DNA of 64,000 bases from a virus: positions 62,001 through 126,000 of IMG/VR virus record IMGVR_UViG_3300032224_001591. One strand, given 5' to 3'. The notes under the pieces were generated by a model, which did not search any database, was not told where the DNA came from, and saw nothing but the letters and a program-made list of their open reading frames with translations. How positions within the stretch are numbered: position 1 is the first letter of the stretch; every line of letters starts with the position of its first letter. A program made the translations under genes and the position numbers. Positions 1-64,000 of this stretch are shown one piece after another.

Positions 1-1
1 T

Positions 2-3000
2 ACTTTAAGTGGAACTTCAGGTTCAACAGGATCTAATGGTTCTTCAGGAGCTGCAGGTCAAAGTGGTTTAAGCGCAACTAGCGGAACAGCAGGTTCTGCT
101 GGTTCTACAGGTTCAAATGGTGCCGCCGGTCAAAGCGGTTTAAGTTCAACATCAGGTTCTTCAGGTACTTCAGGTTCAAACGGATCTACAGGTAATGCTG
201 GAACTTCAGGAAATAGTAATACAGCCGGAACATCCGGTTCAACAGGTTCTACAGGTTCATCAGGTATTGCTGGACAAAGCGGTTTATCAGCAACTAGTGG
301 AACTTCAGGTTCTGCTGGTACAACAGGTTCTTCGGGTGATGCTGGAAATAGTGGAATTAGCGGCACAAATGGTACATCAGGTTCATCAGGAACTTCAGGT
401 TCAACTGGAGCTAGTGGTAATGCGGGTGCTTCAGGAGCTAGTGCATCTTCAGGATCAACCGGTTCAAATGGTAGCTCAGGAGCTGCTGGTTCAAGTGGTT
501 TATCCTCTTTATCCGGTACTTCAGGTTCAACTGGTACTAATGGTTCTTCAGGTATTGCTGGTTTAAGTGGTGCAAGTGAAACTAGTGGTACTGCTGGTAC
601 TTCAGGTTCAACGGGTTCAAATGGTATAGCTGGACAAAGTGGTTTAAGCGCTACTTCAGGAACATCCGGTTCAACAGGTACAAATGGTTCTACAGGTAAT
701 GCTGGAACTTCAGGAAATAGCAATACAGCAGGTAGTTCAGGAACTTCAGGTTCTTCAGGTTCTACAGGTTCAGCAGGTGTTGCTGGACAAAGCGGTTTAA
801 GTGCAACTTCAGGATCTTCAGGTTCAACAGGTACAAGTGGTTCTACAGGTAATGCTGGTAGTGGTGGATTTAGCAATACATCAGGTTCATCAGGTTCATC
901 AGGTACAAGTGGTGAAACCGGTACAAGTGGTACTTCAACATATGCAGCTTCTGGAACTTCAGGTTCTGGAGGTTCATCAGGTACAAGTGGTGAATTAGGT
1001 TCAAATGGAACTTCAAATATATCAAGTACTTCAGGATCTTCAGGATCAAGCGGTACAACAGGTTCAGCAGGTGCAAATGGTCAAAGTGGTGCGAGTGCAT
1101 CTTCAGGCTCTTCAGGTTCAACTGGTTCAAATGGTAGTTCAGGAAACGCAGGTACATCAGGAAATAGCTTTACAAGTGGAACTTCAGGTTCTACAGGATC
1201 TAATGGTTCGGCAGGTATAGCAGGTTTAAGTGCTAATTCTTCAACAAGTGGAACTTCAGGTTCTAGTGGTACAAGCGGTTCAGCCGGAAATGCGGGTCAA
1301 AGTAATTCATCTTCAACTTCAGGTTCTTCTGGTTCTTCTGGTTCTTCAGGATCTGCAGGTTTAGCAGGTGCAAGTGCTGCTTCCGCAACTAGCGGAACTT
1401 CAGGTTCTAGTGGTTCTACAGGTTCAAATGGAGCTAGTGGTCAAAGTGGTTTATCAGGTACTTCAGGTTCATCAGGTTCAACTGGATCAAATGGTTCAAC
1501 TGGTGTGGCTGGTACTAGTGGTAATAGTGAAACTTCAGGAACTTCAGGTTCATCAGGTTCTACCGGTTCAGCAGGTGCGGCAGGTATAAGTGGTTTAAGC
1601 TCAACAGCCGGAACATCAGGTTCATCAGGTTCAAATGGTTCTACTGGTGTCTCAGGCACTAGTGGAAATAGTAATACAGCAGGTACTTCTGGCTCTGCTG
1701 GTACAAATGGTTCTACAGGAGATGCAGGATTAAGTGGCGCTTCCGCTACTAGTGGTACATCAGGTACAACGGGGTCTACTGGTTCAAACGGAGTAGCAGG
1801 TCAAAGTGGTTTATCATTTACTGCAGGTTCATCAGGCTCAGGAGGTTCAAACGGATCTTCAGGTGTTGCTGGTACCTCAGGTACATCTTCAGCAACTAAT
1901 TCAGGAACTTCAGGTTCAAGTGGTTCAAATGGCTCTTCAGGAAACACAGGTTCAAATGGTTTAAGTGCATTAAGCGGAACTTCAGGATCAACAGGTTCAA
2001 ATGGCTCTTCAGGTTTATCAGGTAATAGTGGGTTAAGTGGAACTTCAGGTTCAACGGGTTCATCAGGTTCAAATGGTAACGATGGAGCTAATGGTTTATC
2101 AGCATTAAGTGGTACTTCAGGTACTTCAGGATCAAATGGTTCAAGTGGTAATGCTGGTTCATCAGGTTTAAGTGCATCATCAGGTTCATCAGGTTCAAAT
2201 GGTTCTTCAGGAAATACAGGTTCAAATGGTTTAAGTGCATTAAGTGGTACTTCCGGATCTACTGGTACTAATGGTTCTAGCGGAAATGCAGGTTCAAACG
2301 GTCTATCTGCTTTATCAGGTACTTCAGGTTCAACTGGTTCAAATGGTTCTTCAGGAGCAGCAGGTCAAAGTGGTTTAAGCGCAACTTCAGGAACTTCAGG
2401 TTCTTCAGGTTCAACAGGAGTAGCAGGATCAAGTGGTTTAAGTGCAACCTCAGGTACAACTGGATCAAATGGTTCAAGTGGTGTAGCTGGTTCAAATGGT
2501 TTATCTGCTTTATCAGGTACAGCAGGTTCATCAGGTACAACCGGATCAAGCGGTGTTGCTGGTGCATCAGGGACTAGTTCAACGTCGGGAACTTCAGGTT
2601 CGACTGGTACCACAGGTTCAAATGGAAACGCAGGAGCTAGTGGTTTAAGCGCAACTTCAGGTTCATCAGGTTCAACAGGTTCAAATGGTACAAGCGGTAA
2701 TGCTGGTTCAGCAGGTGCAAGTGCTTTATCTAATACAAGTGGTAGTTCAGGTTCTTCAGGAACATCAGGTTCTACAGGTGCCGCCGGTGCTAGTGGAGCA
2801 AGTGCAACTTCAGGAACATCAGGATCTACAGGATCTAATGGTTCAAATGGAGTAGCAGCTTTAAGTGGTACAGCAGGATCTTCGGGTTCTAATGGTAGTT
2901 CAGGAGAAGCAGGTACATCAGGTACATCTTCAGGCTCTGTTTCAGGTACTTCAGGTTCAGGTGGTTCAAGTGGTACTTCAGGTAATGCTGGTTCTACAGG

Positions 3001-5600
3001 TGCTTCTGCTTTATCAGCAACTTCAGGTTCATCTGGCTCTAGTGGTACAACTGGTTCTTCAGGTATAGCTGGAGGTAGCGGAGCAAGCGCAACTTCAGGT
3101 ACATCAGGAACTACAGGTTCAAATGGTACCTCAGGAAATGCAGGTTCTTCAGGATTATCTGCTTTATCAGGTACATCCGGTTCAACAGGATCAAATGGTT
3201 CAAGTGGTGCAGCAGGCGCAAACGGATCTTCAAATATAAGTGGAACTTCAGGATCTTCAGGTTCTGCCGGTTCAAATGGTAATGCAGGTAATAATGGAGC
3301 TAGTGCAGTAAGCGGAACTTCAGGTTCAACTGGATCTAATGGTTCTAGTGGTATAGCAGGTTCAAATGGTTTATCAGCATTTGCTGGAACTTCAGGTTCA
3401 ACAGGTTCAAACGGATCTACAGGTGTAGCTGGAACTTCAGGAAATAGTAATACAGCCGGAACTTCAGGTTCATCAGGTTCAAATGGTACAAGCGGTAATG
3501 CTGGTTCAGCAGGTGCAAGTGCTTTATCTAATACAAGTGGTAGTTCAGGTTCTTCAGGAACATCAGGTTCTACAGGGGCTGCTGGAGCAAGTGCTGCTTC
3601 TGCTTCTTCAGGAACTTCAGGTTCAAGTGGAACAAGTGGAAATGTAGGTTCAAATGGTTTATCAGCTTTAAGTGGAACTTCAGGCTCAACTGGATCTAAT
3701 GGTTCTAGTGGTGCTGCTGGAGCTTCAGGTTTAAGTGCAACTTCAGGAAGCTCAGGAACTTCAGGTTCAAGTGGTACCACAGGTTCTACCGGAGCTTCAG
3801 GTTCAGGAGCAGCTAGTGGTACATCAGGTACTTCTGGTTCTACTGGTTCTAGTGGTACAGGAGCAAGTGGTACTTCAGGATTAGCAGGTACTTCAGGTAC
3901 ATCAGGCTCAACTGGTTCTTCAGGTGTAGCAGGAGCAAGTGGTTTAAGTCGTTCATCAGGTACTTCAGGATCAACAGGTTCTGCAGGTTCAAATGGTGTT
4001 GATGGAGCTATAGGTTTAAGTGGATTAAGCGGTTCAGCAGGTTCATCAGGTTCTAGTGGTACAACAGGTAACGCTGGTTCTGTAGGAGCAAGTGCAGCAA
4101 GTGCAACTTCAGGTTCTTCAGGTTCTTCAGGATCAACTGGTACTTCAGGTTCAAATGGTAATGCTGGAGCTAGTGGAAATAGTAATACATCAGGAACTTC
4201 AGGTTCTACAGGTACTGTAGGTTCTTCAGGTGCTGCTGGTACTTCAGGCAACGCAGGTTCTTCAGGAGCAAGCTCAACTTCAGGTTCAACTGGTACTTCA
4301 GGTTCTAATGGTGCAAGCGGTAATGCTGCTACAAGTGGTTTAAGTTCAACTTCAGGAAGCTCAGGTACTTCAGGTTCAACTGGTACAACGGGTTCTGCGG
4401 GTGCAGCAGGCGCTTCAGGTGCTAGTGCACTTTCAGGAACTTCAGGTTCATCAGGTTCAAATGGTACAAGTGGTAATGGTGGTTCAAATGGTAATGCTGG
4501 TACTTCAGGTATTTCAAATACTTCAGGATCTTCAGGAACTTCAGGTTCTAGTGGTCTTAATGGTGGAGCAGGAGCTTCAGGTTTAAGTGCAACTTCAGGG
4601 ACATCCGGTTCTTCAGGTTCATCAGGTTCGAATGGTAATGCAGGTGCAAGCGGAACTTCAAATATAAGTGGTACTTCAGGTTCTACAGGTTCAAATGGTA
4701 CATCAGGTAATGCCGGTGCAAATGGAGCTTCTGCAGTTAGTGGAACTTCAGGATCTACAGGTTCTACAGGTTCAAATGGTGCAGCAGGTGGAAATGGAGC
4801 TTCTGCAGTAAGCGGAACTTCAGGTTCAAGTGGTACAACAGGTTCTTCAGGAGCTAATGGCGGTGCTGGTACAAGTGGAATAAGTAATACTGCTGGTACT
4901 TCAGGATCAACTGGTACAAACGGCTCTTCAGGAGCAGCAGGTGCTAGTGGTGTAAGTGGTTTAAGCGGTACTTCAGGTACAACTGGTACTACAGGTTCAA
5001 ATGGTGCGGCTGGTGGAAATGGTATTTCAAATGTAAGCGGAACTTCTGGTTCTTCAGGTTCTACAGGTTCATCAGGTAATGCTGGGGGAAATGGAGCTTC
5101 AGCAGTAAGCGGAACTTCAGGTACATCCGGTTCTAACGGTACCTCAGGTAACGCTGGAGCTAATGGTGTTTCAAACGTATCCGGTACTTCAGGATCTTCA
5201 GGTTCAGCAGGTTCAAATGGCGCTGCTGGTGGAAACGGAGTTTCAAATGTAAGTGGTACTTCAGGTACAACAGGTTCAAACGGTACAAATGGTAATGCAG
5301 GTGCAAATGGAACTTCAAACATATCTGGAACTTCAGGTTCATCAGGTTCTACAGGTTCATCAGGAGCAGCAGGAGGTAATGGAGCTTCAAATATAAGTGG
5401 TACTTCAGGTACAACAGGTTCAACAGGTTCATCTGGTAATGCTGGAGGAAGCGGTACTTCAAATGTATCAGGAACTTCTGGTTCTACGGGTTCAACAGGT
5501 TCCTCAGGTAATGCTGGTGGAAATGGAGCTTCAGCCGTGAGCGGAACTTCAGGTACAACAGGATCTTCAGGATCTTCAGGTGTAAGTGGTGCTAATGGGG
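2..5600 (+). repeat. 72-bp / 24-residue degenerate tandem repeat of Gly-X-Y triplets
   Basis: Consecutive units such as SGTSGSTGSNGSSGAAGQSG followed by LSAT line up every 24 residues. Gly occupies every third position seven times; in the eighth triplet Gly is replaced (ATS, NTA, STA and similar), but the reading phase of three is kept. Codons vary freely (GGT/GGA, TCA/TCT/AGT), so the protein pattern is conserved more than the DNA. Long antisense frames across this region are a by-product of the repeat. Confidence 0.85.
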
Positions 5601-6913
5601 GAAGCGGAACTTCAGGTGTAAGCGGAACTAATGGTTCTAGCGGATCAGCAGGTATAAGCGGTGCAAATGGAGGAAATGGAACTTCAGGTGTAAGTGGTAC
5701 AAACGGAACAAATGGTTCTAATGGTACAAGCGGTGTAAACGGAGTTTCAGGCGCTAGTGGTTCTTCAGGAACTTCAGGTGGAAGTGGTACTTCAGGTACA
5801 ACTGGTTCAAACGGATCTTCAGGTGGAAATGGTGTAGCCGGAGCAAGTGGTGCCAGCGCAACTTCAGGTTCAACTGGTACAAACGGTTCATCAGGTGGAA
5901 ATGGTGTTGCTGGAGGAAGTGGTGTAAGTGCAACTTCAGGTACAACTGGTTCAAACGGATCTTCAGGAAATAATGGTGCTAATGGTGCTAGTGGAGTTTC
6001 AGGTGTAAGTGGAACTAACGGTACAACAGGTTCAAATGGAGCTAATGGTGGTAACGGCGTAAACGGAGCTTCAGGTACTTCAGGTGTAAATGGTACAACA
6101 GGTTCAAACGGAGCTGCAGGTGGTAACGGTGTAAATGGTGCCAATGGTACAAGTGGTGTTAATGGTACAACAGGTTCTAATGGTGCTGCAGGTGGAAATG
6201 GAGCTAATGGTGCTGGAGGTACTTCAGGTGTAAACGGATCTACAGGTTCTAATGGAGCGGCAGGTGCTAGTGGTGTTAATGGTGCTGGAGGTACTTCAGG
6301 TGTAAATGGTACAACAGGTTCAAGTGGTGCTGCTGGTGGTAATGGAGCTAATGGTGCTAATGGTACAAGTGGAGTTAATGGTACAAATGGTACTTCAGGT
6401 GCGGCTGGTACAAGTGGACAATCAATTAATGGTACTTCAGGTATTAGTGGTGGTTCATTTACAAATCAACCAGATTATTTAGTTAGAACAACAAGTGCAA
6501 CACAAGTACAAAGTGTAAGTTTCTTAAAAGCGGATACAACAAACACTAGATTAGGTATTAATAATGCTTCACCGTCATATACATTAGATGTTGGAGGTGA
6601 TATATATGCATCTAATAATGTTATAGCTTATTCTGATGAAAGAGTTAAAGAAAATATTGTAACAATTAGCAATGCTTTAGATAAAGTTAAAAATCTTAGA
6701 GGTGTTAATTATACAAGAAAAGATATTAAAGACAAATCATTACAAATGGGTGTTATTGCACAAGAAGTTCAAAAAGTAATCCCAGAAGTAATATCTGTTA
6801 GAGAATCGGATGGTCATTTAGCTGTAGCCTATGCAAATATAGTTGGTTTATTAATTGAAGCAATAAAAGAACAACAAAAACAAATTGACGAGTTAAAAGT
6901 AAAATTAAAATAA
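2..6913 (+). CDS. Giant collagen-like tail fibre with C-terminal S74 intramolecular chaperone (5' truncated)
   Basis: The frame is open from base 2, so the gene begins left of the window; at least 2303 residues are visible. About 2150 residues are Gly-X-Y triplets rich in Ser, Thr, Asn and Ala, with essentially no proline. For most of the length seven Gly triplets alternate with one Gly-less triplet, giving a 24-residue period; after about 5600 the Gly triplets run with little interruption. The C-terminus (about 6460 on) has a short beta-type segment and then an endosialidase-type S74 chaperone domain with SDERVKEN, MGVIAQEVQKVIPE and a terminal coiled coil. In this family the chaperone trimerises the fibre and cuts itself off before the Ser, here codon 6632. 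Role: trimeric receptor-binding or whisker fibre. A GTG at 1505 is internal, not the start. Confidence 0.9.
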   Translation, partial: TLSGTSGSTGSNGSSGAAGQSGLSATSGTAGSAGSTGSNGAAGQSGLSSTSGSSGTSGSNGSTGNAGTSGNSNTAGTSGSTGSTGSSGIAGQSGLSATSGTSGSAGTTGSSGDAGNSGISGTNGTSGSSGTSGSTGASGNAGASGASASSGSTGSNGSSGAAGSSGLSSLSGTSGSTGTNGSSGIAGLSGASETSGTAGTSGSTGSNGIAGQSGLSATSGTSGSTGTNGSTGNAGTSGNSNTAGSSGTSGSSGSTGSAGVAGQSGLSATSGSSGSTGTSGSTGNAGSGGFSNTSGSSGSSGTSGETGTSGTSTYAASGTSGSGGSSGTSGELGSNGTSNISSTSGSSGSSGTTGSAGANGQSGASASSGSSGSTGSNGSSGNAGTSGNSFTSGTSGSTGSNGSAGIAGLSANSSTSGTSGSSGTSGSAGNAGQSNSSSTSGSSGSSGSSGSAGLAGASAASATSGTSGSSGSTGSNGASGQSGLSGTSGSSGSTGSNGSTGVAGTSGNSETSGTSGSSGSTGSAGAAGISGLSSTAGTSGSSGSNGSTGVSGTSGNSNTAGTSGSAGTNGSTGDAGLSGASATSGTSGTTGSTGSNGVAGQSGLSFTAGSSGSGGSNGSSGVAGTSGTSSATNSGTSGSSGSNGSSGNTGSNGLSALSGTSGSTGSNGSSGLSGNSGLSGTSGSTGSSGSNGNDGANGLSALSGTSGTSGSNGSSGNAGSSGLSASSGSSGSNGSSGNTGSNGLSALSGTSGSTGTNGSSGNAGSNGLSALSGTSGSTGSNGSSGAAGQSGLSATSGTSGSSGSTGVAGSSGLSATSGTTGSNGSSGVAGSNGLSALSGTAGSSGTTGSSGVAGASGTSSTSGTSGSTGTTGSNGNAGASGLSATSGSSGSTGSNGTSGNAGSAGASALSNTSGSSGSSGTSGSTGAAGASGASATSGTSGSTGSNGSNGVAALSGTAGSSGSNGSSGEAGTSGTSSGSVSGTSGSGGSSGTSGNAGSTGASALSATSGSSGSSGTTGSSGIAGGSGASATSGTSGTTGSNGTSGNAGSSGLSALSGTSGSTGSNGSSGAAGANGSSNISGTSGSSGSAGSNGNAGNNGASAVSGTSGSTGSNGSSGIAGSNGLSAFAGTSGSTGSNGSTGVAGTSGNSNTAGTSGSSGSNGTSGNAGSAGASALSNTSGSSGSSGTSGSTGAAGASAASASSGTSGSSGTSGNVGSNGLSALSGTSGSTGSNGSSGAAGASGLSATSGSSGTSGSSGTTGSTGASGSGAASGTSGTSGSTGSSGTGASGTSGLAGTSGTSGSTGSSGVAGASGLSRSSGTSGSTGSAGSNGVDGAIGLSGLSGSAGSSGSSGTTGNAGSVGASAASATSGSSGSSGSTGTSGSNGNAGASGNSNTSGTSGSTGTVGSSGAAGTSGNAGSSGASSTSGSTGTSGSNGASGNAATSGLSSTSGSSGTSGSTGTTGSAGAAGASGASALSGTSGSSGSNGTSGNGGSNGNAGTSGISNTSGSSGTSGSSGLNGGAGASGLSATSGTSGSSGSSGSNGNAGASGTSNISGTSGSTGSNGTSGNAGANGASAVSGTSGSTGSTGSNGAAGGNGASAVSGTSGSSGTTGSSGANGGAGTSGISNTAGTSGSTGTNGSSGAAGASGVSGLSGTSGTTGTTGSNGAAGGNGISNVSGTSGSSGSTGSSGNAGGNGASAVSGTSGTSGSNGTSGNAGANGVSNVSGTSGSSGSAGSNGAAGGNGVSNVSGTSGTTGSNGTNGNAGANGTSNISGTSGSSGSTGSSGAAGGNGASNISGTSGTTGSTGSSGNAGGSGTSNVSGTSGSTGSTGSSGNAGGNGASAVSGTSGTTGSSGSSGVSGANGGSGTSGVSGTNGSSGSAGISGANGGNGTSGVSGTNGTNGSNGTSGVNGVSGASGSSGTSGGSGTSGTTGSNGSSGGNGVAGASGASATSGSTGTNGSSGGNGVAGGSGVSATSGTTGSNGSSGNNGANGASGVSGVSGTNGTTGSNGANGGNGVNGASGTSGVNGTTGSNGAAGGNGVNGANGTSGVNGTTGSNGAAGGNGANGAGGTSGVNGSTGSNGAAGASGVNGAGGTSGVNGTTGSSGAAGGNGANGANGTSGVNGTNGTSGAAGTSGQSINGTSGISGGSFTNQPDYLVRTTSATQVQSVSFLKADTTNTRLGINNASPSYTLDVGGDIYASNNVIAYSDERVKENIVTISNALDKVKNLRGVNYTRKDIKDKSLQMGVIAQEVQKVIPEVISVRESDGHLAVAYANIVGLLIEAIKEQQKQIDELKVKLK

Positions 6914-7542
6914 TGGCTGGTTTTAGTATATTAAATACAGGAAGAATAGCAGCATATACTGGTAGTGTATCTCACTCTATTAGTAATGCTTTCTTTCAAG
7001 ATACTAATGTACGTACTCAAAGTTTAGCTATATATAATGCTTATTATGGAAATTGGATATACAATAATGCAACTAATTTTTATATAAATAGAAATGATCC
7101 TAGTGGAAGAAATATGTATACTAATAATGTTATGACACAATATGGAGGATTTAGAACATATTCATATCAACATTGGGCGGATACAGTATACTATGAATTA
7201 AATATAAGTAATAATACTCCTGACGATATACAATTTACATGTAATGTAAAAGATGATCTTACTTCATATACAAATGTTTTTGATTATACACAATATGGAC
7301 CCGGTAATTACAATAGTGGATTAACATATAATGGTTTTACACCCGGAGCAGCTAATACAAAATTTACTTATCAACTTTTTGTAAGTAATTTAACTAATCC
7401 TAATACGTTTAATGTTGTATCAAACGTTTATGATTATGATTTTAATACTAACTATTATAATAATAATGATCCTTTAGATTTTAATGTTCAAATTTTAGCA
7501 GATTATTATGTTCCTCTTAGCTGGAATTTTGATATAAGTTAA
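6913..7542 (+). CDS. Unknown virion-associated protein next to the fibre
   Basis: A 209-residue protein whose ATG overlaps the fibre stop codon (TAATG), implying translational coupling and a related role. It is rich in Asn, Tyr and Thr, with no signal peptide, membrane segment or coiled coil visible. I do not recognise a family. Composition and position fit a beta-rich fibre tip, fibre-attachment or receptor-binding protein, but that is inferred from context only. The next gene has its own promoter, so this is probably the last gene of the fibre transcript. Confidence 0.6.
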   Translation: MAGFSILNTGRIAAYTGSVSHSISNAFFQDTNVRTQSLAIYNAYYGNWIYNNATNFYINRNDPSGRNMYTNNVMTQYGGFRTYSYQHWADTVYYELNISNNTPDDIQFTCNVKDDLTSYTNVFDYTQYGPGNYNSGLTYNGFTPGAANTKFTYQLFVSNLTNPNTFNVVSNVYDYDFNTNYYNNNDPLDFNVQILADYYVPLSWNFDIS

Positions 7543-7543
7543 A

Positions 7544-7575
7544 TTTGGATTTTCAAAATAAATTTCATATATTTA
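7544..7575 (+). promoter_or_regulatory. Bacteroidota-type promoter TTTG-N20-TATATTTA
   Basis: TTTG at 7544-7547 and TATATTTA at 7568-7575 are separated by exactly 20 nt. The start codon of the glycosyltransferase gene is at 7595. The layout matches the -33/-7 promoter of Bacteroidota (TTTG, about 19-20 nt, TAnnTTTG). Confidence 0.7.
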
Positions 7576-7594
7576 TTGGAAATACAATATTGTT

Positions 7595-10261
7595 ATGCAA
7601 AAACTGTTATACATTGCTCCGCACCTATCCACAGGCGGTTTACCGCAATACTTAACTAAAAAAATAGAATTACTTAAAGACGAATTTGATATTTACCTAG
7701 TTGAATGGGTAGATTGTACCGGGGGTAAGTTAGTTGTACAACGCAACAAAATTAAAAACTTACTTCCGGAGTCAAAATTCTATACATTATATGAAGATAA
7801 AACCGAATTATTTTCTATAATTAATAAAATACAACCTGACATCATACATTTAGAGGAAATCCCTGAAATGTTTATGGATACTAAGGTTGCTGAATTCATT
7901 TATGATCCAAGACGTAAATATAAAATTGTAGAAACGTCTCACGATTCGTCTTACGATACAACCCAAAAAACATTCTACCCTGACAAATTTATGTTTGTAT
8001 CTGATTGGCAAATAAACCAATATAAAGATATAAACATTCCTTCTGTCTTGGTTGAATATCCCATTGAATATATTAATCGTCCTGATAGAACAGAGGCGTT
8101 AAATAAATTAGGATTAGATCCTGAATATAAACATGTTTTACACATTGGTTTATTTACACCACGAAAGAATCAAAAAGAATTCTTTGAATATGCTCGTGCT
8201 TTAAAAGATGAAAAAATCATATTTCACTGTGTAGGTAATCAAGCAGATAACTTTAAATGGTATTGGGAACCACTAATGCAAGACAAACCAGAAAATGTTG
8301 TTTGGTGGAACGAAAGAACAGATGTTGAAAATTTCTATCAAGCAATGGATTTATTTTTGTTTACATCTCGTGGTACAGATCGAGATAAGGAAACAATGCC
8401 TTTAGTTATACGTGAAGCTATCTCAAATCAAATCCCTATTTTAATTTACAACTTACCAGTTTATTTAAATTACTTTAATAAATTTGATAAAATAAACTAT
8501 CTTAATTTTGATAATTTTAAATCTAACTGTAATAAAATATTATCAATGTTAGGTATAGGTAAAACTATTACAAATAAAGAAGAAGAAGTATTTGTTATTT
8601 CAACGTATCCAAAATCAGTAACTGTAATTAACTCAACTAAACAATGTATTGAAGCGGTTAAAAAAACAGGACGTAAAGTAATATTAACTTCTCACATTCC
8701 TATTCCTAAAGAATTAAGCGATATAGCAGATTATGTTATTTCGGACAATAATAATATCTTAACTAAACATTCATACTATTGTAATTATTGGTCTGATTAC
8801 CCTGAAGTTAAAATATACGTTAATTTAAGAGGTAATGACAATGATGTTTATCATGGTCCTACAGTTTATTCAAATTATAGTAACGGAGCAGCATTAGCGT
8901 TTGGTTTAGGATTTAAAAAAGCATTTTTCTTAAATTACGATTATATCCTTAAAAACGAGGAATTTGTAAATGAAGTATCTAAAGAATTAGAAACATCAGA
9001 TTTATATTTCGGAAAATATCAAGCACATGAAGGACCATGTTTATATACATTCTTCTATGCTGCAACTCCCGGACCATTTATAAGTGTAATTCCAAACATT
9101 TACAATGCTGATGATTACAATAAGTTACAATCAAGTTGGGGTAGTGAAAGTAATGGTTTAGAAAATATGTTCTACCATGCTTTTAAAAATACAGAAGACA
9201 TTTATTATGAAGATGGAGATGAATTTAATCGTAAGATAGAAAAAACATTTTATCATACCGATTTTTCACGAGTAGAATATTTTACAATACTACCAACAAA
9301 TATCCCAGATACCTTTGCTCCATTTATTAGAATATCTAATAGTAAAGAAGATAAAGAAATAAGATTATCAATATACAATAAAGAAGGTAAAGAAATTAAT
9401 TACGAATGGATTAGTGTAAATGGTAAAGTAGATTTTTATAAAATTTATCCATACGAAGAAGGACTAACAGTAGTATTTACTGTTTATGACAACGGAGATT
9501 TATCTGAGAAAAAAACATTTAAAGTAGAAAATTTACAAAATAATGGTTTATTAGAAATTAAAAACCTAAAACCAAAAATTAAGTTAATGCATTTAACTAC
9601 TGAACCGGAAACTAATCCAAAAGAAATCCGTTCTGTAGAAAATATAAAAGCGTTTTGTAATGAAATGGGTATTGGTTACGATTTAAGAATCAATAAAATA
9701 TGGACAGAAATGCCTCCAAAAGATACATGTAATCGCCCAGATGTAGTTCAAGAAAAACCAGGATATTATAAGTTAGCTGCCGGACATTATGGTTGTTACT
9801 TAGCACATAAAAACGCAATATGCGATGAAGACAACATTAACTATGATTACGTATTAATAGTAGAGGGCGACGTTGTTATCGATAGTGATTGGAATGAACT
9901 ATACGAATCTTTAAAACGATTTGCAATCATTTCAGCTGAAAAAGATATGGATGTTATGGGATTTGGAAATCCGTGGCAAGATAGAAATTTAAATGGTGGT
10001 AAATATAAAGATGTATTTTTAGATGTTACCCCATTTATACCGGCTCAATCATATTTAATTACAAAAGATAAAGTAGCAAAAATAAAACAACTATTAGAAA
10101 CAACACCTTGGGATGCTATTGACTTATGGATGTGCAACGTAGCAAGATTACGAATTGGTACAGCTGATAAAATATACACTAAACATCTTCCAGGTTTTAG
10201 TATAATAGAACAAACAATAAAAGACGCAAACACAGATAATCCATTAATATTTTTACAATAA
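7595..10261 (+). CDS. Multidomain glycosyltransferase (GT4-like, central GT-like and C-terminal GT25-like domains)
   Basis: 888 residues in three parts. Residues 1 to about 310 resemble a GT-B (GT4) transferase: the N-terminus IAPHLSTGGLPQYL is the usual Gly-rich donor/acceptor loop, and VLHIGLFTPRKNQKE starts the second Rossmann half. A central part (about 330-530; VISTYPKS, ILTSHIPIP) resembles uncharacterised sugar-transferase domains. The last 250 residues look like family GT25: GHYGCYLAHKNA followed by an acidic VEGDVVI motif. GT25 includes LPS galactosyltransferases and collagen hydroxylysine galactosyltransferases. It is the first gene after the Ser/Thr-rich collagen-like fibre, under its own promoter, and the next gene starts one base after its stop. 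I infer virion protein glycosylation; surface-polysaccharide remodelling is the alternative. Confidence 0.75.
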   Translation: MQKLLYIAPHLSTGGLPQYLTKKIELLKDEFDIYLVEWVDCTGGKLVVQRNKIKNLLPESKFYTLYEDKTELFSIINKIQPDIIHLEEIPEMFMDTKVAEFIYDPRRKYKIVETSHDSSYDTTQKTFYPDKFMFVSDWQINQYKDINIPSVLVEYPIEYINRPDRTEALNKLGLDPEYKHVLHIGLFTPRKNQKEFFEYARALKDEKIIFHCVGNQADNFKWYWEPLMQDKPENVVWWNERTDVENFYQAMDLFLFTSRGTDRDKETMPLVIREAISNQIPILIYNLPVYLNYFNKFDKINYLNFDNFKSNCNKILSMLGIGKTITNKEEEVFVISTYPKSVTVINSTKQCIEAVKKTGRKVILTSHIPIPKELSDIADYVISDNNNILTKHSYYCNYWSDYPEVKIYVNLRGNDNDVYHGPTVYSNYSNGAALAFGLGFKKAFFLNYDYILKNEEFVNEVSKELETSDLYFGKYQAHEGPCLYTFFYAATPGPFISVIPNIYNADDYNKLQSSWGSESNGLENMFYHAFKNTEDIYYEDGDEFNRKIEKTFYHTDFSRVEYFTILPTNIPDTFAPFIRISNSKEDKEIRLSIYNKEGKEINYEWISVNGKVDFYKIYPYEEGLTVVFTVYDNGDLSEKKTFKVENLQNNGLLEIKNLKPKIKLMHLTTEPETNPKEIRSVENIKAFCNEMGIGYDLRINKIWTEMPPKDTCNRPDVVQEKPGYYKLAAGHYGCYLAHKNAICDEDNINYDYVLIVEGDVVIDSDWNELYESLKRFAIISAEKDMDVMGFGNPWQDRNLNGGKYKDVFLDVTPFIPAQSYLITKDKVAKIKQLLETTPWDAIDLWMCNVARLRIGTADKIYTKHLPGFSIIEQTIKDANTDNPLIFLQ

Positions 10262-11209
10262 ATGAAAATTTGCCAAGTACATCCAGGATGTGGTATTCCT
10301 GTCCCCCCAACAACGTGGGGCGCTATAGAAAAAATAGTATGGGAGTTTACTCAAAACTTAATTAAATTAGGACATGAAGTAGATATAAAATTTGTAAACG
10401 AAATTAATCCAGGTGATTATGATATAATACATTGTCACGTTGCTAATTTAGCAATCCAATTAGCTGAAAAAGGTATTCCTTATGTTTACCAATTACACGA
10501 TCATCATGCTTATCATTATGGTAAAGAATCTTATGTTTATAAAGAAAATTTAAAAGCAATAGATGGTTCAATTGTTGCTTTGATGCCTGCTAGATTTTTA
10601 GTAGATTATTTTGGACATTCAAAATGCGAATATTTTTCTCATGGTGTGAATACAGATGAATTTTATCCATTAGATTATAATATGATAAATCATAAATTAC
10701 TTTGCATTGCAAATAATGGTATGGCTGGACATTCAGGTAGAGATAGAAAAGGATTTTCTTATGCTATTGCGGCCGCTATACAAATGGATTTACCTATTAC
10801 AATAGCAGGACCAAGTAATAATAAATATTTCTTTAATGAAAATTTATGGACATTAGCTTATCCAAAATTAGAAATATTATTTGATGTTCAACAAAAAGAT
10901 TTAAATAAATTATATCAAGAACATACTATATTTTTACACCCAAGCGAATTAGAAGCAGGTCATCCAAATTTAACTATACTTGAAGCTGCAGCGTGTGGTT
11001 TACCGATTAATGGTTGGATTGAACATGCTACTGATTTTTATGGAATGTGGAGAGCACCTAGAGATGTTTTTGAAATAGTTCGTGGTCTTAAAGATATTAT
11101 TAATAATTATAAAACATACAAACAAAATGCACTTAACCATGCTCGATCATTATCATGGTTTAATCGTTCACAAGATTTAATAAAAGTATATGAAAGAAGT
11201 TTTAATTAA
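10262..11209 (+). CDS. GT-B glycosyltransferase (GT4-like)
   Basis: 315 residues. The N-terminus HPGCGIPVPPTTWGAIEKIV is the donor-side Gly-rich loop of GT4 enzymes. IIHCHVANLA and YVYQLHDHH follow the usual core. The C-terminal half carries FLHPSELEAGHPNLTILEAA then CGLPI, the family's E-x7-E-like nucleotide-sugar site. It starts right after the upstream transferase and overlaps the next gene by 20 nt, so the three are one operon. Sugar and acceptor cannot be read from sequence; location suggests the neighbouring fibre as acceptor. Confidence 0.8.
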   Translation: MKICQVHPGCGIPVPPTTWGAIEKIVWEFTQNLIKLGHEVDIKFVNEINPGDYDIIHCHVANLAIQLAEKGIPYVYQLHDHHAYHYGKESYVYKENLKAIDGSIVALMPARFLVDYFGHSKCEYFSHGVNTDEFYPLDYNMINHKLLCIANNGMAGHSGRDRKGFSYAIAAAIQMDLPITIAGPSNNKYFFNENLWTLAYPKLEILFDVQQKDLNKLYQEHTIFLHPSELEAGHPNLTILEAAACGLPINGWIEHATDFYGMWRAPRDVFEIVRGLKDIINNYKTYKQNALNHARSLSWFNRSQDLIKVYERSFN

Positions 11210-12395
11210 AGAATACAACAATACTCAACAGTTAAATATTCCTTCTAAAGAAGGATTAAACGGTGTTAGTTTTCATTTTATAGATGGAGCTTTTGTTGAA
11301 ATTATGGGACCTGAACATAAAATCTATGATATTACTTTTATTAATAGAAAAACAAATGAAGTAATTCATAAAACCACAATTAACAACAATATGTGGACTA
11401 AAACAAGTATAAAATATTTTGTCAATTGGCGTGTTGAAGTACGTGATGGTGATGATTTAGTATTTTTACATGAATACAATGCTAAAGGTAGAAAAGTTTA
11501 CATTCATTTAGATTCAAGTGCTATTGGTGATACTTTAGCTTGGTTTCCTTATCTTGAAGAATTTAAAAAAAAACATGATTGTCAATTAGTATGTTCTACA
11601 TTCCATAATGAATGGTTTGAATCACAATACCCCGAAATTGAATTTGTAAAACCAGGAACTGAAGTAGATGGTTTATATGCAATGTATACTATTGGGTGGT
11701 TTTATAATGAAGATCATACTGTAGATAAATTTAAAATTCCAATTGATTTTAAACAATATCCTTTAGGACAAACGTCTACAGAAATATTAGGATTAAATTA
11801 TACTGAGATTAAACCTAAATTATTAATACCTAATAAATCAAAACAAATTGATGGTAAATATGTTGTTATAGCTCCTCATGCTTCGGCACACGCTAAGTAT
11901 TGGAATCATCCTGGAGGATGGCAAGCTGTGATTAATTATCTGAATGATAAAGGTTATAAAGTAGTAATGATAACTTCTGAAAAATTATATAATCCGTGGC
12001 ATGATTCAAAATTAGGAGGAACATTAAAAAAAGTTATAGATAAAACAGGTAACTACCCACTTGAAGATAGAATGGTAGATTTAAAATACGCTGATTTATA
12101 TATTGGTTTAGGTAGTGGTTTAAGCTGGTTAAGTTGGAGTATAGGTACACCAACAATACTAATTTCAGGATTTAGTCAACCTTATAGCGAATTTTTAGAT
12201 TGTGAACGTATTTTTAATTATGATACTAATGTTTGTACGGGTTGTTTTAATACACATCGATTAGATGCGGGTGATTGGGAATGGTGTCCTGAACATAAAG
12301 ATACCGATAGAATGTTTGAATGTACTAAAACTATTACACCTTTTAAAGTAATAGGTGCAATTGATAAGCTTTTAAATATTTATGACAAAAATTAA
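11190..12395 (+). CDS. Protein O-heptosyltransferase-like enzyme (AAH/TibC type, GT9 fold)
   Basis: 401 residues. After a roughly 100-residue N-terminal domain comes a GT9-type core: HLDSSAIGDTLAWFPYLEEF, then VVIAPHASAHAKYWNHPGGW, then DLYIGLGSGLSWLSWSIGTP. Near the end four cysteines (349, 352, 366, 378) lie in CTGCFNTHR, DWEWCPEHK and FECTKTITP. This matches the iron-binding four-Cys site of bacterial autotransporter heptosyltransferases (AAH, TibC), which add heptose to Ser in repeated surface proteins. A phage copy in an operon just after a Ser/Thr-rich repeat fibre strongly suggests fibre O-glycosylation; that target is an inference. A shortened relative lies at 54665. Confidence 0.75.
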   Translation: MKEVLIKEYNNTQQLNIPSKEGLNGVSFHFIDGAFVEIMGPEHKIYDITFINRKTNEVIHKTTINNNMWTKTSIKYFVNWRVEVRDGDDLVFLHEYNAKGRKVYIHLDSSAIGDTLAWFPYLEEFKKKHDCQLVCSTFHNEWFESQYPEIEFVKPGTEVDGLYAMYTIGWFYNEDHTVDKFKIPIDFKQYPLGQTSTEILGLNYTEIKPKLLIPNKSKQIDGKYVVIAPHASAHAKYWNHPGGWQAVINYLNDKGYKVVMITSEKLYNPWHDSKLGGTLKKVIDKTGNYPLEDRMVDLKYADLYIGLGSGLSWLSWSIGTPTILISGFSQPYSEFLDCERIFNYDTNVCTGCFNTHRLDAGDWEWCPEHKDTDRMFECTKTITPFKVIGAIDKLLNIYDKN

Positions 12396-13033
12396 TGGTA
12401 TATCCTTTATTAAGTAAAACCAATATTGTTAATTCAAACACTATTCAAGCCGCTGATGTTTCACAAAGTATTGATGCTTTTACCGGTACTACTGAATATC
12501 GAATTATAGTATCGGGTTCATTAAACATTAATGGAAGTGTTACATGTCTAGGACCTAATAGCAATGCTCAAGGTGGATTTACAGGCTCTCTTTATGGAAC
12601 TGCTTCCTATGCTGATGCTACAAGTTATGGATATGCTTATACTGGTTCTAACATTACTTCAGCTTCCTTTTCTTATAATTCGTCCTATACATCAGGAAGT
12701 TTACATGGATTTCTTGTTAGATCAGGTAGTGATAACCCTACAGCCTCTTTATATTCTATAGGAATACTTTCAGGTGTATCTTATATTCGTTCAGGAAATA
12801 TTTTACAAACTGTAAATTTTACTTCAACTCCCTTTCCTGCAGGAGCAATATTAGGAACAAATGTTTGGATTACTGTAGGTCAATTTAATACTCGACAAGT
12901 TTCTACAAATTGGAATAGTTATGTTTCCGTTCGTAGTATTACTACAAGTAGTATAACTTTTCAAACACGTACAAATAACGCAGCACCTTCAGATTTACCT
13001 TTTAATTTTATATGTGTTTATCAAACTTCTTAA
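12395..13033 (+). CDS. Paralogous virion/fibre protein, copy 1 of 3
   Basis: 212 residues; the start overlaps the stop of the heptosyltransferase gene. It opens with LLSKTNIVNSNTIQAADVSQ, then SIDAFTG and GSLYGTASYA, and is rich in Ser, Thr, Gly and Ala. The same opening and the same GTASYA motif recur in the next two genes, so this is a tandem triplication. The composition is typical of beta-rich fibre or decoration proteins. A TATTTATG element at 12377 lies just before the start, inside the upstream gene. Function unknown; a structural role is inferred from composition and position. Confidence 0.65.
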   Translation: MVYPLLSKTNIVNSNTIQAADVSQSIDAFTGTTEYRIIVSGSLNINGSVTCLGPNSNAQGGFTGSLYGTASYADATSYGYAYTGSNITSASFSYNSSYTSGSLHGFLVRSGSDNPTASLYSIGILSGVSYIRSGNILQTVNFTSTPFPAGAILGTNVWITVGQFNTRQVSTNWNSYVSVRSITTSSITFQTRTNNAAPSDLPFNFICVYQTS

Positions 13034-13039
13034 TAAATA

Positions 13040-13648
13040 ATGGCTAATATATTATCAAAAACAGGTATAGTCCCAGGAGGTATAGTTCAAGCATCTTATG
13101 TTTCACAAAGTATTGATGCTTTTACAGGTATAGTTCCTTATAATCTTTCATTAAATGGGAATTTTTACATTAATGGAATTACAAGTACAGTAAGTACAGT
13201 AGGAGGAAAGGGTAGTCTTACAGGTTCATTATATGGAACTGCTTCTTATGCCTTTACATCTTCTCATACTAATACTATAACAAATCCTATTAGTTGGTCA
13301 TTATATGCTTTATCCGCATCTTACTCTGAAGGAGTACTAAGTAGTAATGTTCCTACATCTTCGGTACCTGCTTATAAACCAAGTGTTATAATTGCTGGTA
13401 GAGGAACTATTTTAAACGGTAATACTACTTTTGAAGTATATAATTCATTTTTTGGTGGAAAAACATTAAATAATAATGTTTGGGTAACTTTATTACAAGT
13501 ACCTCCGTATCCACTTGCTAATCCTGATTTTGGAAGTACATGCGTTGTTCCTACAATTATAACAGGAAATACATTAATATTTTCGGTATCATCTGGAAAT
13601 GCTAGTGCAGATTTAATTTTTGATTTTATAATAACAGTACAACAATAA
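13040..13648 (+). CDS. Paralogous virion/fibre protein, copy 2 of 3
   Basis: 202 residues. The N-terminus ILSKTGIVPGGIVQASYVSQ followed by SIDAFTG is the closest match to copy 1, including the shared VSQSIDAFTG. LTGSLYGTASYAFTSS is shared as well. The C-terminal halves are much less alike, which suggests a conserved attachment or trimerisation start and a variable outer part. It lies 6 nt after copy 1 and 3 nt before copy 3. Confidence 0.65.
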   Translation: MANILSKTGIVPGGIVQASYVSQSIDAFTGIVPYNLSLNGNFYINGITSTVSTVGGKGSLTGSLYGTASYAFTSSHTNTITNPISWSLYALSASYSEGVLSSNVPTSSVPAYKPSVIIAGRGTILNGNTTFEVYNSFFGGKTLNNNVWVTLLQVPPYPLANPDFGSTCVVPTIITGNTLIFSVSSGNASADLIFDFIITVQQ

Positions 13649-13651
13649 ACA

Positions 13652-14263
13652 ATGGCAAACATATTAAGTAAATCAGGCATAGTTAATGGTCAACAAATTA
13701 CAGTTAAAGAAATAACTCAAATTATAGACGTTTTTACAGCTACTAGTGCTAGTGATGTTACACTTAATGGAGAATTATTTACAACAGGTAGTACAACTAG
13801 TATAATAGCTTCTAATGGTTTTACAGGAGACAAATTAATTGGAACTGCCTCATTTGCTATTTCTTCCTCTAACTCATTAAACGGCCCTTTAATTTATAAT
13901 TCAGCATCATATGCTGTGACTTCATCTATCTTTACACCTTTAAAAACAAATATTTTAGTTGGAACCTCTTCATTATATCCAACTGGATTAATTTCAGGAT
14001 ATGGTGTGATATCACCAGGTTATAGTTCATCAACTATTACCGGTTTAACTCAATTAATAGGAAAAGAAATGGATATTACGGGACGCAGTGGTTCAGTTTT
14101 TGTATCAATGTTTACTTATCCGGCAGCGGGACAAGATTTTAATTCTAATAATTTTGTTATACCTTATTCTTTATCAAGTTCAAATTTAACATTTCAAACA
14201 TTAAGTGGTAATGCGGTTTCGGATCCTGTATCATTTAATTATATTATTACATACTACGCTTAA
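13652..14263 (+). CDS. Paralogous virion/fibre protein, copy 3 of 3
   Basis: 203 residues, the most diverged copy. It begins ILSKSGIVNGQQITVKEITQ and retains IDVFTATSASDVTLNGE and GTASFAISSS in the positions of the sibling motifs. No membrane segment or signal peptide. It ends the fibre-side gene block; a TATTTATA element and a coiled-coil gene follow. Confidence 0.65.
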   Translation: MANILSKSGIVNGQQITVKEITQIIDVFTATSASDVTLNGELFTTGSTTSIIASNGFTGDKLIGTASFAISSSNSLNGPLIYNSASYAVTSSIFTPLKTNILVGTSSLYPTGLISGYGVISPGYSSSTITGLTQLIGKEMDITGRSGSVFVSMFTYPAAGQDFNSNNFVIPYSLSSSNLTFQTLSGNAVSDPVSFNYIITYYA

Positions 14264-14273
14264 TATTTATAAC
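14261..14273 (+). promoter_or_regulatory. TATTTATA-class element upstream of 14285
   Basis: TAATATTTATAAC, 11 nt before the start codon. No TTTG lies 20 nt upstream. It overlaps the stop codon of the preceding gene. Confidence 0.5.
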
Positions 14274-14284
14274 AAAACAAATTT

Positions 14285-14536
14285 ATGACAACACACGTTT
14301 TAACACAAGAAGAGTTACAAGAAATTAAAGATTTTCAAAGAAAACAACAAATATTATTACAACAATTTGGTTCTATTGAAATTGATATTCAAAATTTAAA
14401 ATTACAAAAACAACAACTAATCGTTGAATTAAGTAATTTAAAACAATTAGAAACTCAAGTAGGTTCCAAACTACAAGACAAATATGGTGAGGGAACTATT
14501 AATGTAGAAAAGGGAGAATTCACAAGTAATTCCTAG
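14285..14536 (+). CDS. Small coiled-coil protein upstream of the tail sheath gene
   Basis: 83 residues. Residues 8-65 form a heptad-rich helix (EELQEIKDFQRKQQILLQQF, later LKLQKQQLIVELSNLKQLE). The tail is acidic and unstructured. It has its own TATTTATA element and sits directly before the sheath gene, which has another one. Its role is unknown; a small tail or assembly factor is plausible from position. The length is too short for a tape measure. Confidence 0.6.
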   Translation: MTTHVLTQEELQEIKDFQRKQQILLQQFGSIEIDIQNLKLQKQQLIVELSNLKQLETQVGSKLQDKYGEGTINVEKGEFTSNS

Positions 14537-14554
14537 TTTTTTGAATAGTTCTGC

Positions 14555-14566
14555 AATATTTATAAC
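14555..14566 (+). promoter_or_regulatory. TATTTATA-class element upstream of the tail sheath gene
   Basis: AATATTTATAAC, 29 nt before the sheath start codon at 14596. The leader between them is A-rich with no Shine-Dalgarno match. Confidence 0.55.
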
Positions 14567-14595
14567 AAAACTACAAAACTAAATTCATTTAAAAC

Positions 14596-16725
14596 ATGGC
14601 AGAAACATTAATTTCCCCTGGTGTACTAGCAAGAGAAAATGACCAGTCATTTATCACCCAGAATCCGGTAACCGTTGGTGCCGCTCTTATAGGTCCTACA
14701 GTGAAAGGACAACCAGAAATACCAACACTCGTTACTTCATATAGTGATTACCTACAAAAGTTTGGTTCTACATTCACTAGTGCAAGTTTAGTCTACACTT
14801 ATTTTACGTCAATTGCAGCATTTAACTACTTTAACAACGGTGGTAATACTTTATTAGTATCAAGAGTTGTAAGTGGTACTTTTAATCCTGCAACCACTAC
14901 AGACGTTCCTGCTTCAGCAAGTACAGCAACAGTTGCTAATTTAGCAATTATTAGTAGTGTAGTAAATACTACAGCATCTGCTACTTTGAACATGACCAAT
15001 TTGTATAACTCAGTAGTATCAGTAGGCTCAGCATCATTTAATTTAAATGGTATTAATATTACTTTAACAGGTAGTGCACCTCCATATACAAATACTACTT
15101 CTACAATTTTCATTTCAGGATCTAATTCAGCTGCTTCTGCATCTTTATCAGCTTCAATTGCTATTAATGCAAGTAGTTCAGCAACAAGTTATAGTTCTTC
15201 TTTACAATATATTACAGCAAGTTCTACAACTTCAACTTTAAATTTAAATTCTACAACTGGAACTACAGGTGTAATAGGTAATTCTTATTATTACATTTCT
15301 GGAAGTACAACAGTTAATTTTACTGGTGGTACTAATAAAATTCCATTTGTTTTAGAAACTTTATCTGAAGGTACTATTATGAATAGTAGCTCAAGTTTAG
15401 ATTCAGCTGGAGCTTTAGCTAGTGGTTCATCAAATAATATTAGATGGCAGATTGTAAACCAAAATACAGGTTCAGGTACCTTTGATTTATTAGTTCGTCG
15501 TGGTAACGATAATACTTTAAATCCAAATGTATTAGAAACATGGACTAACTTATCATTAGACCCATATGCTCCAAATTATGTAGCAAAAGTATTAGGTGAT
15601 TATACTCAAAACTATAATCCAAGCACAAACCAAGTTGAAATATCTGGTTCTTATCCAAATAGAAGTGCTTATGTAAGAGTTAAATCTGTATTATTACCAA
15701 CTCCAAATTACTTTAGCAATGCCGGAGTTGCTCAAACATTCTATACTGCTTCTTTACCTCTTCCTTATAGTGGTTCATTTGGTTATGCAACTGGAGATTT
15801 ATTTACAAATGGCCAAACAGCATTTTACAATCAAATCACTTCAGCAACACCTGCAAACAATGTTCAAGGTATTCCAAGTGCAAGCTATAATAACATGATT
15901 GCTTTAATGTCTAACCAAGACGATTATAAATTCAATGTATTATTAGCACCAGGTTTATTTAATAACTTACAAACATCTCAATGTACTACAATTATCAATA
16001 ATACTCAAAACAGAGGAGATAATATATTTGTATTGGATTTAGTAGCATATGATGGTTTAATAGCAGACGCAGTATCACAAGCACAATCAAGAAATACTTC
16101 ATACGCTACATCATATTGGCCTTGGGTTCAAACAAAAGATCCAGATTCAGGACAAAATGTTTGGGTACCAGCTTCAACAATGATTGGTGGTGTTTACGCT
16201 TATAATGATACAGTTGCAGAACCTTGGTTCGCACCAGCAGGTATTAATAGAGGTGGTTTAAGCACAGTAATTAGAGCAGCACAAAAATTATCACAATCAA
16301 ATAGAGATACATTATACACAGGTAAAGTTAACCCAATCGCTACTTTCCCAGGAACTGGAGTTGTAGTATACGGTCAGAAAACATTACAAACAGCAGCTTC
16401 TGCTTTAGATCGTGTTAATGTTCGTCGTTTGTTAATTGCTCTTAAATCTTATATTTCTCAAGTTGCTCAAAACTTGGTATTTGAACAAAATTCAATCGCT
16501 ACAAGAAATCAATTCTTAAGCCAAGTAAACCCATACTTAGAAAGTGTTCAACAACGTCAAGGTTTATACGCATTTAGAGTAATTATGGATGATTCAAATA
16601 ATACTCCTGATGTAATTGATAGAAACGAGTTAATTGGTCAAATTTATATTCAACCAACTAAAACTGCAGAATTCATTTACTTAGATTTTAACATTTTACC
16701 AACTGGCGCTACTTTCCCTGGATAA
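14596..16725 (+). CDS. gp18: Contractile tail sheath protein
   Basis: 709 residues, close to T4 gp18 (659). It starts AETLISPGVLARENDQSFIT, the hallmark N-terminus of myovirus sheath proteins. The conserved C-terminal domain includes RRLLIALKSYISQVAQNLVF, ATRNQFLSQVNPYLESVQQR and a final beta-strand region ending ILPTGATFPG. The middle (residues about 100-260) is a Ser/Thr/Ala-rich insertion, probably a surface-exposed variable domain. It polymerises around the tail tube and contracts on infection. The tube gene follows, as in T4. Confidence 0.95.
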   Translation: MAETLISPGVLARENDQSFITQNPVTVGAALIGPTVKGQPEIPTLVTSYSDYLQKFGSTFTSASLVYTYFTSIAAFNYFNNGGNTLLVSRVVSGTFNPATTTDVPASASTATVANLAIISSVVNTTASATLNMTNLYNSVVSVGSASFNLNGINITLTGSAPPYTNTTSTIFISGSNSAASASLSASIAINASSSATSYSSSLQYITASSTTSTLNLNSTTGTTGVIGNSYYYISGSTTVNFTGGTNKIPFVLETLSEGTIMNSSSSLDSAGALASGSSNNIRWQIVNQNTGSGTFDLLVRRGNDNTLNPNVLETWTNLSLDPYAPNYVAKVLGDYTQNYNPSTNQVEISGSYPNRSAYVRVKSVLLPTPNYFSNAGVAQTFYTASLPLPYSGSFGYATGDLFTNGQTAFYNQITSATPANNVQGIPSASYNNMIALMSNQDDYKFNVLLAPGLFNNLQTSQCTTIINNTQNRGDNIFVLDLVAYDGLIADAVSQAQSRNTSYATSYWPWVQTKDPDSGQNVWVPASTMIGGVYAYNDTVAEPWFAPAGINRGGLSTVIRAAQKLSQSNRDTLYTGKVNPIATFPGTGVVVYGQKTLQTAASALDRVNVRRLLIALKSYISQVAQNLVFEQNSIATRNQFLSQVNPYLESVQQRQGLYAFRVIMDDSNNTPDVIDRNELIGQIYIQPTKTAEFIYLDFNILPTGATFPG

Positions 16726-16728
16726 GGG

Positions 16729-16744
16729 AAGGTAGTTACCTTTT
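16729..16744 (+). terminator. Weak hairpin after the sheath gene
   Basis: AAGGTA (16729-16734) can pair with TACCTT (16737-16742), then a short T run. A competing stem pairs TTCCCT (from 16714) with AGGGAA (16725-16730). The stem is short, so this may only attenuate transcription between sheath and tube. Confidence 0.35.
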
Positions 16745-16753
16745 ATAACTTAC

Positions 16754-16766
16754 TAATATTTATAAC
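16754..16766 (+). promoter_or_regulatory. TATTTATA-class element upstream of the tail tube gene
   Basis: TAATATTTATAAC, 21 nt before the tube start codon at 16788. The 13 bases are identical to the element at 14261. Confidence 0.55.
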
Positions 16767-16787
16767 AAGAAATAAATAAAACAAAAC

Positions 16788-17276
16788 ATGGCAGTATTAG
16801 ATCCAAACGAAATATTTTTCACCGCCTTTGAACCGAAGCAACAGAATAGATTTATTATGTATGTGGATGGTATTCCAGCATACCTTATCAAAGGGGTGTC
16901 AGCTGTAACCTTAACTCAAGAAGAAGTAGTATTAAATCATATCAACGTATTACGTAAAGTTAAAGGTAAATCAAAATGGAGTAACATCACAATGACTCTA
17001 TTTGACCCGGTAACACCATCAGGCGCTCAAGCTGTAATGGAATGGGTACGTTTACACCATGAATCAGTAACTGGTCGCGATGGTTATTCTGACTTTTATA
17101 AAAAAGATTTAACAATCGATGTATTGGGTCCTGTAGGTGATATTGTATCAGAATGGATTATCAAAGGTGCACTTATTGTAAATGCAAACTTTGGTGAATA
17201 CAACTGGGATACAGATGCAGCAGCACAAAACATTACTCTTGAAGTAGCAATGGATTATTGTATCTTGAACTTCTAA
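16788..17276 (+). CDS. gp19: Tail tube protein
   Basis: 162 residues, the same size as T4 gp19 (163). It has the tube-protein layout: FEPKQQNRFIMYVDGIPAYL near the start, a central region with SNITMTLFDPVTPSGAQAVM and ESVTGRDGYSDFYKKDLTI, and a C-terminal INANF-type beta region (VNANFGEYNWDTD). It forms the stacked hexameric rings of the inner tube through which DNA passes. Position immediately after the sheath gene and before a strong terminator agrees. Confidence 0.92.
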   Translation: MAVLDPNEIFFTAFEPKQQNRFIMYVDGIPAYLIKGVSAVTLTQEEVVLNHINVLRKVKGKSKWSNITMTLFDPVTPSGAQAVMEWVRLHHESVTGRDGYSDFYKKDLTIDVLGPVGDIVSEWIIKGALIVNANFGEYNWDTDAAAQNITLEVAMDYCILNF

Positions 17277-17303
17277 GAATTAAGTTTAAATTATATTTTA
17301 AAG

Positions 17304-17328
17304 AGCTCGCTTTACGCGAGCTTTTTTT
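17304..17328 (+). terminator. Rho-independent terminator after the tail tube gene
   Basis: AGCTCGC (17304-17310), loop TTTAC, GCGAGCT (17316-17322), then a run of seven T ending at 17328. A TATTTATA element restarts expression 7 nt later. Confidence 0.9.
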
Positions 17329-17334
17329 ATTTTA

Positions 17335-17346
17335 AATATTTATAAT
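17335..17346 (+). promoter_or_regulatory. TATTTATA-class element upstream of 17357
   Basis: AATATTTATAAT lies directly after the terminator and 10 nt before the next start codon. Because transcription has just been ended, a promoter is needed here, which supports reading this motif as one. Confidence 0.6.
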
Positions 17347-17356
17347 AAACATTAAT

Positions 17357-17845
17357 ATGGCTAAAGGTTTAAAAAATTCATTTGATAAAACTAATTTAGA
17401 TCTACAAGATCCTTCACCATTAGGTGGACCGGTTAGTGCTCCTGTACCATCTTATGTTTCACCTAATGCAACTGGTACTCCTACTAGAACTGCAAATCCG
17501 GGTCCATTTAAGGGCTTTTATCAACCTTATACTCCGCAAAATCCATATTTAAATAGCGTAAGCAACAAGGCAGTTAAAACAAGCATGTTATCCGCTGAAA
17601 CAGATAATCCTGCGGTTTTATCGATCACTAATTTAGATAATAGCCAACCAGGAGTTAACGGTGGTGTACCTTATAAAACGGCTAATGATCCAACATTATA
17701 TCCTGAATCAACTAAAGCATCTACACCAATACGTGGTTATTTTTCTGAACCCGGGGTTGCTGCTCAAAAATATGGTTCAAATACACGAGTATATTCATCT
17801 ACAAATACTTATATGGAATTTATTGAACCTTATACGAGGAAATAA
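17357..17845 (+). CDS. Unknown Pro/Asn/Ser-rich tail-module protein
   Basis: 162 residues, rich in Pro, Asn, Ser and Thr and apparently lacking long helices, so likely extended or partly disordered. No signal peptide or membrane segment. It lies alone between two promoter-like elements within the tail module. I do not recognise a family; a minor tail or baseplate component is the best guess from position. Confidence 0.55.
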   Translation: MAKGLKNSFDKTNLDLQDPSPLGGPVSAPVPSYVSPNATGTPTRTANPGPFKGFYQPYTPQNPYLNSVSNKAVKTSMLSAETDNPAVLSITNLDNSQPGVNGGVPYKTANDPTLYPESTKASTPIRGYFSEPGVAAQKYGSNTRVYSSTNTYMEFIEPYTRK

Positions 17846-17852
17846 TATTTTC

Positions 17853-17864
17853 ATATATTTATAT
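17853..17864 (+). promoter_or_regulatory. TATTTATA-class element upstream of 17896
   Basis: ATATATTTATAT, 31 nt before the start codon. It contains a full TATATTTA, but no TTTG occurs 20 nt upstream. Confidence 0.45.
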
Positions 17865-17895
17865 ACGACAACAAATTGTTATTAAAAATTAATTT

Positions 17896-18633
17896 ATGAG
17901 CGAAAACAAATTTAATTTCCCCACAGAAATTGTAGAATTACCATCAAAAGGATTAGTATATCCTGAAGATCACATTTTAAGAAGCGGTAAAGTCGAAATG
18001 AAGTACATGACCGCTAAAGAAGAAGACATCCTAACTAACCAAAATTACATTCAAAAAGGTGTTGTACTAGATAAACTAGTAGAAGCATTAGTAATGAATA
18101 AATTTAAAGTTGGTGAATTAATATCTGGTGATAAAAATGCATTACTTATTGCATCCCGTATTTTAGGTTATGGTAAAGATTATACATTTGACTATAAAAA
18201 TGAAGAATTTACAATTGACCTATCAACAATATCAGAAAAACCGTTTGATACAACATTAATTACTTCAAGAGGTACATTTAAATTTACTTTACCTATATCC
18301 GGTATAGAAGTAGAATTTAAATTATTAAATGATAAAGATAATGAATTAGTTAGTCAAGAACTTGAAGGACTTAAAAAAATAAATAAAGATTCATCTCCCG
18401 AAATTACAACACGTTTAAGACATCAAATTGTAGCAGTTAATGGAAATATTGATAAAAATGCAATACGTGAATTTGTTGAATATAATTTATTAGCTGCGGA
18501 TTCAAGAGCACTACGTAAATATATAAAAGATATTGCTCCTGATGTAAATTTAACAACTAAAATAGTTATTAACGGTGTTGAGGAGGACATCGATATTCCA
18601 ATTAATTTAAACTTTTTTTGGCCTGACCTCTAG
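17896..18633 (+). CDS. gp26: T4 baseplate hub / tail-assembly chaperone family protein (gp26-like)
   Basis: 245 residues. The start FPTEIVELPSKGLVYPEDH matches the 'T4 base plate protein' family, which includes gp26. LRHQIVAVNGNID and an alpha-helical C-terminus follow. The frame ends NFFWPDL and then TAG. Just before the stop is a run of seven T, and the +1 frame continues without a stop into the 18653 gene, giving a chaperone-type frameshift arrangement. Role: a non-structural assembly factor for baseplate or tail tube, located just before the tape-measure gene as in other tailed phages. Confidence 0.75.
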   Translation: MSENKFNFPTEIVELPSKGLVYPEDHILRSGKVEMKYMTAKEEDILTNQNYIQKGVVLDKLVEALVMNKFKVGELISGDKNALLIASRILGYGKDYTFDYKNEEFTIDLSTISEKPFDTTLITSRGTFKFTLPISGIEVEFKLLNDKDNELVSQELEGLKKINKDSSPEITTRLRHQIVAVNGNIDKNAIREFVEYNLLAADSRALRKYIKDIAPDVNLTTKIVINGVEEDIDIPINLNFFWPDL

Positions 18634-18634
18634 T
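18611..18634 (+). promoter_or_regulatory. Probable programmed ribosomal frameshift site
   Basis: The zero frame reads AAC TTT TTT TGG CCT and stops at 18631. On the seven-T run (18613-18619) a +1 (or -2) slip gives TTT TTT GGC CTG ACC and an open frame through 18653 to 18901. The slip is at the position expected for the G/GT-type frameshift of tail-assembly chaperone genes. Confidence 0.6.
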
Positions 18635-18652
18635 AATGCTCCGGAGTATAGA

Positions 18653-18901
18653 ATGATTTTATTTTCCACAATACATGAAATAGTATTTCACGGTAAAGGT
18701 GGTTATAGTTATGATGATATATACAATATGCCTATTTGGCTTCGAAAATTTACATTTAATAAAATAAAAGAATTTTATGAAAGTCAAAAACCAACAAAAA
18801 ATGAAGATAGTTGGGTAAATAATAGCGAAGCTAAACAAGAAGCATCAAAAAATAAAAATATTAAAGTACCTACATATGTTACTAAGGCATCAAAAAAATG
18901 A
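18653..18901 (+). CDS. Frameshift extension (T-part) of the tail-assembly chaperone, or a separate small protein
   Basis: 82 residues from the first ATG, but the frame is open upstream through the T run (the extension would read FFGLTSSNAPEYRMILFSTI). The content fits a chaperone T domain: EIVFHGKGGYSYDDIYNMPI is a helical, tape-measure-binding type segment, followed by a charged tail ending in Lys. GGAG lies 6 nt before the ATG, one of few plausible Shine-Dalgarno matches here, so independent initiation remains possible. It ends just before the tape-measure gene. Confidence 0.65.
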   Translation: MILFSTIHEIVFHGKGGYSYDDIYNMPIWLRKFTFNKIKEFYESQKPTKNEDSWVNNSEAKQEASKNKNIKVPTYVTKASKK

Positions 18902-18909
18902 TGCCTTTT

Positions 18910-18920
18910 AATATTTATAA
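18910..18920 (+). promoter_or_regulatory. TATTTATA-class element upstream of the tape-measure gene
   Basis: AATATTTATAA, 15 nt before the start codon at 18936. Confidence 0.5.
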
Positions 18921-18935
18921 TAAATCTTATAGTTA

Positions 18936-21293
18936 ATGGCTAAAAAAAACGATGCTAAACAAGACATTAAAGATCTTAATAAAGAATTAGGTTATATTGA
19001 AGATCAAATTATTAACATAGCGGATAGTTTATCTAGAACCGTTAAAGATGCTATATCTGATATTAAGGATGAAGCAGCCAGTGTTGGTGATATTTTTGAA
19101 AAAAAATTAAGTAAAAGCATTAAATCTTTAGCTAGTGATTCAGAAACAATATTAGCTAATACTTTAAAGTTGTATGAAGGATCCGTTAAATTATCAAATA
19201 TTCAAAAATCTCAAGAGCGTTTAAAACTTAAAGAATTAAGTCTTACTCGTAATTTAGATATTTTACAAAATAATAATTTATTAACCGCTAAACAAAGAAA
19301 ACAAAAAGAAGCTGAGATTAAGGATGCTATAAATAGACAAAATGTTTTATTAAAAGGCCAAGCAGAATTAGCTAAACAAATTCAATCTAAAATGGGAGTT
19401 ACTGGAAAGGTTATTACATCCTTTACTAAGATACCCCTTTTAGGAAATCTTATAGACTCAGAAAGAGTATTAGCTAAAGTTCAAGCAGAAGCAGCTAGCA
19501 AAGATGCTACAAAAACATCAGTATTTAAAGCCGGACTTAAAGAAACCGGTAAAGTTATGAAAGAAAATTTACTTGATCCTGCAGTATTGCTAGGAGGAGC
19601 CTTTGGTATTCTTGTTAAATTAGCTAAATTTTTCTTTGATGCTTTATTAGGAGCATCTGTACAAACTGCTAAATTTAGACGAGATTTTGGTTTAACTAAT
19701 AAAGAAGCAGAGCAACTCAGACAACGTACATTTGATATTGCTTTTTATTCTAAACAATATGCGGATACTCAAGGTAGAATATTAATTACACAACCTCAAA
19801 TTGTAAAATCTTTAGAAGAAATTAATAAGGCTTTAGGAACACAAATAGATTTTACTAAAGACTTAGGTACTTTTGGAAAACAATTATTAGTTCAAGATGC
19901 TATATTAAGAGATAATCTTCAATTAGATGAAGAAACTAGAGCAGCTATAAATAAAGAATCAATAAGAACAGGTAAATTAACTGAGCAAATTACTAAAAAT
20001 GCTTTAGGTAATGTAGCCGCTGTAGGTCTTCAAAGAAAAATATTATTAGATAATAATAAAATATTAACAGCTGCTAGTAAAATAACAGGTGAATTAAGAT
20101 CATCATTTAAAGGTAATGTAGAAGAGATAGCTAAAGGTATAGCTAAACTTGAATTAATGGGTTTAACTTTAGAACAATCTAAAAAAATAGCAGGAGGTTT
20201 ACTTAATTTTGAACAATCCATATCAGCAGAAATAGAAGCTGAATTGCTTACAGGTAAAGATTTAAACTTAGAAAAAGCAAGACTTTTAGCAATAAATAGA
20301 AAATATGTTGAATTAGGTCAAGAAATAGTTAACCAAGGATTAACTACAAATGAACTTAATAACATGAATCAATTACAATTGGATGCTCAAGCTGCAGCTT
20401 ATAATCTAACTAGTGATGAATTAACTGATATAGTACAAAAAACAGAGGAATATAATGCTTTAACTGCTAGAGCAGCTAAAGAAGGTAAAAAAGTTCTTAT
20501 TGGTGAAAAAACAAGTTTAAAAGATATATATGAACAACTTCAAAAACAAGGAGTAGGTGAAAAAGAAATAGTTAAAATATTAGGAGATAAATTATATGCT
20601 GAAAAACAAGCAGAAGATGCTCAAATGAAATTTAATAAAGCTTTAGATCAAGCAAAAGGATCTTTTGAAAGATTAGTAAGTAGTGGAGCTTTAGACAAAT
20701 TAGTAGATGCAATAACCAAATTTGCAAATCTTATAAGTGGAGGCCAGGCTGCGGCTGATCAAGCCTATGATTTAAAACAACAAAGAAAAGAAGCACAACA
20801 ATCCGGAAATACAACACGTGTAAAAGAATTAAATAAATTAATAACAGAACAAAAACAAATAGCTGAATCATCTGCAAAAACCAAAGGAGCTGTAGAAGGA
20901 GCAGGAACGGGTCTTGCAGTTGCTATAGGAGGTTTAGTATTAGGAACAATTTTAGATGCTATTCCCTTTGGAGCAGCGGCTGGTATTCCTATACAAGCAG
21001 CTTCTTTAAGTACGATAGCAGCAGCTTTAGGAACATCAGCAACTTTAGGAGCAGCTTACGGATATGCAACTTCATCTGCTCCTAAACCAACACCAACAAG
21101 TATGAAAACCGATGATTTTACTATCCGAACAAATCCAGCAGATACAATAGTAGCAGCCGGGGGTACAAATTTAGGCAGAACAGATGAAATGGTTAGTTTA
21201 TTAAGTCAAATTTTACATAAAGAAGGATATGTATCTATTAATTCTACTAAATTTGGTACTGGATATGCTTTAGGCAATTTTAAAGTTCAATAA
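18936..21293 (+). CDS. Tape-measure protein
   Basis: 785 residues, mostly long alpha-helices: an N-terminal coiled coil (1-160), a hydrophobic patch around 215-240 (LLGGAFGILVKLAKFFFDAL), a large helical middle, and a second hydrophobic Gly/Ala-rich stretch near 660-720. The C-terminus has DDFTIRTNPADTIVAAGGTN, a type often seen at tape-measure ends. In T4 the equivalent is gp29 (590 residues). It fills the tube lumen, sets tail length and takes part in membrane passage. Position directly after the chaperone/frameshift pair supports the call. Confidence 0.8.
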   Translation: MAKKNDAKQDIKDLNKELGYIEDQIINIADSLSRTVKDAISDIKDEAASVGDIFEKKLSKSIKSLASDSETILANTLKLYEGSVKLSNIQKSQERLKLKELSLTRNLDILQNNNLLTAKQRKQKEAEIKDAINRQNVLLKGQAELAKQIQSKMGVTGKVITSFTKIPLLGNLIDSERVLAKVQAEAASKDATKTSVFKAGLKETGKVMKENLLDPAVLLGGAFGILVKLAKFFFDALLGASVQTAKFRRDFGLTNKEAEQLRQRTFDIAFYSKQYADTQGRILITQPQIVKSLEEINKALGTQIDFTKDLGTFGKQLLVQDAILRDNLQLDEETRAAINKESIRTGKLTEQITKNALGNVAAVGLQRKILLDNNKILTAASKITGELRSSFKGNVEEIAKGIAKLELMGLTLEQSKKIAGGLLNFEQSISAEIEAELLTGKDLNLEKARLLAINRKYVELGQEIVNQGLTTNELNNMNQLQLDAQAAAYNLTSDELTDIVQKTEEYNALTARAAKEGKKVLIGEKTSLKDIYEQLQKQGVGEKEIVKILGDKLYAEKQAEDAQMKFNKALDQAKGSFERLVSSGALDKLVDAITKFANLISGGQAAADQAYDLKQQRKEAQQSGNTTRVKELNKLITEQKQIAESSAKTKGAVEGAGTGLAVAIGGLVLGTILDAIPFGAAAGIPIQAASLSTIAAALGTSATLGAAYGYATSSAPKPTPTSMKTDDFTIRTNPADTIVAAGGTNLGRTDEMVSLLSQILHKEGYVSINSTKFGTGYALGNFKVQ

Positions 21294-21297
21294 ATAA

Positions 21298-21309
21298 AAT
21301 ATTTATAAT
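21298..21309 (+). promoter_or_regulatory. TATTTATA-class element upstream of 21321
   Basis: AATATTTATAAT, 11 nt before the start codon. Confidence 0.5.
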
Positions 21310-21320
21310 AAAATAATACT

Positions 21321-21788
21321 ATGGGATTACTAAGTAAATTACAACAAGGATCAAATTTAACATCATATGATGGTAATACTCCAACATCTTATAATGGAGT
21401 ATCGCAATATCCGTTAGATTTAAAGGTATCACAATTAGATTTAAACGGACAAACACCACCATCATATAATGGTGTATCTCAATATCAATTAGATTTAAAA
21501 ACATCACAATTAGACTTAGGCGGTTTACAACCACCGGTTTATAATCAACAAAGCCAATACCAAAAAGATTTAGCAGTATCACAATTAGATCTAGATGGTA
21601 AACAACCACTTGTTTATGATCGTAAAACTAAATATCCTGATGATTTAAAAGTATCGCAATTAGATTTAGATGGTAAAACACCTCAATCTTATAATCAAGT
21701 AAGTCAATATCCTACTGATTTAAAAATATCAAGATTAGATTTAGACGGTAATACTCCGGATCAATATTTAAACAATTTACCTCAATAA
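21321..21788 (+). CDS. 25-residue tandem repeat protein
   Basis: 155 residues, almost wholly five copies of a 25-residue unit starting with SQYPLDLKVSQLDLNGQTPP and closed by a SYNGV-type segment. Constant positions are Tyr3, Asp6-Leu7, Ser10-Gln11(Arg)-Leu12-Asp13-Leu14, Gly16, Pro19 and Tyr22. The last copy runs out at the C-terminus. Regular SQLDL strands and Pro-Tyr turns suggest a solenoid or extended strap. It sits between tape measure and baseplate genes with 1 nt to the next start, so it is probably a tail or baseplate component. I do not recognise the family. Confidence 0.7.
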   Translation: MGLLSKLQQGSNLTSYDGNTPTSYNGVSQYPLDLKVSQLDLNGQTPPSYNGVSQYQLDLKTSQLDLGGLQPPVYNQQSQYQKDLAVSQLDLDGKQPLVYDRKTKYPDDLKVSQLDLDGKTPQSYNQVSQYPTDLKISRLDLDGNTPDQYLNNLPQ

Positions 21789-21789
21789 C

Positions 21790-23640
21790 ATGCCTTTAGT
21801 TACCTTAAAGACAAATTTAAAGTCCCTTACATATGGGCATGATCGAATTTACGGGGCTAGTAGTAAACAACCTTATATTGTTGATGCTATTCCTGAAAAG
21901 GAGACTAATCCTGACTTTACGGCCTATAATAATGATTATATTTTAAGAGGAGGAACATTTGCGGCTCGAAATTCAGCTATAGATGTTTTACGTTTAGGTA
22001 AAATGTTTAAAGATGCAACTTCTCCAAGTGGTATATTTTTTACATCAAAACAACAGTTATTATCTCGTACATCCGTTCGTACTCAAACAAGCGGATTATT
22101 AAATCAAGGAAATTATACTCCATTAAATACTTTAGCCGAAGCAGGATTAGTTGCTTTTGGAGGACATGTTTTGAAAAATGGTTTAGGAAATAGTTTAAAT
22201 CCATTTGGGGGAACAGGCGCTTATTCTACTAATGAAAACTTATACGGGGTTAGGATTACAAACCAAAGAATTAATGAAACTGATTCTGAATTAAACAGAC
22301 TTTTATTAATATATAATGGTTTAATGCTCCAACAATCTATAACATCGCCTATACCTGATGGTTTTACATATAATAAAGGCATAAACCTTTTATCATACTC
22401 TGGAGGCCCCGGATCTATATTAGGAATAGGTAAAACTAATATTAGATATGGTAGCAATACAACCTTTAGCCCCTCAGTAGGTGTAGCTGAAAAACCAAAT
22501 ATTAGAAAATTTTTAAACGATACTTTAGTAAATAGTGCTTTAGATAATATTGATGATTCTAATATTAATAATGGTAGAAGTACATATGTTTATACTCCTA
22601 AATCTTTTGATTTTAGAGCTAAATTAAGAAAAGGATTAACTAAATCCACAGTTATGTCTGATGCTCCCTCATATATTTTAGGTGAAGGAAAAACAATTGA
22701 AAATAGAGTTAATTTAGGAAATCCAGGAAATAGAACAAATAAAAATTTAATATCTTATACTAATGGTTCAGGAACAGGTCCTGTAGATAAAATTACAGCT
22801 TTACCTATTTATAGAAGTGAGAATGCTTCAGATAAACATATAGTAAATGATTTAGTTAAATTTAGAATTGCTGCTATTGATAATAATGACCCAACTCAAA
22901 AAACATTTATACATTTTAGAGCATTTTTAGATAATATGTCTGATGCTTATAATGCTACTTGGAGTCCATTTACATATCTAGGACGTGGAGAAAATTTTTA
23001 TACATATAGTAATTTTACAAGAACTATTAATTTAGGATGGACTGTAGCGGCTCAATCTAAAGAAGAACTTATCCCAATGTATAAAAAATTAAATTATTTA
23101 GCATCTCTTGTAACTCCCGACTATACTCCTAAAGGATACATGGCTGGTAATTTAGTTCAATTAACAGTAGGAGGATACTTATACGAACAGGTTGGCTTTA
23201 TAACTTCTCTTACGTATGATGTACCCGCGGAATCACCTTGGGAAATTGGTATAACTGATAAAGCTGAAAAAAATACAGATGGTACTGTTAAAGAATTACC
23301 TCATATTATTAAAGTAACAGGATTTCAATTTACACCAATTCACGATTTTATTCCTAAAAAACAAACTATTAGTGATTTTAATGAAGCTAATCAACTTGAA
23401 ACACTTGGAAGAGATGATAATAATGTGTATGGCCCTCAAAGATATATAGCTTTATCTAATGGAACAGGTAATACAGATAGTAATTATGATTATTGGGATA
23501 CAGCAAATAATATAAAAAAGCCACCTAAAAATACTCCTCCTTCACCTAATAATACTCCTCCTCCCCCACCTAATAATACTCCTCTTAAGGGACGATCGAA
23601 TACATATGGTGCTGAATCTTTATTAAATAGTAGAGCTTAA
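21790..23640 (+). CDS. Large baseplate/tail structural protein
   Basis: 616 residues. The C-terminal third has a conserved-looking core: HFRAFLDNMSDAYNATWSPF, YTYSNFTRTINLGWTVAAQS, then GYMAGNLVQLTVGGYLYEQV and a PAESPWEIGI segment. This resembles myovirus baseplate proteins at the tube-baseplate junction. The last 60 residues are a Pro/Asn-rich linker (NTPPPPPNNTP). In gene order it lies between the tape measure and the gp53-like protein. A tail-tube initiator (gp48/gp54 type) is my best guess, not a firm assignment. Confidence 0.55.
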   Translation: MPLVTLKTNLKSLTYGHDRIYGASSKQPYIVDAIPEKETNPDFTAYNNDYILRGGTFAARNSAIDVLRLGKMFKDATSPSGIFFTSKQQLLSRTSVRTQTSGLLNQGNYTPLNTLAEAGLVAFGGHVLKNGLGNSLNPFGGTGAYSTNENLYGVRITNQRINETDSELNRLLLIYNGLMLQQSITSPIPDGFTYNKGINLLSYSGGPGSILGIGKTNIRYGSNTTFSPSVGVAEKPNIRKFLNDTLVNSALDNIDDSNINNGRSTYVYTPKSFDFRAKLRKGLTKSTVMSDAPSYILGEGKTIENRVNLGNPGNRTNKNLISYTNGSGTGPVDKITALPIYRSENASDKHIVNDLVKFRIAAIDNNDPTQKTFIHFRAFLDNMSDAYNATWSPFTYLGRGENFYTYSNFTRTINLGWTVAAQSKEELIPMYKKLNYLASLVTPDYTPKGYMAGNLVQLTVGGYLYEQVGFITSLTYDVPAESPWEIGITDKAEKNTDGTVKELPHIIKVTGFQFTPIHDFIPKKQTISDFNEANQLETLGRDDNNVYGPQRYIALSNGTGNTDSNYDYWDTANNIKKPPKNTPPSPNNTPPPPPNNTPLKGRSNTYGAESLLNSRA

Positions 23641-23663
23641 ATAAGTAATAAAATATAAAATAA

Positions 23664-23987
23664 ATGAATAGATATCAACAAATACCTCAAACAAAAATAA
23701 ACGGACGATTAGTCTACAGAACATCTCGTTACCCACAAGTACCGTTAACTGCAGACGATATTTATGTTTATACTGTTCAAGGAGATAGATTTGATACACT
23801 AGCAAATCAATATTATAGAGATAGTTCATTATGGTGGATTATTTCAATTGCTAATACAGCAACCGCAGGTACTTCTAGCCCTTCAGATTTACCACAAAAT
23901 TCATTATTAATACCTGAAGGATTACAAATTAGAATACCAGCAAACCCACAATCAATAATAAGTGCTTTTAAATTAATAAACCAATAA
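23664..23987 (+). CDS. gp53: LysM-containing baseplate wedge protein (gp53-like)
   Basis: 107 residues. The centre reads YVYTVQGDRFDTLANQYYRD then SSLWWIISIAN and ends LLIPEGLQIRIPA, the LysM-like fold known from T4 gp53 and small LysM baseplate proteins. In contractile tails this joins the inner baseplate to the wedges. It lies between two large baseplate genes and 4 nt before the hub gene. Confidence 0.7.
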   Translation: MNRYQQIPQTKINGRLVYRTSRYPQVPLTADDIYVYTVQGDRFDTLANQYYRDSSLWWIISIANTATAGTSSPSDLPQNSLLIPEGLQIRIPANPQSIISAFKLINQ

Positions 23988-23991
23988 AGTT

Positions 23992-26900
23992 ATGAATATA
24001 GTAGGAGAAGGATTTGCCAAAGAAATTATTGATCAAATAGACACTCGCCAAAAATTAAAAGGTAAACGTGATCGAAATCTTGGAGGAAATCCAGAATGGT
24101 TAGTTTGGCAAAATGGAAATACAGGATGGGTTAAAATGATATCATCAATAGATGTTGATCCTGAAAAAAAATATTTTAATACTGGATCCGTTGTAACAAA
24201 CCCCGGTGTAGCACCTGGACCCGATAACTATATTAAACTTGAAAATAGTAATACCCCTATTTATTACTCAGGCAGAGGATCAGCATCTACTAATCCTAAT
24301 CAAAATCTTACTAGAGGAGATGCTAATAATTTATTAGCTAGATCAAACATATTAATGGGGGGAATTTATACTCCATATAATTTAATCCGATCAGAGGAAA
24401 ATAATAATCTTCAAGCAGGTATATCTCGTAATGGTTCTTTTCAAAATCCAAACGCTTATGGGTTTGGTGGTTTAGAATTTGGTTTACAACCAATTCCAGG
24501 TATTACTTCATTTAATATTAGAAGTGAAAATAGAGGTTCAATAAGAACGGCAACTATTGGTATTCGTGCTTATAATAAAGTACAATTTGATATTATTAAT
24601 ACACTGTATATGAGTTTAGGTTACACTATGCTTATTGAATGGGGAAATACTATGTATTATGATAATAATAAACAATTTCAATCTAATAATCAATACAGTT
24701 TACAAGATGAATTTTTATTAGGACAACCAAAATGGACTGGGCTTTTAAAATTAATGAAAGAAAAAAGAGCAGCATCAAATGGAAATTATGATGCTGCTTT
24801 AGGTAGAGTAGTAAATTTTAATTGGAAATTAAATAAAGATATGAGTTATGATATTACTGTAACTTTATTAACAGTAGGTGATATAATTGAATCTTTAAAA
24901 ATAAATACTTTATCTAATAATTTCTCATTAAATATTAAAAATCCAACAGCACCCCAACCAAATACACCTATAACTCAATCCGTAGATAAATTCGCAGGGT
25001 TAGGATTAACAGAGCAACAAAAAGAAATATTTAATTCTATTAATGCTTCTATAAATAAAAATGTTCCTTTAGGTCAAGTAGCAGATATTTCAAATTATGC
25101 TAATTCTCACGATATTGGAGCTTTATTATATCAACATAAACAAAATTTAGATGCTAACGGAATAGAATCAACTATTAATAAAACAACAAGATTTTTAAAA
25201 GATAAAGATATTGTTACTGATATATCTCAAACTTTTAATAATATTTCTAATCCAAAAGATATTCAAAGTCAAACAGTTTATTACATGCATTTAGGATATT
25301 TTTTGTTTTTATTAGAAAAATATATTATACCTAATATTAATGGTGATGATACATTAAAATCAATTAAAATAGATTATGCTATAAATTCTAATATTATTTC
25401 TATAGATCCTCTTTTAGTAAGTGCTGATCCTACAGTTTGTTTACTTAGTCGAAATATAACTTTAAAACCAAGTAATACAACTATATCTTTTATACCTGAA
25501 GGAAATAAATTTCCATTTCAATTAAAAAATAAAGATGGTAGTAAAAGTAAAGAATTTTATGGATATTTAATGAATATTTATATTAATTATAATTGGATAC
25601 TTAATAATTTAAATACTTTAGTTGACAATGAGGGAAATGTTGTTTTAATTGATTTTTTACAAAGATTATGTATTGATATTTGTCGTGCTACGGGTAATTA
25701 TAATAAAATTCAACCTGTAGTAAATAATGAAGATTTAACTATACGTTTTATAGATGAAGTAGCTCTTCCTAATAGAGATTATTTTTTAAAAAAATTCGAC
25801 CTTCCAACTAATCCCGCACATTTTAGAATGTACGGATATTATCCTACAGATACCACTTCAGATAGTGTATTAGAAGCAGGAATAGTTAGAGATTTAAATT
25901 TAGTAACTACTGTATCTCCTAGATTAGCTAATATGCTTACTATATCTGCTCAAGCTCATTCATATGTGGTAGGTGAAGATGCAACGGCATTATCAACGTT
26001 AACTAGAGGATTAACTGATCGGATAAAAGAAAAAGTTTATTATCCGGGACAAAAAACAGATATAGCAACTGAAAAAAATTTATATGAACAATATACTAAA
26101 GTTATTGAAAACTTTAATAATTTTTTGAAAAAAATAGGATCGGAACCTGGTACTCCACCTTCTTGGAATCTTAATGAAATTGAAATATATTTAAATACTA
26201 ATAAAGCTTTTATTGAGTATAACCAAGCAAAAGCCACATTAGAAAAACAAAAAACAGATCCTAGTGCTGGGTCAGCTAAAACAGGATTTTTACCTTTTAA
26301 TTTAAATTTTACAATAGATGGAATTTCAGGTATAAACATATATCAACGATTTATAGTTGATACAGAATATTTACCCCCTAATTATCCGGCAAATATAGAA
26401 TTTTTAGTAATGGGGGTAACACATGAAATAAAAGAAAATCAATGGCTTACTCATATAGACTCTGTAGGTATTCCTAAAAATCCTCTTAATGGTAATTTTG
26501 AAGATACAACAACAGAAGATAGACAACCTACTATGGAAAAAATTCCTGGTAAACAACCTACTCCTGTTAAATCATCTACTAATCCAGTACCAACACTTAA
26601 ACAAGCTGTTAAAGATCAAGCAGAATATTATTTCGGAAAATATGGAGAGGGTCTTAAATGTGCTCGTTGGACTTATAATATAGCTTATAAGTTAAAAGAA
26701 TACATAGATACTAATAGTACAAAAGCTATTCCTTTTAATTTACAATTCTCCGATAATGCTGACTCAAACGCATGGAGAGATTATGTAAATAAATTAGGTT
26801 TTTATGATAAAGTTTTTGTAGGTGACATGAATCTTGATCAATTAAAAGCATGGATAAATAACAGTACATTTAATTATGGAGATATTTTAAATTATTATGC

Positions 26901-27126
26901 CCCAGGACACACTGCTAGAACTAACATGCATACCCAAATATATACAGGAAATATTTTCTCTACTGGAGGCTCAGCTGGTAAAAATAAAAATATAATACCT
27001 AACTCCGCAGGAAACTCAGGGTGGTCAACATCTACAAAAACAAACTATGGAACAAAAGTAGTTTATAATAATAATTATACTTATAAAGTGTACTATTTTA
27101 AAGTTAAATCACAATATATAAAATAA
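23992..27126 (+). CDS. Baseplate hub protein with C-terminal cell-wall hydrolase-like domain
   Basis: 1044 residues. The N-terminal half has GLQPIPGITSFNIRSENRGS and AYNKVQFDIINTLYMSLGYT, beta-rich and hub-like. The C-terminal 180 residues look like a CHAP or NlpC/P60 peptidase: Cys890 in LKCARWTYNIAYKL as nucleophile, then GDILNYYAPGHTARTNMHTQ containing His980 before a beta-strand (IYTG). A Pro/Thr-rich linker separates the halves. This would pair the spike hub and peptidoglycan-opening activity in one chain, as T4 does with gp5 and gp27, but with a peptidase or amidase in place of lysozyme. Catalysis is inferred from motif spacing only. Confidence 0.65.
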   Translation: MNIVGEGFAKEIIDQIDTRQKLKGKRDRNLGGNPEWLVWQNGNTGWVKMISSIDVDPEKKYFNTGSVVTNPGVAPGPDNYIKLENSNTPIYYSGRGSASTNPNQNLTRGDANNLLARSNILMGGIYTPYNLIRSEENNNLQAGISRNGSFQNPNAYGFGGLEFGLQPIPGITSFNIRSENRGSIRTATIGIRAYNKVQFDIINTLYMSLGYTMLIEWGNTMYYDNNKQFQSNNQYSLQDEFLLGQPKWTGLLKLMKEKRAASNGNYDAALGRVVNFNWKLNKDMSYDITVTLLTVGDIIESLKINTLSNNFSLNIKNPTAPQPNTPITQSVDKFAGLGLTEQQKEIFNSINASINKNVPLGQVADISNYANSHDIGALLYQHKQNLDANGIESTINKTTRFLKDKDIVTDISQTFNNISNPKDIQSQTVYYMHLGYFLFLLEKYIIPNINGDDTLKSIKIDYAINSNIISIDPLLVSADPTVCLLSRNITLKPSNTTISFIPEGNKFPFQLKNKDGSKSKEFYGYLMNIYINYNWILNNLNTLVDNEGNVVLIDFLQRLCIDICRATGNYNKIQPVVNNEDLTIRFIDEVALPNRDYFLKKFDLPTNPAHFRMYGYYPTDTTSDSVLEAGIVRDLNLVTTVSPRLANMLTISAQAHSYVVGEDATALSTLTRGLTDRIKEKVYYPGQKTDIATEKNLYEQYTKVIENFNNFLKKIGSEPGTPPSWNLNEIEIYLNTNKAFIEYNQAKATLEKQKTDPSAGSAKTGFLPFNLNFTIDGISGINIYQRFIVDTEYLPPNYPANIEFLVMGVTHEIKENQWLTHIDSVGIPKNPLNGNFEDTTTEDRQPTMEKIPGKQPTPVKSSTNPVPTLKQAVKDQAEYYFGKYGEGLKCARWTYNIAYKLKEYIDTNSTKAIPFNLQFSDNADSNAWRDYVNKLGFYDKVFVGDMNLDQLKAWINNSTFNYGDILNYYAPGHTARTNMHTQIYTGNIFSTGGSAGKNKNIIPNSAGNSGWSTSTKTNYGTKVVYNNNYTYKVYYFKVKSQYIK

Positions 27127-27127
27127 T

Positions 27128-27760
27128 ATGCCTTACTATCCACTGTCACAAATAACATCTAATTTACATACTAATGGACTTGAATACGCTGTTAATTTAA
27201 AAAACCCAAGTAATTCATACTCCGGTTATTACTGGAAAACATCTGATGGAAAATACTTTACAGGTAAAACTCCACAAGATACTCCTTGTGTTGAATTATT
27301 TGTTATTCCTAATTTAGAAGGAGGCGAAAACGGTGATTCTACATTTAGTCAAGTTACTATTAATAATGTAACCGTATTTGAAGGTGATCCTTTAATAGAT
27401 AACTATTTACGTCTTAAAAATATATCACCAACAACAGTTACATCTATACCTCCATATTATTCACCCCAACCAACTCAATCAGATTATCAAACAGGTGAAT
27501 TTAGACGTTATTTTTGTAAAAAAACAAACGAAATACAATATACGGAAATTAGTGAAGCAACATATGCTTTATTATTAAATAAAGACCCACAAATATTATG
27601 GCAGTTATATTTTCCATTTTATATTCCGTGGAGTTTAACGGGGACTAAGGAACAGGTCGCAAATACTAATAGAAATATTGTAGCTTTAAATATAAAAAAT
27701 TTAAAATTACCGCGTTTTAATGATTATCTCAAAAACGATTACACAAAATATTATAAATAG
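27128..27760 (+). CDS. Unknown baseplate-module protein
   Basis: 210 residues, starting one base after the hub stop. It has an N-terminal segment with SGYYWKTSDGKYFTGKTPQD, a Pro/Tyr-rich middle and YFCKKTNEIQYTEISEATYA. No signal peptide or membrane segment. The last gene of the tail block; a class I promoter follows within 30 nt. Function unknown; a baseplate or tail-fibre network protein is suggested by position. Confidence 0.55.
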   Translation: MPYYPLSQITSNLHTNGLEYAVNLKNPSNSYSGYYWKTSDGKYFTGKTPQDTPCVELFVIPNLEGGENGDSTFSQVTINNVTVFEGDPLIDNYLRLKNISPTTVTSIPPYYSPQPTQSDYQTGEFRRYFCKKTNEIQYTEISEATYALLLNKDPQILWQLYFPFYIPWSLTGTKEQVANTNRNIVALNIKNLKLPRFNDYLKNDYTKYYK

Positions 27761-27792
27761 TTTGGAGATTTAAAAAACAGGTCGTATATTTA
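27761..27792 (+). promoter_or_regulatory. Bacteroidota-type promoter TTTG-N20-TATATTTA
   Basis: TTTG at 27761-27764, 20 nt, TATATTTA at 27785-27792; the start codon is at 27813. The first 11 bases, TTTGGAGATTT, are identical to the promoter at 49900. The -7 box also forms a TATTTATA element. Confidence 0.7.
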
Positions 27793-27812
27793 TAACAATA
27801 AAAACATAAAAC

Positions 27813-28478
27813 ATGAAAAAACAAATTAACGAAATTAAAAGAATGCAGCATATTGCTGGATTAATCACTGAAAGCGAATACCGTCAATCATTAAATGAAG
27901 AAACTAATGAAGAAACACTTGATGATGTTACTTTTACTTTAGATATGGCATTAAATAATATGTTTCCAATGTATGGATTTAAAGCAGGAGACACAGTTAC
28001 AGGTATTTTACCAGCTGAAGAATTTGCTGATGAAACTAAACGCAATAGTGCTGAGGATTTTCAAGCAGCACAAGCTTACATTAAGAATAAGGGAGGAGAA
28101 ATAAAAATTAATTCAAGTGATCCTTATCTTATGTTTAGAAATATAAACATAACATATAAATTGAAAGATAATGGAGATATTGAATACGCAGTAGAAGTTC
28201 CAGCTAAAAAAATGGACGAAGCTGAAATAAAAGAAGAAGAAAAAGGTCTTCCTTTTTTACTAGCTAAAACATGGTTAAACGAATATAATGGTAATATTCA
28301 ATTTGCGGTCCGTACAGAAGAGATTATAGGTTTTTTATACAATTTAAGAGATAAAGAATTTAAACAATATAAAGGAGAAATTGAACGTATGTACTTACCA
28401 TATAAAAAAGCTAAAGACGCTTTTGAAAAGTTATGGGATGAAGCATCTGTTTTTTCAGATAAAGATCTTAAAGACTAA
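27813..28478 (+). CDS. ITE-leader protein 1 (putative gp21-processed internal head protein)
   Basis: 221 residues. The first 20, MKKQINEIKRMQHIAGLITE, are nearly identical to the start of the gene at 29612 and similar to three others here; the rest is unrelated to those. The leader ends I-T-E, which fits the (L/I)-x-E cleavage rule of the T4 prohead protease gp21. T4 internal proteins IPI-IPIII also have short leaders ending in such a site. The body is acidic (VEVPAKKMDEAEIKEEEKGL) and soluble. I infer packaging into the head, trimming after Glu20 and injection with the DNA. The function of the mature part is unknown. Confidence 0.65.
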   Translation: MKKQINEIKRMQHIAGLITESEYRQSLNEETNEETLDDVTFTLDMALNNMFPMYGFKAGDTVTGILPAEEFADETKRNSAEDFQAAQAYIKNKGGEIKINSSDPYLMFRNINITYKLKDNGDIEYAVEVPAKKMDEAEIKEEEKGLPFLLAKTWLNEYNGNIQFAVRTEEIIGFLYNLRDKEFKQYKGEIERMYLPYKKAKDAFEKLWDEASVFSDKDLKD

Positions 28479-28483
28479 ATAAA

Positions 28484-28554
28484 TAATAAAAACATAAAAC
28501 ATGGCAAACGATTTTAAAAGAATGCAAAAATTAGCAGGTTTAATTACCGAAGCA
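28484..28554 (+). repeat. 71-bp direct repeat, copy 1 (leader and start of an ITE-leader gene)
   Basis: Bases 28484-28554 match 29041-29111 except for one A/G difference. The repeat covers the untranslated leader, the start codon and the leader-peptide codons, then similarity stops. Confidence 0.85.
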
Positions 28555-29043
28555 AAGGCTGAAGTATATTCTTATGAGGCAACTCCGGAAAAACAAGCTT
28601 TATACGATAAAATTGCTACAGAATTAGAAAAACTTATTAAGGATATAGCTTCAAAACTAAAAATTAAACCATCTAACATTAGAATATCATGTGATGGGTT
28701 ATGGGATGATGGAGGTTATAAAAACAGAGGATTAGTAGTTCAAATTAAAGCTAATGATAATACATGGGAAAAACCATGGAAAGGAAATAATAGAATTATC
28801 CAAACCCCAAATAGTGAAGGTATATTAATACACCCCGGAATATCAGGTAATGGAATAGTTGGTCTAAAGTTAGATATGGATAACACGTATAATAAAGAAT
28901 TAGAAACTATTTACAAAAAAGCACGAGAACAAAATTTAGGTAAGTATGTATCCGATTTTAATGTTCAATTAGCAAACTCTCTTACACCACAAGAAATAAA
29001 ATTAATAGCACCAAACACTCCAATAATAGTAACCGGTAAATAA
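28501..29043 (+). CDS. ITE-leader protein 2
   Basis: 180 residues. The leader MANDFKRMQKLAGLITE (17 residues) is identical to that of the next gene; predicted cleavage is after Glu17. The mature part has an N-terminal helix (EKLIKDIASKLKIKPSN), then a beta-rich segment (NIRISCDGLWDDGGYKNRGL) and a C-terminal helix. It has one or two Cys and no membrane segment. I do not recognise the fold. It would be about 163 residues after trimming, in the size range of T4 internal proteins. Confidence 0.65.
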   Translation: MANDFKRMQKLAGLITEAKAEVYSYEATPEKQALYDKIATELEKLIKDIASKLKIKPSNIRISCDGLWDDGGYKNRGLVVQIKANDNTWEKPWKGNNRIIQTPNSEGILIHPGISGNGIVGLKLDMDNTYNKELETIYKKAREQNLGKYVSDFNVQLANSLTPQEIKLIAPNTPIIVTGK

Positions 29044-29111
29044 TAAAAACATAAAACATGGCAAACGATTTTAAAAGAATGCAAAAATTGGCAGGTTTAA
29101 TTACCGAAGCA
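29041..29111 (+). repeat. 71-bp direct repeat, copy 2
   Basis: Second copy of the repeat at 28484. It begins at the stop codon of ITE-leader gene 2 and runs through the leader peptide of gene 3. Confidence 0.85.
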
Positions 29112-29567
29112 CAATCACAAAAATCAAAATATATCCTTACAGATGAAGAGGGTGATGTTTATTTAAACGACGATGCTATCAAATCATATCTTAAATCAGT
29201 AATCAATTCAGAAGAAATTGAATCTGTAAACGATTTTATGAACGATGAAGAAGGATTTGGAGAATCAGCAATGCATTTCTTTAAAGATGGTAGTGAAGAT
29301 ATATCGGATAAAGATGTTGAAGATTGGGCTAAACAAGAAATGAGCTACTATTTATATTCTGAACCTGATGAATTTCCAGGCAAAGAATTAAATGAAAATA
29401 TATCTGATGAAGCTATTGACCGTATGGAAGGTTTAGCTAACACACATCATTTATCAACTTTAAAATTCAGTTTAGAAAACCTAGTTCCAGAATGGATACA
29501 AGATGGAGGATTTGATGAAGATGATGTAATTGATTATTTAACACATTTAGTAAGAAACTCATACTAG
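29058..29567 (+). CDS. ITE-leader protein 3
   Basis: 169 residues with the same 17-residue leader as gene 2, then a wholly different, strongly acidic body (DEEGDVYLNDDAIKSYLKSV, DGSEDISDKDVEDWAKQEM). The C-terminus is acidic and helical. Acidity could make it a DNA mimic or an inhibitor of a DNA-binding host enzyme; that is speculation. It is separated from gene 2 by 14 nt of repeated leader sequence. Confidence 0.65.
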   Translation: MANDFKRMQKLAGLITEAQSQKSKYILTDEEGDVYLNDDAIKSYLKSVINSEEIESVNDFMNDEEGFGESAMHFFKDGSEDISDKDVEDWAKQEMSYYLYSEPDEFPGKELNENISDEAIDRMEGLANTHHLSTLKFSLENLVPEWIQDGGFDEDDVIDYLTHLVRNSY

Positions 29568-29579
29568 TAAAAAAAATCA

Positions 29580-29587
29580 TATATTTA
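29580..29587 (+). promoter_or_regulatory. TATATTTA element upstream of 29612
   Basis: TATATTTA followed by TTATAAAC, 24 nt before the start codon. The expected -33 position (29556-29559) reads AACT, so the -33 box is missing. Confidence 0.4.
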
Positions 29588-29611
29588 TTATAAACATATA
29601 ACTGATAAAAC

Positions 29612-30121
29612 ATGAAAAAACAAATTAACGAAATCAAAAGAATGCAACTTATCGCTGGTTTAATTACTGAAAGTGAATATCAAGAGTCAATGACTAAAAT
29701 AGACGAATCTAAAGATATTAACCAAACCCTAACATCAGGAGGTTTTGATCCTATCGATGATGAAAAATTATTGATGAAAGCATCAAAAATTCTATCTTTA
29801 ATAGGTGGTAATCCAAGTGCAGAAGCAGTTAATGCTCTTGTTATGGTTATTGAAGATGCTGAAGGTGGAAATATATCTTGGAATGAATCAATGAACGAAG
29901 CTGAAGATACTTTATCATCATTTAAATCATTAGATCAAATGAATGATTATCTTGAAAAAGGTGGTTGGGATCCATATGAAGTAGCAGATGAAAAAGCAGA
30001 AAAAAAAGGTTTAATGTTAATCAACAAATATATTAAATCTAATATTTTAGATAAAGGAAAAACTTTATCCCCAAATAAATTAAATGCTTTGTTAATAAAA
30101 ATCGAAGATTTACTTCCTTAA
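29612..30121 (+). CDS. ITE-leader protein 4
   Basis: 169 residues. The leader MKKQINEIKRMQLIAGLITE differs from protein 1 at one residue (Leu13 for His), and SEYQES continues the similarity; predicted cleavage is after Glu20. The body is acidic with helical segments (KASKILSLIGGNPSAEAVNA, LDQMNDYLEKGGWDPYEVAD). Function unknown. A strong terminator follows, closing the ITE-leader block. Confidence 0.65.
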   Translation: MKKQINEIKRMQLIAGLITESEYQESMTKIDESKDINQTLTSGGFDPIDDEKLLMKASKILSLIGGNPSAEAVNALVMVIEDAEGGNISWNESMNEAEDTLSSFKSLDQMNDYLEKGGWDPYEVADEKAEKKGLMLINKYIKSNILDKGKTLSPNKLNALLIKIEDLLP

Positions 30122-30151
30122 TAAAACATAATTAAAATAAAAATTTAAATT

Positions 30152-30177
30152 AAGCTTGGGAAACCAAGCTTTTTTTA
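30152..30177 (+). terminator. Rho-independent terminator after ITE-leader gene 4
   Basis: AAGCTTGG (30152-30159), a GAAA loop, CCAAGCTT (30164-30171), then T to about 30176. GAAA is a stable tetraloop. Confidence 0.9.
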
Positions 30178-30204
30178 TTATCGTTATCGGAGACAATAGA
30201 GGTT

Positions 30205-31485
30205 ATGGCATTTTACTTAATAGAAAATACGGAACAATTATCAACGTTTTATTACCAAGAGTTCAAACGAGCTTTTGTAGAAGTAATTCCGTTTAATGAT
30301 TTAGTACACCCAACCTTAAATAAAGTATCATTAGTGTATATTAAACCCTTAACGGATGATAACGAAAAAGGTTACATGATATGCATTGACCATAGTGAAG
30401 CATTAAACGTGCAAATAAAACACGTAAATCAAGTACTTAAAAGCTTTGACGAAATATATGTTAGAGACAAGAAAACGTTTTTATACTACTTTCAACTTAA
30501 AAGCAGCTTAGACATTACCCACACCACTCCTACGTATATACACCCCACAACGCAAGTCCACACACATTTTTATAATACGTATTCTTCGCGACTTGATATA
30601 AACCGCATTATACCGCTAGTTAAACACTACCAACGTTGTGAAGCCATATTTGAACAAGTAAAAGATCATTGTGTAACCTTAACTAGTAAAACAAATGATG
30701 TCTTAGCATATTCATTTCTATTTATTGAAAAAAACGGCATCAAAATAGATGAAACATTATTTAAACAATACTTTAAACCTACAAATGAGTCATTTAGCAT
30801 TAAAGACGGTAAGATTTATACACAATATAACTTACATACTACAACCGGACGCCCCTCAAATAGTTTTAACGGCGTTAATTTCGCGGCTCTAAACAAAGAC
30901 AACGGCTGCCGACAAGCATTCATACCGGAACATGATCGATTTATGGAAATCGATATTTCCGCCTATCACCCAAATATAGTAGCGCAACTTGTTGATTATC
31001 GGTTTGATAAACCGATTTACGAGGCATTTGCCGAATATGCTGGTGTTGAAATAAAGCAAGCGAAGGAATTGATGTTTAAACAACTATACGGAGGAATATA
31101 TACGGAATATAAACAATGGGAGTTTTTCATTAAAGTACAGGAATATATAGATAAAATCTGGGAACATTTTGAAACGCTTAATTGGGTTATGGTTCCGAAT
31201 TCGGGTAAGTATTTTTATAAGGATAGATTGGGTGAAATGAATCCGCAAAAGTTGTTTAATTATTTTTTACAAAATTTGGAGACCGTAAATAACAGTCGTA
31301 TCATTCAGGATATAATTAAGGTTTTAAGAGGTAAAAATACAAAGTTGGTTCTTTATACTTACGATGCGTTCCTGTTTGACTTAGATGATACGGAAAAAGA
31401 TATTATTGACGAATTAAAAGAGATATTCAGTTCCAGGGAACTGCAAATAAAATATAAATATGGAACAGATTACGACTTTGAATAA
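30205..31485 (+). CDS. Family A DNA polymerase-like protein (palm/fingers only)
   Basis: 426 residues, shorter than Pol I (about 600 without the 5' nuclease). The C-terminal half shows the Pol A signature: TTTGRPSNSFNGVNFAALNK before motif A, EIDISAYHPNIVAQL as motif A with its Asp, KELMFKQLYGGIY as motif B, and LYTYDAFLFDLDD as motif C, where canonical HDE is replaced by YDA. The N-terminal 200 residues show no clear exonuclease motifs. The main replicase here is family B (57931), so this second polymerase-like protein may do gap filling, repair or a non-replicative job. Its C-rich codons differ somewhat from its neighbours. It follows a terminator; I see no clear promoter. Confidence 0.7.
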   Translation: MAFYLIENTEQLSTFYYQEFKRAFVEVIPFNDLVHPTLNKVSLVYIKPLTDDNEKGYMICIDHSEALNVQIKHVNQVLKSFDEIYVRDKKTFLYYFQLKSSLDITHTTPTYIHPTTQVHTHFYNTYSSRLDINRIIPLVKHYQRCEAIFEQVKDHCVTLTSKTNDVLAYSFLFIEKNGIKIDETLFKQYFKPTNESFSIKDGKIYTQYNLHTTTGRPSNSFNGVNFAALNKDNGCRQAFIPEHDRFMEIDISAYHPNIVAQLVDYRFDKPIYEAFAEYAGVEIKQAKELMFKQLYGGIYTEYKQWEFFIKVQEYIDKIWEHFETLNWVMVPNSGKYFYKDRLGEMNPQKLFNYFLQNLETVNNSRIIQDIIKVLRGKNTKLVLYTYDAFLFDLDDTEKDIIDELKEIFSSRELQIKYKYGTDYDFE

Positions 31486-31933
31486 GCAGCGTAATATTTA
31501 TTGGGAGAATCTAAACGAAAGTTTTAACCTATTAAATATTACAGAATTGAATAATAGATTATTTTGTAGCTTTACTACCTTAGATGGCATCGATCCATTA
31601 GTAGAGAGTATAACAAATTCATATACGATAATGTACAACAAAATGTTTGTACTTTATATTAAGAGTACTGATGAGTACGTAGTTACATATAACGTTGAGC
31701 AAGGCAATGTTAGTGATATTCCTGACAATACTATATTGGTTCACAGGAAAAAGGAAAGCAATACATTATATACAATCAATGCGTTAAACGAGTTGATTAA
31801 AAAATTAAATGGTGGTGTTGTTAATCCTAAATTTATTATTGATTGGCAACATTATAGAAATTGTGTGTTGTTAACCAATCATAACGAGTTGAAACAATTG
31901 AATACTAAGATTTACAAGATAGTAGAGCTATAA
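31460..31933 (+). CDS. Unknown protein overlapping the Pol A-like gene
   Basis: 157 residues, overlapping the end of the polymerase-like gene by 26 nt in another frame, so probably co-translated with it. No motif, signal peptide or membrane segment recognised. The overlap suggests a partner or accessory to the upstream protein. Confidence 0.5.
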   Translation: MEQITTLNKQRNIYWENLNESFNLLNITELNNRLFCSFTTLDGIDPLVESITNSYTIMYNKMFVLYIKSTDEYVVTYNVEQGNVSDIPDNTILVHRKKESNTLYTINALNELIKKLNGGVVNPKFIIDWQHYRNCVLLTNHNELKQLNTKIYKIVEL

Positions 31934-31943
31934 TATTTATACC
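31931..31943 (+). promoter_or_regulatory. TATTTATA-class element upstream of 31960
   Basis: TAATATTTATACC, 16 nt before the start codon of ITE-leader protein 5. It overlaps the stop codon of the preceding gene. Confidence 0.5.
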
Positions 31944-31959
31944 GTACAAATAGAACACG

Positions 31960-32526
31960 ATGAACGAGTTTAAAAAAATGCAAAAATTGGCTGGTATTAT
32001 TACCGAGTCTCAATTAAACGAAGCTGAATTAGAAAATTATATGTTCTTTTCAAATTTAAAACAAATGAAAAGACAAATTGAAATGATGATGGAGATGGAT
32101 CCTGTTATGATTGATAGTATTCTTCAAAATGGCCATGATTGGGCTGACGATCATATTTCTGAAGCAAAAACTAATATGGATCAAGTATTTGATTTTTTAA
32201 AAAATGAAATGGATAAAAGTTATCCATTAAACGAAGAAGTATATGGTGGTCAATCCGTAGATAGAGGTGAAACTGGATCTTCAATTGAATTTGAAGTAAA
32301 AGAAAACACACCAGAATATTATACAATTGATTATACTATTACTCCTAATTCAAAATATTCATCTAGATCTGCTGCTAGAAATTATGTACGTACTAAAAAA
32401 AGCGGAACAGCACGAATTAAAAAAAATTACGATTCATCTCAAAAAGAATGGATAACAGTAGAAGGCGATAGTTTTCTCGTAGGTAAACAGTTCGCAAAAG
32501 AAATATTCGGCGATAAAATGGATTAA
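31960..32526 (+). CDS. ITE-leader protein 5
   Basis: 188 residues. The leader MNEFKKMQKLAGIITE (16 residues) is a diverged form of the shared leader and again ends I-T-E before SQLNEAELE. The body has a Met-rich helix (KQMKRQIEMMMEMDPVMIDS) and a basic C-terminal part with TKKSGTARIKKNYDSS. It has its own TATTTATA element, so it is expressed separately from the other four. Fate and role are inferred as for protein 1. Confidence 0.65.
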   Translation: MNEFKKMQKLAGIITESQLNEAELENYMFFSNLKQMKRQIEMMMEMDPVMIDSILQNGHDWADDHISEAKTNMDQVFDFLKNEMDKSYPLNEEVYGGQSVDRGETGSSIEFEVKENTPEYYTIDYTITPNSKYSSRSAARNYVRTKKSGTARIKKNYDSSQKEWITVEGDSFLVGKQFAKEIFGDKMD

Positions 32527-32532
32527 AATAAA

Positions 32533-32552
32533 GAGCTTTCGAAAGAAAGCTC
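32533..32552 (+). terminator. Hairpin with GAAA loop between 32526 and gp32
   Basis: GAGCTTTC (32533-32540), GAAA loop, GAAAGCTC (32545-32552). No T run follows, so it may be an RNA-stabilising or processing hairpin and not a true terminator. Confidence 0.55.
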
Positions 32553-32559
32553 AAATAAA

Positions 32560-32591
32560 CTTGGCTTAGCCAAAATAGGTTATTATATTAA
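32560..32591 (+). promoter_or_regulatory. Class I promoter of gp32 with an inverted repeat over the -33 box
   Basis: CTTG at 32560-32563, 20 nt, TATATTAA at 32584-32591; the start codon is at 32615. TTGGC-TTA-GCCAA (32561-32573) is a perfect inverted repeat over the -33 region, and the same site in reverse orientation lies at the sliding-clamp promoter (60517). Confidence 0.7.
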
Positions 32592-32614
32592 TGTTATAAA
32601 AAAATAGATTAGTT

Positions 32615-33445
32615 ATGGATTTATCAGAAATCAAATCGAGACTGAACGCAATGCAGTCAAACTCCAAAGGAAACGGAGGCGGTGAAAGGAAACAAGTATT
32701 CTTTAAACCAAGTGTCGGTAAACAAGCCGTACGCGTTGTACCAAACAAGTACAATAAGAAAAACCCATTTACCGAAGTATTAATTCACTATACTATCGGA
32801 AACAAAGCAATGATCTCTCCATTGAACTGGGGTGAAAAAGATCCAATTGTAGAATTTGCAAAAGAACTTCGTAAAACAAGTGACAAAGACAACTGGCGTT
32901 TGGCTAAGAAATTAGAACCAAAAATGCGTGTATTTGCTCCTGTAGTAGTACGTGGCCAAGAAAGTGACGGTGTCAAATTATGGCAGTTCGGTAAAGAATT
33001 ATATATGGATTTCTTGAACCTTGCAGACAATGAAGATGTAGGTGATTTTACTGACATCGCTGAAGGTAGAGACATTACTTTAACCACAGTAGGACCTGAA
33101 GTAACTGGTACTGCGTATAATAAAACAACTATTATGCCACGTACAAAACAAACACAGTTATCAGATGACAAAACATTGGTTAAATCATTGTTAGAAAATC
33201 AACCTAACCCAATGGAAATCTTCAAGAAATATTCTTATGATGAGATGAAACAAGCTCTACAAGAATGGTTAAATCCTGAAGATGAAGCACCAGAAGAAGG
33301 TTCAATTATCGATGATGAAAAAGAACCAGAAAGTGACTTACCTTGGGAAGATCCAGCTCCTAAAAAAGCAAATTATAGCTTAAACACAGCTAAAAAACCA
33401 GTGAGCAAAGCAGACAAATTTGATGCTATGTTCGACGACGAATAA
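32615..33445 (+). CDS. gp32: Single-stranded DNA-binding protein (gp32-like)
   Basis: 276 residues (T4 gp32 is 301). An N-terminal basic arm (MDLSEIKSRLNAMQS...) supports cooperative binding. The core has KPSVGKQAVRVVPNKYNKKN and FTEVLIHYTIGNKAMISPLN, as in gp32 relatives. The C-terminal 70 residues are strongly acidic with a conserved-looking end (KFDAMFDDE), the tail through which gp32-type proteins contact polymerase, helicase loader and recombinase. It has its own promoter, in keeping with the need for large amounts. Confidence 0.88.
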   Translation: MDLSEIKSRLNAMQSNSKGNGGGERKQVFFKPSVGKQAVRVVPNKYNKKNPFTEVLIHYTIGNKAMISPLNWGEKDPIVEFAKELRKTSDKDNWRLAKKLEPKMRVFAPVVVRGQESDGVKLWQFGKELYMDFLNLADNEDVGDFTDIAEGRDITLTTVGPEVTGTAYNKTTIMPRTKQTQLSDDKTLVKSLLENQPNPMEIFKKYSYDEMKQALQEWLNPEDEAPEEGSIIDDEKEPESDLPWEDPAPKKANYSLNTAKKPVSKADKFDAMFDDE

Positions 33446-33469
33446 TCACAAAATAAAAATTAGTTATAT

Positions 33470-34552
33470 ATGGCAAAAGGTAAAAATTCAGCATCGCTGA
33501 CAGCGGCAGTGTCTTCTGAACTTAGAAGTAAGTTCGACTTGAATAAATTCAAGGAAAAAAAGATGTTGTCTGCGAACACAAAGTTCAAAGAACAAAAGTG
33601 GATTCCCCTTAGCCCTGCATTTCAAGAAATAACCTCTGTGCCCGGTATTCCTGCCGGTCACATTGTGTTACTTCGAGGTCACAGTGATACAGGTAAAACA
33701 ACCGCAATGATTGAAGCAGCAGTTTCTGCTCAAAAAATGGGTACATTACCTGTATTTATTGTTACTGAGATGAAGTGGAATTGGGAACACGCAGTACAAA
33801 TGGGATTAGAAATTACTCCTGTACCGGATCCAACAACCGGCGAAATTACTAGTTATGAAGGTAATTTCATTTATGTTGACCGTGAATCATTACATACAAT
33901 TGAAGATGTAGCAGCATTTATTTTAGATTTAGTAGACGAACAGAAAAAAGGTAACTTACCATTTGATTTATTATTCTTATGGGATAGTATTGGTTCAGTA
34001 CCTTGCGAATTATCAGTTCGTTCAAATAAAAATAATAATGAGTGGAACGCAGGCGCAATGTCAACTCAATTTGGTAATGGTGTAAATCAAAGAATAGTAT
34101 TATCACGTAAAGAAAGTTCACCATATACAAATACTCTGGTTTGTGTTAATAAGGTATGGACAGCAAAAGCTGAAGTTCCAATGGGACAACCAAAACTTAT
34201 GAATAAAGGTGGTTTTGCAATGTGGTTTGACGCAACATTTGTTATTACCTTTGGTAACGTATCAAATGCTGGAACTAGCAAAATTAAAGCTATTAAAGAT
34301 AGTAAACAAGTTGAATTTGCTAAACGTACAAACATTCAGATTGATAAAAACCACATCAATGGTATTACCACAAGAGGTAAAATCATTATGACACCACATG
34401 GTTTCATTAACGATACTGAGAAGGATCTTAAAGCTTATAAAGAAGCTCATGCTAAAGAATGGGTTAAAGTATTAGGCGGAATGGATTTTAACATCTATGA
34501 AGAAGAAGAGACATCAGAATCAATGAACACATTTGACCAAGAACCAGATTAA
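33470..34552 (+). CDS. uvsX: UvsX/RecA-type recombinase
   Basis: 360 residues (T4 UvsX 391). Walker A is GHSDTGKTT at residues 70-78, Walker B is FDLLFLWDSIGSV, and an ESSPYTNTLVCVNKVW region follows. It binds ssDNA with ATP and catalyses strand exchange for recombination-dependent replication. The Walker A codons (33601-33660, 32 of 60 bases G or C by my count) are much richer in GC than the rest of the gene. It lies between gp32 and the nuclease. Confidence 0.9.
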   Translation: MAKGKNSASLTAAVSSELRSKFDLNKFKEKKMLSANTKFKEQKWIPLSPAFQEITSVPGIPAGHIVLLRGHSDTGKTTAMIEAAVSAQKMGTLPVFIVTEMKWNWEHAVQMGLEITPVPDPTTGEITSYEGNFIYVDRESLHTIEDVAAFILDLVDEQKKGNLPFDLLFLWDSIGSVPCELSVRSNKNNNEWNAGAMSTQFGNGVNQRIVLSRKESSPYTNTLVCVNKVWTAKAEVPMGQPKLMNKGGFAMWFDATFVITFGNVSNAGTSKIKAIKDSKQVEFAKRTNIQIDKNHINGITTRGKIIMTPHGFINDTEKDLKAYKEAHAKEWVKVLGGMDFNIYEEEETSESMNTFDQEPD

Positions 34553-34553
34553 T

Positions 34554-35594
34554 ATGAGCAACAAAAAAGACTTACTTAAACTTCTCGACAACATGTCTGA
34601 GGATAACGCCAATGACGACAAAGTTCATGACCGAGTTATTTTAATAGATGGATTAAATCTATTCTTAAGAAACTTTGCAATGATAAACTTTGTAAACTCT
34701 TCAGGATCGCACATTGGCGGTTTAGGTGGTTTTCTAAGATCGTTGGGTGCTCTGATTAATCAGATACAACCTACCTCTGCCTATATGATATTCGACGGAA
34801 TAGGTTCTTCTACTAACAGGAAGAACTTACTCCCCGAATACAAATCAGGACGTAATATTACTCGTATTACTAACTGGGATGTATTCGAAGATTTAGGAGA
34901 TGAAAACGATGCTAAAGTAGATCAAATTCGCAGATTAATACATTATCTGGATTGCCTACCAGTTAAAACCATCTCAATCGATAAGGCCGAAGCCGACGAT
35001 ATTATCGCTTATTATAGCGATATATTACCCAAAAAATATGGCTCTAAAGTATACATTGTTTCAAGTGATAAGGATTTCTTACAGTTAATAAACGAAAACG
35101 TTATTGTATATCGTCCAACTGAAAAAGAATTCTATAACCGTGAAATGATTAAAAATAAATTTGGAGTATTAGCTGAGAATTTTATATTATATAAAACACT
35201 TTTAGGTGATAATTCCGATAAAATACCAGGTGTAAAAGGTTTAGGTGAAAAAGGAATATTTAAAAAATTCCCTGAATTACAAACCACACCTATGACATTA
35301 GAAGATTTATTTGAATTAAGCGCTTCTAAATATAAAGAACACGTAGTTTATTCTCGAATCGTAATGGAACGAGATCGTTTAGAAAATACTTATAAAATAA
35401 TGAATTTAAAAAGTCCGTTGTTAAGTGATGTAGAAAAAGAGTTTTTAGAAGAAGTTGCAGAAGAGCCAACTCCTACTTTGAATATTGAAAAATTTTTACG
35501 ATATTACGGAGAAGATGGCTTAGGTCATTTAATTAAAAACACAGAGTATTGGTTAAACAACACATTTAAAGTATTAAACAGTTTTAATAAATAA
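34554..35594 (+). CDS. rnh: 5'-3' exonuclease / RNase H (FEN-like, T4 Rnh type)
   Basis: 346 residues from ATG 34554, chosen over an in-frame TTG at 34533 because it directly follows the uvsX stop. The metal-binding acidic motifs of FEN nucleases are visible: ILIDGLNLFLR, IDKAEADDIIAYY, IVSSDKDFLQLI and LLGDNSDKIPGVKGLGEKG, the last also the helix-hairpin-helix. It would remove RNA primers of lagging-strand fragments. The length fits T4 RNase H (305) with an extended C-terminus. Confidence 0.85.
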   Translation: MSNKKDLLKLLDNMSEDNANDDKVHDRVILIDGLNLFLRNFAMINFVNSSGSHIGGLGGFLRSLGALINQIQPTSAYMIFDGIGSSTNRKNLLPEYKSGRNITRITNWDVFEDLGDENDAKVDQIRRLIHYLDCLPVKTISIDKAEADDIIAYYSDILPKKYGSKVYIVSSDKDFLQLINENVIVYRPTEKEFYNREMIKNKFGVLAENFILYKTLLGDNSDKIPGVKGLGEKGIFKKFPELQTTPMTLEDLFELSASKYKEHVVYSRIVMERDRLENTYKIMNLKSPLLSDVEKEFLEEVAEEPTPTLNIEKFLRYYGEDGLGHLIKNTEYWLNNTFKVLNSFNK

Positions 35595-35597
35595 GTT

Positions 35598-36968
35598 ATG
35601 ACATTAATAAATTTATCACAATATGGACCTGGTTTCCAGATCAAAGTATTGTCTTCATTATTAACACACAAAGGATTCTTATTGAATATCCATGATGTAC
35701 TAAGTGAAGATTACTTTGATAACTCAGCCCATAAATGGGTGGTGAGAGAAATTCTTAAGTATTATCAAAAATACCACACTACTCCTACAATGGAAGTGTT
35801 AAAGGTAGAATTGAAAAAAATTGACAACGAAGTTATGCAGTTGTCAATTAAAGAACAACTTAAGGAAGCATATAAAGCATCAGATGAAGATTTAAAATAC
35901 ATCGAAGAAGAATTTAGCAATTTTTGTAAAAACCAACAATTAAAAAAAGCACTATTATCTAGTGTTGATTTATTAAACGCAGGTGATTATGATTCTATTA
36001 GACATTTAGTTGACAACGCTTTAAAAGCAGGTCAAGATAAAAACATAGGTCATGAATATGAAAAAGATACTGAATCACGTTATCGTGAAGAACATAGAAT
36101 AGCAATCGCTACTCCATGGGATAAATTTAATGATTTATTACAAGGCGGACTTGGTGGAGGTGACTTTGGTTTGATATTCGGTAATCCTGGTGGTGGTAAA
36201 TCTTGGTCATTAATCGCATTAGGCGGACACGCTGTTAAAATGGGATATAATGTTATCCATTACACACTAGAATTAGGTGCGGATTATGTTGGAAGACGTT
36301 ATGACGCTTTCTTTACAGGATGTGATGTTGGTAAAATTACTAAACATAAAGCACGAGTGGAAGAAATTATCGCAGAATTACCTGGTAGATTAATTATTAA
36401 AGAATATTCACCAGGCAAAGCAACAATATCAACATTAGAATCACATATTAAAAAATGTATCGATTTAGAATTCAAACCTGATTTAATCATTATCGACTAT
36501 GTTGATCTATTGAGATCAAAACGTAATAATCGTGAACGTAAAGAGGAAATTGACGATATTTATCTTAGTACTAAAGGATTAGCTCGAGAATTAAACATAC
36601 CAATTTGGTCAGTTTCTCAAGTAAATCGCGCGGGTGCAAAAGACGATATTATTGAAGGCGATAAAGCAGCAGGATCTTATGATAAAATCATGGTCACTGA
36701 CGTAGCAATATCCCTTTCACGTAAACGTCAAGATAAAGTAAACGGTACTGGTAGATTTCATATTATGAAAAACAGGTATGGTATGGATGGTTTAACTTAC
36801 TCGGTTAGAGTTAATACAGCAAATGGTCATTTCGAAGTGAATGATACTATAGAAGACGATGACGAACCATCCCAACCAACTCAGAATAATAATAGTTTCA
36901 ACCAAATCGATACTTTCGACAAAAAGCATCTTGCACAAAAGTTTTTTGAATTAACTCCAAACATATAA
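35598..36968 (+). CDS. gp41: Replicative DNA helicase (gp41/DnaB-like)
   Basis: 456 residues (T4 gp41 475). An N-terminal helical domain (1-150) is followed by the RecA-like core: Walker A GNPGGGKS at 195-202, Walker B LIIIDYVDLL, then IPIWSVSQVNRAG with the sensor Gln and SYDKIMVTDVAISLSRKRQD. A hexameric ring helicase that unwinds ahead of the family B polymerase. It starts 3 nt after the nuclease gene. A disordered Asn/Asp-rich tail precedes a conserved-looking helical C-terminus. Confidence 0.9.
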   Translation: MTLINLSQYGPGFQIKVLSSLLTHKGFLLNIHDVLSEDYFDNSAHKWVVREILKYYQKYHTTPTMEVLKVELKKIDNEVMQLSIKEQLKEAYKASDEDLKYIEEEFSNFCKNQQLKKALLSSVDLLNAGDYDSIRHLVDNALKAGQDKNIGHEYEKDTESRYREEHRIAIATPWDKFNDLLQGGLGGGDFGLIFGNPGGGKSWSLIALGGHAVKMGYNVIHYTLELGADYVGRRYDAFFTGCDVGKITKHKARVEEIIAELPGRLIIKEYSPGKATISTLESHIKKCIDLEFKPDLIIIDYVDLLRSKRNNRERKEEIDDIYLSTKGLARELNIPIWSVSQVNRAGAKDDIIEGDKAAGSYDKIMVTDVAISLSRKRQDKVNGTGRFHIMKNRYGMDGLTYSVRVNTANGHFEVNDTIEDDDEPSQPTQNNNSFNQIDTFDKKHLAQKFFELTPNI

Positions 36969-36974
36969 AAATAA

Positions 36975-37964
36975 ATGAATAAAAATATTTTAACACCACG
37001 CATAATTTATAAACCCTTTGAATACCCCGAAGCATATGACTACTGGTTAAAACAACAACAAGCACATTGGTTACATACAGAAGTTCCCATGATGTCAGAT
37101 TTAAATGACTGGAATCAAAATTTAACCGCAACTGAAAAAAATGTAATAGGTTCTATTTTAAAAGGTTTTGCCCAAACCGAAACAATTGTGAATGATTATT
37201 GGAGTGGATTAGTTACAAAATGGTTTCGTAAACCTGAAATTATAATGATGGCTGTTACATTTGCTAATATGGAAACAGTACATGCTGAAGCATATGCATT
37301 ATTAAATGAAACTTTAGGTTTAGATAATTTTAGCGAATTCCTTGAAGATGAAGCTACAATGGCGAAAATCCAAACACTAATGGACGTTAGAGATCACCAC
37401 ACATCAGAAGAAAATTTACCTGAAATTGCTAAATCATTAGCTATATTCTCAGCGTTTACTGAAGGTGTAAATTTATTTAGTTCGTTTGCTGTATTATTAT
37501 CATTCAAACTAGAAAATAAACTTAAAGGTGTAGGTCAAATAGTTGAATGGAGTATTAGAGATGAATCAATGCACTCAGAAGCCGGTTGTTGGTTGTTTAG
37601 AACATTAATGGAAGAAAAACCAGAATTAAAAACTGACGAATTAATTAAAAGTATTAAAGAAGCAGCATTATTATCGTTAAAATTAGAATTAGATTTTATT
37701 AATAAAGTTTTTGAATTAGGTGATTTAACAACTATATCAAAATATGATTTAATTAATTTTATCAAACATAGAGTAAATACCAAAATGAATGATTTAGGTT
37801 TACGTGCTGTGGTTCCTACAAAGGATATAGATAAAGAAGCAGTTAAAAGAATGAAATGGTTTGACTCATTAAGTGCTGGAAAACAACATACAGATTTCTT
37901 TGCATCACGAGTAACCAATTATAGTAAAGGAACAATGACTTGGGACGAATCAGCAATTTTTTAA
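36975..37964 (+). CDS. nrdB: Ribonucleotide reductase class I small subunit
   Basis: 329 residues. Iron ligands and radical Tyr are present: Glu100, His103 and Tyr107 in FANMETVHAEAYALLNE, and a second Glu/His pair in RDESMHSEAG. It makes the tyrosyl radical for deoxynucleotide synthesis. It lies 6 nt after the helicase and 12 nt before nrdA; the order nrdB-nrdA is the reverse of most host operons. No intron or intein is present. Confidence 0.93.
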   Translation: MNKNILTPRIIYKPFEYPEAYDYWLKQQQAHWLHTEVPMMSDLNDWNQNLTATEKNVIGSILKGFAQTETIVNDYWSGLVTKWFRKPEIIMMAVTFANMETVHAEAYALLNETLGLDNFSEFLEDEATMAKIQTLMDVRDHHTSEENLPEIAKSLAIFSAFTEGVNLFSSFAVLLSFKLENKLKGVGQIVEWSIRDESMHSEAGCWLFRTLMEEKPELKTDELIKSIKEAALLSLKLELDFINKVFELGDLTTISKYDLINFIKHRVNTKMNDLGLRAVVPTKDIDKEAVKRMKWFDSLSAGKQHTDFFASRVTNYSKGTMTWDESAIF

Positions 37965-37976
37965 TAAAACAAATTT

Positions 37977-39689
37977 ATGGACAATAACTTAATATCAGAT
38001 TATACACAGTGGGAAGCAGGTAAAGATTATCCCGAATTTTTCGACGAAATCTCTCTTGCTACAATATCAAAAGGTTATCTTTTACCTGGTGAAACGCCTA
38101 AAAAAGCATATAAAAGAGTTGCGGCGGCTGTAGCACAACGTATTAACCGCCCTGACTTAGAAAGTAAATTTTTTAAATACATTTGGAATGGATGGATTGG
38201 ACTTGCAAGCCCTGTTCTCTCAAACACGGGAACTGACAGGGGATTGCCAATCAGCTGCTTTGGGATCGATACTCCGGATTCAATCAGAGGCATTGGCCTT
38301 ACAAACGCTGAACTTATGCGACTCACAAGCCTTGGAGGCGGTGTCGGGATCTCATTGTCAAGAATTAGACCTAGAGGAAAAGAAATTACCGGAAACGGAA
38401 AATCAGAAGGAGTAGTACCTTGGGCTAAAATTTATGATTCTTCAATTATTGCTACAAATCAAGGTAGTGTAAGAAGAGGAGCAGCATCAGTAAACTTAAA
38501 TATCGAACACCCTGATATTAAGGAATTTTTAAATATTCGTAGACCTAAAGGTGACCCAAATCGCCAATGTTTAAACTTACATCAGTGTGTTGTGATAAAT
38601 GATAGTTTTATGCGTAGAATTGAAAACCGCGACCCTGAAGCAATTTCATTGTGGTTAGAGGTATTAAAAACACGTATGGAAACTGGTGAACCTTACGTTA
38701 TGTGGGAAGATAATGTTAATAAAGATAATCCTATTGCTTATGCAATGAATAATCTTAAAGTATCAATGACAAACATTTGTACTGAAATTACATTATTCAC
38801 AGATGAAGAACATAGCTTTATTTGTTGTTTATCTTCACTTAACTTAGCAAAATATAATGAATGGAAAGATACGGATTGTGTTGAAACAGCAATTTACTTC
38901 TTAGATGGTGTAATGGAAGAATTTATCCAAAAAACCAATGGTAAAGAAAGTATGCGTCGTACACATAATCACGCTAGAAAAGGTAGAGCATTAGGTTTAG
39001 GTGTAATGGGATGGCATACATTCTTACAAGCACAAAACTTACCATTCAATTCAGTTGCATCAACAGCTTGGACACATAAAATATTTAGTGATATTAAGAC
39101 TAAAGCAGAAGCGGCGTCAATGAAATTAGCACAAGAATATGGTGAACCGCAATGGTGTAAAGGTACTGGTATGAGAAATACTCACTTGTTAGCTATCGCA
39201 CCTACCGTGTCAAATTCGGTTATAACGGGCGGAATAAGCGCAGGCATCGAACCTTTACCCGCTAACATATACACGTTTAATGGAGCGAAGGGTACGTTCA
39301 TTAGAAAAAATAAATCATTAGAAGCTTTATTGGAATCTAAAGGACATAACACTGAAGATGTTTGGGATAGAATATTAGGAGATGGTGGTTCAGTACAAAA
39401 TCTATCAGATGATATTTTAACACCAACTGAAAAAGAAATATACTTAACATTCAGCGAAGTTAACCAATTAGAATTAGTTCGTCAAGCAGCAATTCGCCAA
39501 AAATATATTGACCAAACACAGTCATTAAATTTAAGCTTTGACCCTACAGATTCACCAAAATGGATTAATCAAGTACATATGGAAGCGTATAAATTAGGTA
39601 TTAAAACGCTTTATTATTTACGTACCGATTCAGTCATAAAAGGTGATTTAGGTTCTCGCACAGCTGATTGTATCGCCTGTGAGGGGTAA
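37977..39689 (+). CDS. nrdA: Ribonucleotide reductase class I large subunit
   Basis: 570 residues, shorter than E. coli NrdA (761) because it lacks the N-terminal ATP-cone, so overall activity regulation is absent. Active-site elements: LPISCF, the N-x-C-x-E motif in MTNICTEI, the partner Cys in FICCLSSLNLA, the radical-relay pair in TLYYLRTDS and the redox tail ending CIACEG. Two internal patches (38221-38340 and 39181-39300) are about 50% GC in an otherwise AT-rich gene, and both encode the most conserved motifs. Works with NrdB; the two thioredoxins in this window could supply electrons. Confidence 0.93.
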   Translation: MDNNLISDYTQWEAGKDYPEFFDEISLATISKGYLLPGETPKKAYKRVAAAVAQRINRPDLESKFFKYIWNGWIGLASPVLSNTGTDRGLPISCFGIDTPDSIRGIGLTNAELMRLTSLGGGVGISLSRIRPRGKEITGNGKSEGVVPWAKIYDSSIIATNQGSVRRGAASVNLNIEHPDIKEFLNIRRPKGDPNRQCLNLHQCVVINDSFMRRIENRDPEAISLWLEVLKTRMETGEPYVMWEDNVNKDNPIAYAMNNLKVSMTNICTEITLFTDEEHSFICCLSSLNLAKYNEWKDTDCVETAIYFLDGVMEEFIQKTNGKESMRRTHNHARKGRALGLGVMGWHTFLQAQNLPFNSVASTAWTHKIFSDIKTKAEAASMKLAQEYGEPQWCKGTGMRNTHLLAIAPTVSNSVITGGISAGIEPLPANIYTFNGAKGTFIRKNKSLEALLESKGHNTEDVWDRILGDGGSVQNLSDDILTPTEKEIYLTFSEVNQLELVRQAAIRQKYIDQTQSLNLSFDPTDSPKWINQVHMEAYKLGIKTLYYLRTDSVIKGDLGSRTADCIACEG

Positions 39690-39710
39690 TGGACTTTTAT
39701 ATAATTTGAT

Positions 39711-39732
39711 AGGGGGTCTTTTGACCCCCTTT
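39711..39732 (+). terminator. Rho-independent terminator after nrdA
   Basis: AGGGGGTC (39711-39718), TTTT loop, GACCCCCT (39723-39730), then TT. The strongest stem in the window by GC content. A TATTTATG element follows at once. Confidence 0.85.
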
Positions 39733-39748
39733 CATATTTATGTATAAC
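39733..39748 (+). promoter_or_regulatory. TATTTAT-type element before the envelope cassette
   Basis: CATATTTATGTATAAC directly after the terminator and 46 nt before the start codon at 39795. A promoter is required here, and this is the only candidate I see. Confidence 0.45.
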
Positions 39749-39794
39749 AAGTTGTCTTAAATAGTTCTATAAACCCTTAAATTATTTAAACAAC

Positions 39795-40901
39795 ATGAAA
39801 AAACTTCTTTTAGCACTATTGTGCTTGATCCCTGCGGTAACATTCGCGCAAACGGGTCCCGCTGCTCCCGGAGCAGGTAATTACCTATTAATTGACACCA
39901 CTTACACCGTAGGTACGTCAGTAGCAAACCAAACCAAAGCAAAAATCACGTACAAAAACTCAACAGGTACGAAAGTAACCGGGGTTCAGTTCCGTGTATT
40001 CTATGATAAGGTTGCGTTTAAAACACCATCAGTAGCATTAGTTACAGCAAATTCAGATTTGAACTTGCAATATGTAAATGATACTACAAATGGTAATATC
40101 ACTATTACATTAGTGTACATTGGTAGTTCTTCTACTTATACACTACCAAATGCTGAAACGTTTGAAATTACGTTCAACCACGCTCCAGCAGCAACATTCC
40201 AGTATTTAACAGCAATTGATTCGATGAAGTTTACAGGTGCTTTATCTTATAGTCAATTAGCATCTAAACAATCAGGTATGGATACTACCTTAAGCTTATA
40301 TAGCTATGGTGGTTATTTTTACAGACCTAGATTTACTTACACAGCTACATTTACAAACGTAACTGGTACTCCATCTAAAAACATCACTGTATCATTAGAG
40401 AAAAAACCTAAAACAAGTGGTGCTTGGACTATCGTTACAACTAAATCAACTGGATTAACGGGTACTGTATCTTATGATGAATTCATTGATACTACTTATT
40501 GGGCAGTTAGATTAGAAGTTAAAGGCGATACAATATCAACGGGTAATATAGTTTCAGTAGCAGATGCTCAAAAAGTAAACCAATTCGTATTAGGCACAGC
40601 AACACCAGCAGGATTTGATTTTTATTCATCTGATGTAAATGGTGATAATCAAATCTCAATCTCAGATGCTTATGTAATATTTGGTAGAATTGCAGGTAGA
40701 TTTAATACTTGGGTTAACAACGTTAAAGATATTAAATTCTTTACAGCAACCGAATACAATACAATTAACACATCAACAACTAACTTAACAGCAACTACAC
40801 CAGGAGTAACCAATTTCACATACAATATCGTAGCAGGCCAACCAAACTCAGTAACATATTACGTGTTAGGTATGGGTGATGCTAATGGAACGGGTATATG
40901 A
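39795..40901 (+). CDS. Secreted cohesin-like/dockerin-like protein, N-terminal part
   Basis: 368 residues. MKKLLLALLCLIPAVTFAQ is a signal peptide with an AxA-like cut site. Residues 20-160 look like a cohesin-type beta-sandwich (GVQFRVFYDKVAFKTPSVAL). A second beta domain follows, then two dockerin-like repeats, the better one being DVNGDNQISISDAYVIFGR with the Asp/Asn calcium loop. The frame ends at TGA 40899-40901 but continues in the same frame in the next entry, so the original gene probably spanned 39795-41687 (about 630 residues). The dockerin module is repeated in the protein at 44767. Confidence 0.75.
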   Translation: MKKLLLALLCLIPAVTFAQTGPAAPGAGNYLLIDTTYTVGTSVANQTKAKITYKNSTGTKVTGVQFRVFYDKVAFKTPSVALVTANSDLNLQYVNDTTNGNITITLVYIGSSSTYTLPNAETFEITFNHAPAATFQYLTAIDSMKFTGALSYSQLASKQSGMDTTLSLYSYGGYFYRPRFTYTATFTNVTGTPSKNITVSLEKKPKTSGAWTIVTTKSTGLTGTVSYDEFIDTTYWAVRLEVKGDTISTGNIVSVADAQKVNQFVLGTATPAGFDFYSSDVNGDNQISISDAYVIFGRIAGRFNTWVNNVKDIKFFTATEYNTINTSTTNLTATTPGVTNFTYNIVAGQPNSVTYYVLGMGDANGTGI

Positions 40902-41687
40902 ATGGCAAGACTGACGCCTATAAAAATTACTAACCCAAACAATAGTGACTATATTATAGACGAAACAGTCGAATACTTGGCTAACTTGAATACGATTGAA
41001 GTTAGATTGCCATCTTTATCAGTTGATGAAGGTAATTTAGTAAACATACCTATAAAGGTTTTTACTAATGGTGAAAGATTAGGAGCATTACAGCTTGCGA
41101 TGAAATTTGATACAACATTATTAGCATTTAAAGGTGTAATAGCTGAAGAAAAAGTTGGTAATTGGATGTCATTTGTGAATCCAAATAGCGGAGTGATTGA
41201 GTGGGGTGGATATGATGTTACTAATAACGAACACTTATTAAATAATGAAGAACAAGTTTTAACGCTTCAATTTCAAGCATTAAAACCTAAAGCAAATTGG
41301 AATACATCACCGTTGTATGTTACTCGCAAATTTGCGGGTAACAGTACAGCGACTGACTTAAACATAACCCCAACTGATGGTAGAGTTGAGATTAAAAGAA
41401 TTAAAAATCCAAACGCGATTCAAGACGATGCTGTAGCAACTATACAAGTAAGTCCAAATCCAACAACAGGAGAAATAACAGTTCAATTCTCAGTACCTAA
41501 AGACGGACAAACAATGGTTGCACTATATGACCAAAATGGAAGAAAAATATATACAGTTGTCGAGGGAAACATGCCTAAGGGTATTTATACGTATAAAGCA
41601 AACATTAGTGATTTTAAAGCAGGTATGTACGTAGCTAATTTAAGTACTAGTGAATATAAAACATATAGTAAATTAATATTAAATTAA
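40902..41687 (+). CDS. Cohesin domain plus T9SS type A sorting domain, C-terminal part in the same frame
   Basis: 261 residues from the ATG right after an in-frame TGA. LPSLSVDEGNLVNIPIKVFT then LGALQLAMKFDTTLLAFKGV is a cohesin domain. The last 75 residues are a type IX secretion sorting tail: VSPNPTTGEITVQFSVPKDG, ALYDQNGRKIYTV, KGIYTYKANISDFKAGMYVA and the final YSKLILN. T9SS occurs only in Bacteroidota. Alone, this product has no signal peptide and could not reach the T9SS, so it makes sense only as the end of the upstream protein, by readthrough or before a nonsense mutation. Reinitiation at the adjacent ATG is possible but would give a cytoplasmic product. Confidence 0.75.
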   Translation: MARLTPIKITNPNNSDYIIDETVEYLANLNTIEVRLPSLSVDEGNLVNIPIKVFTNGERLGALQLAMKFDTTLLAFKGVIAEEKVGNWMSFVNPNSGVIEWGGYDVTNNEHLLNNEEQVLTLQFQALKPKANWNTSPLYVTRKFAGNSTATDLNITPTDGRVEIKRIKNPNAIQDDAVATIQVSPNPTTGEITVQFSVPKDGQTMVALYDQNGRKIYTVVEGNMPKGIYTYKANISDFKAGMYVANLSTSEYKTYSKLILN

Positions 41688-41688
41688 A

Positions 41689-41817
41689 ATGAAAAAATTA
41701 TTAATATTTATAGTTATAACAATGTTAAGTTCTTGCGTTGTTATGGTAAAACCAAAATACGGATGTAAAGGTAATTATTTCCACCATCCAATCCATAAAA
41801 TAAAACACCATTTTTAA
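41689..41817 (+). CDS. Small lipoprotein
   Basis: 42 residues, too short for routine ORF calling. The sequence MKKLLIFIVITMLSSCVVMV has a lipobox (LSSC) with Cys16 as the lipidated residue. The short mature part is His/Lys-rich (NYFHHPIHKIKHHF). Its stop is directly followed by the ATG of the next gene. It could be an outer spanin-like lysis component or part of the envelope cassette. An AATATTTATAG stretch lies inside its start. Confidence 0.6.
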   Translation: MKKLLIFIVITMLSSCVVMVKPKYGCKGNYFHHPIHKIKHHF

Positions 41818-42168
41818 ATGAAAAATCCATTTAATAAATTACTAGGACAACCAGATCCAGTACAAGTAGAAGATAAAAATCGCTTCTATTACATGTTGCA
41901 ACAAATGCAAGTTAATCGTTGGAAAATTACAGGTATTGTATTATTCCTATTTTTCTTTATCATATTCGGTATTAATATGGCCGTTATGTTTAAATTAGAA
42001 ATAGCTGAAAATTGGAAAGAAATGTTACTTATATTATTAGGTGCATTCGTAGGTAACTTAAATAAAGTAGTAGACTACTGGTTTAACTCTGAAGACAGAG
42101 ATAAAATGCTAATTCAGAAAGTAGACGAAGAAGACGGAGTATCATTATCAAACACTTTAAATCCATAA
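41818..42168 (+). CDS. Two-TM membrane protein (possible holin)
   Basis: 116 residues. Hydrophobic segments at about 36-58 (ITGIVLFLFFFIIFGINMAV) and 66-86 (MLLILLGAFVGNLNKVVDYW), with a charged cytoplasmic tail. The second segment ending VVDYWFNS recalls small phage holins of the type that end in a YWF-x-S motif. It abuts the small lipoprotein gene and lies 4.8 kb from the endolysin, so a lysis role is uncertain. Confidence 0.5.
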   Translation: MKNPFNKLLGQPDPVQVEDKNRFYYMLQQMQVNRWKITGIVLFLFFFIIFGINMAVMFKLEIAENWKEMLLILLGAFVGNLNKVVDYWFNSEDRDKMLIQKVDEEDGVSLSNTLNP

Positions 42169-42172
42169 TAAA

Positions 42173-42505
42173 ATGTCAGAAGAACAAAATGTAGAGACTA
42201 ACGACGGAACTTGGTCAGGTCTTAAAAAAACAATCGTTGGTGCAATTTCAACAGCAGTATTAGCAGGTGGTACTTGGGTTACTACAACATTATTTGGTGG
42301 TGGTCACGATAAAGAAGAGACTAAAACTGAACAACCCGCAGCCGCTCCTGTTATTAATGTTAATTTAGAAAATAACAATACTAACCAACAAAAACAATCA
42401 GGTGGAACTACTACAATTATTAAAGAAAAAACTGTAGAAAAAGCAGCTCCAGCTAAAGAAGAAAAACCAGCTAAAAAATCTGAAACAGAAGACGCTCCAT
42501 GGTAA
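42173..42505 (+). CDS. Small single-TM protein with charged low-complexity tail
   Basis: 110 residues. One hydrophobic stretch (about 20-42, IVGAISTAVLAGGTWVTTTL) followed by an Asn/Lys/Glu/Ala-rich tail ending EDAPW. The last bases overlap the start of the next gene. Not recognised; likely membrane-anchored with a flexible tail. Confidence 0.5.
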   Translation: MSEEQNVETNDGTWSGLKKTIVGAISTAVLAGGTWVTTTLFGGGHDKEETKTEQPAAAPVINVNLENNNTNQQKQSGGTTTIIKEKTVEKAAPAKEEKPAKKSETEDAPW

Positions 42506-43206
42506 GATTATTAATCATATTATTGTTTTTACCTTTGTTTTCTTGTGCTCAAATTGGTAGCATAAAAACAGAAAAATTTAAAGCTAAATTTGAAACCGGG
42601 ATCTCTATAGACTCGGTTTCAAACTATACTGATACTATCAAAGTACCAATTCAATTATTAAAAATTGGATTTACTGAAGAATTATATGAAATGTATCCTG
42701 AATTAAAGGATAAACGTGTTGGTTTAGGTGTAACAAATATTGTTATTGAATACCTTGAAATGACTAATCGTTTTGAATTTACAGAAGATAAATTGGAAAT
42801 TAAAGAAAGAATGATTAACCAATTTAAAGCATCTGCTAAAGGATTTACTGAAAACAAATTAGATGGTAAAGGTAAAATTAAACTAGCTAAATATTTCGTT
42901 TATATTGAAGTATATGACTTCAGTGTTTCCGAAGACGAAGTTGTAAAAGTAAAAGGTAAAGCAACAGCAACACAAACTACTCGTTTAGGTTTACAAGTTA
43001 AATTTGTAGATGCTGAATCAGGAACTATTATTACAGGTAGTGATATGGGTGAAGCATCAACTGTAAAAACATCTTCAATCTTAAGCGATGTAGATGAAAT
43101 TAAATTTAACCAATCTACAATTGGTATTACAACTAAAAAAGCACTTGAATCAGCTAGTGCTAATGTTATTGTAAAATTAATTAAAAAAGGAGTATTTAAG
43201 TCATAA
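42499..43206 (+). CDS. CsgG-family outer-membrane lipoprotein
   Basis: 235 residues. LLIILLFLPLFSCAQ is a lipoprotein signal with Cys16. The mature part follows the CsgG pattern: VGLGVTNIVIEYLEMTNRFE, a central KYFVYIEVYDFSVSEDE in place of the usual LGAdylV strand, then TTRLGLQVKFVDAESGTIIT and a conserved-looking C-terminal helix. CsgG forms a nonameric outer-membrane pore that exports curli subunits. A phage-encoded version next to secreted and barrel proteins is unusual. It could export a cassette protein or act on the host envelope; both are inference. Confidence 0.65.
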   Translation: MVRLLIILLFLPLFSCAQIGSIKTEKFKAKFETGISIDSVSNYTDTIKVPIQLLKIGFTEELYEMYPELKDKRVGLGVTNIVIEYLEMTNRFEFTEDKLEIKERMINQFKASAKGFTENKLDGKGKIKLAKYFVYIEVYDFSVSEDEVVKVKGKATATQTTRLGLQVKFVDAESGTIITGSDMGEASTVKTSSILSDVDEIKFNQSTIGITTKKALESASANVIVKLIKKGVFKS

Positions 43207-43526
43207 TGAAAACAAAATTATTTGTACTAGCACTTATTTTAATAGTTGTAACAAACGCTTATTTTAAATATACTGAGCGTAAGGAAATAATTAAACAAAA
43301 TGAAGAATTAGTTCAAACCATAAATGCTGTAGAAAAAACAGTTAAAGATTATAAAAAAATAGTTACTGAAGTAGAAAATGATCCTTGCTTAACAGAAGGA
43401 GCAGCTGCCGCTATTATAGATAGTGCAATTACTGGAAGTGATAGTTATACTGAAACAGGTTACCAAGATCCCTCAATGGTTGTAATAGATTCAGTATTGG
43501 CTATAACTTCAAAAGTAAACAAATAA
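43206..43526 (+). CDS. Signal-anchor protein with coiled coil (spanin-like layout)
   Basis: 106 residues. An N-terminal membrane anchor (MKTKLFVLALILIVVTNAYF), then a charged helical segment (KEIIKQNEELVQTINAVEKT) and a soluble tail. The layout resembles an inner-membrane spanin, but the gene is inside the envelope cassette and has no paired outer spanin except possibly the small lipoprotein at 41689. Both its start and its stop overlap neighbouring genes by one base. Confidence 0.45.
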   Translation: MKTKLFVLALILIVVTNAYFKYTERKEIIKQNEELVQTINAVEKTVKDYKKIVTEVENDPCLTEGAAAAIIDSAITGSDSYTETGYQDPSMVVIDSVLAITSKVNK

Positions 43527-44767
43527 TGAAATATTTACTAACCATATTGTTAGTAATAGTTGGATTGGTTAGCTACGGCCAATCCTTCAACTATGCTTAC
43601 TTCGATCCGTGTGACGGTAATTTAAAAACAGTAGCTGTTCCTTTAGGACAAAATCAAATAGCAGTTACTTACTTTAATCAAGTAAAATCATTTGACTTAA
43701 TAGATTTAACAAATGGTGTATTTGATACTTGGGTAAAAAATACTTATAACACTTATAGAACAACTTCACCTTGTGCTGGTGTAGGTATTACAAATGTAAT
43801 AACACAATCTCAAGGTACAACTGTTACTTTAACAGGTATAATAAATACAGTTGCTAATCTATCATTTCCTAGCCCTAACGCTCCTGATCCTAACGAACCA
43901 CCAGCAACACCTGATATAGATGTAAGTAGTGATGTTGGAGGTGGAGAAGGAACTGGAGGTGATATAGGTGGAGGTGGAGACGCAGCAGGCGGAGGATCAG
44001 ATGTAATGAGTGGAACAAGCAATAGTATTAAATCATCAGACGGAGGAGGAGATAGCGGAGGAGGAAGTGGAGGTTCATCTGGTGGTGGGAGTAAAAGTGG
44101 AGGTGGTAGTAATAAATCATCTTCAAACCAAAAACAAAATGTTTTAAAACCAACAGTAATTGGCTCAAGTGATTTAGTGGCTTATAGTTCAGCTGATAAA
44201 ACTAGAGGTGGTAAAATATCAGGTGGTTATACTTCAACTAGATGGGATGGATTAAGAACAAGTGGTTGTTTATTTGATTATTCAACTCAAATACAAGGAC
44301 CTAACATTACTGGTTTTTATGGTTGGATAGGTAAGAAACGAACTACATTATTATCAAACACAGTATCAATTGGATTTGAAGGTAAAGGTTCACTTTACAA
44401 TTCAGTTGCGTTTGGTCAAGTAGTTAACTGGGCTGGTATTAAATTAGTTTATATGGCTTCGGCTTCATATGGACATATTTATAAACAGCAACTAATTGGT
44501 ACTTCAGCGATTGTAGGTGCAATGTATGATTTTAAAATAGCAAAAGTTATAGGTGTTAAGTTAACTAGTTTATTAGTTTATTCTCCTTACATGCAATACT
44601 ATAACGATTTACTTTTAAAATCACCATTAGTAGTATTACCATCAATAGGTACTAATGTTAGTTTAACTAAAAACTTTAAAATTAATTTGAATTTAGGAGG
44701 TGCTTATCAAGTAGGTACTGGTGCTCTAAATTATTCATTTATTATAGGTTCTAGAATAGCATTATAA
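43526..44767 (+). CDS. Secreted protein with Gly/Ser linker and outer-membrane beta-barrel-like C-terminus
   Basis: 413 residues. MKYLLTILLVIVGLVSYGQ is a signal peptide. An N-terminal globular part with two Cys is followed by a long Gly/Ser/Asp-rich linker (about 135-205). The last 200 residues alternate hydrophobic strands and turns (SIGFEGKGSLYNSVAFGQVV, INLNLGGAYQVGTGALNYSF) and end GSRIAL, the look of an outer-membrane barrel. The start overlaps the preceding stop. It probably inserts in the host outer membrane; the function is not identified. Confidence 0.6.
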   Translation: MKYLLTILLVIVGLVSYGQSFNYAYFDPCDGNLKTVAVPLGQNQIAVTYFNQVKSFDLIDLTNGVFDTWVKNTYNTYRTTSPCAGVGITNVITQSQGTTVTLTGIINTVANLSFPSPNAPDPNEPPATPDIDVSSDVGGGEGTGGDIGGGGDAAGGGSDVMSGTSNSIKSSDGGGDSGGGSGGSSGGGSKSGGGSNKSSSNQKQNVLKPTVIGSSDLVAYSSADKTRGGKISGGYTSTRWDGLRTSGCLFDYSTQIQGPNITGFYGWIGKKRTTLLSNTVSIGFEGKGSLYNSVAFGQVVNWAGIKLVYMASASYGHIYKQQLIGTSAIVGAMYDFKIAKVIGVKLTSLLVYSPYMQYYNDLLLKSPLVVLPSIGTNVSLTKNFKINLNLGGAYQVGTGALNYSFIIGSRIAL

Positions 44768-45924
44768 TGAAACATTTATTAACTATATTATTCGTTTTAT
44801 TATCATTTGTAGGTTACAGTCAATTTACTTACAGTGGTTATATTTATAATTCAGATGGATCAGGAGCAAATAATGTGCCTGTTAAAGTATATAAACGTAC
44901 AACCACAACTACATCTACAGGTACTACATCAGTAAGAATATTTAGAACACACGCTGGTAATGGTAGTACAAATCAATATGCTCAGTGGCCACTGAGTAGA
45001 GTAGAAATGGATAAATGTTTTAATACCGCTTATACAAATACTACTTTATGGTGGAGTGGCAGTTTAGCAGCTACAGCATCTTTAAATTTTAACGCTTATA
45101 CAACATTAACATCAGCTGGAGCATCAGTACCAGGTGGTGGGGATTATTATGCTACTGAAGTTACATTTGTAATTTATCCTAAAGAAACAGGAACATATAC
45201 TTTTGGATTAACATCAGACGATGGTGGTGATTTATGGTTAGTTGGATATGGAAATGTAATTGAATGGTATGGAGGTAAAGGTACAGGTCAATATGTTTAT
45301 GGTAGTGTTAGTTTAACAGCAGGAACCGCTTATACATTTATAGCTAGAATGCAAGAATATGCTGGGGGTGATGGTTTATTAGTTTATTGGAAACGTCCTT
45401 CACAAGTGAGTTATTCATTACAAACAGACGAAATAGGACAATCATCAACTTCAACTACAGCTTGGGCTTTAGATGCTACTGCTTATACAAATTCGTCAGG
45501 ATTATATTCAATATCAAGACCAACAGGTACAGGTGTTGAATGGTATTTACAATATGATGCTCCAACACCCGTTACAGCGCTCACAAATACTGATATAACA
45601 GCAGTAAGTAATATAGTTAATACTAAAACAGCATTTAATGGTATTTACTATTACATGTATGATGTAAATGGAGATAACAAAGTAACAATATCAGACGCCT
45701 ATTATATTAGTGGTAGAAAATGGAATATATTTACTGATTGGATTAGTTCATTTAAATCAAGATACTTTACTCCAGCGCAATATAATGCTATTAAAGCAAC
45801 AACATCAAATCTAAAAACAACATATCCAGGTGTAAGTTCAATTACAACAAATAGCCCTACATCAGGCGGCACAGCAAACTATTATTTAATCGCACCTGGT
45901 TATTCAGGAGCAGTAAGTTACTAA
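44767..45924 (+). CDS. Secreted PA14-domain protein with C-terminal dockerin-like module
   Basis: 385 residues. Signal peptide MKHLLTILFVLLSFVGYSQ. Residues about 75-225 are a PA14 domain: FVIYPKETGTYTFGLTSDDG, GDLWLVGYG and TAYTFIARMQEYAGGDGLLV, a fold linked to carbohydrate binding. The C-terminal 110 residues match the dockerin-like module of the 39795 protein: DVNGDNKVTISDAYYISGR followed by W-containing helices. No T9SS tail. A dockerin here and a cohesin in the reading frame at 40902 suggest the two could bind each other at the cell surface; this is inferred. Confidence 0.7.
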   Translation: MKHLLTILFVLLSFVGYSQFTYSGYIYNSDGSGANNVPVKVYKRTTTTTSTGTTSVRIFRTHAGNGSTNQYAQWPLSRVEMDKCFNTAYTNTTLWWSGSLAATASLNFNAYTTLTSAGASVPGGGDYYATEVTFVIYPKETGTYTFGLTSDDGGDLWLVGYGNVIEWYGGKGTGQYVYGSVSLTAGTAYTFIARMQEYAGGDGLLVYWKRPSQVSYSLQTDEIGQSSTSTTAWALDATAYTNSSGLYSISRPTGTGVEWYLQYDAPTPVTALTNTDITAVSNIVNTKTAFNGIYYYMYDVNGDNKVTISDAYYISGRKWNIFTDWISSFKSRYFTPAQYNAIKATTSNLKTTYPGVSSITTNSPTSGGTANYYLIAPGYSGAVSY

Positions 45925-45926
45925 TT

Positions 45927-46376
45927 ATGAAAAAACTATTATTTTTATTGTTATTATTACCTACAATGTCTTTTGCACAAAACTGTATTAAAATTGATTC
46001 GGTATGGTGTAATAAAAAAGTTAAACAAATAAGCACAAGAAACGTATTATTTGGTATAAAACAAGTAGCCGAAGAAATATTATCTGAAAAATACAATTTA
46101 TGCGACTCTAATGCTACTTCAGTTAAAATTGAAGTAACTCGTATAGGAATGCCATCAAGTACATTTAAAATAGGTGGTGTAGGAGAAGCAACACAAATTA
46201 CACAAGTCTATATTAAACTTTATTTTGGAGACAAAATCATAGATGGTATGGGTGAGTCCGAGACCCGCGCAGGATTCGTCCTTATTGAACTAACAGACGG
46301 CAAAGTACCATTTAATAATACAACTATAGGAACGGCTATAAAAAAGGCGATATTAAACGCTTCTGAAAAACTTTAA
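45927..46376 (+). CDS. Secreted protein, possibly CsgG-related
   Basis: 149 residues. Signal peptide MKKLLFLLLLLPTMSFAQ. The mature part has SVKIEVTRIGMPSSTFKIGG and VYIKLYFGDKIIDGMGESET, then TTIGTAIKKAILNASEKL at the end, resembling the C-terminal half of CsgG-type proteins (compare the gene at 42499: TTKKALESASANVIVKLI). The link is weak. Last gene of the cassette; a TATTTATA element for the lysis genes overlaps its stop. Confidence 0.5.
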   Translation: MKKLLFLLLLLPTMSFAQNCIKIDSVWCNKKVKQISTRNVLFGIKQVAEEILSEKYNLCDSNATSVKIEVTRIGMPSSTFKIGGVGEATQITQVYIKLYFGDKIIDGMGESETRAGFVLIELTDGKVPFNNTTIGTAIKKAILNASEKL

Positions 46377-46386
46377 TATTTATAAT
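46374..46386 (+). promoter_or_regulatory. TATTTATA-class element upstream of the lysis genes
   Basis: TAATATTTATAAT, 19 nt before the start codon of the holin candidate at 46406. It overlaps the preceding stop codon. Confidence 0.5.
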
Positions 46387-46405
46387 TAACCAAAAACTAA
46401 CGAAC

Positions 46406-46654
46406 ATGAATTTTAAACAATGGATCATTGATCTTTTTAAAGATGAAAGAGGATCAACATCAGTAAAACCAGTAGTAGCCATGATGGGTACTTTATTTTT
46501 ATGTGTTACAATGACTTTAAACAGTTATTCACATGCAGATTTCGCTCCATCTCCAGATTTAGTACAAGCAGTATTAGTAATTACAGCAATTGGAATGGGG
46601 GCGGACTCTATTGACAAATTTACACATAAAAAAGAAAATAAAACAGAAGAATAA
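46406..46654 (+). CDS. Putative holin
   Basis: 82 residues with two hydrophobic segments (about 22-42 VVAMMGTLFLCVTMTLNSYS and 53-70 VQAVLVITAIGMGADSIDKF), a basic/acidic N-terminus (KDERGSTSVKP) and a charged C-terminus. Size and layout fit a class II holin. Its stop overlaps the endolysin start (TAATG), the classic holin-endolysin pairing. Confidence 0.65.
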   Translation: MNFKQWIIDLFKDERGSTSVKPVVAMMGTLFLCVTMTLNSYSHADFAPSPDLVQAVLVITAIGMGADSIDKFTHKKENKTEE

Positions 46655-47253
46655 TGGACTTACAAAAATTAAAAGGACACGTTCCGGATGCAGTTATTGA
46701 AATGTTACCGGACACAATGGCAAAATTTGAATTAAACACTCCATTACGTTTAGCACATTTTCTAGCTCAAGCTGGTCACGAAAGTGGTGGTTTTAAAGCT
46801 GTAAATGAAAATTTAAACTATGGTGCTAAAGGTTTACGTGGTATTTTTGGAAAATATTTCCCAACAGATGCTAAAGCATTAGAATATGAGCGCAAACCTG
46901 AAAAAATTGCTAACCTAGTTTATGGTAGCCGTATGGGTAATGGTGCAGAAGCAACAGGTGAAGGATACAAATTCAGAGGCCGTGGTTATATTCAATTAAC
47001 TGGTAAAGATAATTACGTTGCTTTCGGTAAAGCTATTAACGAAGACTTAACAGCAAATCCTGATTTAGTAGCAACTAAATATCCATTAGCATCAGCTGCA
47101 TGGTTTTTTCACAAAAATGGTTTACATAAAATAGCTGACGAAGGTGCTAACGAAGCAACAGTTACTAAAGTTACGAAACGCGTTAATGGTGGAACAATCG
47201 GTTTAGCTGATCGTTTAAAACACTTTAACGAATATTATAAATTATTAGCATAA
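46654..47253 (+). CDS. Endolysin, GH19 chitinase-like muramidase
   Basis: 199 residues. The GH19 lysozyme pattern is clear: FLAQAGHESGGFKAVNENLN with the catalytic Glu in GHES, a central NLVYGSRMGNGAEATGEGYK, and FRGRGYIQLTGKDNY, with ASAAWFFHKNGL and TKRVNGG downstream. It cleaves peptidoglycan at the end of infection. No signal peptide, so it depends on the holin. The length is typical for single-domain phage GH19 endolysins. Confidence 0.88.
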   Translation: MDLQKLKGHVPDAVIEMLPDTMAKFELNTPLRLAHFLAQAGHESGGFKAVNENLNYGAKGLRGIFGKYFPTDAKALEYERKPEKIANLVYGSRMGNGAEATGEGYKFRGRGYIQLTGKDNYVAFGKAINEDLTANPDLVATKYPLASAAWFFHKNGLHKIADEGANEATVTKVTKRVNGGTIGLADRLKHFNEYYKLLA

Positions 47254-47256
47254 AAC

Positions 47257-48204
47257 ATGAATGAAATAAGGAAACGAATATTTCCGTTGTTGATAGCACT
47301 CTCGGCTTTGTCCGTGAGTGCTTCTGCAGCGTTTTATAGCGTAACAGGTCTTACTAAACTATTTGCTGGAGCTGCTTTTGCAGTTGGTATAATGGCTGGT
47401 TCTTTAGAATTTGCTAAATTAATAATAGCATCTTTACTTTACCAATATTGGGATAATATAAATAAGGTTTTAAGAACATACCTAACCATTGCTGCAGGAG
47501 TTTTAATATTAATCACTTCAGCTGGTATCTATGGTTTCTTATCTTCAGCCTATCAAGATACAGCAAATAAAGAAGCAATTGTTGAACAACAAGTAGCTGC
47601 TTTAGAAACTAAAAAACAATTATTTGAGCAAAATCGTGATAACTATCTTACAGAGAAAAAATCACTAACTCAGAATACAGCTCAACTTCGTTCTGCTTTG
47701 ACAAGTGAAAAACTTAAAGGTAAAAAATCATTTGAAAGACAAATTACAAGTGCTTCTAAATCAGATGAAAAAGTAACTGCTAAACTAGACATAGTGAATG
47801 ATTCTATTTTTGCTTTAGAAAATAGAATATTAGAAATCAAAACAGCAAGCACTACTACTTCAGAACTAGGTCCTTTAAAATATATAAGCAATCTTACAGG
47901 ACAGCCTATGGATAAAATTATAAATTGGTTTTTACTAATCATAATTTTTGTTTTTGATCCGTTAGCTATAGCTTTAGTAATAGCTGCTAACTATGCTTTT
48001 GCACAAATTAAAAAAGACGATAAAGTTATTGGTGAAGAACCTGAAAAAGGTATTCCTTTAATGGTAGATCCTGAAACTAATGAATTATTTTATGATGATG
48101 GAAATGACGATTCTCAAATAGATTATGAAAATGCGCCGTCTTTTGAAGAAAGCGGATTAGAACCCAAAGAATATGCGCGAATTTACCGAAAACGCCCATA
48201 TTAA
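47257..48204 (+). CDS. Membrane protein with TM segments flanking a coiled coil
   Basis: 315 residues. Hydrophobic segments near 10-30, 34-60 and 76-96, a periplasmic or cytoplasmic coiled coil at about 105-195 (EAIVEQQVAALETKKQLFEQ, with later heptads) and a last TM at about 222-248 (IINWFLLIIIFVFDPLAIAL), then an acidic tail. It follows the endolysin by 3 nt. It could help lysis or block superinfection; no family assigned. Confidence 0.6.
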   Translation: MNEIRKRIFPLLIALSALSVSASAAFYSVTGLTKLFAGAAFAVGIMAGSLEFAKLIIASLLYQYWDNINKVLRTYLTIAAGVLILITSAGIYGFLSSAYQDTANKEAIVEQQVAALETKKQLFEQNRDNYLTEKKSLTQNTAQLRSALTSEKLKGKKSFERQITSASKSDEKVTAKLDIVNDSIFALENRILEIKTASTTTSELGPLKYISNLTGQPMDKIINWFLLIIIFVFDPLAIALVIAANYAFAQIKKDDKVIGEEPEKGIPLMVDPETNELFYDDGNDDSQIDYENAPSFEESGLEPKEYARIYRKRPY

Positions 48205-48267
48205 TATCATATATAACGCGTTAATTACTAACGCTCTATAAAAATTTTTAAGAAAAACGCAAAAAAA

Positions 48268-48299
48268 CGTGGCTACCGCAAGGTAGCTTCGTATATTTA
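48268..48299 (+). promoter_or_regulatory. Class I promoter with a hairpin in the spacer
   Basis: CGTG at 48268-48271 in the -33 position, 20 nt, TATATTTA at 48292-48299; the start codon is at 48324. The spacer holds a perfect hairpin GCTACC-GCAA-GGTAGC (48272-48287) with a GNRA loop. It could be an operator, or a terminator for the upstream gene fused to a promoter. Confidence 0.55.
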
Positions 48300-48323
48300 C
48301 GTATAATAAAAAATGAAAAAAAT

Positions 48324-48521
48324 ATGGAAAATCAAGTAAAATTATCAATGGTTATCAAATCGCACCTTTCAGATGCTGAATATGAAGTAGAAATATTTCC
48401 AGTATTAGCTGCAAAACGTATTAATTTTGTTAAAATGTTATTACACAAATACCCGGATACTGATGTAAGAATTAATGAAGATGAGTTAAACAAATTGTGG
48501 GAAACATTTGGAAAAGCGTAA
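48324..48521 (+). CDS. Small unknown protein
   Basis: 65 residues, basic and helical at the N-terminus (QVKLSMVIKSHLSDAEYEVE), no recognised motif. It lies between two class I promoters, and the downstream promoter starts inside its last codons. Small, separately promoted genes of this kind in T4-like phages are often early host-takeover proteins; that is only an analogy. Confidence 0.5.
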   Translation: MENQVKLSMVIKSHLSDAEYEVEIFPVLAAKRINFVKMLLHKYPDTDVRINEDELNKLWETFGKA

Positions 48522-48538
48522 AAAAAGTCGTATATTTA
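48507..48538 (+). promoter_or_regulatory. Class I promoter TTTG-N20-TATATTTA
   Basis: TTTG at 48507-48510, exactly 20 nt, TATATTTA at 48531-48538. The preferred start codon of the ATPase gene is 48569, 30 nt downstream. The promoter would lie inside the coding region if the upstream GTG (48497) were used, which is why that start was rejected. Confidence 0.7.
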
Positions 48539-48568
48539 GGTATAATAAAAAATAAAAATAAAGGTTTT

Positions 48569-49408
48569 ATGATTAACATCGAAATGAAAAAAAGAGGTCG
48601 TCCTTCAAAAGCTATGAACACAAACGAAACTAAACGTAGAGGACGTCCGTCCACAAAATTATTTGTTAGTACTTTTAATCCTGACGAAGTAAAGTTATTT
48701 CGTGGTAGTGATTTAAGATTTAGTGATTCATTGTTTCAACCAATGAAAACTAATCGTGAAATAGATACTATCTTATCTACAGATGGTGGTTTAATGCCAG
48801 GTACAAATATGGTACTAGTTGGTGGTCCAGGATCTGGTAAATCTACAGTAGCATTAGATATGTTAGCTGATTTTACAAATCAAGGATATAAATGTTTATT
48901 CGTTTCAGCTGAAATGGATGAAATCGCTCACTACAAATATTGTAAGCGTATGCCTAAATTTCAAAATGTACAAACGTTATTTTTGAAAAATTATGCTGAT
49001 AATATTAAAGATGCTATTGAATATGTTTTTGATCAAGGATATGATGTTATAGCAATCGACTCAATTGCTGAAGTTATTGAAATGTACAAAGATACTTATC
49101 GTACAACTGAATCTGCTGCTGAATTTTGGTTTTTAAATTTACAAGATAAACATAAAAAAGGCGGTAATGGTCCTGGTTTTTATACAACATTTATTAATAT
49201 TCAACAAGTTACTAAAGCTGGTGATTTTGCTGGTAGTAACAGATTAAAACACATGACTGACGCCATGTGCCATGTTGAACGTGATAAAGATGGTTTACAA
49301 CGTAGTTTACATTTTAGTAAAAATCGTGATTGCGATAAAGATTATAAAGTATACTTCAATATATTTCAAGATTTTGTTCATTATTCATACGAAACAGTTA
49401 GCGAATAG
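48569..49408 (+). CDS. RecA/RadA-like ATPase with two N-terminal AT-hooks
   Basis: 279 residues. Two AT-hook cores come first: KKRGRPSKA and KRRGRPSTK within the first 31 residues, which would bind the minor groove of AT-rich DNA. The ATPase has Walker A GGPGSGKST, then KCLFVSAEMDEIAHYKYCKR as in RadA/Sms, and Walker B YDVIAIDSIAEVI. The C-terminus lacks a Lon-like domain. Probably a DNA repair or recombination ATPase distinct from UvsX. The start ATG at 48569 is supported by the promoter just upstream. Confidence 0.7.
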   Translation: MINIEMKKRGRPSKAMNTNETKRRGRPSTKLFVSTFNPDEVKLFRGSDLRFSDSLFQPMKTNREIDTILSTDGGLMPGTNMVLVGGPGSGKSTVALDMLADFTNQGYKCLFVSAEMDEIAHYKYCKRMPKFQNVQTLFLKNYADNIKDAIEYVFDQGYDVIAIDSIAEVIEMYKDTYRTTESAAEFWFLNLQDKHKKGGNGPGFYTTFINIQQVTKAGDFAGSNRLKHMTDAMCHVERDKDGLQRSLHFSKNRDCDKDYKVYFNIFQDFVHYSYETVSE

Positions 49409-49410
49409 TT

Positions 49411-49917
49411 ATGGCTTATTCTCACGTATTAGACGGCTTTAAAACGTCACCAAAGGAAATTGTTGATTATGAAATTAGCAAATTACAAAGGTTAAATTAC
49501 AATCGTTTCTTTTGGTGGCGTAATTTTGCCATTAAACAAAAACCACTACACAAATATTCTCCATTAATAGATAAAATAAAAAATGGTGATTATGATCCTT
49601 CACCATATCGTTGGATGGCTCAACACGCTGTTTTAGAAGCATATCCTAAAATTGATGTTGAAAAAGATGACCCTGTAAAACAATCAGAAATATTAGTATT
49701 AGATGTAGCTCGTTATCGCCGTTTAATGGCTGATTTTGAAAAAGATGAAGCAGAACGAATGAGTAATTTGTACAAAGAGTTTAAAATTAACTTCAAATTA
49801 GATGAAGAAACAGTGCAAAACGAAATGCTTAATTTTGATGGTACCTTAGAAGAATTTTATCACTATATCAGAAAAAAATATAGGGAAAATAATAGAGTTT
49901 TTGGAGATTTCAGTTAG
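49411..49917 (+). CDS. Unknown protein following the AT-hook ATPase
   Basis: 168 residues, helical, with FFWWRNFAIKQKPLHKYSPL near the start and an acidic helix later (FEKDEAERMSNLYKEFKINF). It starts 2 nt after the ATPase stop, so the two probably act together. No motif recognised. Confidence 0.5.
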   Translation: MAYSHVLDGFKTSPKEIVDYEISKLQRLNYNRFFWWRNFAIKQKPLHKYSPLIDKIKNGDYDPSPYRWMAQHAVLEAYPKIDVEKDDPVKQSEILVLDVARYRRLMADFEKDEAERMSNLYKEFKINFKLDEETVQNEMLNFDGTLEEFYHYIRKKYRENNRVFGDFS

Positions 49918-49931
49918 ATTAATTATATTTA
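49900..49931 (+). promoter_or_regulatory. Class I promoter TTTG-N20-TATATTTA of the dpdA-like gene
   Basis: TTTG at 49900-49903, 20 nt, TATATTTA at 49924-49931; the start codon is at 49949. It overlaps the end of the preceding gene and shares its first 11 bases with the promoter at 27761. Confidence 0.7.
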
Positions 49932-49948
49932 TAGATACAACATAGGTT

Positions 49949-50749
49949 ATGAATAAAAAAATAAAAGTTTTTCATGAAGTTCCTTTTGAACTATTAGAAT
50001 TAAGTAGAGAATTTACAGATGGAGACTATTGTCTTCCTCATTTAATGGATCAATATGAAATCTATCGTGATTATTTTTACGATTCAAAACAACAAGGACG
50101 TTATATCATTATGGATAACTCCTTACATGAGCTAGGTACAGCTTATGATACTGAACGTTTATTATATTGGATAAACGAACTTAAACCAAATGAATTTATA
50201 GTACCGGATGTTTGGGAAAATACAACTCAATCAATTGTTAATGCTAGAAAATGGTCTCAAATTAAATTACCGGACGAAGTAACTAAAGTAGCAGTTGTTC
50301 AAGCAACAAGTATTGGAGATGCTATTACTTGTTATCAAACATACAAGGATTTAGGTTATAAGAAAATAGCATTTTCATATGGTGCTTCTCATTATAATAA
50401 TATAAGCGATCATCCCCATAAAGACTTAGGTAAAGCATTAGGCCGAATTAAATTGATAAGTCAAATGTATAGAACCAAAGTAATATCAGCAACTGATAGA
50501 GTGCATCTTTTAGGATGTGCTGTGCCTCAAGAATTTGGTTGGTATGTTGATATGCCTTTTATTGAAAGTATTGATACATCAAATCCGATTATGGCAGCTT
50601 TAGAAGGTACAGCTTATGGTTTTAATGGATTAAATGAAAAACCAAAATTAAATATGAATCAAGCTCAAACTTGCCCTTATGATGAAATTAATATTGATTT
50701 AGTACGTCATAATGTAGAGTTATTTCGATCAATAAACAATTTAAACTAA
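49949..50749 (+). CDS. dpdA: DpdA-like DNA transglycosylase (TGT-fold)
   Basis: 266 residues with a TIM-barrel TGT look: RYIIMDNSLHELG near the N-terminus, then EFIVPDVWENTTQSI, KVAVVQATSIGD, YKKIAFSYGA, and VHLLGCAVPQE followed by ESIDTSNPIM, where the Asp would be the glycosylase nucleophile. DpdA enzymes swap guanine in DNA for preQ0-type bases. The next genes make preQ0 (QueC, QueD, QueE and, farther on, FolE), which is why I prefer DNA over tRNA as the substrate. Size fits the phage DpdA type, shorter than bacterial TGT. Confidence 0.7.
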   Translation: MNKKIKVFHEVPFELLELSREFTDGDYCLPHLMDQYEIYRDYFYDSKQQGRYIIMDNSLHELGTAYDTERLLYWINELKPNEFIVPDVWENTTQSIVNARKWSQIKLPDEVTKVAVVQATSIGDAITCYQTYKDLGYKKIAFSYGASHYNNISDHPHKDLGKALGRIKLISQMYRTKVISATDRVHLLGCAVPQEFGWYVDMPFIESIDTSNPIMAALEGTAYGFNGLNEKPKLNMNQAQTCPYDEINIDLVRHNVELFRSINNLN

Positions 50750-50755
50750 TATATC

Positions 50756-51004
50756 ATGTCAAATCAAACAGAATTAATTTCACTTTACGATTATTTAGGT
50801 AAAGCAGCAGGTAAAGAATTAGGAGGTAAAGTATATCAATTTGCCGTAATTATGGGAGCTAGAACAGGTACTAAAACTGTATCTCATTCTCCATCCCCTC
50901 AGGGCCGTATTATGACATATGAAAAACACTTTTTAGATCAATTTTTTTACGTACAATCATTATTTACAAATACAACTATTAAACAATTAGAATTACCATT
51001 TTAA
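50756..51004 (+). CDS. Small unknown protein in the 7-deazaguanine cluster
   Basis: 82 residues between dpdA-like and queC, with 6 nt before and 1 nt after, so co-transcribed. Sequence features: LYDYLGKAAGKELGGKVYQF and TKTVSHSPSPQGRIMTYEKH, no known motif. It could be a partner of the transglycosylase or act on the modified base. Function not recognised. Confidence 0.5.
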   Translation: MSNQTELISLYDYLGKAAGKELGGKVYQFAVIMGARTGTKTVSHSPSPQGRIMTYEKHFLDQFFYVQSLFTNTTIKQLELPF

Positions 51005-51005
51005 T

Positions 51006-51905
51006 ATGAAAAATAAAAAATACGCAGTACTAAGTCTATCAGGTGGGATGGATAGCAGTACATTATTGCTCCATTTATTGGCAACAGGACATCAGGTGTG
51101 TGCTCTCTCATTTGATTATGGACAAAAACATAAAATAGAACTAGAACGAGCAGCATCATTAGTAGAATATATCAATTCAGATCCATCACAAGGATGGTTA
51201 TCTAAAGATTATCCTAAAGTAAGACATCAAATTATCAAATTAGATGGTTTATCTCAGTTATTAAATTCATCATTAGTTGAAGGCGGAAGTGATGTTCCTG
51301 AAGGACACTATGCTGAAGAAAATATGAAAGCAACTGTAGTACCTAATCGTAATAAAATATTTGCATCTATTATTCAAGCAGTAGCATTATCAATTACTGA
51401 ACAAAATAATGCTGAATGTACTATTGCGATGGGGATTCATGCTGGAGACCACCAAATTTATATGGACTGTAGACAAGAATTTAGAGATGCTGATTTTGAA
51501 GCATTCAAACTAGGTAATTGGGGTTCTGAAAAAGTAACAATATCAACTCCATTTTTAGAAGTAGATAAATTTGATATTTTAAAACATGGTTTAGAATGTT
51601 GTACTGAATTAGGTTTAGATTTTGATGAAGTATATAAACGTACTAACACATCTTATAAACCAATTTATATCCCACACATAGCTGTATTAAATACAACAAC
51701 TGGGAAATATGACGATGTTTTAGATAAAGGTAATTGGTACTCAGATTATAAATCAGCAGCATCAGTAGAACGTATTGAAGCATTTATTAAACTAGGTCGT
51801 CCTGATTCAGTAGCATATGCGGATGAAACTGGTCCTGTAAGTTGGGAAGTAGCTAGGGCACATGCAGAACAAGTTCTTGCAAATCATTTGGAAAACCAAA
51901 AATAA
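51006..51905 (+). CDS. queC: QueC-like 7-cyano-7-deazaguanine synthase lacking the zinc cysteines
   Basis: 299 residues. The PP-loop LSLSGGMDSSTLLLHLLATG is intact, as is IHAGDHQIYMDCRQEFRDA. In family members a C-terminal CY...CG-C-C zinc site follows; here the matching region reads RTNTSYKP and later YKSAASVERIEAF, with no Cys, so the zinc site seems lost. It converts CDG to preQ0 with ATP and ammonia. Loss of zinc suggests a structural change, not necessarily inactivity. Confidence 0.85.
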   Translation: MKNKKYAVLSLSGGMDSSTLLLHLLATGHQVCALSFDYGQKHKIELERAASLVEYINSDPSQGWLSKDYPKVRHQIIKLDGLSQLLNSSLVEGGSDVPEGHYAEENMKATVVPNRNKIFASIIQAVALSITEQNNAECTIAMGIHAGDHQIYMDCRQEFRDADFEAFKLGNWGSEKVTISTPFLEVDKFDILKHGLECCTELGLDFDEVYKRTNTSYKPIYIPHIAVLNTTTGKYDDVLDKGNWYSDYKSAASVERIEAFIKLGRPDSVAYADETGPVSWEVARAHAEQVLANHLENQK

Positions 51906-51918
51906 GGTTGTATATTAC
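51887..51918 (+). promoter_or_regulatory. Class I promoter with an inverted repeat at -33
   Basis: TTTG at 51887-51890, 20 nt, TATATTAC at 51911-51918. The start codon is at 51923, only 4 nt later, so the mRNA would be leaderless or nearly so. TTTGG-AAAA-CCAAA (51887-51900) forms an inverted repeat over the -33 box. Confidence 0.65.
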
Positions 51919-51922
51919 GGAC

Positions 51923-52129
51923 ATGAAAAGAAAAAAAGATGAAGTACCACAACCATTTTATGTCGTTATGAATCAAGATGGACAAGTATATGTTGGGTTA
52001 AAAGGCGGTAAACCTAAATATTCAGATAAATGGAGTGAGTATAAACCACTACATGAATGTAACACAACATTACTTCGTTTTTTAGATTCTAAAATTGAAT
52101 TAATTAAAGAAGAAGAATTTATAAATTAA
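51923..52129 (+). CDS. Small unknown protein
   Basis: 68 residues from ATG 51923; an in-frame TTG at 51908 lies inside the promoter and was rejected. It begins with a basic stretch (MKRKKDEVPQPFYVVMNQDG) and is mixed beta/alpha. It is separated from queC by its own promoter and sits before the thioredoxin gene. Not recognised. Confidence 0.5.
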   Translation: MKRKKDEVPQPFYVVMNQDGQVYVGLKGGKPKYSDKWSEYKPLHECNTTLLRFLDSKIELIKEEEFIN

Positions 52130-52134
52130 AAAAC

Positions 52135-52380
52135 ATGAAACAATTATTTTATTTTAGTGCTGGTTGGTGCCAGCCATGTAAAGCCTTAGGTCCTACAATG
52201 GATCAAGTTGCTAAAACAATTCCCGTTAGAAAATTTAACGTTGATTATGAACCCGAAGTAAGTATACGTTTTGGTATTACTAGTATTCCTACGGTTATAC
52301 TTGTGGAAAACGAACAAGAAGTTCGTAGATTTAGTGGAGTAAAAACTTATAACGAAATTATTAATTGGGTAAATCAGTAA
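52135..52380 (+). CDS. Thioredoxin-like protein
   Basis: 81 residues. WCQPC is the redox motif (FSAGWCQPCKALGPTMDQVA), and SIPTVILVEN contains the cis-Pro. Shorter than E. coli thioredoxin (108), closer to phage minimal thioredoxins or glutaredoxin. It could reduce NrdA or partner QueE chemistry. A second thioredoxin lies at 55967. Confidence 0.85.
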   Translation: MKQLFYFSAGWCQPCKALGPTMDQVAKTIPVRKFNVDYEPEVSIRFGITSIPTVILVENEQEVRRFSGVKTYNEIINWVNQ

Positions 52381-52382
52381 AA

Positions 52383-52862
52383 ATGGCTAGATACATTTCA
52401 ACAAAAACATTTGACAACTATTCAGTTGCAATTAGACAATGGAGAGCACAACATTCACACTGTCAACTATTACACGGTTACGGAATGTATTTTAAAGTAT
52501 GGTTTGCAAGTAATGAACCCGATATCGAAAATCAATTAGACGATATGAATTGGATAGTTGACTTTGGTGGTTTTAAAGAAGCACCTAGAGGTAATGGACT
52601 TAAAGCTTGGATGGATCATATGTTTGATCATACTCTACTTATTGAAAAAGATGATCCATATTTAGATTTTTTTAGAGCAGCAGAAATGGAAGGATTATGT
52701 CATTTAAGAGTTATGGACAAGATGGGATGTGAAAACTTAGCCAAACTTGTTTATGATAAATTCAATGATGTGTTATCTAAAAATGATGCTGGTCGTTGTA
52801 AAGTAATTAAAGTAGAATGTTTCGAACACGAAAAAAATTCTGCAATATTTCAAGAAGACTAA
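52383..52862 (+). CDS. queD: QueD-like 6-carboxytetrahydropterin synthase
   Basis: 159 residues from ATG 52383, 2 nt after the thioredoxin stop. The catalytic core is visible in IRQWRAQHSHCQLLHGYGMY, but the second His of the family's HGH zinc motif is Tyr (HGYG). Other core features are retained: IVDFGGFKEA, DHMFDHTLLIEKDDP and a C-terminal Glu (KVIKVECFEHE). It makes CPH4 from the FolE product. Whether zinc binding is altered is open. Confidence 0.8.
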   Translation: MARYISTKTFDNYSVAIRQWRAQHSHCQLLHGYGMYFKVWFASNEPDIENQLDDMNWIVDFGGFKEAPRGNGLKAWMDHMFDHTLLIEKDDPYLDFFRAAEMEGLCHLRVMDKMGCENLAKLVYDKFNDVLSKNDAGRCKVIKVECFEHEKNSAIFQED

Positions 52863-52872
52863 ACTAACAATT

Positions 52873-53049
52873 ATGGAAATCAAAGAAATTATCATATGCG
52901 AGCGTTGTAAAGGAAATGGTACCGAATACAAACCCATTCTAGCACAACCCGTTAAATATGTTACATGTGAAGCCTGTAACGGTTCAGGTAGATTAGTTAA
53001 AGAAACAACCGTTAAATATTATCCATTTAAAAACAATAACGATGAGTAA
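52873..53049 (+). CDS. Small DnaJ-type zinc-finger protein
   Basis: 58 residues with two CxxCxGxG motifs, CERCKGNG and CEACNGSG, joined by a short loop, the zinc-ribbon pattern of DnaJ. It overlaps the queE start by 8 nt. Too short for a chaperone; it probably serves as a zinc-binding adapter for a neighbouring enzyme or as a regulator. Confidence 0.7.
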   Translation: MEIKEIIICERCKGNGTEYKPILAQPVKYVTCEACNGSGRLVKETTVKYYPFKNNNDE

Positions 53050-53872
53050 AATAGACCCACACAAACTACTTATTAGTAGTGACTTCTACTCAGTACAAGG
53101 AGAAGGTATTAGTACAGGTGTTCCATCTTACTTTATTAGACTAGGTTTATGTAATTTAACCTGTGGTATGTCTAACCGTTTTTTAAAAGCGCTAATTAAT
53201 GAGAAAGAATTAGCTGACGGTGAGATATTCAAAGGTGACTTAGAACTAGAAGGTAAAGCAACTTGGACTTGTGATAGTACATCTCAATGGGCTTGGAGAG
53301 GTGAAGATAAAGATTTTCAATATCTAATTGATAGATGGAAAGAACAAGACATTTATGATGATATTAAAAACGGAACAATTCATTTAATTTGGACTGGTGG
53401 TGAACCTACAATTAAAGGACATCAAGAGGCAATTACTAATTTCTTAACTTACTGGTACGAACAGGATGCTTCAATTGAACCATATAATGAAATTGAAACA
53501 AACGGTACTGTAGAAATTGGAGATAATTTATTCGAACAACTACACCAAATCAATAGCTCACCTAAGTTATCAAACTCAGGTATGACTGAGAAACAACGTA
53601 TTAAACCAGAAGCGATTAAACGCATTATGGAACATTCTAATTACCAATTTAAATTTGTTATATCTAATGAAGAAGACGTACAAGAAATATTCCGTGACTT
53701 TATCGTACCATTTAGCATACCTCTTGCCAATGTGGTTTGTATGCCAGGACTAGATAGCCAAACTGATTTTCATGAGCGTACTCAATTTGTATTAGAGATG
53801 AGTAAAAAATATCGCTTCAGAGGCCTTACACGCCTGCATATATCAGCCTGGGATAAAACGTTGAATGTTTAG
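53042..53872 (+). CDS. queE: QueE 7-carboxy-7-deazaguanine synthase (radical SAM)
   Basis: 276 residues. FYSVQGEGISTGVPSYFIRL starts the fold. The 4Fe-4S motif is split: two Cys in LCNLTCGM and the third in ATWTCDSTSQW about 45 residues on, an insertion I associate with phage-type QueE. Then IHLIWTGGEPTIKG binds SAM. It converts CPH4 to CDG. Together with FolE, QueD and QueC it completes preQ0 synthesis in this window. Confidence 0.87.
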   Translation: MSKIDPHKLLISSDFYSVQGEGISTGVPSYFIRLGLCNLTCGMSNRFLKALINEKELADGEIFKGDLELEGKATWTCDSTSQWAWRGEDKDFQYLIDRWKEQDIYDDIKNGTIHLIWTGGEPTIKGHQEAITNFLTYWYEQDASIEPYNEIETNGTVEIGDNLFEQLHQINSSPKLSNSGMTEKQRIKPEAIKRIMEHSNYQFKFVISNEEDVQEIFRDFIVPFSIPLANVVCMPGLDSQTDFHERTQFVLEMSKKYRFRGLTRLHISAWDKTLNV

Positions 53873-53910
53873 TAGAAAACGAAATAAATAAAACATTAAA
53901 CAAATAATAT

Positions 53911-54477
53911 ATGAAATCAGTATTAGCAGAAAAATTAATGAGCATATGCTCACCAGACAAAGATCTATCAAATGATCACAACCCGGATAATACATTCGGC
54001 ATTGACAATTTAACAGACAAGCAACGCACTCAGATAGAAGAGGAGTTGATCAAACATTTTGGATTTGAAAGGATAATATGGATGGATCTACCATCAGGCC
54101 TAACAGAAGATGGTAATCCTATAGTAGCCAAAACAATTAAAATAAACGATACGGACAATCCAGACTATGCAGGTAAAGTAGGATACCTATATAAAGTATT
54201 ATTTACTCCGCTAGTATACGATCCAAATAGCCTCCACCAGCCAATAAAAGACGGATGCGTAATAACACCTTTGATTTACAATCCAATATCATTTCTACCA
54301 AAAAGAAGTATTACGATTGAATGGTCGCCTGAGTTTCCTCAAGATATAGATAATCCTATAACTTGGGAAGATCAAAAGAAAATGCTACACGATAAATTAG
54401 AAACTATATTAGAAAATCCAGACTTATTCTTACCAGAAGGATATAGAGGATGTTTAGTAAGATTTGCAGCAGTATAA
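53911..54477 (+). CDS. Unknown protein after queE
   Basis: 188 residues. A short N-terminal helix, then GIDNLTDKQRTQIEEELIKH and IIWMDLPSGLTEDGNPIVAK, and a C-terminal beta-rich region. No signal peptide or known motif. Position next to the preQ0 genes would fit a DNA-modification accessory but gives no proof. Confidence 0.5.
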   Translation: MKSVLAEKLMSICSPDKDLSNDHNPDNTFGIDNLTDKQRTQIEEELIKHFGFERIIWMDLPSGLTEDGNPIVAKTIKINDTDNPDYAGKVGYLYKVLFTPLVYDPNSLHQPIKDGCVITPLIYNPISFLPKRSITIEWSPEFPQDIDNPITWEDQKKMLHDKLETILENPDLFLPEGYRGCLVRFAAV

Positions 54478-54495
54478 AACATTAAATGTATAATT

Positions 54496-54675
54496 ATGGA
54501 TAATTCTATTGAGCAGCACTTAAAAGATATCTTAGTAGAAAAAGGAATTGAACTATCACTAATAAGCGATTATATAGAAGATATATTCGCTTTTAGTGGG
54601 TTCGAATCTTACGAAGGGATATCAGATAAAGAAGTATACGAAGACTTTAAACAATGGCAACTACATGCAGGATAA
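54496..54675 (+). CDS. Small acidic protein
   Basis: 59 residues, strongly acidic (DNSIEQHLKDILVEKGIELS, EDIFAFSGFESYEGISDKEV). It overlaps the next gene by 11 nt. Similar small acidic phage proteins often inhibit host enzymes, but nothing specific is recognised. Confidence 0.5.
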   Translation: MDNSIEQHLKDILVEKGIELSLISDYIEDIFAFSGFESYEGISDKEVYEDFKQWQLHAG

Positions 54676-55327
54676 CAAATATAGTATTATCATAGAATAT
54701 CAAAATGGACTTAGAATTACATGTTACGATTTACATGATGATACAACTGAATTTTGGGTTAAAATTTATATTAAACAACAAAAACAAAACCGAAAATTAG
54801 TTTGGGAATATAACAATGTTGGTGGTCAAATTGTTGATGAAGTTATAATTAATAATGAGATTTTTAAAATACCATTTGCTGAAAGTGCAATTAAACATGC
54901 TTATTTTGTAGATTATTTCTATAAAGGATTAGTCCCTTATCATATCGAAATTTATAAACGTTATACAGATGAACTTATACATTCCGAATCATTTGATTGT
55001 CGTCATAAATTAGTTAATTTTACTTTACACAGTGATGATCCTAAAGAATTACATACTTGGGCTTGTGCTATTAAAAAGTTTAAGGAAGAAAATAATTGTG
55101 AAATATCAGTTATAAATGATGTATTATGGGAAACTAAAGAATATGACTTTGTAGATGCTTATTATCGTGTTGAAGATAATTTTTCACAATATTATGCTGG
55201 ATTTACTGTTGGAGAATTTGGTGATGAAAATGCTCCGGATTTATTTCGTAATCCTGATGGTATAAAAAATAAAACATCATTAGATATTATTGAAGACATT
55301 TTATATCATTATACTAAGAATCTATGA
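54665..55327 (+). CDS. Truncated relative of the O-heptosyltransferase-like protein
   Basis: 220 residues from ATG 54665 (an in-frame GTG at 54596 lies deep in the upstream gene). The region KLVNFTLHSDDPKELHTWAC then IKKFKEENNCEISVINDVLW aligns by eye with KVYIHLDSSAIGDTLAWFPY then EEFKKKHDCQLVCSTFHNEW of the 11190 protein. The second, sugar-binding half with its four Cys is missing, so it cannot be a complete GT-B enzyme. It overlaps the next transferase-like gene by 4 nt and may be its partner or a regulatory subunit. Confidence 0.55.
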   Translation: MQDNKYSIIIEYQNGLRITCYDLHDDTTEFWVKIYIKQQKQNRKLVWEYNNVGGQIVDEVIINNEIFKIPFAESAIKHAYFVDYFYKGLVPYHIEIYKRYTDELIHSESFDCRHKLVNFTLHSDDPKELHTWACAIKKFKEENNCEISVINDVLWETKEYDFVDAYYRVEDNFSQYYAGFTVGEFGDENAPDLFRNPDGIKNKTSLDIIEDILYHYTKNL

Positions 55328-55998
55328 GAAACGTTTTAATAATAATGAATGCTCGAAACATGGCTCCTTTTAAAGAGTGTGTTGATAAACTAAATATAGA
55401 TAAAGTTTGGTTTAAGGGCTATACTGAGTTTGAACTAAATACCCACATTAATAAATTCATCCAGGAAACAGATTATGACAATTATTTTTTAGCACCTGAT
55501 GATTTATTAATTAAAAAACATCATTTTGAATTATTAGAACGAAAGCTTCAACATCATGATATTGTTACGGGATGGGGTGTTTGGAGACAAAACTATACAT
55601 GGACTACTATCTATAAACAAAATAGATTATACACTTATGGTCAAGGACCGGCATTACCATTATTTAAAAAACATTATAATCTAGTCAAAACATATGAGGT
55701 AGACTCATTACCAGACGAAATAGAAACCGCTTTTACCGGCTGGTTTTTTACAGGAGCTAAACGACAAGTATGGTTAGAATATCCTTACCAAACATTAGCT
55801 ATACATGATTATCAACCCGGAGCTTCTACGGATTTACATTGGTCTAAAAGAATATTATCCGATAAAAAATATAAGCAAATATGTATTAAAGACGCTAAAG
55901 TAATACACATATCATATATTGGTAAAGATTACTTAGATTTAAAATTTGATACTAAAGAAATTAAATATGAACAAGCAACTATTAAAAGAGTCAATTAA
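55324..55998 (+). CDS. Glycosyltransferase-like protein (GT-A type)
   Basis: 224 residues. DYDNYFLAPDDLLIKKHHFE has the acidic DD pair after a hydrophobic strand typical of GT-A metal sites, and TAFTGWFFTGAKRQVWLEYP is a plausible acceptor region. The start overlaps the truncated heptosyltransferase relative (ATGA). A sugar-transferase pair beside the DNA-modification cluster could modify DNA bases further or a surface structure. Confidence 0.55.
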   Translation: MRNVLIIMNARNMAPFKECVDKLNIDKVWFKGYTEFELNTHINKFIQETDYDNYFLAPDDLLIKKHHFELLERKLQHHDIVTGWGVWRQNYTWTTIYKQNRLYTYGQGPALPLFKKHYNLVKTYEVDSLPDEIETAFTGWFFTGAKRQVWLEYPYQTLAIHDYQPGASTDLHWSKRILSDKKYKQICIKDAKVIHISYIGKDYLDLKFDTKEIKYEQATIKRVN

Positions 55999-56251
55999 TC
56001 GCAAAGAAAAATCAATTTTATTCTTTAACGCTACATGGTGTGGCGCTTGTAGGGATAGTTATGAAATAGTAGACCAAATCAAAGAATCAAAACCCGATTA
56101 TAAATTTCATGACATTGATGTTGATGATAAAGATTCGAATGAAATTGGTGAATTATTCGAAGTTGACTTTTTACCTACCATAGTTATAATATCTGAAACA
56201 GGATATAAAACATACAGTGGTAAAAGCCAAATAAAGAAATTATTAAAATAA
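55967..56251 (+). CDS. Thioredoxin-like protein 2
   Basis: 94 residues from ATG 55967; an upstream in-frame TTG at 55946 was rejected. WCGAC in FFNATWCGACRDSYEIVDQI is the redox site, one residue different from the usual WCGPC. FLPTIVIIS holds the cis-Pro. It overlaps the end of the transferase-like gene by 32 nt. Likely an electron donor for NrdA or QueE-type enzymes. Confidence 0.8.
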   Translation: MNKQLLKESINRKEKSILFFNATWCGACRDSYEIVDQIKESKPDYKFHDIDVDDKDSNEIGELFEVDFLPTIVIISETGYKTYSGKSQIKKLLK

Positions 56252-56283
56252 TTTGGTTTCTTAAAAATTAGTTATTATATTAT
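56252..56283 (+). promoter_or_regulatory. Class I promoter of folE
   Basis: TTTG at 56252-56255, 20 nt, TATATTAT at 56276-56283; start codon 56303, 19 nt downstream. It begins right at the stop codon of the thioredoxin gene. Confidence 0.7.
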
Positions 56284-56302
56284 AGAAATAAAATTTATAC
56301 AA

Positions 56303-56938
56303 ATGGAGTTATTAAAAAAATCAAATGGTAGTTTACCACGTACACAAGACGAAGTTAATCAAATGATTGACCAAGCTGAAAAAGCGTATGGTGAATTTCT
56401 CACAGCAGTAGGTTTTGACTATAAAGCAGATCGTCAAACTGAAGATACACCTCGTCGTGTAGCTAAAGCATGGTTAAAAGATTTAATCGTGGGTTCAATT
56501 ACAGATGAACCAAATATTACAGTATTCCCTAATGACGATGGTTATGATGGATTAGTAATCCAATCAGGTATTCCTATTGTTAGTATGTGTGCACATCACA
56601 ACTTAGCATTTACTGGATTTGCTACAGTAGCATACGTACCAGGTGAAAATGTAATTGGATTATCTAAATTAAATCGTATTGTAGAATGGTTTAGTCGTCG
56701 TCCACAAATGCAAGAGTCATTAACACAACAAATTCATGATTACTTAGCTACTAAAATGGATTGTCCCTCTGTAGCAGTAAGTATTGCTTGTAAACATACA
56801 TGCTGTAGTTCAAGAGGAATAAAGCATAATTCAACAATGACAACTAACAAATTTTCTGGGGTATTTATGGATCCTAGTAACTTAATTCGTGAAGAATTTT
56901 TACACGCAATTGAAGTTAATGGAACTAAAATGAAATAA
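56303..56938 (+). CDS. folE: GTP cyclohydrolase I
   Basis: 211 residues. Zinc ligands are present in IVSMCAHHNLAF and SIACKHTCCSSRGI; EDTPRRVAKAW is the family's N-terminal motif. It makes dihydroneopterin triphosphate from GTP, the first step of preQ0 synthesis, so it feeds QueD. Its own promoter separates it from queC-queE but a shared role is clear. Confidence 0.92.
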   Translation: MELLKKSNGSLPRTQDEVNQMIDQAEKAYGEFLTAVGFDYKADRQTEDTPRRVAKAWLKDLIVGSITDEPNITVFPNDDGYDGLVIQSGIPIVSMCAHHNLAFTGFATVAYVPGENVIGLSKLNRIVEWFSRRPQMQESLTQQIHDYLATKMDCPSVAVSIACKHTCCSSRGIKHNSTMTTNKFSGVFMDPSNLIREEFLHAIEVNGTKMK

Positions 56939-56939
56939 T

Positions 56940-57101
56940 ATGCAACCAAAAGAATCAAAATCAAGTAGACACTTTAAAATTAGCTTAATTAAATCAGCAT
57001 TTAGAATAATAGCGGGTGCTGCTCTAGCAATGGGAAATTTATATATAGCAGGAGCAACGCTTGTAGTAGCTGAATTATTAGGTATTGTAGAAGAATTATA
57101 A
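56940..57101 (+). CDS. Small single-TM protein
   Basis: 53 residues, starting with basic KESKSSRHFKISLIKSAF, then a Gly/Ala-rich hydrophobic segment (RIIAGAALAMGNLYIAGATL). It starts just after the folE stop. The small size and one TM suggest a membrane-active early protein; nothing more is recognised. Confidence 0.5.
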   Translation: MQPKESKSSRHFKISLIKSAFRIIAGAALAMGNLYIAGATLVVAELLGIVEEL

Positions 57102-57112
57102 AAATATAAGTT

Positions 57113-57595
57113 ATGGAAAAAACAAATTATGTTCCATTTGTAAGTGAAGTAGAAATATTTAACGCTACAATGGGAAAACCAAACAATTACTCCCCTGTAA
57201 TTCCAGAAGAAAAAGAATGGATGTTTGTGTATAATTTTATTCTTGAAGAATTAGAAGAATACAAACACGCTTGTGAAACTGGAAATATTGTTGAAGTATT
57301 AGATGCACTTTGCGATATCGCTTATGTATCAATAGGTAATGGAGTAATGTTACACGGTTTAAAAGATCAAATATTACCAGCATATGCTGAAGTGCAAGCA
57401 TCAAATATGTCTAAAGCTTGTAAAACTGAAGAAGAAGCAATTGAAACCGTAAAAGTAAGAAGCGTTGAACAAAATGCTGATTGCTATTATGAAAAACAAG
57501 GTGAATTTTGGGTTGTGTATCGTACGTATGATCGTAAAGTAATGAAAAGTATAAATTACTTTAAACCAAATCTTAAACAATTTTTAAATAAATAA
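57113..57595 (+). CDS. mazG: MazG-like nucleotide pyrophosphohydrolase
   Basis: 160 residues. ILEELEEYKHACETGNIVEV followed by LDALCDIAYV carries the E-x-x-E ... E-x-x-D metal site of MazG/HisE-type enzymes. It cleaves nucleoside triphosphates, in phages possibly ppGpp or non-canonical dNTPs. Common in T4-like marine phages. It lies 2 nt before the next gene. Confidence 0.75.
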   Translation: MEKTNYVPFVSEVEIFNATMGKPNNYSPVIPEEKEWMFVYNFILEELEEYKHACETGNIVEVLDALCDIAYVSIGNGVMLHGLKDQILPAYAEVQASNMSKACKTEEEAIETVKVRSVEQNADCYYEKQGEFWVVYRTYDRKVMKSINYFKPNLKQFLNK

Positions 57596-57597
57596 AC

Positions 57598-57903
57598 ATG
57601 ACACAAGAAACAAGAAATGCAATTAATGCTTTAAAAGAAGTTATTTTTTCATCTAACCCAAATCCAAGATATGGAGCTATGATTGAAGCTTTAAACGCTT
57701 TAGAAGCAACATTACCTGTAGAAGAAGTAGTTGTAGCTAAATTAGAAGAAGTTAAAGCAGAAATTATCCATGAGATGCAAGAATTAGGTGCTACTGAAGA
57801 ACAAATAGAAAATGTTGTAGAAGAAGTACAAGAAGCAATTGAGGAAGTAGTTACTCCTAAAAAGAAAACTACTAAAAAAACAACTGACACTCCAACAGTA
57901 TAA
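57598..57903 (+). CDS. Unknown Glu-rich protein with basic tail
   Basis: 101 residues. Long Glu/Val-rich helix (IIHEMQELGATEEQIENVVE) and a Lys/Thr tail (TPKKKTTKKTTDTPTV). The separated acidic and basic parts could act as an adapter at the replisome, since DNA polymerase follows, but this is only position-based. Confidence 0.5.
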   Translation: MTQETRNAINALKEVIFSSNPNPRYGAMIEALNALEATLPVEEVVVAKLEEVKAEIIHEMQELGATEEQIENVVEEVQEAIEEVVTPKKKTTKKTTDTPTV

Positions 57904-57930
57904 TTTAATTTAAAAACGGTTTTGTAAATA

Positions 57931-60525
57931 ATGTATCAAAGTATATATTACGATAGAGAAGAAAAACAATATTATCTTAGAGATGATAAACGAGGATGGA
58001 AACAATTTCAATATTGGCCTACTTACTATTTCCCTCATGAAGATGGAGAGTTTGAAACTCTAGATGGTAATAGAGTAATGCCTACTAAAAAAATAGCTGA
58101 CTGGAATGATGTTAGTTATTATGAAAAAGATGTAGACAAATGTACTCGATTGCTTGTAGATTATTATTACGAATCTGACGATACGCCTAATTATCACAAT
58201 ATCGTTTACCTGGATATTGAGTGTGAAATAGCAGGAGCATTGACTGAAGAAAGCATCAAAAATGCTCCTACTAAAATCACATCGGTAGCTCTATATGATA
58301 ACAATAGTAAAAAATACTACTGTTTAATTCTAGATGAAACCAAATCAATGAAATCAGTAAGCGATGAAAGTAAAGAAGTAATTCCGTATCACACTGAAAA
58401 AGAATTATTACGTGGATTTTTAGATTTTTGGATTGAACTAGATCCAACAATCATTTCAGGTTGGAACAGTGGTTTCTTTGATATCCCTTATTTGTATTAT
58501 CGTATTAGTAAGGTATTAGGAGAAGCAGTTGCTAATACTTTATCCCCACTAGGTAAAATTACATTTACACCTCAATTCCCAGAACAACCTGTAAACATAG
58601 CAGGTGTTAGTCACTTAGACTATTTATTATTATTTAAGAAATTTATAACAAAACAAGAACCGAGTTATCGTTTAGGTGACATAGGTACAAAATATGTTAA
58701 GTTAGGCAAAATTGATTATCATGGTTCGTTAGACAAATTATTTAAAGAAGATGTAAATAAGTTTATTGAGTATAATATTCGTGACGTTGAGATTATTGTT
58801 GAATTAGAAAAGAGTCAAAAATTTATTGATTTAACAGTTGCAATTGCTCACTTATGCCATACTGAATATGAACAAATATTCTTCTCAACGGTGTTAAATG
58901 AAGGTGCTATTTTAACTTACTTAAAACGTAAAGGTATTGTTTCACCTAATAAACCAACTACATACAATCCAGCTTTAAGAGAGTTAAAGGAAGAATATGC
59001 TGGTGGTTACCTAAAAGATCCGGTTCCGGGTTTATATGAGTGGGTTATTGACTTGGACTTTACATCACTATATCCTTCAATCATTCGTTCTCTTAATATG
59101 GGAATTGAAACATTAGTAGGACGTGTTGTAAATAGAGGTAAATTTGATAATCAATGGTCACTTAAAGAATTAAAGGAAATGGATCCTGAATTCGTTGTAA
59201 CTATTGAAAAAGTAAAAAAAGATAAACGATTATCTCAAGCACAAATCACTGTAGGTAAATTAATCGAATTAATCGAAGGAAATGATTTATTAATTTCAGC
59301 ACCCGGTGTTATGTTCCGTAAAGACAAAACAAGTGTAGTGTGTGAAATTCTATCTGACTGGTTTGCTAAACGTCAAGAATATAAAAAGTTGATGAAGAAA
59401 GCATACAAAGAAGATAAAGATCCGGTTATGGGCGAATTTTATAATCGCCGTCAACACGCATATAAAATTAAATTAAACGACGTTTATGGTGTATTCGCTA
59501 TCAATAGTTGGAGATACACAGACGGAAATAAATTCATTTCTAAAGCAATTACTTTAACCGGTCAACGTTTAATCCAAGAATCTATCAAATTCACAAATGA
59601 TTGGATAAATGAACAATTAGGTACCAAAAATAAAGATTACATTGTAACTTCAGATACCGATTCATTGTTTATTCAAGTTAAGGATTTAATATTAAAACGT
59701 AATCCAAGTCTAAAAAATGCACCACGTAACGAAATCACAGCTGAAGTATTAAAAGTAGCTACTGAAATACAAAAATTAGCAAATAATAATCTTCACATAA
59801 TGGTTAAGGAATTATTTAATGTTGATTATCCTAACGAACCTCATTACTTTGAATTAAAACAAGAGGTTATACTTGAAAGGGGCTATTTCTCAGGTAAAAG
59901 AAGATATGCTCAATTTATTGTAAATAAGGAAGGTGTACCCGTAGAAGAACTAGACATGAAGGGCTTAGATCTAATGAAATCTAATTTTCCACCATTGTTT
60001 AGAGATTTTGGAGAACATATCCTTAAAGAACTTATGTTTGGTAAAACTAAATCTTCTATTGATAAACAAATTTTAGACTTTAGAACATCACTACGAACAG
60101 TAGAATGGGAAAAAATACTTAAACCAACTGGTTTAAAGAAATTAGAAGAATATATTGCACGGGGACCAAGTGCAGGTGAAATATTTTCTAAATTAGCACT
60201 AAAATGTCCTATTAATACTAAAGCAGCAATTTATTATAACGATATGCTTCGTTTTAAAAAATTAGATAAAAAATTTCCATGCTTTCAAATTGGTGATAAA
60301 ATGTTTATTGCTTATTTAAAAGAAAATCCATATCAAATAGAGGTTATAGGATTCAACGGATACAATGATCCTCCAGAAATAATGGAATTTATTGAAAAAT
60401 ATATTGACCGTGATGGTATCTTTGAATCAGTTATGAAAAATAAATTAGAATCGGTTTATAGTGATTTAGGATGGGGTGCGCCGGTATTTAATAACAACGT
60501 AAGCAAGTTTTTCTCATTTGGCTAA
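57931..60525 (+). CDS. gp43: Family B DNA polymerase (gp43-like)
   Basis: 864 residues (T4 gp43 898). Exonuclease motifs: IVYLDIECE (about 91-99), IISGWNSGFFDIPYL, YNIRDVEIIVELE. Polymerase motifs: WVIDLDFTSLYPSIIRSLNM (A), YKIKLNDVYGVFAIN (B), VTSDTDSLFIQ (C, DTDS). It ends NNNVSKFFSFG; T4-like polymerases bind the clamp with such a C-terminal peptide. Main replicase, next to the sliding clamp gene. No intein or intron. Confidence 0.93.
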   Translation: MYQSIYYDREEKQYYLRDDKRGWKQFQYWPTYYFPHEDGEFETLDGNRVMPTKKIADWNDVSYYEKDVDKCTRLLVDYYYESDDTPNYHNIVYLDIECEIAGALTEESIKNAPTKITSVALYDNNSKKYYCLILDETKSMKSVSDESKEVIPYHTEKELLRGFLDFWIELDPTIISGWNSGFFDIPYLYYRISKVLGEAVANTLSPLGKITFTPQFPEQPVNIAGVSHLDYLLLFKKFITKQEPSYRLGDIGTKYVKLGKIDYHGSLDKLFKEDVNKFIEYNIRDVEIIVELEKSQKFIDLTVAIAHLCHTEYEQIFFSTVLNEGAILTYLKRKGIVSPNKPTTYNPALRELKEEYAGGYLKDPVPGLYEWVIDLDFTSLYPSIIRSLNMGIETLVGRVVNRGKFDNQWSLKELKEMDPEFVVTIEKVKKDKRLSQAQITVGKLIELIEGNDLLISAPGVMFRKDKTSVVCEILSDWFAKRQEYKKLMKKAYKEDKDPVMGEFYNRRQHAYKIKLNDVYGVFAINSWRYTDGNKFISKAITLTGQRLIQESIKFTNDWINEQLGTKNKDYIVTSDTDSLFIQVKDLILKRNPSLKNAPRNEITAEVLKVATEIQKLANNNLHIMVKELFNVDYPNEPHYFELKQEVILERGYFSGKRRYAQFIVNKEGVPVEELDMKGLDLMKSNFPPLFRDFGEHILKELMFGKTKSSIDKQILDFRTSLRTVEWEKILKPTGLKKLEEYIARGPSAGEIFSKLALKCPINTKAAIYYNDMLRFKKLDKKFPCFQIGDKMFIAYLKENPYQIEVIGFNGYNDPPEIMEFIEKYIDRDGIFESVMKNKLESVYSDLGWGAPVFNNNVSKFFSFG

Positions 60526-60548
60526 GCCAAAAAAATTTATTATATTAA
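60517..60548 (+). promoter_or_regulatory. Class I promoter of the sliding clamp with an inverted repeat
   Basis: TTTG at 60517-60520, 20 nt, TATATTAA at 60541-60548. The start codon 60555 is only 6 nt away, so a leaderless transcript is likely. TTTGGC-TAA-GCCAAA (60517-60531) is a perfect inverted repeat over the -33 box and overlaps the polymerase stop. Confidence 0.7.
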
Positions 60549-60554
60549 TAGTAT

Positions 60555-61295
60555 ATGATTAGCAAATTAGATTTAGTATCCGTTATTTCAAAGTATTATT
60601 TGAACGGAATGAATGAAGCAGTTAGATGGGAAATTAAAGACGAAACAGTAAACATTAAATTTACTTCCCCTGCAAAAGAAATGATTGGTAGTGTTGTTTT
60701 CAAAGGAATGCCTCTTGAAGATTCAACTATTGCTATTAGTAATACTACTCAATTGATTAAATTGTTATCTATTACAAGTGGTTATTTAAAATTAGATTAT
60801 GTTAAACAACATAAACTGATTGAAAAACTTATGGTAGCTGATAATCAATTTACACTTAATTATGCTTTAGCAGATTTGATGATTATTCCTAAAACAGGTG
60901 AATTGAATGGAGAAATTGCATTTAATATGGAAGCTGATTTAGACAATGAAAGTATCAATGCTATTGTAAAAGCAAAATCAGCATTAGCTGAAAGTGAAAC
61001 TGTAGTAATTAAACCAACTTCAAACGATGATGGTGAATTTCAATTAGAATTGGAATTTGGTGGTAATGTAGAATATGCTAATAAAGTATCATTTTATATT
61101 CCTAATGTAGAAACTACAAACATACCAGATGAATTTAAAGTACATTACAATTCAAACATGATTAAAGAAATTATGTATTGTAATAAAGATATGGCATCAG
61201 GTCGTATTGCTATAAATTTAGATGGTTTAATGAAATTAGAGTTCGAGAACGATACTCTTAAAAGTACTTATTACCTTGTTGCAAATGAAATATAA
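60555..61295 (+). CDS. gp45: Sliding clamp (gp45-like)
   Basis: 246 residues (T4 gp45 228). It starts ISKLDLVSVISKYYLNGMNE and has VNIKFTSPAKEMIGSVVFKG, plus the mid-linker and C-terminal repeat of a clamp monomer; EIMYCNKDMASGRIAINLDG and LKSTYYLVANEI end it. Forms a trimer on DNA that tethers the polymerase. Its own promoter is under the same putative operator as gp32. Confidence 0.85.
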   Translation: MISKLDLVSVISKYYLNGMNEAVRWEIKDETVNIKFTSPAKEMIGSVVFKGMPLEDSTIAISNTTQLIKLLSITSGYLKLDYVKQHKLIEKLMVADNQFTLNYALADLMIIPKTGELNGEIAFNMEADLDNESINAIVKAKSALAESETVVIKPTSNDDGEFQLELEFGGNVEYANKVSFYIPNVETTNIPDEFKVHYNSNMIKEIMYCNKDMASGRIAINLDGLMKLEFENDTLKSTYYLVANEI

Positions 61296-61300
61296 GGCAA

Positions 61301-61312
61301 CATATTTATAAT
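61301..61312 (+). promoter_or_regulatory. TATTTATA element before the GroES gene
   Basis: CATATTTATAAT, 28 nt before the start codon at 61341. A TTG lies 22 nt upstream of the box, a poor -33 match. Confidence 0.4.
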
Positions 61313-61340
61313 ATATAAACAAAGTTTTAAAAAATAGTCT

Positions 61341-61631
61341 ATGAAATTACAAGCAGTTTACAATGCAATTATTGTAAAGCCCTTCGATGAAGAGGAAACA
61401 ATGTACGGAAACATTATCGTTCCAGATTTAGGAAAAGAAAGAAATTTAAGCGGCACTATTGTGTCTGTAGGACCTGGTCAACATTCCATCTCAGGTGAAC
61501 TTTTACCTACATTATTAAAAGTAGGTCAAAAAGTTATTTTACCCCAAATGGGACCTGTAAAAGTAGAACATGATGGTATTGAATATTATGTGTGCCCAGA
61601 AAACCAAGTATTGGCAATTATAAACGATTAA
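61341..61631 (+). CDS. groES: Co-chaperonin GroES
   Basis: 96 residues, GroES size (97), shorter than T4 gp31 (111). YNAIIVKPFDEEETMYGNII, GTIVSVGPGQ and KVILPQMGPVKVEHDGIEYY show the mobile-loop and core. It caps GroEL. The next gene is a full groEL, so it probably pairs with the phage chaperonin and perhaps the host one. Confidence 0.88.
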   Translation: MKLQAVYNAIIVKPFDEEETMYGNIIVPDLGKERNLSGTIVSVGPGQHSISGELLPTLLKVGQKVILPQMGPVKVEHDGIEYYVCPENQVLAIIND

Positions 61632-61641
61632 AATAAGTTAT

Positions 61642-63258
61642 ATGAGTAAAATTATAGAATTCGGCCCAGAAGCCCGTAGAAAGTTATCTAGTGGTGTTGA
61701 CAAATTGTCAAACGCAGTAACCGCAACTTTAGGTCCTAATGGACGTAACGTTGTTATTTCAAAACCAGGTGAATACCCTCAATCAACTAAAGATGGTGTT
61801 ACAGTAGCTAAAGCTATTACCTTAGAAGATCCAATTGAAGAATTAGGTGTTCAAATGGTTAAACAAGCAGCTATCAAAACTGCAGAAACAGCAGGTGATG
61901 GTACTACAACATCTACTTTATTAGCACAAGAAATGGTTAAACAAGGTTTAACTTATTTAAACAATGGAGCTAACGCTGTAGAAATTAAACGTAGTATTGA
62001 TGTTGCTGTTAGAGATGTTTTAAAACATATTCGTGAAGAAATTAAAGAAAATATTTCATCTGAAGATCAATTAAAACAAGTAGCATCCATTTCAGCTAAC
62101 AATGATCCAGCAATTGGAGAATTGATTGCAACGGCAATGCAAAAAGTAGGACGTGAAGGTGTTGTTCACATTGAAGAATCAAAATCAGGTGAAACGTATC
62201 TTGAAACAGTAGAAGGTATGCAATTTGATCGTGGTTATAAATCACCTTACTTTGTTACTGATAACAATACAATGTCTAGTACTTTAAATGATATTTTAGT
62301 TCTTATCTTAGATAAAAAAATTACTCAAGTAAAAGAATTATTACCTATTTTAGAAACAGTATCTGCTCAAAATAAATCATTATTGATTGTAGCTGAAGAT
62401 ATTGATGGTGAAGCATTAGCAACGTTGATCGTAAATAAAGCAAGAGGTATTTTAAAAGTATGTGCTGTTAAAGCTCCTGATTTTGGTGATCGTCGTAAAT
62501 TAATTCTTGAAGATTTAGCTATTTTAACAGGTGGTCAAGTAGTTAGTTCTGAAAAAGGAATGAAATTAGATCGTTTTAATACTGATTGGTTTGGTAAAGC
62601 TAGAGTAGCTACCATTGATAAAGACAATACAACTATTGTTGATGGTAAAGGTGAAGAAACAGCAATTAATCAACGAATTGAAGAATTACAAATCCAAATT
62701 GAAAATGCAAAATCACCATTTGAACAAGAAAAATTACAAGAACGTTTAGCTAAATTCATTGGCGGTGTAGCAATTATTCACGTTGGTGGAAACACTGAAA
62801 CTGAAATGAAAGAAACTAAAGATCGTGTTGACGATGCTTTACACGCTACAAAAGCAGCAATTGAAGAAGGTATTGTACCCGGTGGTGGAGTTACATTATT
62901 ACACGCACGTAACGGTATTAATAACCGCGATACTATTGGTTCTAAAATCGTTTGGAATGCTTGTGCTGCTCCATTTAAGAAAATACTTGAAAACGCAGGT
63001 TACGAACCTGAAAATGTTTACAATGCTATCAATGCCGTTACAGGTGGTGATTATTGGTTCGGATGGGATTTAAAAGCAGAAACATTTACTGATATGAAAG
63101 AAGCAGGAATTATTGATCCAGCCAAAGTAACACGTTGCGCTTTAGAAAATGCAGCATCCGTAGCAGGAACAATTTTATTAACAGAATGTACTGTTGTTGA
63201 CAAACCTGAAGAAAAGAAAGACCAACAAGGATTTGGAGACATGGGAGGAATGTATTAG
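61642..63258 (+). CDS. groEL: Chaperonin GroEL
   Basis: 538 residues (548 in E. coli). ATP-site residues are intact: TLGPNGRNVVI, the GDGTTT loop with its Asp, and VDDALHATKAAIEEGIVPGG containing the hydrolysis Asp. The apical domain has VEGMQFDRGYKSPYFV. It keeps a GGM-like tail (GFGDMGGMY), so the protein is not a fragment. In T4-like phages normally only the co-chaperonin is encoded; here a full pair is. Confidence 0.95.
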   Translation: MSKIIEFGPEARRKLSSGVDKLSNAVTATLGPNGRNVVISKPGEYPQSTKDGVTVAKAITLEDPIEELGVQMVKQAAIKTAETAGDGTTTSTLLAQEMVKQGLTYLNNGANAVEIKRSIDVAVRDVLKHIREEIKENISSEDQLKQVASISANNDPAIGELIATAMQKVGREGVVHIEESKSGETYLETVEGMQFDRGYKSPYFVTDNNTMSSTLNDILVLILDKKITQVKELLPILETVSAQNKSLLIVAEDIDGEALATLIVNKARGILKVCAVKAPDFGDRRKLILEDLAILTGGQVVSSEKGMKLDRFNTDWFGKARVATIDKDNTTIVDGKGEETAINQRIEELQIQIENAKSPFEQEKLQERLAKFIGGVAIIHVGGNTETEMKETKDRVDDALHATKAAIEEGIVPGGGVTLLHARNGINNRDTIGSKIVWNACAAPFKKILENAGYEPENVYNAINAVTGGDYWFGWDLKAETFTDMKEAGIIDPAKVTRCALENAASVAGTILLTECTVVDKPEEKKDQQGFGDMGGMY

Positions 63259-63267
63259 ATTCAACCA

Positions 63268-63531
63268 ATGGCAAAGCAAGTAAAAGAAGTAAACATATTA
63301 ATCGCTACAAGAGTTCCACCTTCTGATAGGTGGAAACTTGTAAGTGATGGTCCTGAGGGAACAATTTACAAGTCGCTTACTGAAACATTAGAAGCATATT
63401 TTCAAAAAACAAAAGAACCTTGTGAATTTAGATTAGCTCCTTTAAAAGGAGAGTTGTATATGATTACAACAAAAGAAGAAACAATAAAGCAAGATCCTCC
63501 TAAGAAATACAACATTTACGGAGATCATTAA
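63268..63531 (+). CDS. Small unknown protein between groEL and clamp loader
   Basis: 87 residues. LIATRVPPSDRWKLVSDGPE then LEAYFQKTKEPCEFRLAPLK; beta-rich, ending with a charged tail. It lies 9 nt after groEL and 16 nt before gp44. Not recognised; could be a clamp-loader accessory by location. Confidence 0.5.
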   Translation: MAKQVKEVNILIATRVPPSDRWKLVSDGPEGTIYKSLTETLEAYFQKTKEPCEFRLAPLKGELYMITTKEETIKQDPPKKYNIYGDH

Positions 63532-63547
63532 GTTATAAAAATTAGTT

Positions 63548-64000
63548 ATGAAACAACACACAATTTGGAACGAATTGTATAGGCCAACGACCTTAGAAGG
63601 TTATGTTTGTACCGAAGAGAACAGAGACAAATTTCAGGAATTTATTGATAAACAAGATATTCCACACTTATTATTTGCTGGTAAACCTGGCTCAGGTAAA
63701 ACCACATTAGCAAAAATATTAGTTAATAACATTGATTGTGATTTTCTTTATATTAATGCTGCTGATGAAAGAAGTATGGATGTTATGAGAGAAAAAGTAG
63801 GTTCATTTGCTGCTGCTAGTAGCTTTAAACCACTTAAAATTGTAATACTAGACGAGGCAACTCATATATTGCAAGCATCTCAGGTAGTATTATTAAACAT
63901 GATGGAAACGTATAGTTTAAAAACCCGTTTTATATTAACAGGTAACTATCCAGAACGTTTAATAGATCCGCTTCGTAGTCGTTGTCAGGAATTTGATTTA
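63548..64000 (+). CDS. gp44: Clamp-loader ATPase (gp44-like), 3' truncated by the window
   Basis: 151 residues are visible and the frame is open at the right edge. NELYRPTTLEGYV is the start typical of clamp-loader subunits. Walker A is AGKPGSGKTTLA and Walker B is IVILDEAT. NMMETYSLKTRFILTGNYPE is the sensor 1 region, and RSRCQEF holds the SRC motif. It loads the sliding clamp (60555) with ATP. Confidence 0.88.
   Translation, partial: MKQHTIWNELYRPTTLEGYVCTEENRDKFQEFIDKQDIPHLLFAGKPGSGKTTLAKILVNNIDCDFLYINAADERSMDVMREKVGSFAAASSFKPLKIVILDEATHILQASQVVLLNMMETYSLKTRFILTGNYPERLIDPLRSRCQEFDL

Follow-up and report, generated by a model that had tools for sequence, protein, structure and literature searches.

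Leader-bearing genes in the window

The window analysed here, 64,000 nucleotides long, corresponds to positions 62001-126000 of a virus record of 147,248 bases. Five open reading frames on its plus strand open with the same leader of 16-20 residues (KRMQKLAGLITE type), each time on a different body, and all five were found where an earlier sequence-only reading of this DNA had placed them. In its DNA form, the leader motif occurs five times in the window and never in 100 dinucleotide shuffles.

The first leader (MKKQINEIKRMQHIAGLITE, 27813-27872) has a predicted cut before SEY and precedes putative cargo body 1 (27873-28478), which is 201 aa long with a net charge of -14. The second (MANDFKRMQKLAGLITE, 28501-28551), with a predicted cut before AKA, stands on cargo body 2 (28552-29043; 163 aa, net charge +3), where there is no other [LI]xE site. 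The same peptide (MANDFKRMQKLAGLITE) recurs at 29058-29108 with a predicted cut before AQS, followed by cargo body 3 (29109-29567; 152 aa, net charge -28), which has an internal LNE|N at residue 113. The fourth leader (MKKQINEIKRMQLIAGLITE, 29612-29671) would again be cut before SEY and leads into cargo body 4 (29672-30121; 149 aa, net charge -12). In the fifth (MNEFKKMQKLAGIITE, 31960-32007) the predicted cut before SQL is followed five residues on by a second site, LNE|A; cargo body 5 (32008-32526; 172 aa, net charge -10) contains ISE|A at residue 68 and LNE|E at residue 92. The predicted cuts thus yield SEY, AKA, AQS, SEY and SQL, in agreement with the new N-termini expected earlier. The description of three bodies as strongly acidic has to be revised, given that the mature charges make four of the five net negative and one strongly acidic.

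Two further leader-bearing reading frames lie outside the window (G000:28192-28938, with LAGIKLNE|A, and G000:30861-32336), for a total of seven in the genome. The family further includes the C-terminus of the scaffold-position protein described below. Leader copies differ from one another by synonymous codon changes, which indicates that the leader is conserved and selected at the protein level.

Leader duplication and possible module shuffling

The five proteins had been said to share nothing beyond their starts. This is nearly right for the proteins, and the bodies at 28501 and 29058 are indeed unrelated, but two pairs of genes share longer stretches of DNA. The genes at 28501 and 29058 have 75 bp in common at 99% identity (28480-28554), of which 21 bp lie before the start; this 5' flank (28480-28500, plus strand) is identical to 29037-29057 and was duplicated along with the leader. 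The genes at 27813 and 29612 have 113 bp in common at 78% identity (29586-29698 in the second). Near-identical leader and upstream DNA on unrelated bodies argues that the leader moves as a cassette.

Bodies, too, recur in new combinations. In the sister contig L406 one reading frame with a single leader contains the 27813 body fused to that of 29058, and in contig L196 the last module of the 29058 body (after LNE|N) sits directly behind a leader. This suggests, from sequence comparison, that leader bodies are shuffled modules, some of them parted by protease sites. The first domain of cargo body 1 was found again behind leaders in L406, L035, L111 and L102.

Head gene cluster and putative scaffold tail

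The genome has a T4-like head cluster in which terminase (phrog_2, 2.2e-52), gp20-type portal (phrog_213, 9.1e-60), S77 protease (gp21) and Gp23 capsid (9.6e-74) genes lie together. The gp21 homologue that the sequence-only reading had left to be found is this S77 protease (E value 4.8e-29). Among isolates, Flavobacterium phage immuto has the most similar capsid (55%), followed by Microcystis phage Mel-JY01 (49%). A Bacteroidota host is likely for the genome.

Between the protease and capsid genes, in the position of the gp22 scaffold, is an acidic reading frame (G000:49783-50925). It ends in the 16 residues VNAAFERMQKLAGIKK, with IIE just before them, so that in this genome the same peptide forms the N-terminus of the leader proteins and the C-terminus of the scaffold-position protein. 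The latter matches no known scaffold family among the PHROG profiles; we regard it as a putative gp22-type scaffold from its gene position, its composition and its relatives, whose scaffold-position proteins have a median D+E fraction of 0.28. The scaffold tails of the two isolates are similar (SRWQKLAGIIK in immuto, ERMKKLAGIVK in Mel-JY01).

The tail form AFxRM..LAG was also searched for in IMG/VR with its position within the protein left free, and at least 119 matches were listed. In all 119 listed (62 of 62 distinct sequences) the protein ends no more than five residues further on. Among the matches listed, the tail-form gene is followed within 700 nt by a gp23 homologue in all 115 cases where the DNA extends far enough; an S77 protease precedes it by no more than 2.5 kb in 89 of 91.

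Related tails occur in more distant T4-like phages, including RM378 (DLERIKRLAGL), Vibrio phage 2.275.O (DLDRLTKIAGIRK) and LR756508 (SRMQKLADIS), where the scaffold tail is the sole motif match. RMQ-type leaders were found in none of T4, Syn33, RM378, HTVC008M, Vibrio 2.275.O, LR756511 and Mel-JY01, and T4 has no RMQ..LAG site. The presence of the tail in phages in which no such leader was found (Mel-JY01, RM378 and Vibrio 2.275.O) points to a function of its own for the tail and to a lineage-specific use as leader. Since these phages include distant ones, the scaffold tail probably predates the leaders made from it.

Predicted protease sites beside the motif

The pattern of a first IMG/VR scan demanded a Glu, and for this reason the main leader statistics come from a second scan that asked for nothing after LAG. 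Among the 120 distinct matches listed from it, 108 have an [LI]xE, against a background of 7.5% per 9-residue window; IMG/VR contigs are related to one another and the counts are of matches listed, so the small binomial P values for leader and site counts overstate their significance. The site stands at the standard spacing in 87 of these matches and is shifted in 21 (e.g., LAGIQLNE, LAGISALNE and LAGINE). The [LI]xE is thus kept through changes of spacing, as a protease site predicts. The remaining matches listed comprise six with [VM]xE and six with none in range, three of which are C-terminal tails.

In scaffolds the site lies on the opposite side, upstream of the peptide rather than downstream as in the leaders. 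An [LI]xE occurs within 12 residues upstream of the tail motif in 89 of the 91 distinct tails listed (background 36%), in the form I[VIL]E and mostly as IVE (65) or IIE (23). Sites also tend to occur at the junctions of non-scaffold proteins in which the motif is C-terminal or internal.

Within the cargo bodies, [LI]xE is depleted (188 observed vs 237 expected, z = -3.7), whereas Ex[LI] and [LI]xD are not. Given that [LI]xxE is mildly depleted as well (ratio 0.86), composition or helix phase may account for part of this effect. The exception is LNE, which is enriched 5-fold in the bodies. Neither the depletion of [LI]xE nor the enrichment of LNE is seen in replication and tail proteins.

Distribution of the leader

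None of 84,980 bacterial and archaeal genomes contains the leader pattern. In 20 motif-bearing records there are one to five copies each, on the same strand within each record, and a reversed control pattern has no occurrence in these 20. An S77 protease was found in 16 of the 22 leader-bearing records tested, and every record longer than 103 kb has exactly one (9/9, this genome included). The six records in which no such protease was found are all about 102 kb or shorter, and may for that reason be fragments.

Among isolates, immuto has two leader proteins (KNV73_gp230 and gp083) in addition to the scaffold tail. In contigs L447 and L429 leader genes immediately follow the protease gene, but these are examples and not a rule, as a leader gene just upstream of the scaffold gene was seen at 2 of 79 loci. 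In some relatives the tag is located at the C-terminus of the protein or internally.

Putative cargo bodies

At least 253 leader proteins were gathered from IMG/VR, immuto and this genome, and the bodies of the 253 listed fall into 147 clusters, 115 of which are singletons. Cluster representatives are acidic in 53% of cases and basic in 1%. Searches of 131 leader proteins against Pfam, PHROGs, NCBIfam and PADLOC returned few matches. In the window, cargo body 1 has no Pfam or PHROG match and profile search gave no significant family match for cargo body 4. In an AF2 model of the 27813 protein (mean pLDDT 62.7), residues 2-14 form a helix, with a break ahead of the predicted cut site, both at modest confidence; the model has no significant match in the PDB.

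Leader proteins of four relatives (L203, L238, L170 and L103) match the anti-CBASS protein Acb1 around the family cut-off. For Pfam PF23474, L238 scores 27.7 bits against a cut-off of 27 and L203 falls just under it at 26.8. Both HxT motifs (HCT and HMT) are present in the Acb1-like leader proteins. The AF2 model of the Acb1-like cargo reaches a pLDDT of 32 and does not confirm the assignment, and a PDB sequence search gave no match. This protein, found in relatives, is the only pointer to an anti-defence function of the cargo.

Proposed mechanism and alternatives

We consider it likely that the leader is a capsid-targeting peptide, identical to the tail of a gp22-type scaffold and removed by a gp21-type protease; judging from sequence comparison, we give this a probability of about 0.83. 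A capsid-loading leader with a gp21-type cut after I-T-E had been proposed for this locus, and the proposal now draws support from the protease, the scaffold C-terminus, the retained [LI]xE and the site-poor bodies.

We infer docking, packaging, cleavage, ejection and an anti-host function as follows. During assembly, the FxRMQKLAG tail of the scaffold would dock on a partner inside the prohead, and cargo bearing the peptide (N-terminally or, in some relatives, C-terminally or within the protein) would dock in the same way and enter the core. The S77 protease would cut after [LI]xE between docking peptide and body, in scaffold and cargo alike. This cut would free the scaffold for removal, and the mature cargo would stay with the DNA and be delivered at infection; delivery into the host is assumed by analogy with T4. 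The shell is the most likely docking partner by a second analogy, since the scaffold tail of herpesviruses binds their major capsid protein. We would give the inner surface of the gp23 shell roughly even odds, a core or scaffold partner a smaller share and the protease the smallest.

A wider version of this scheme is conceivable, and we advance it tentatively. The scaffold tail could be a position-independent address tag with [LI]xE-marked junctions that serves the modular loading of fast-exchanged, partly polyprotein effectors split at LNE, anti-CBASS enzymes among them. The T4 capsid-targeting sequence (CTS) would then be the counterpart of the gp22 tail (VYAKVASRF).

The leader proteins might instead serve in the core or in assembly, as analogues of gp67 and gp68 or as accessory scaffolds, and be broken down and lost from the head without delivery to the host. 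The leader genes next to the L447 and L429 protease genes, the internal LNE sites of several bodies and the acidity of most bodies would all suit such a role. However, the extreme turnover of the bodies, with 147 clusters listed, is unlike that of core proteins, and the overall depletion of [LI]xE and the Acb1-like body also count against it, so we consider it unlikely. Another reading is that the motif serves to recruit the protease, as an exosite tag by which scaffold tail and leaders would attach to the S77 protease and not to the shell. It would suit the [LI]xE site next to nearly every motif and the position of the scaffold gene, as well as of some leader genes, near the protease gene. 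We think this reading quite improbable, given that the major capsid precursor, a protease substrate by position, has neither leader nor tail motif and that T4 gp21 needs few determinants for cutting (PMC9026906). That the leader is a mere mobile 5' cassette, providing a translation start and a harmless N-terminus and spread by recombination with no packaging role, would fit the 75 bp shared by 28501 and 29058 with its upstream 21 bp, but is very hard to reconcile with the synonymous codon changes, the opposite end of the protein on which the peptide stands in scaffolds and the [LI]xE kept through spacing shifts.

If the leader is indeed a capsid-targeting peptide copied from the scaffold tail, it would explain how the phage chooses which proteins to pack in its head. 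It would also supply a rule by which virion cargo could be predicted from sequence in many uncultured phages. The cargos, mostly unannotated, would be a likely source of functions that act early in host takeover or against host defence.

Relation to known systems

T4 gp21 cuts after L/I-x-E, and the CTS propeptides of T4, 10-19 residues long, end in such a site (PMC9026906). The leaders of the window resemble them in their 16-20 residues, their unrelated bodies and their [LI]xE end (5/5). As here, the T4 proteins IPI, IPII, IPIII and Alt combine a short N-terminal propeptide, L/I-x-E and an S77 protease, and internal proteins have unrelated bodies, with related phages swapping cargo (PMC9026906). 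The systems differ in the sequence of the peptide, which here is that of the scaffold C-terminus, in the cargo, which is basic in T4 and mostly acidic here, and in the C-terminal or internal tags of some relatives. With the T4 CTS MKTYQEFIAE the leader has only a loose Y/M-Q-x-F/L spacing in common. For lack of sequence kinship, we propose that the leader works like the T4 CTS but do not call the two homologous. A 2023 review notes that the CTS is not conserved in other T4 core proteins and calls the mechanism of their localisation mysterious (PMC9958956); if cargo leaders copy the scaffold tail, the selection of T4-type core proteins becomes directly testable.

A literature search, with subscription papers mostly outside its reach, found no mention of the leader peptide itself and no description of a cargo tag identical to a scaffold tail. 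The C-terminal end of the herpesvirus scaffold binds the major capsid protein, according to the part of PMC8539031 that was available. It too is the end of an internal scaffold (the scaffold/protease tail), in a related capsid lineage, but the available part does not mention the tail serving a second time to label many cargos, and shell binding in the present phage would hold by analogy. In the giant Salmonella phage SPN3US many proteins are packaged in the head and several are cut by the prohead protease gp245 during head assembly; this is a different giant-phage head system, and the available parts of the sources report no scaffold-tail identity (PMC5694885, PMC7411985, PMC10052503). Engineered P22 particles likewise load foreign cargo through the C-terminal docking region of the scaffold (PMC9962691). 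The P22 system is engineered and relies on a long scaffold segment with no protease release step, whereas the peptide described here has about 12 residues, is natural and is apparently removable. If its function is as proposed, the tag would offer a compact and natural signal with which engineered particles could be loaded.

The capsid precursors of the three phages have candidate cut sites at matching positions, namely QLVSE|V in this phage, QIVSE|A in immuto and QLISE|A in Mel-JY01. The V-S-E of the candidate site in this phage departs slightly from the L/I-x-E rule of T4.

Other leader classes

A second class of short leaders, again ending in [LI]xE, was observed outside the window at G000:24478-39177 (stretch L008 of the phage genome). 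Its members, with a slash after the glutamate, are MIKLLDLLRE/N, MVKLIHLLTE/A, MIKLSKILNE/A, MMIKLLKILKE/A, which heads a P-loop kinase of the Zeta-toxin family, and MRTSLVNLLKE/S. N-terminal [LI]xE sites are enriched in this region, where they occur in 18 of 27 ORFs against a background of 17%; the replication region, taken for comparison, has them in 3 of 40. The second-class leader of the ORF at G000 38450 is retained in its orthologue in Flavobacterium phage immuto, an isolate relative.

Immuto has an additional recurrent leader, MENFDLKKFLVENKLT...L-x-E, on four different proteins (stretch L133, 1803; stretch L135, 5807, 19632 and 20633). The ORF between the protease and scaffold genes starts with MENNFDIHKWQAKFLKE, which is similar to this leader.

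Two ORFs break up the leader island. One (window 30205-31485) has a weak match to DNA polymerase A (Pfam E 3.1e-4, below the cut-off), and the other (window 31460-31933) lacks the leader, yet has LNE in its start.

Peptides shared among head and other proteins

Two proteins encoded at G000:47481-48113 and G000:50962-52689, one of them the capsid protein (SEVSSTGTGAFFTPGQGEQ) and the other a different head-cluster protein (KEVSATGTGASFTPGSGEQ), have a peptide in common. SEVSSTGTGAFFTPGQGEQ is likely the mature N-terminus of the capsid protein; in the non-capsid protein the peptide also lies immediately after a Glu site, and the common peptide is possibly a second shared head module.

In three of the compared stretches (L046, L048 and L069), a 319-aa non-scaffold protein, encoded upstream of a clamp-loader-like gene, ends in the scaffold's proposed docking peptide, here in the form DLYRM(K/Q/R)KLAGL-COOH.

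Other ORFs in the window

The N-termini of the ORFs at window 61341-61631 and 61642-63258 resemble GroES and GroEL, and the annotated GroES and GroEL genes of immuto are in the same order. A very long repetitive ORF of the G-T-S-G type (1802 aa) occupies window 1505-6913 (+); opposite it, at window 2365-6144 (-), runs an open frame of 1259 aa, probably a mirror of the repeat.

Follow-up and report, generated by a model that had tools for sequence, protein, structure and literature searches.

Phage genes with type A tails of the type IX secretion system (T9SS), one of them with a PA14 domain, have been described in Cryophage (Bellas et al. 2020, PMC7468147). This T9SS cargo consists of separate endoglucanase, GH39 and PA14 genes, is variable among relatives, and was proposed by its authors to reflect hijacking of the host system; cohesin, dockerin and lectin are not mentioned in the text of that paper (PMC7468147). 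A phage-made envelope protein is known from T5, whose lipoprotein Llp prevents particles from engaging the receptor, both on infected cells and on fragments of lysed ones (PMC9586334). A search of the literature on cohesins or dockerins in phages yielded nothing relevant.

Here we describe a cassette for which the Cryophage cargo is the nearest precedent, sharing with it the phage-encoded T9SS type A tail and PA14, but differing by its cohesin, dockerin and lectin modules. The cassette has the cohesin recognition domain of cellulosome scaffoldins, a putative dockerin called from its motif and from sub-threshold scores, and the plan of a scaffold with exchangeable dockerin partners, whereas no enzyme domain was matched in its scaffold or in the dockerin protein g8 or their relatives, the partners are lectin-like, a T9SS tail replaces cell-wall anchoring, and the whole is encoded by a phage. 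It resembles Llp in that masking by phage-made envelope proteins is proposed; Llp is a single small lipoprotein acting on a protein receptor, whereas the cassette would specify a multi-protein, probably glycan-directed outer assembly. A preliminary description of this DNA knew of no comparable phage system. This applies to the cohesin and dockerin modules, for which we found no precedent, but not to T9SS cargo as such (PMC7468147), and a secreted lectin display block of this type is apparently undescribed.

The analysed DNA of 64,000 nt (the window) corresponds to bases 62001-126000 of a virus record of 147,248 bases. The phage is one with a contractile tail; its sheath, tail tube, baseplate hub and a tail fibre of 1802 aa were recognised. 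Ribonucleotide reductase genes lie ahead of the cassette, and a GH19-type endolysin gene comes after it (Table 1). Its interval, 39795-46376, had been thought to hold eight to nine genes; we found ten ORFs, all on the plus strand.

Table 1. Features of the cassette and its flanks, with positions counted from the first base of the window; L003 and L017 are relatives of the window.
Feature	Position	Strand	Remark
Intrinsic terminator between rnrA and cassette	39711..39730	+	8-pair stem, then T-run
CATATTTAT, core of late-type promoter-like element	39733..39741	+	kept upstream of L003, L017
g1: signal peptide, N-terminal cohesin-like domain, Fn3-like domain, dockerin	39795..40901	+	weak cohesin and dockerin scores
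In-frame TGA, proposed readthrough site	40899..40901	+	in window, L003, L017
g2: cohesin and T9SS type A sorting domain, without own signal peptide	40902..41687	+	both over cut-off
Predicted RNA stem, beginning 7 nt past the TGA	40909..40970	+	z -2.7
Small lipoprotein, 42 aa, window clade only	41689..41817	+	LSSC lipobox
g3: small membrane protein, possible holin	41818..42168	+	43/73 loci
g4: small protein, hydrophobic segment near N terminus	42173..42505	+	73/73 loci
g5: CsgG-fold protein, predicted export, lipobox in window	42499..43206	+	73/73 loci
g6: membrane-anchored coiled protein, window clade only	43206..43526	+	PHROG match E 0.015
g7: predicted exported, putative outer-membrane barrel	43526..44767	+	73/73 loci
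g8: signal peptide, PA14, dockerin; front module swapped between phages	44767..45924	+	PA14 26.8 bits vs 24
g9: small, predicted exported, resembles part of g5	45927..46376	+	73/73 loci
Next intergenic late-type element, before g10 and endolysin	46375..46384	+	AATATTTATA
GH19-type endolysin adjoining the cassette	46654..47253	+	phrog_181 endolysin, E 7e-70

Viral contigs were scanned with g1, g2, g8 and g5, followed by a profile search over all loci. The scan confirmed g5 in at least 558 viral stretches, the best 80 of which supplied the loci from the g5 scan, with very distant members under-sampled. Cassette-bearing contigs reach 343 kb, and the virus records are possibly fragments. In all 73 loci with enough flanking DNA, known duplicates left out, the profile search detected a common core comprising the g1/g2 scaffold, g4, g5, g7, g8 and g9. 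Because most of these loci were retrieved by g5 alone, the other core genes were not selected for. Only three gene orders occur: g7 followed by g8 and then g9 (55 loci), g9 preceding g8 (15 loci) and g8 at the front (3 loci). The preliminary description had made its case depend on a neighbourhood conserved in relatives, and this core is such a neighbourhood; its observation of an envelope cassette is partly confirmed, and its interpretation partly supported. Judging from the sequences, the cassette appears to be common to hundreds of large Bacteroidota-type viruses, whose hosts, other than that of the cultured phage immuto, are suggested by the T9SS tail and by sequence relatives.

The scaffold encoded by g1 and g2 would read, in order, signal peptide, cohesin, Fn3-like domain, dockerin, cohesin and T9SS tail. 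In 57 non-redundant relatives it is a single ORF of about 630-660 aa, with a signal-peptide-like start in 56/57 scaffolds. The g2 cohesin (PF00963) scores 27.8 bits against a cut-off of 24.1 and the T9SS sorting tail (PF18962) 42.4 bits against 27. Cohesin is over the cut-off in 14/14 genomes; a second, N-terminal copy was detected in several of these and exceeds the cut-off in one (16.8 bits in the window's g1, over the cut-off in the relative G001). The T9SS tail occurs in 10/10 genomes, in nine of them as a single copy. The two dockerin ORFs reach 14.1 and 20.2 bits, under the Pfam cut-off of 22.9, so that of the cohesin/dockerin protein with a T9SS tail proposed earlier the cohesin and the tail stand and the dockerin is sub-threshold; its Ca-loop motif is present in 56/57 scaffold relatives. 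In Foldseek searches, the best PDB matches of the scaffold model, a weak one with a mean pLDDT of 52, were cohesins, the top one a cohesin-Fn3 construct.

In the window these domains, described earlier as one protein, are encoded not by one ORF but by two in the same frame, split by a TGA. The g1/g2 junction exists in three states: fused in most relatives; divided into two genes that both have a signal peptide (L008, L009 and immuto); and, in the window, L003 and L017, split by a TGA with a conserved Met-Ala-Arg immediately after it. The junction peptide is GTGI*MARLTPI in the TGA type and GTG[FY][HNK]MAR.TPI in relatives, 55 of which are unbroken and have CAT, AAC, AAA or other codons aligned to the TGA. 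A search for further members by DNA pattern returned only L003 and the L017 contig; three other matches were rejected as out-of-frame chance matches. Sequencing error was rejected since the three contigs differ by 0.19-0.31 at synonymous sites, and reassignment of TGA because 14/159 ORFs end in it and a suppressor tRNA was not detected.

While fused and separate-gene relatives carry signal peptide and T9SS tail on the same polypeptide, in the window the two would be joined only if the TGA is read through. In the TGA-type sequences g2 has no signal peptide and yet is under purifying selection, with dN/dS of about 0.095-0.19 (0.06-0.10 for g1), which suggests stop-codon readthrough as the simplest account of the split scaffold; the case comes from one clade of three sequences. 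At the position of the predicted RNA stem these rank 1, 2 and 4 among 58 homologous stretches, weak evidence amounting to about one independent observation because the three are near-identical; an Rfam search gave no match. In the RNA phage Qbeta, a leaky UGA followed by A leads to A1, a minor extended surface protein. The stop in the window is likewise followed by A, but here in a DNA phage, and the extension would carry the secretion and anchoring signal. It is also conceivable, though in our judgement doubtful, that nothing is read through and that g2 starts at the following ATG and has a cytoplasmic role, or that the scaffold is decaying in this lineage. The ATG stands directly after the TGA, which is an ordinary stop in this phage, and no suppressor tRNA was found. 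Against this, a cohesin with a T9SS tail has no evident use in the cytoplasm, and both are still under purifying selection although g2 has no signal peptide.

The dockerin protein g8 keeps its dockerin end while its front module varies. Among 59 proteins we counted 34 with a C-type lectin, 14 with Laminin-G and 8 with PA14, and in L029 a Laminin-G domain is inserted within the C-type lectin. These are mostly glycan-binding folds. The exchange occurs between close relatives, as expected if the target is a variable glycan: g1 of L017 is 95% identical to that of the window, but its g8 has a C-type lectin in front where the window has PA14. Mean column identity is lowest for g8 (27%) and highest for g5 (72%). 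A signal-peptide-like start is present in 58/59 g8 proteins; g8 has no T9SS tail. The PA14-dockerin protein recognised earlier is borne out for PA14, which is over its cut-off; the dockerin is just under that of Pfam, with the Ca-loop motif in 54/59 proteins. The motifs EPN and WND, which are of the mannose type, occur together in 40/59 and support the predicted binding of glycans by g8 modules, and with it the polysaccharide binding proposed before. We also considered receptor mimicry, with further lectin or PA14 copies in tail fibres. It was rejected since PA14 (3/10 genomes) and C-type lectin (11/16 genomes) occur once per genome where present, with no tail copy seen.

For g5, a model with a mean pLDDT of 72 gave CsgG proteins as all 24 best PDB matches (E 3e-8). 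By sequence, 1/47 members matches PF03783, and a PDB sequence search gave no match. The modelled fold, the predicted export and the lipobox of the window resemble curli CsgG, but sequence similarity is small and no curli subunit gene was recognised in the cassette. At the place of the membrane pore hairpins, the loops of g5 look shorter on inspection than those of CsgG. Of the CsgG-like lipoprotein in the preliminary description the fold is upheld by the model; lipidation is not conserved, most relatives having no cysteine. Signal-peptide-like starts were found in g5 of the window, in 63/63 g7 and in 53/53 g9 proteins. g7, the outer-membrane barrel of the preliminary description and here a putative one, combines a variable Gly/Ser linker with a conserved C-terminal domain and, its signal peptide apart, had neither a family match nor a PDB sequence match. 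g3 contains a membrane segment. The small lipoprotein exists as an ORF, but its presence among the relatives checked is limited to L003 and L017, so it is no conserved part of the cassette; neither is g6, which is confined to the window's closest relatives and whose suggested likeness to spanins comes from a PHROG match of E 0.015. csgG-like genes in marine phages are listed as virulence genes (PMC7003362), and g5 of this cassette might account for such genes.

The terminator ahead of the cassette is found at the same place in L003, and a second one lies at 48271-48288. A shared late-type element had been noted before, and this was corroborated: AATATTTATA occurs ten times in the window, always on the plus strand, against 2.1 expected. 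Its core ATATTTAT is present 53 times on the plus and six times on the minus strand of the 147 kb genome, in which nearly all genes are on the plus strand. Most intergenic copies lie 12-40 nt upstream of a start codon, and copies precede the sheath (14596) and tail tube (16788) genes. The core at 39734 is farther than usual from the start of g1, 61 nt upstream, and a further match to the element lies inside the small lipoprotein gene. A sigma-70 scan gave sites not above those in shuffled sequences. As the element before g1 is common to tail genes, the cassette is probably expressed late, provided that this element is a late promoter.

The sequences are best read as encoding a cohesin-dockerin assembly that is secreted, tied to T9SS and able to bind polysaccharide. 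We lean towards regarding the cassette as a module by which large Bacteroidota phages carry out surface display late in infection, with a cohesin scaffold delivered by T9SS holding dockerin-lectins. The scaffold would pass the Sec pathway and then the host's type IX machine, ending up attached to the cell's exterior. In the window, readthrough would join its halves, giving many short periplasmic molecules and few anchored ones of full length. Its cohesins would hold the dockerin of g8, whose front module would bind glycans, and scaffolds may be chained to one another by their own dockerins. As partners in the envelope, g5, g7 and g9 would assist g8 in crossing or position the complex; g8 may traverse the outer membrane with the scaffold via T9SS or through g5/g7. 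The fully specified form, a T9SS-dependent cohesin-dockerin structure with exchangeable lectins, export of g8 with the scaffold or through a phage-made CsgG-like pore, and, in one lineage, an amount of anchor set by readthrough, is possible and is put forward tentatively. Points against display are the weak scaffold model (mean pLDDT 52), the dockerin scores under the Pfam cut-off, the missing T9SS tail of g8 and the distance of 61 nt between element and g1.

As to purpose, the leading candidate is masking, of which Llp in T5 is an example (PMC9586334): by covering receptor glycans of the dying cell and of its debris, the coat would prevent the loss of progeny and keep rivals from adsorbing. 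Even so, masking taken by itself is somewhat unlikely to be the purpose, although for a lytic phage the host's own surface glycans would be the likeliest lectin target, with adhesion second. Blocking of superinfection, as suggested earlier, is one option; with an element common to tail genes, a late role, be it masking or adhesion, is a better fit than early exclusion. In adhesion, the lectin coat would stick infected cells or debris to other cells or to algal polysaccharide and bring progeny to new hosts. The anatomy would be that of the display module, and both the varied, mostly glycan-binding front modules and the element common to tail genes agree with it, so the lectin could serve this end instead of masking. 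It requires binding of foreign rather than own glycans, two cases that these results do not separate, and we regard it as unlikely.

Less probable still is a module for opening the envelope at lysis, in which the secreted products would compromise the outer membrane or surface layer and g3, g4 and g10 would act as holins beside the GH19 endolysin. The endolysin gene is at most 2.7 kb away in 46/73 loci, the cassette includes small membrane proteins, and a CsgG fold and a putative barrel would sit in the outer membrane; but 27/73 loci have no GH19 match in the flanking DNA covered, the conserved core has no enzymatic or spanin domain, and a lysis factor would not be expected to swap lectins. 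That the cassette proteins end on the particle as adhesion domains is highly improbable. Lectin-like modules are known on other phage particles, and the element is that of tail genes, but tailed virions assemble in the cytoplasm, and the T9SS tails and the signal-peptide-like starts of nearly all scaffold and g8 and all g7 and g9 proteins argue against ordinary assembly there.

If the display reading is true, phages remodel the surface of their hosts by means of the type IX system and of recognition as in cellulosomes, in a way apparently undescribed for any phage, and a conserved, unannotated block in hundreds of Bacteroidota-type phage contigs gains a testable function. The cassettes would then also supply naturally matched cohesin-dockerin pairs and lectins of varied specificity. 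For a cultured pair with the cassette there is phage immuto and its host, Flavobacterium sp. LMO8. In annotated phages the cassette is matched by the immuto group alone and is mostly unannotated there: the immuto record lists gp013 as a C-type lectin protein and gp015 as a cohesin protein, and the remaining cassette genes as hypothetical. A bacterial or prophage origin was rejected, as the only match to the scaffold among 84,980 prokaryote genomes is a 16.5-kb MAG contig with cassette genes, which is probably a misbinned phage.

PA14 domains sharing 48–53% identity with that of the cassette protein g8 were also observed in three other viral contigs (L013, L014 and L015), where they are part of ORFs of approximately 1080–1650 aa, and no further cassette genes were found in these contigs. 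In the 228-kb relative (G002), a second T9SS-tailed protein is encoded beyond the cassette, at G002:C1:7090-7308. The cassette is furthermore present on a contig assigned to a 'Sphingomonadaceae' MAG (L047), which is probably a misbinned Bacteroidota phage.

In the genome of the phage studied here (G000), the element AATATTTATA occurs on a single strand upstream of many genes and is a candidate phage late promoter. A search of the same genome for tRNA genes yielded none besides tRNA-Gln. Additional features are compiled in the table.

Coordinates of RNA genes, example promoter-like elements and the tail fibre
Feature	Position	Remark
tmRNA gene	L127:3465-3866 (= G000:C1:3465-3866)	tag AVELSTMTFEDVMSFVGADYAVAA
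tRNA-Gln	L127:3267-3338	
AATATTTATA element, example copies	window 14555, 16755, 17335, 18910, 21298, 46375	
Tail fibre, 1802 aa	window 1505-6913	collagen-like matches

Like g1 and g2, a second in-frame ORF pair in G000 (G000:C1:4688-5755) is separated solely by a single stop codon, here TAG. In the locus L028, an RNR beta homologue (L028:8251-10233) is interrupted by an in-frame insert of ~315 aa that is intein-like in character.
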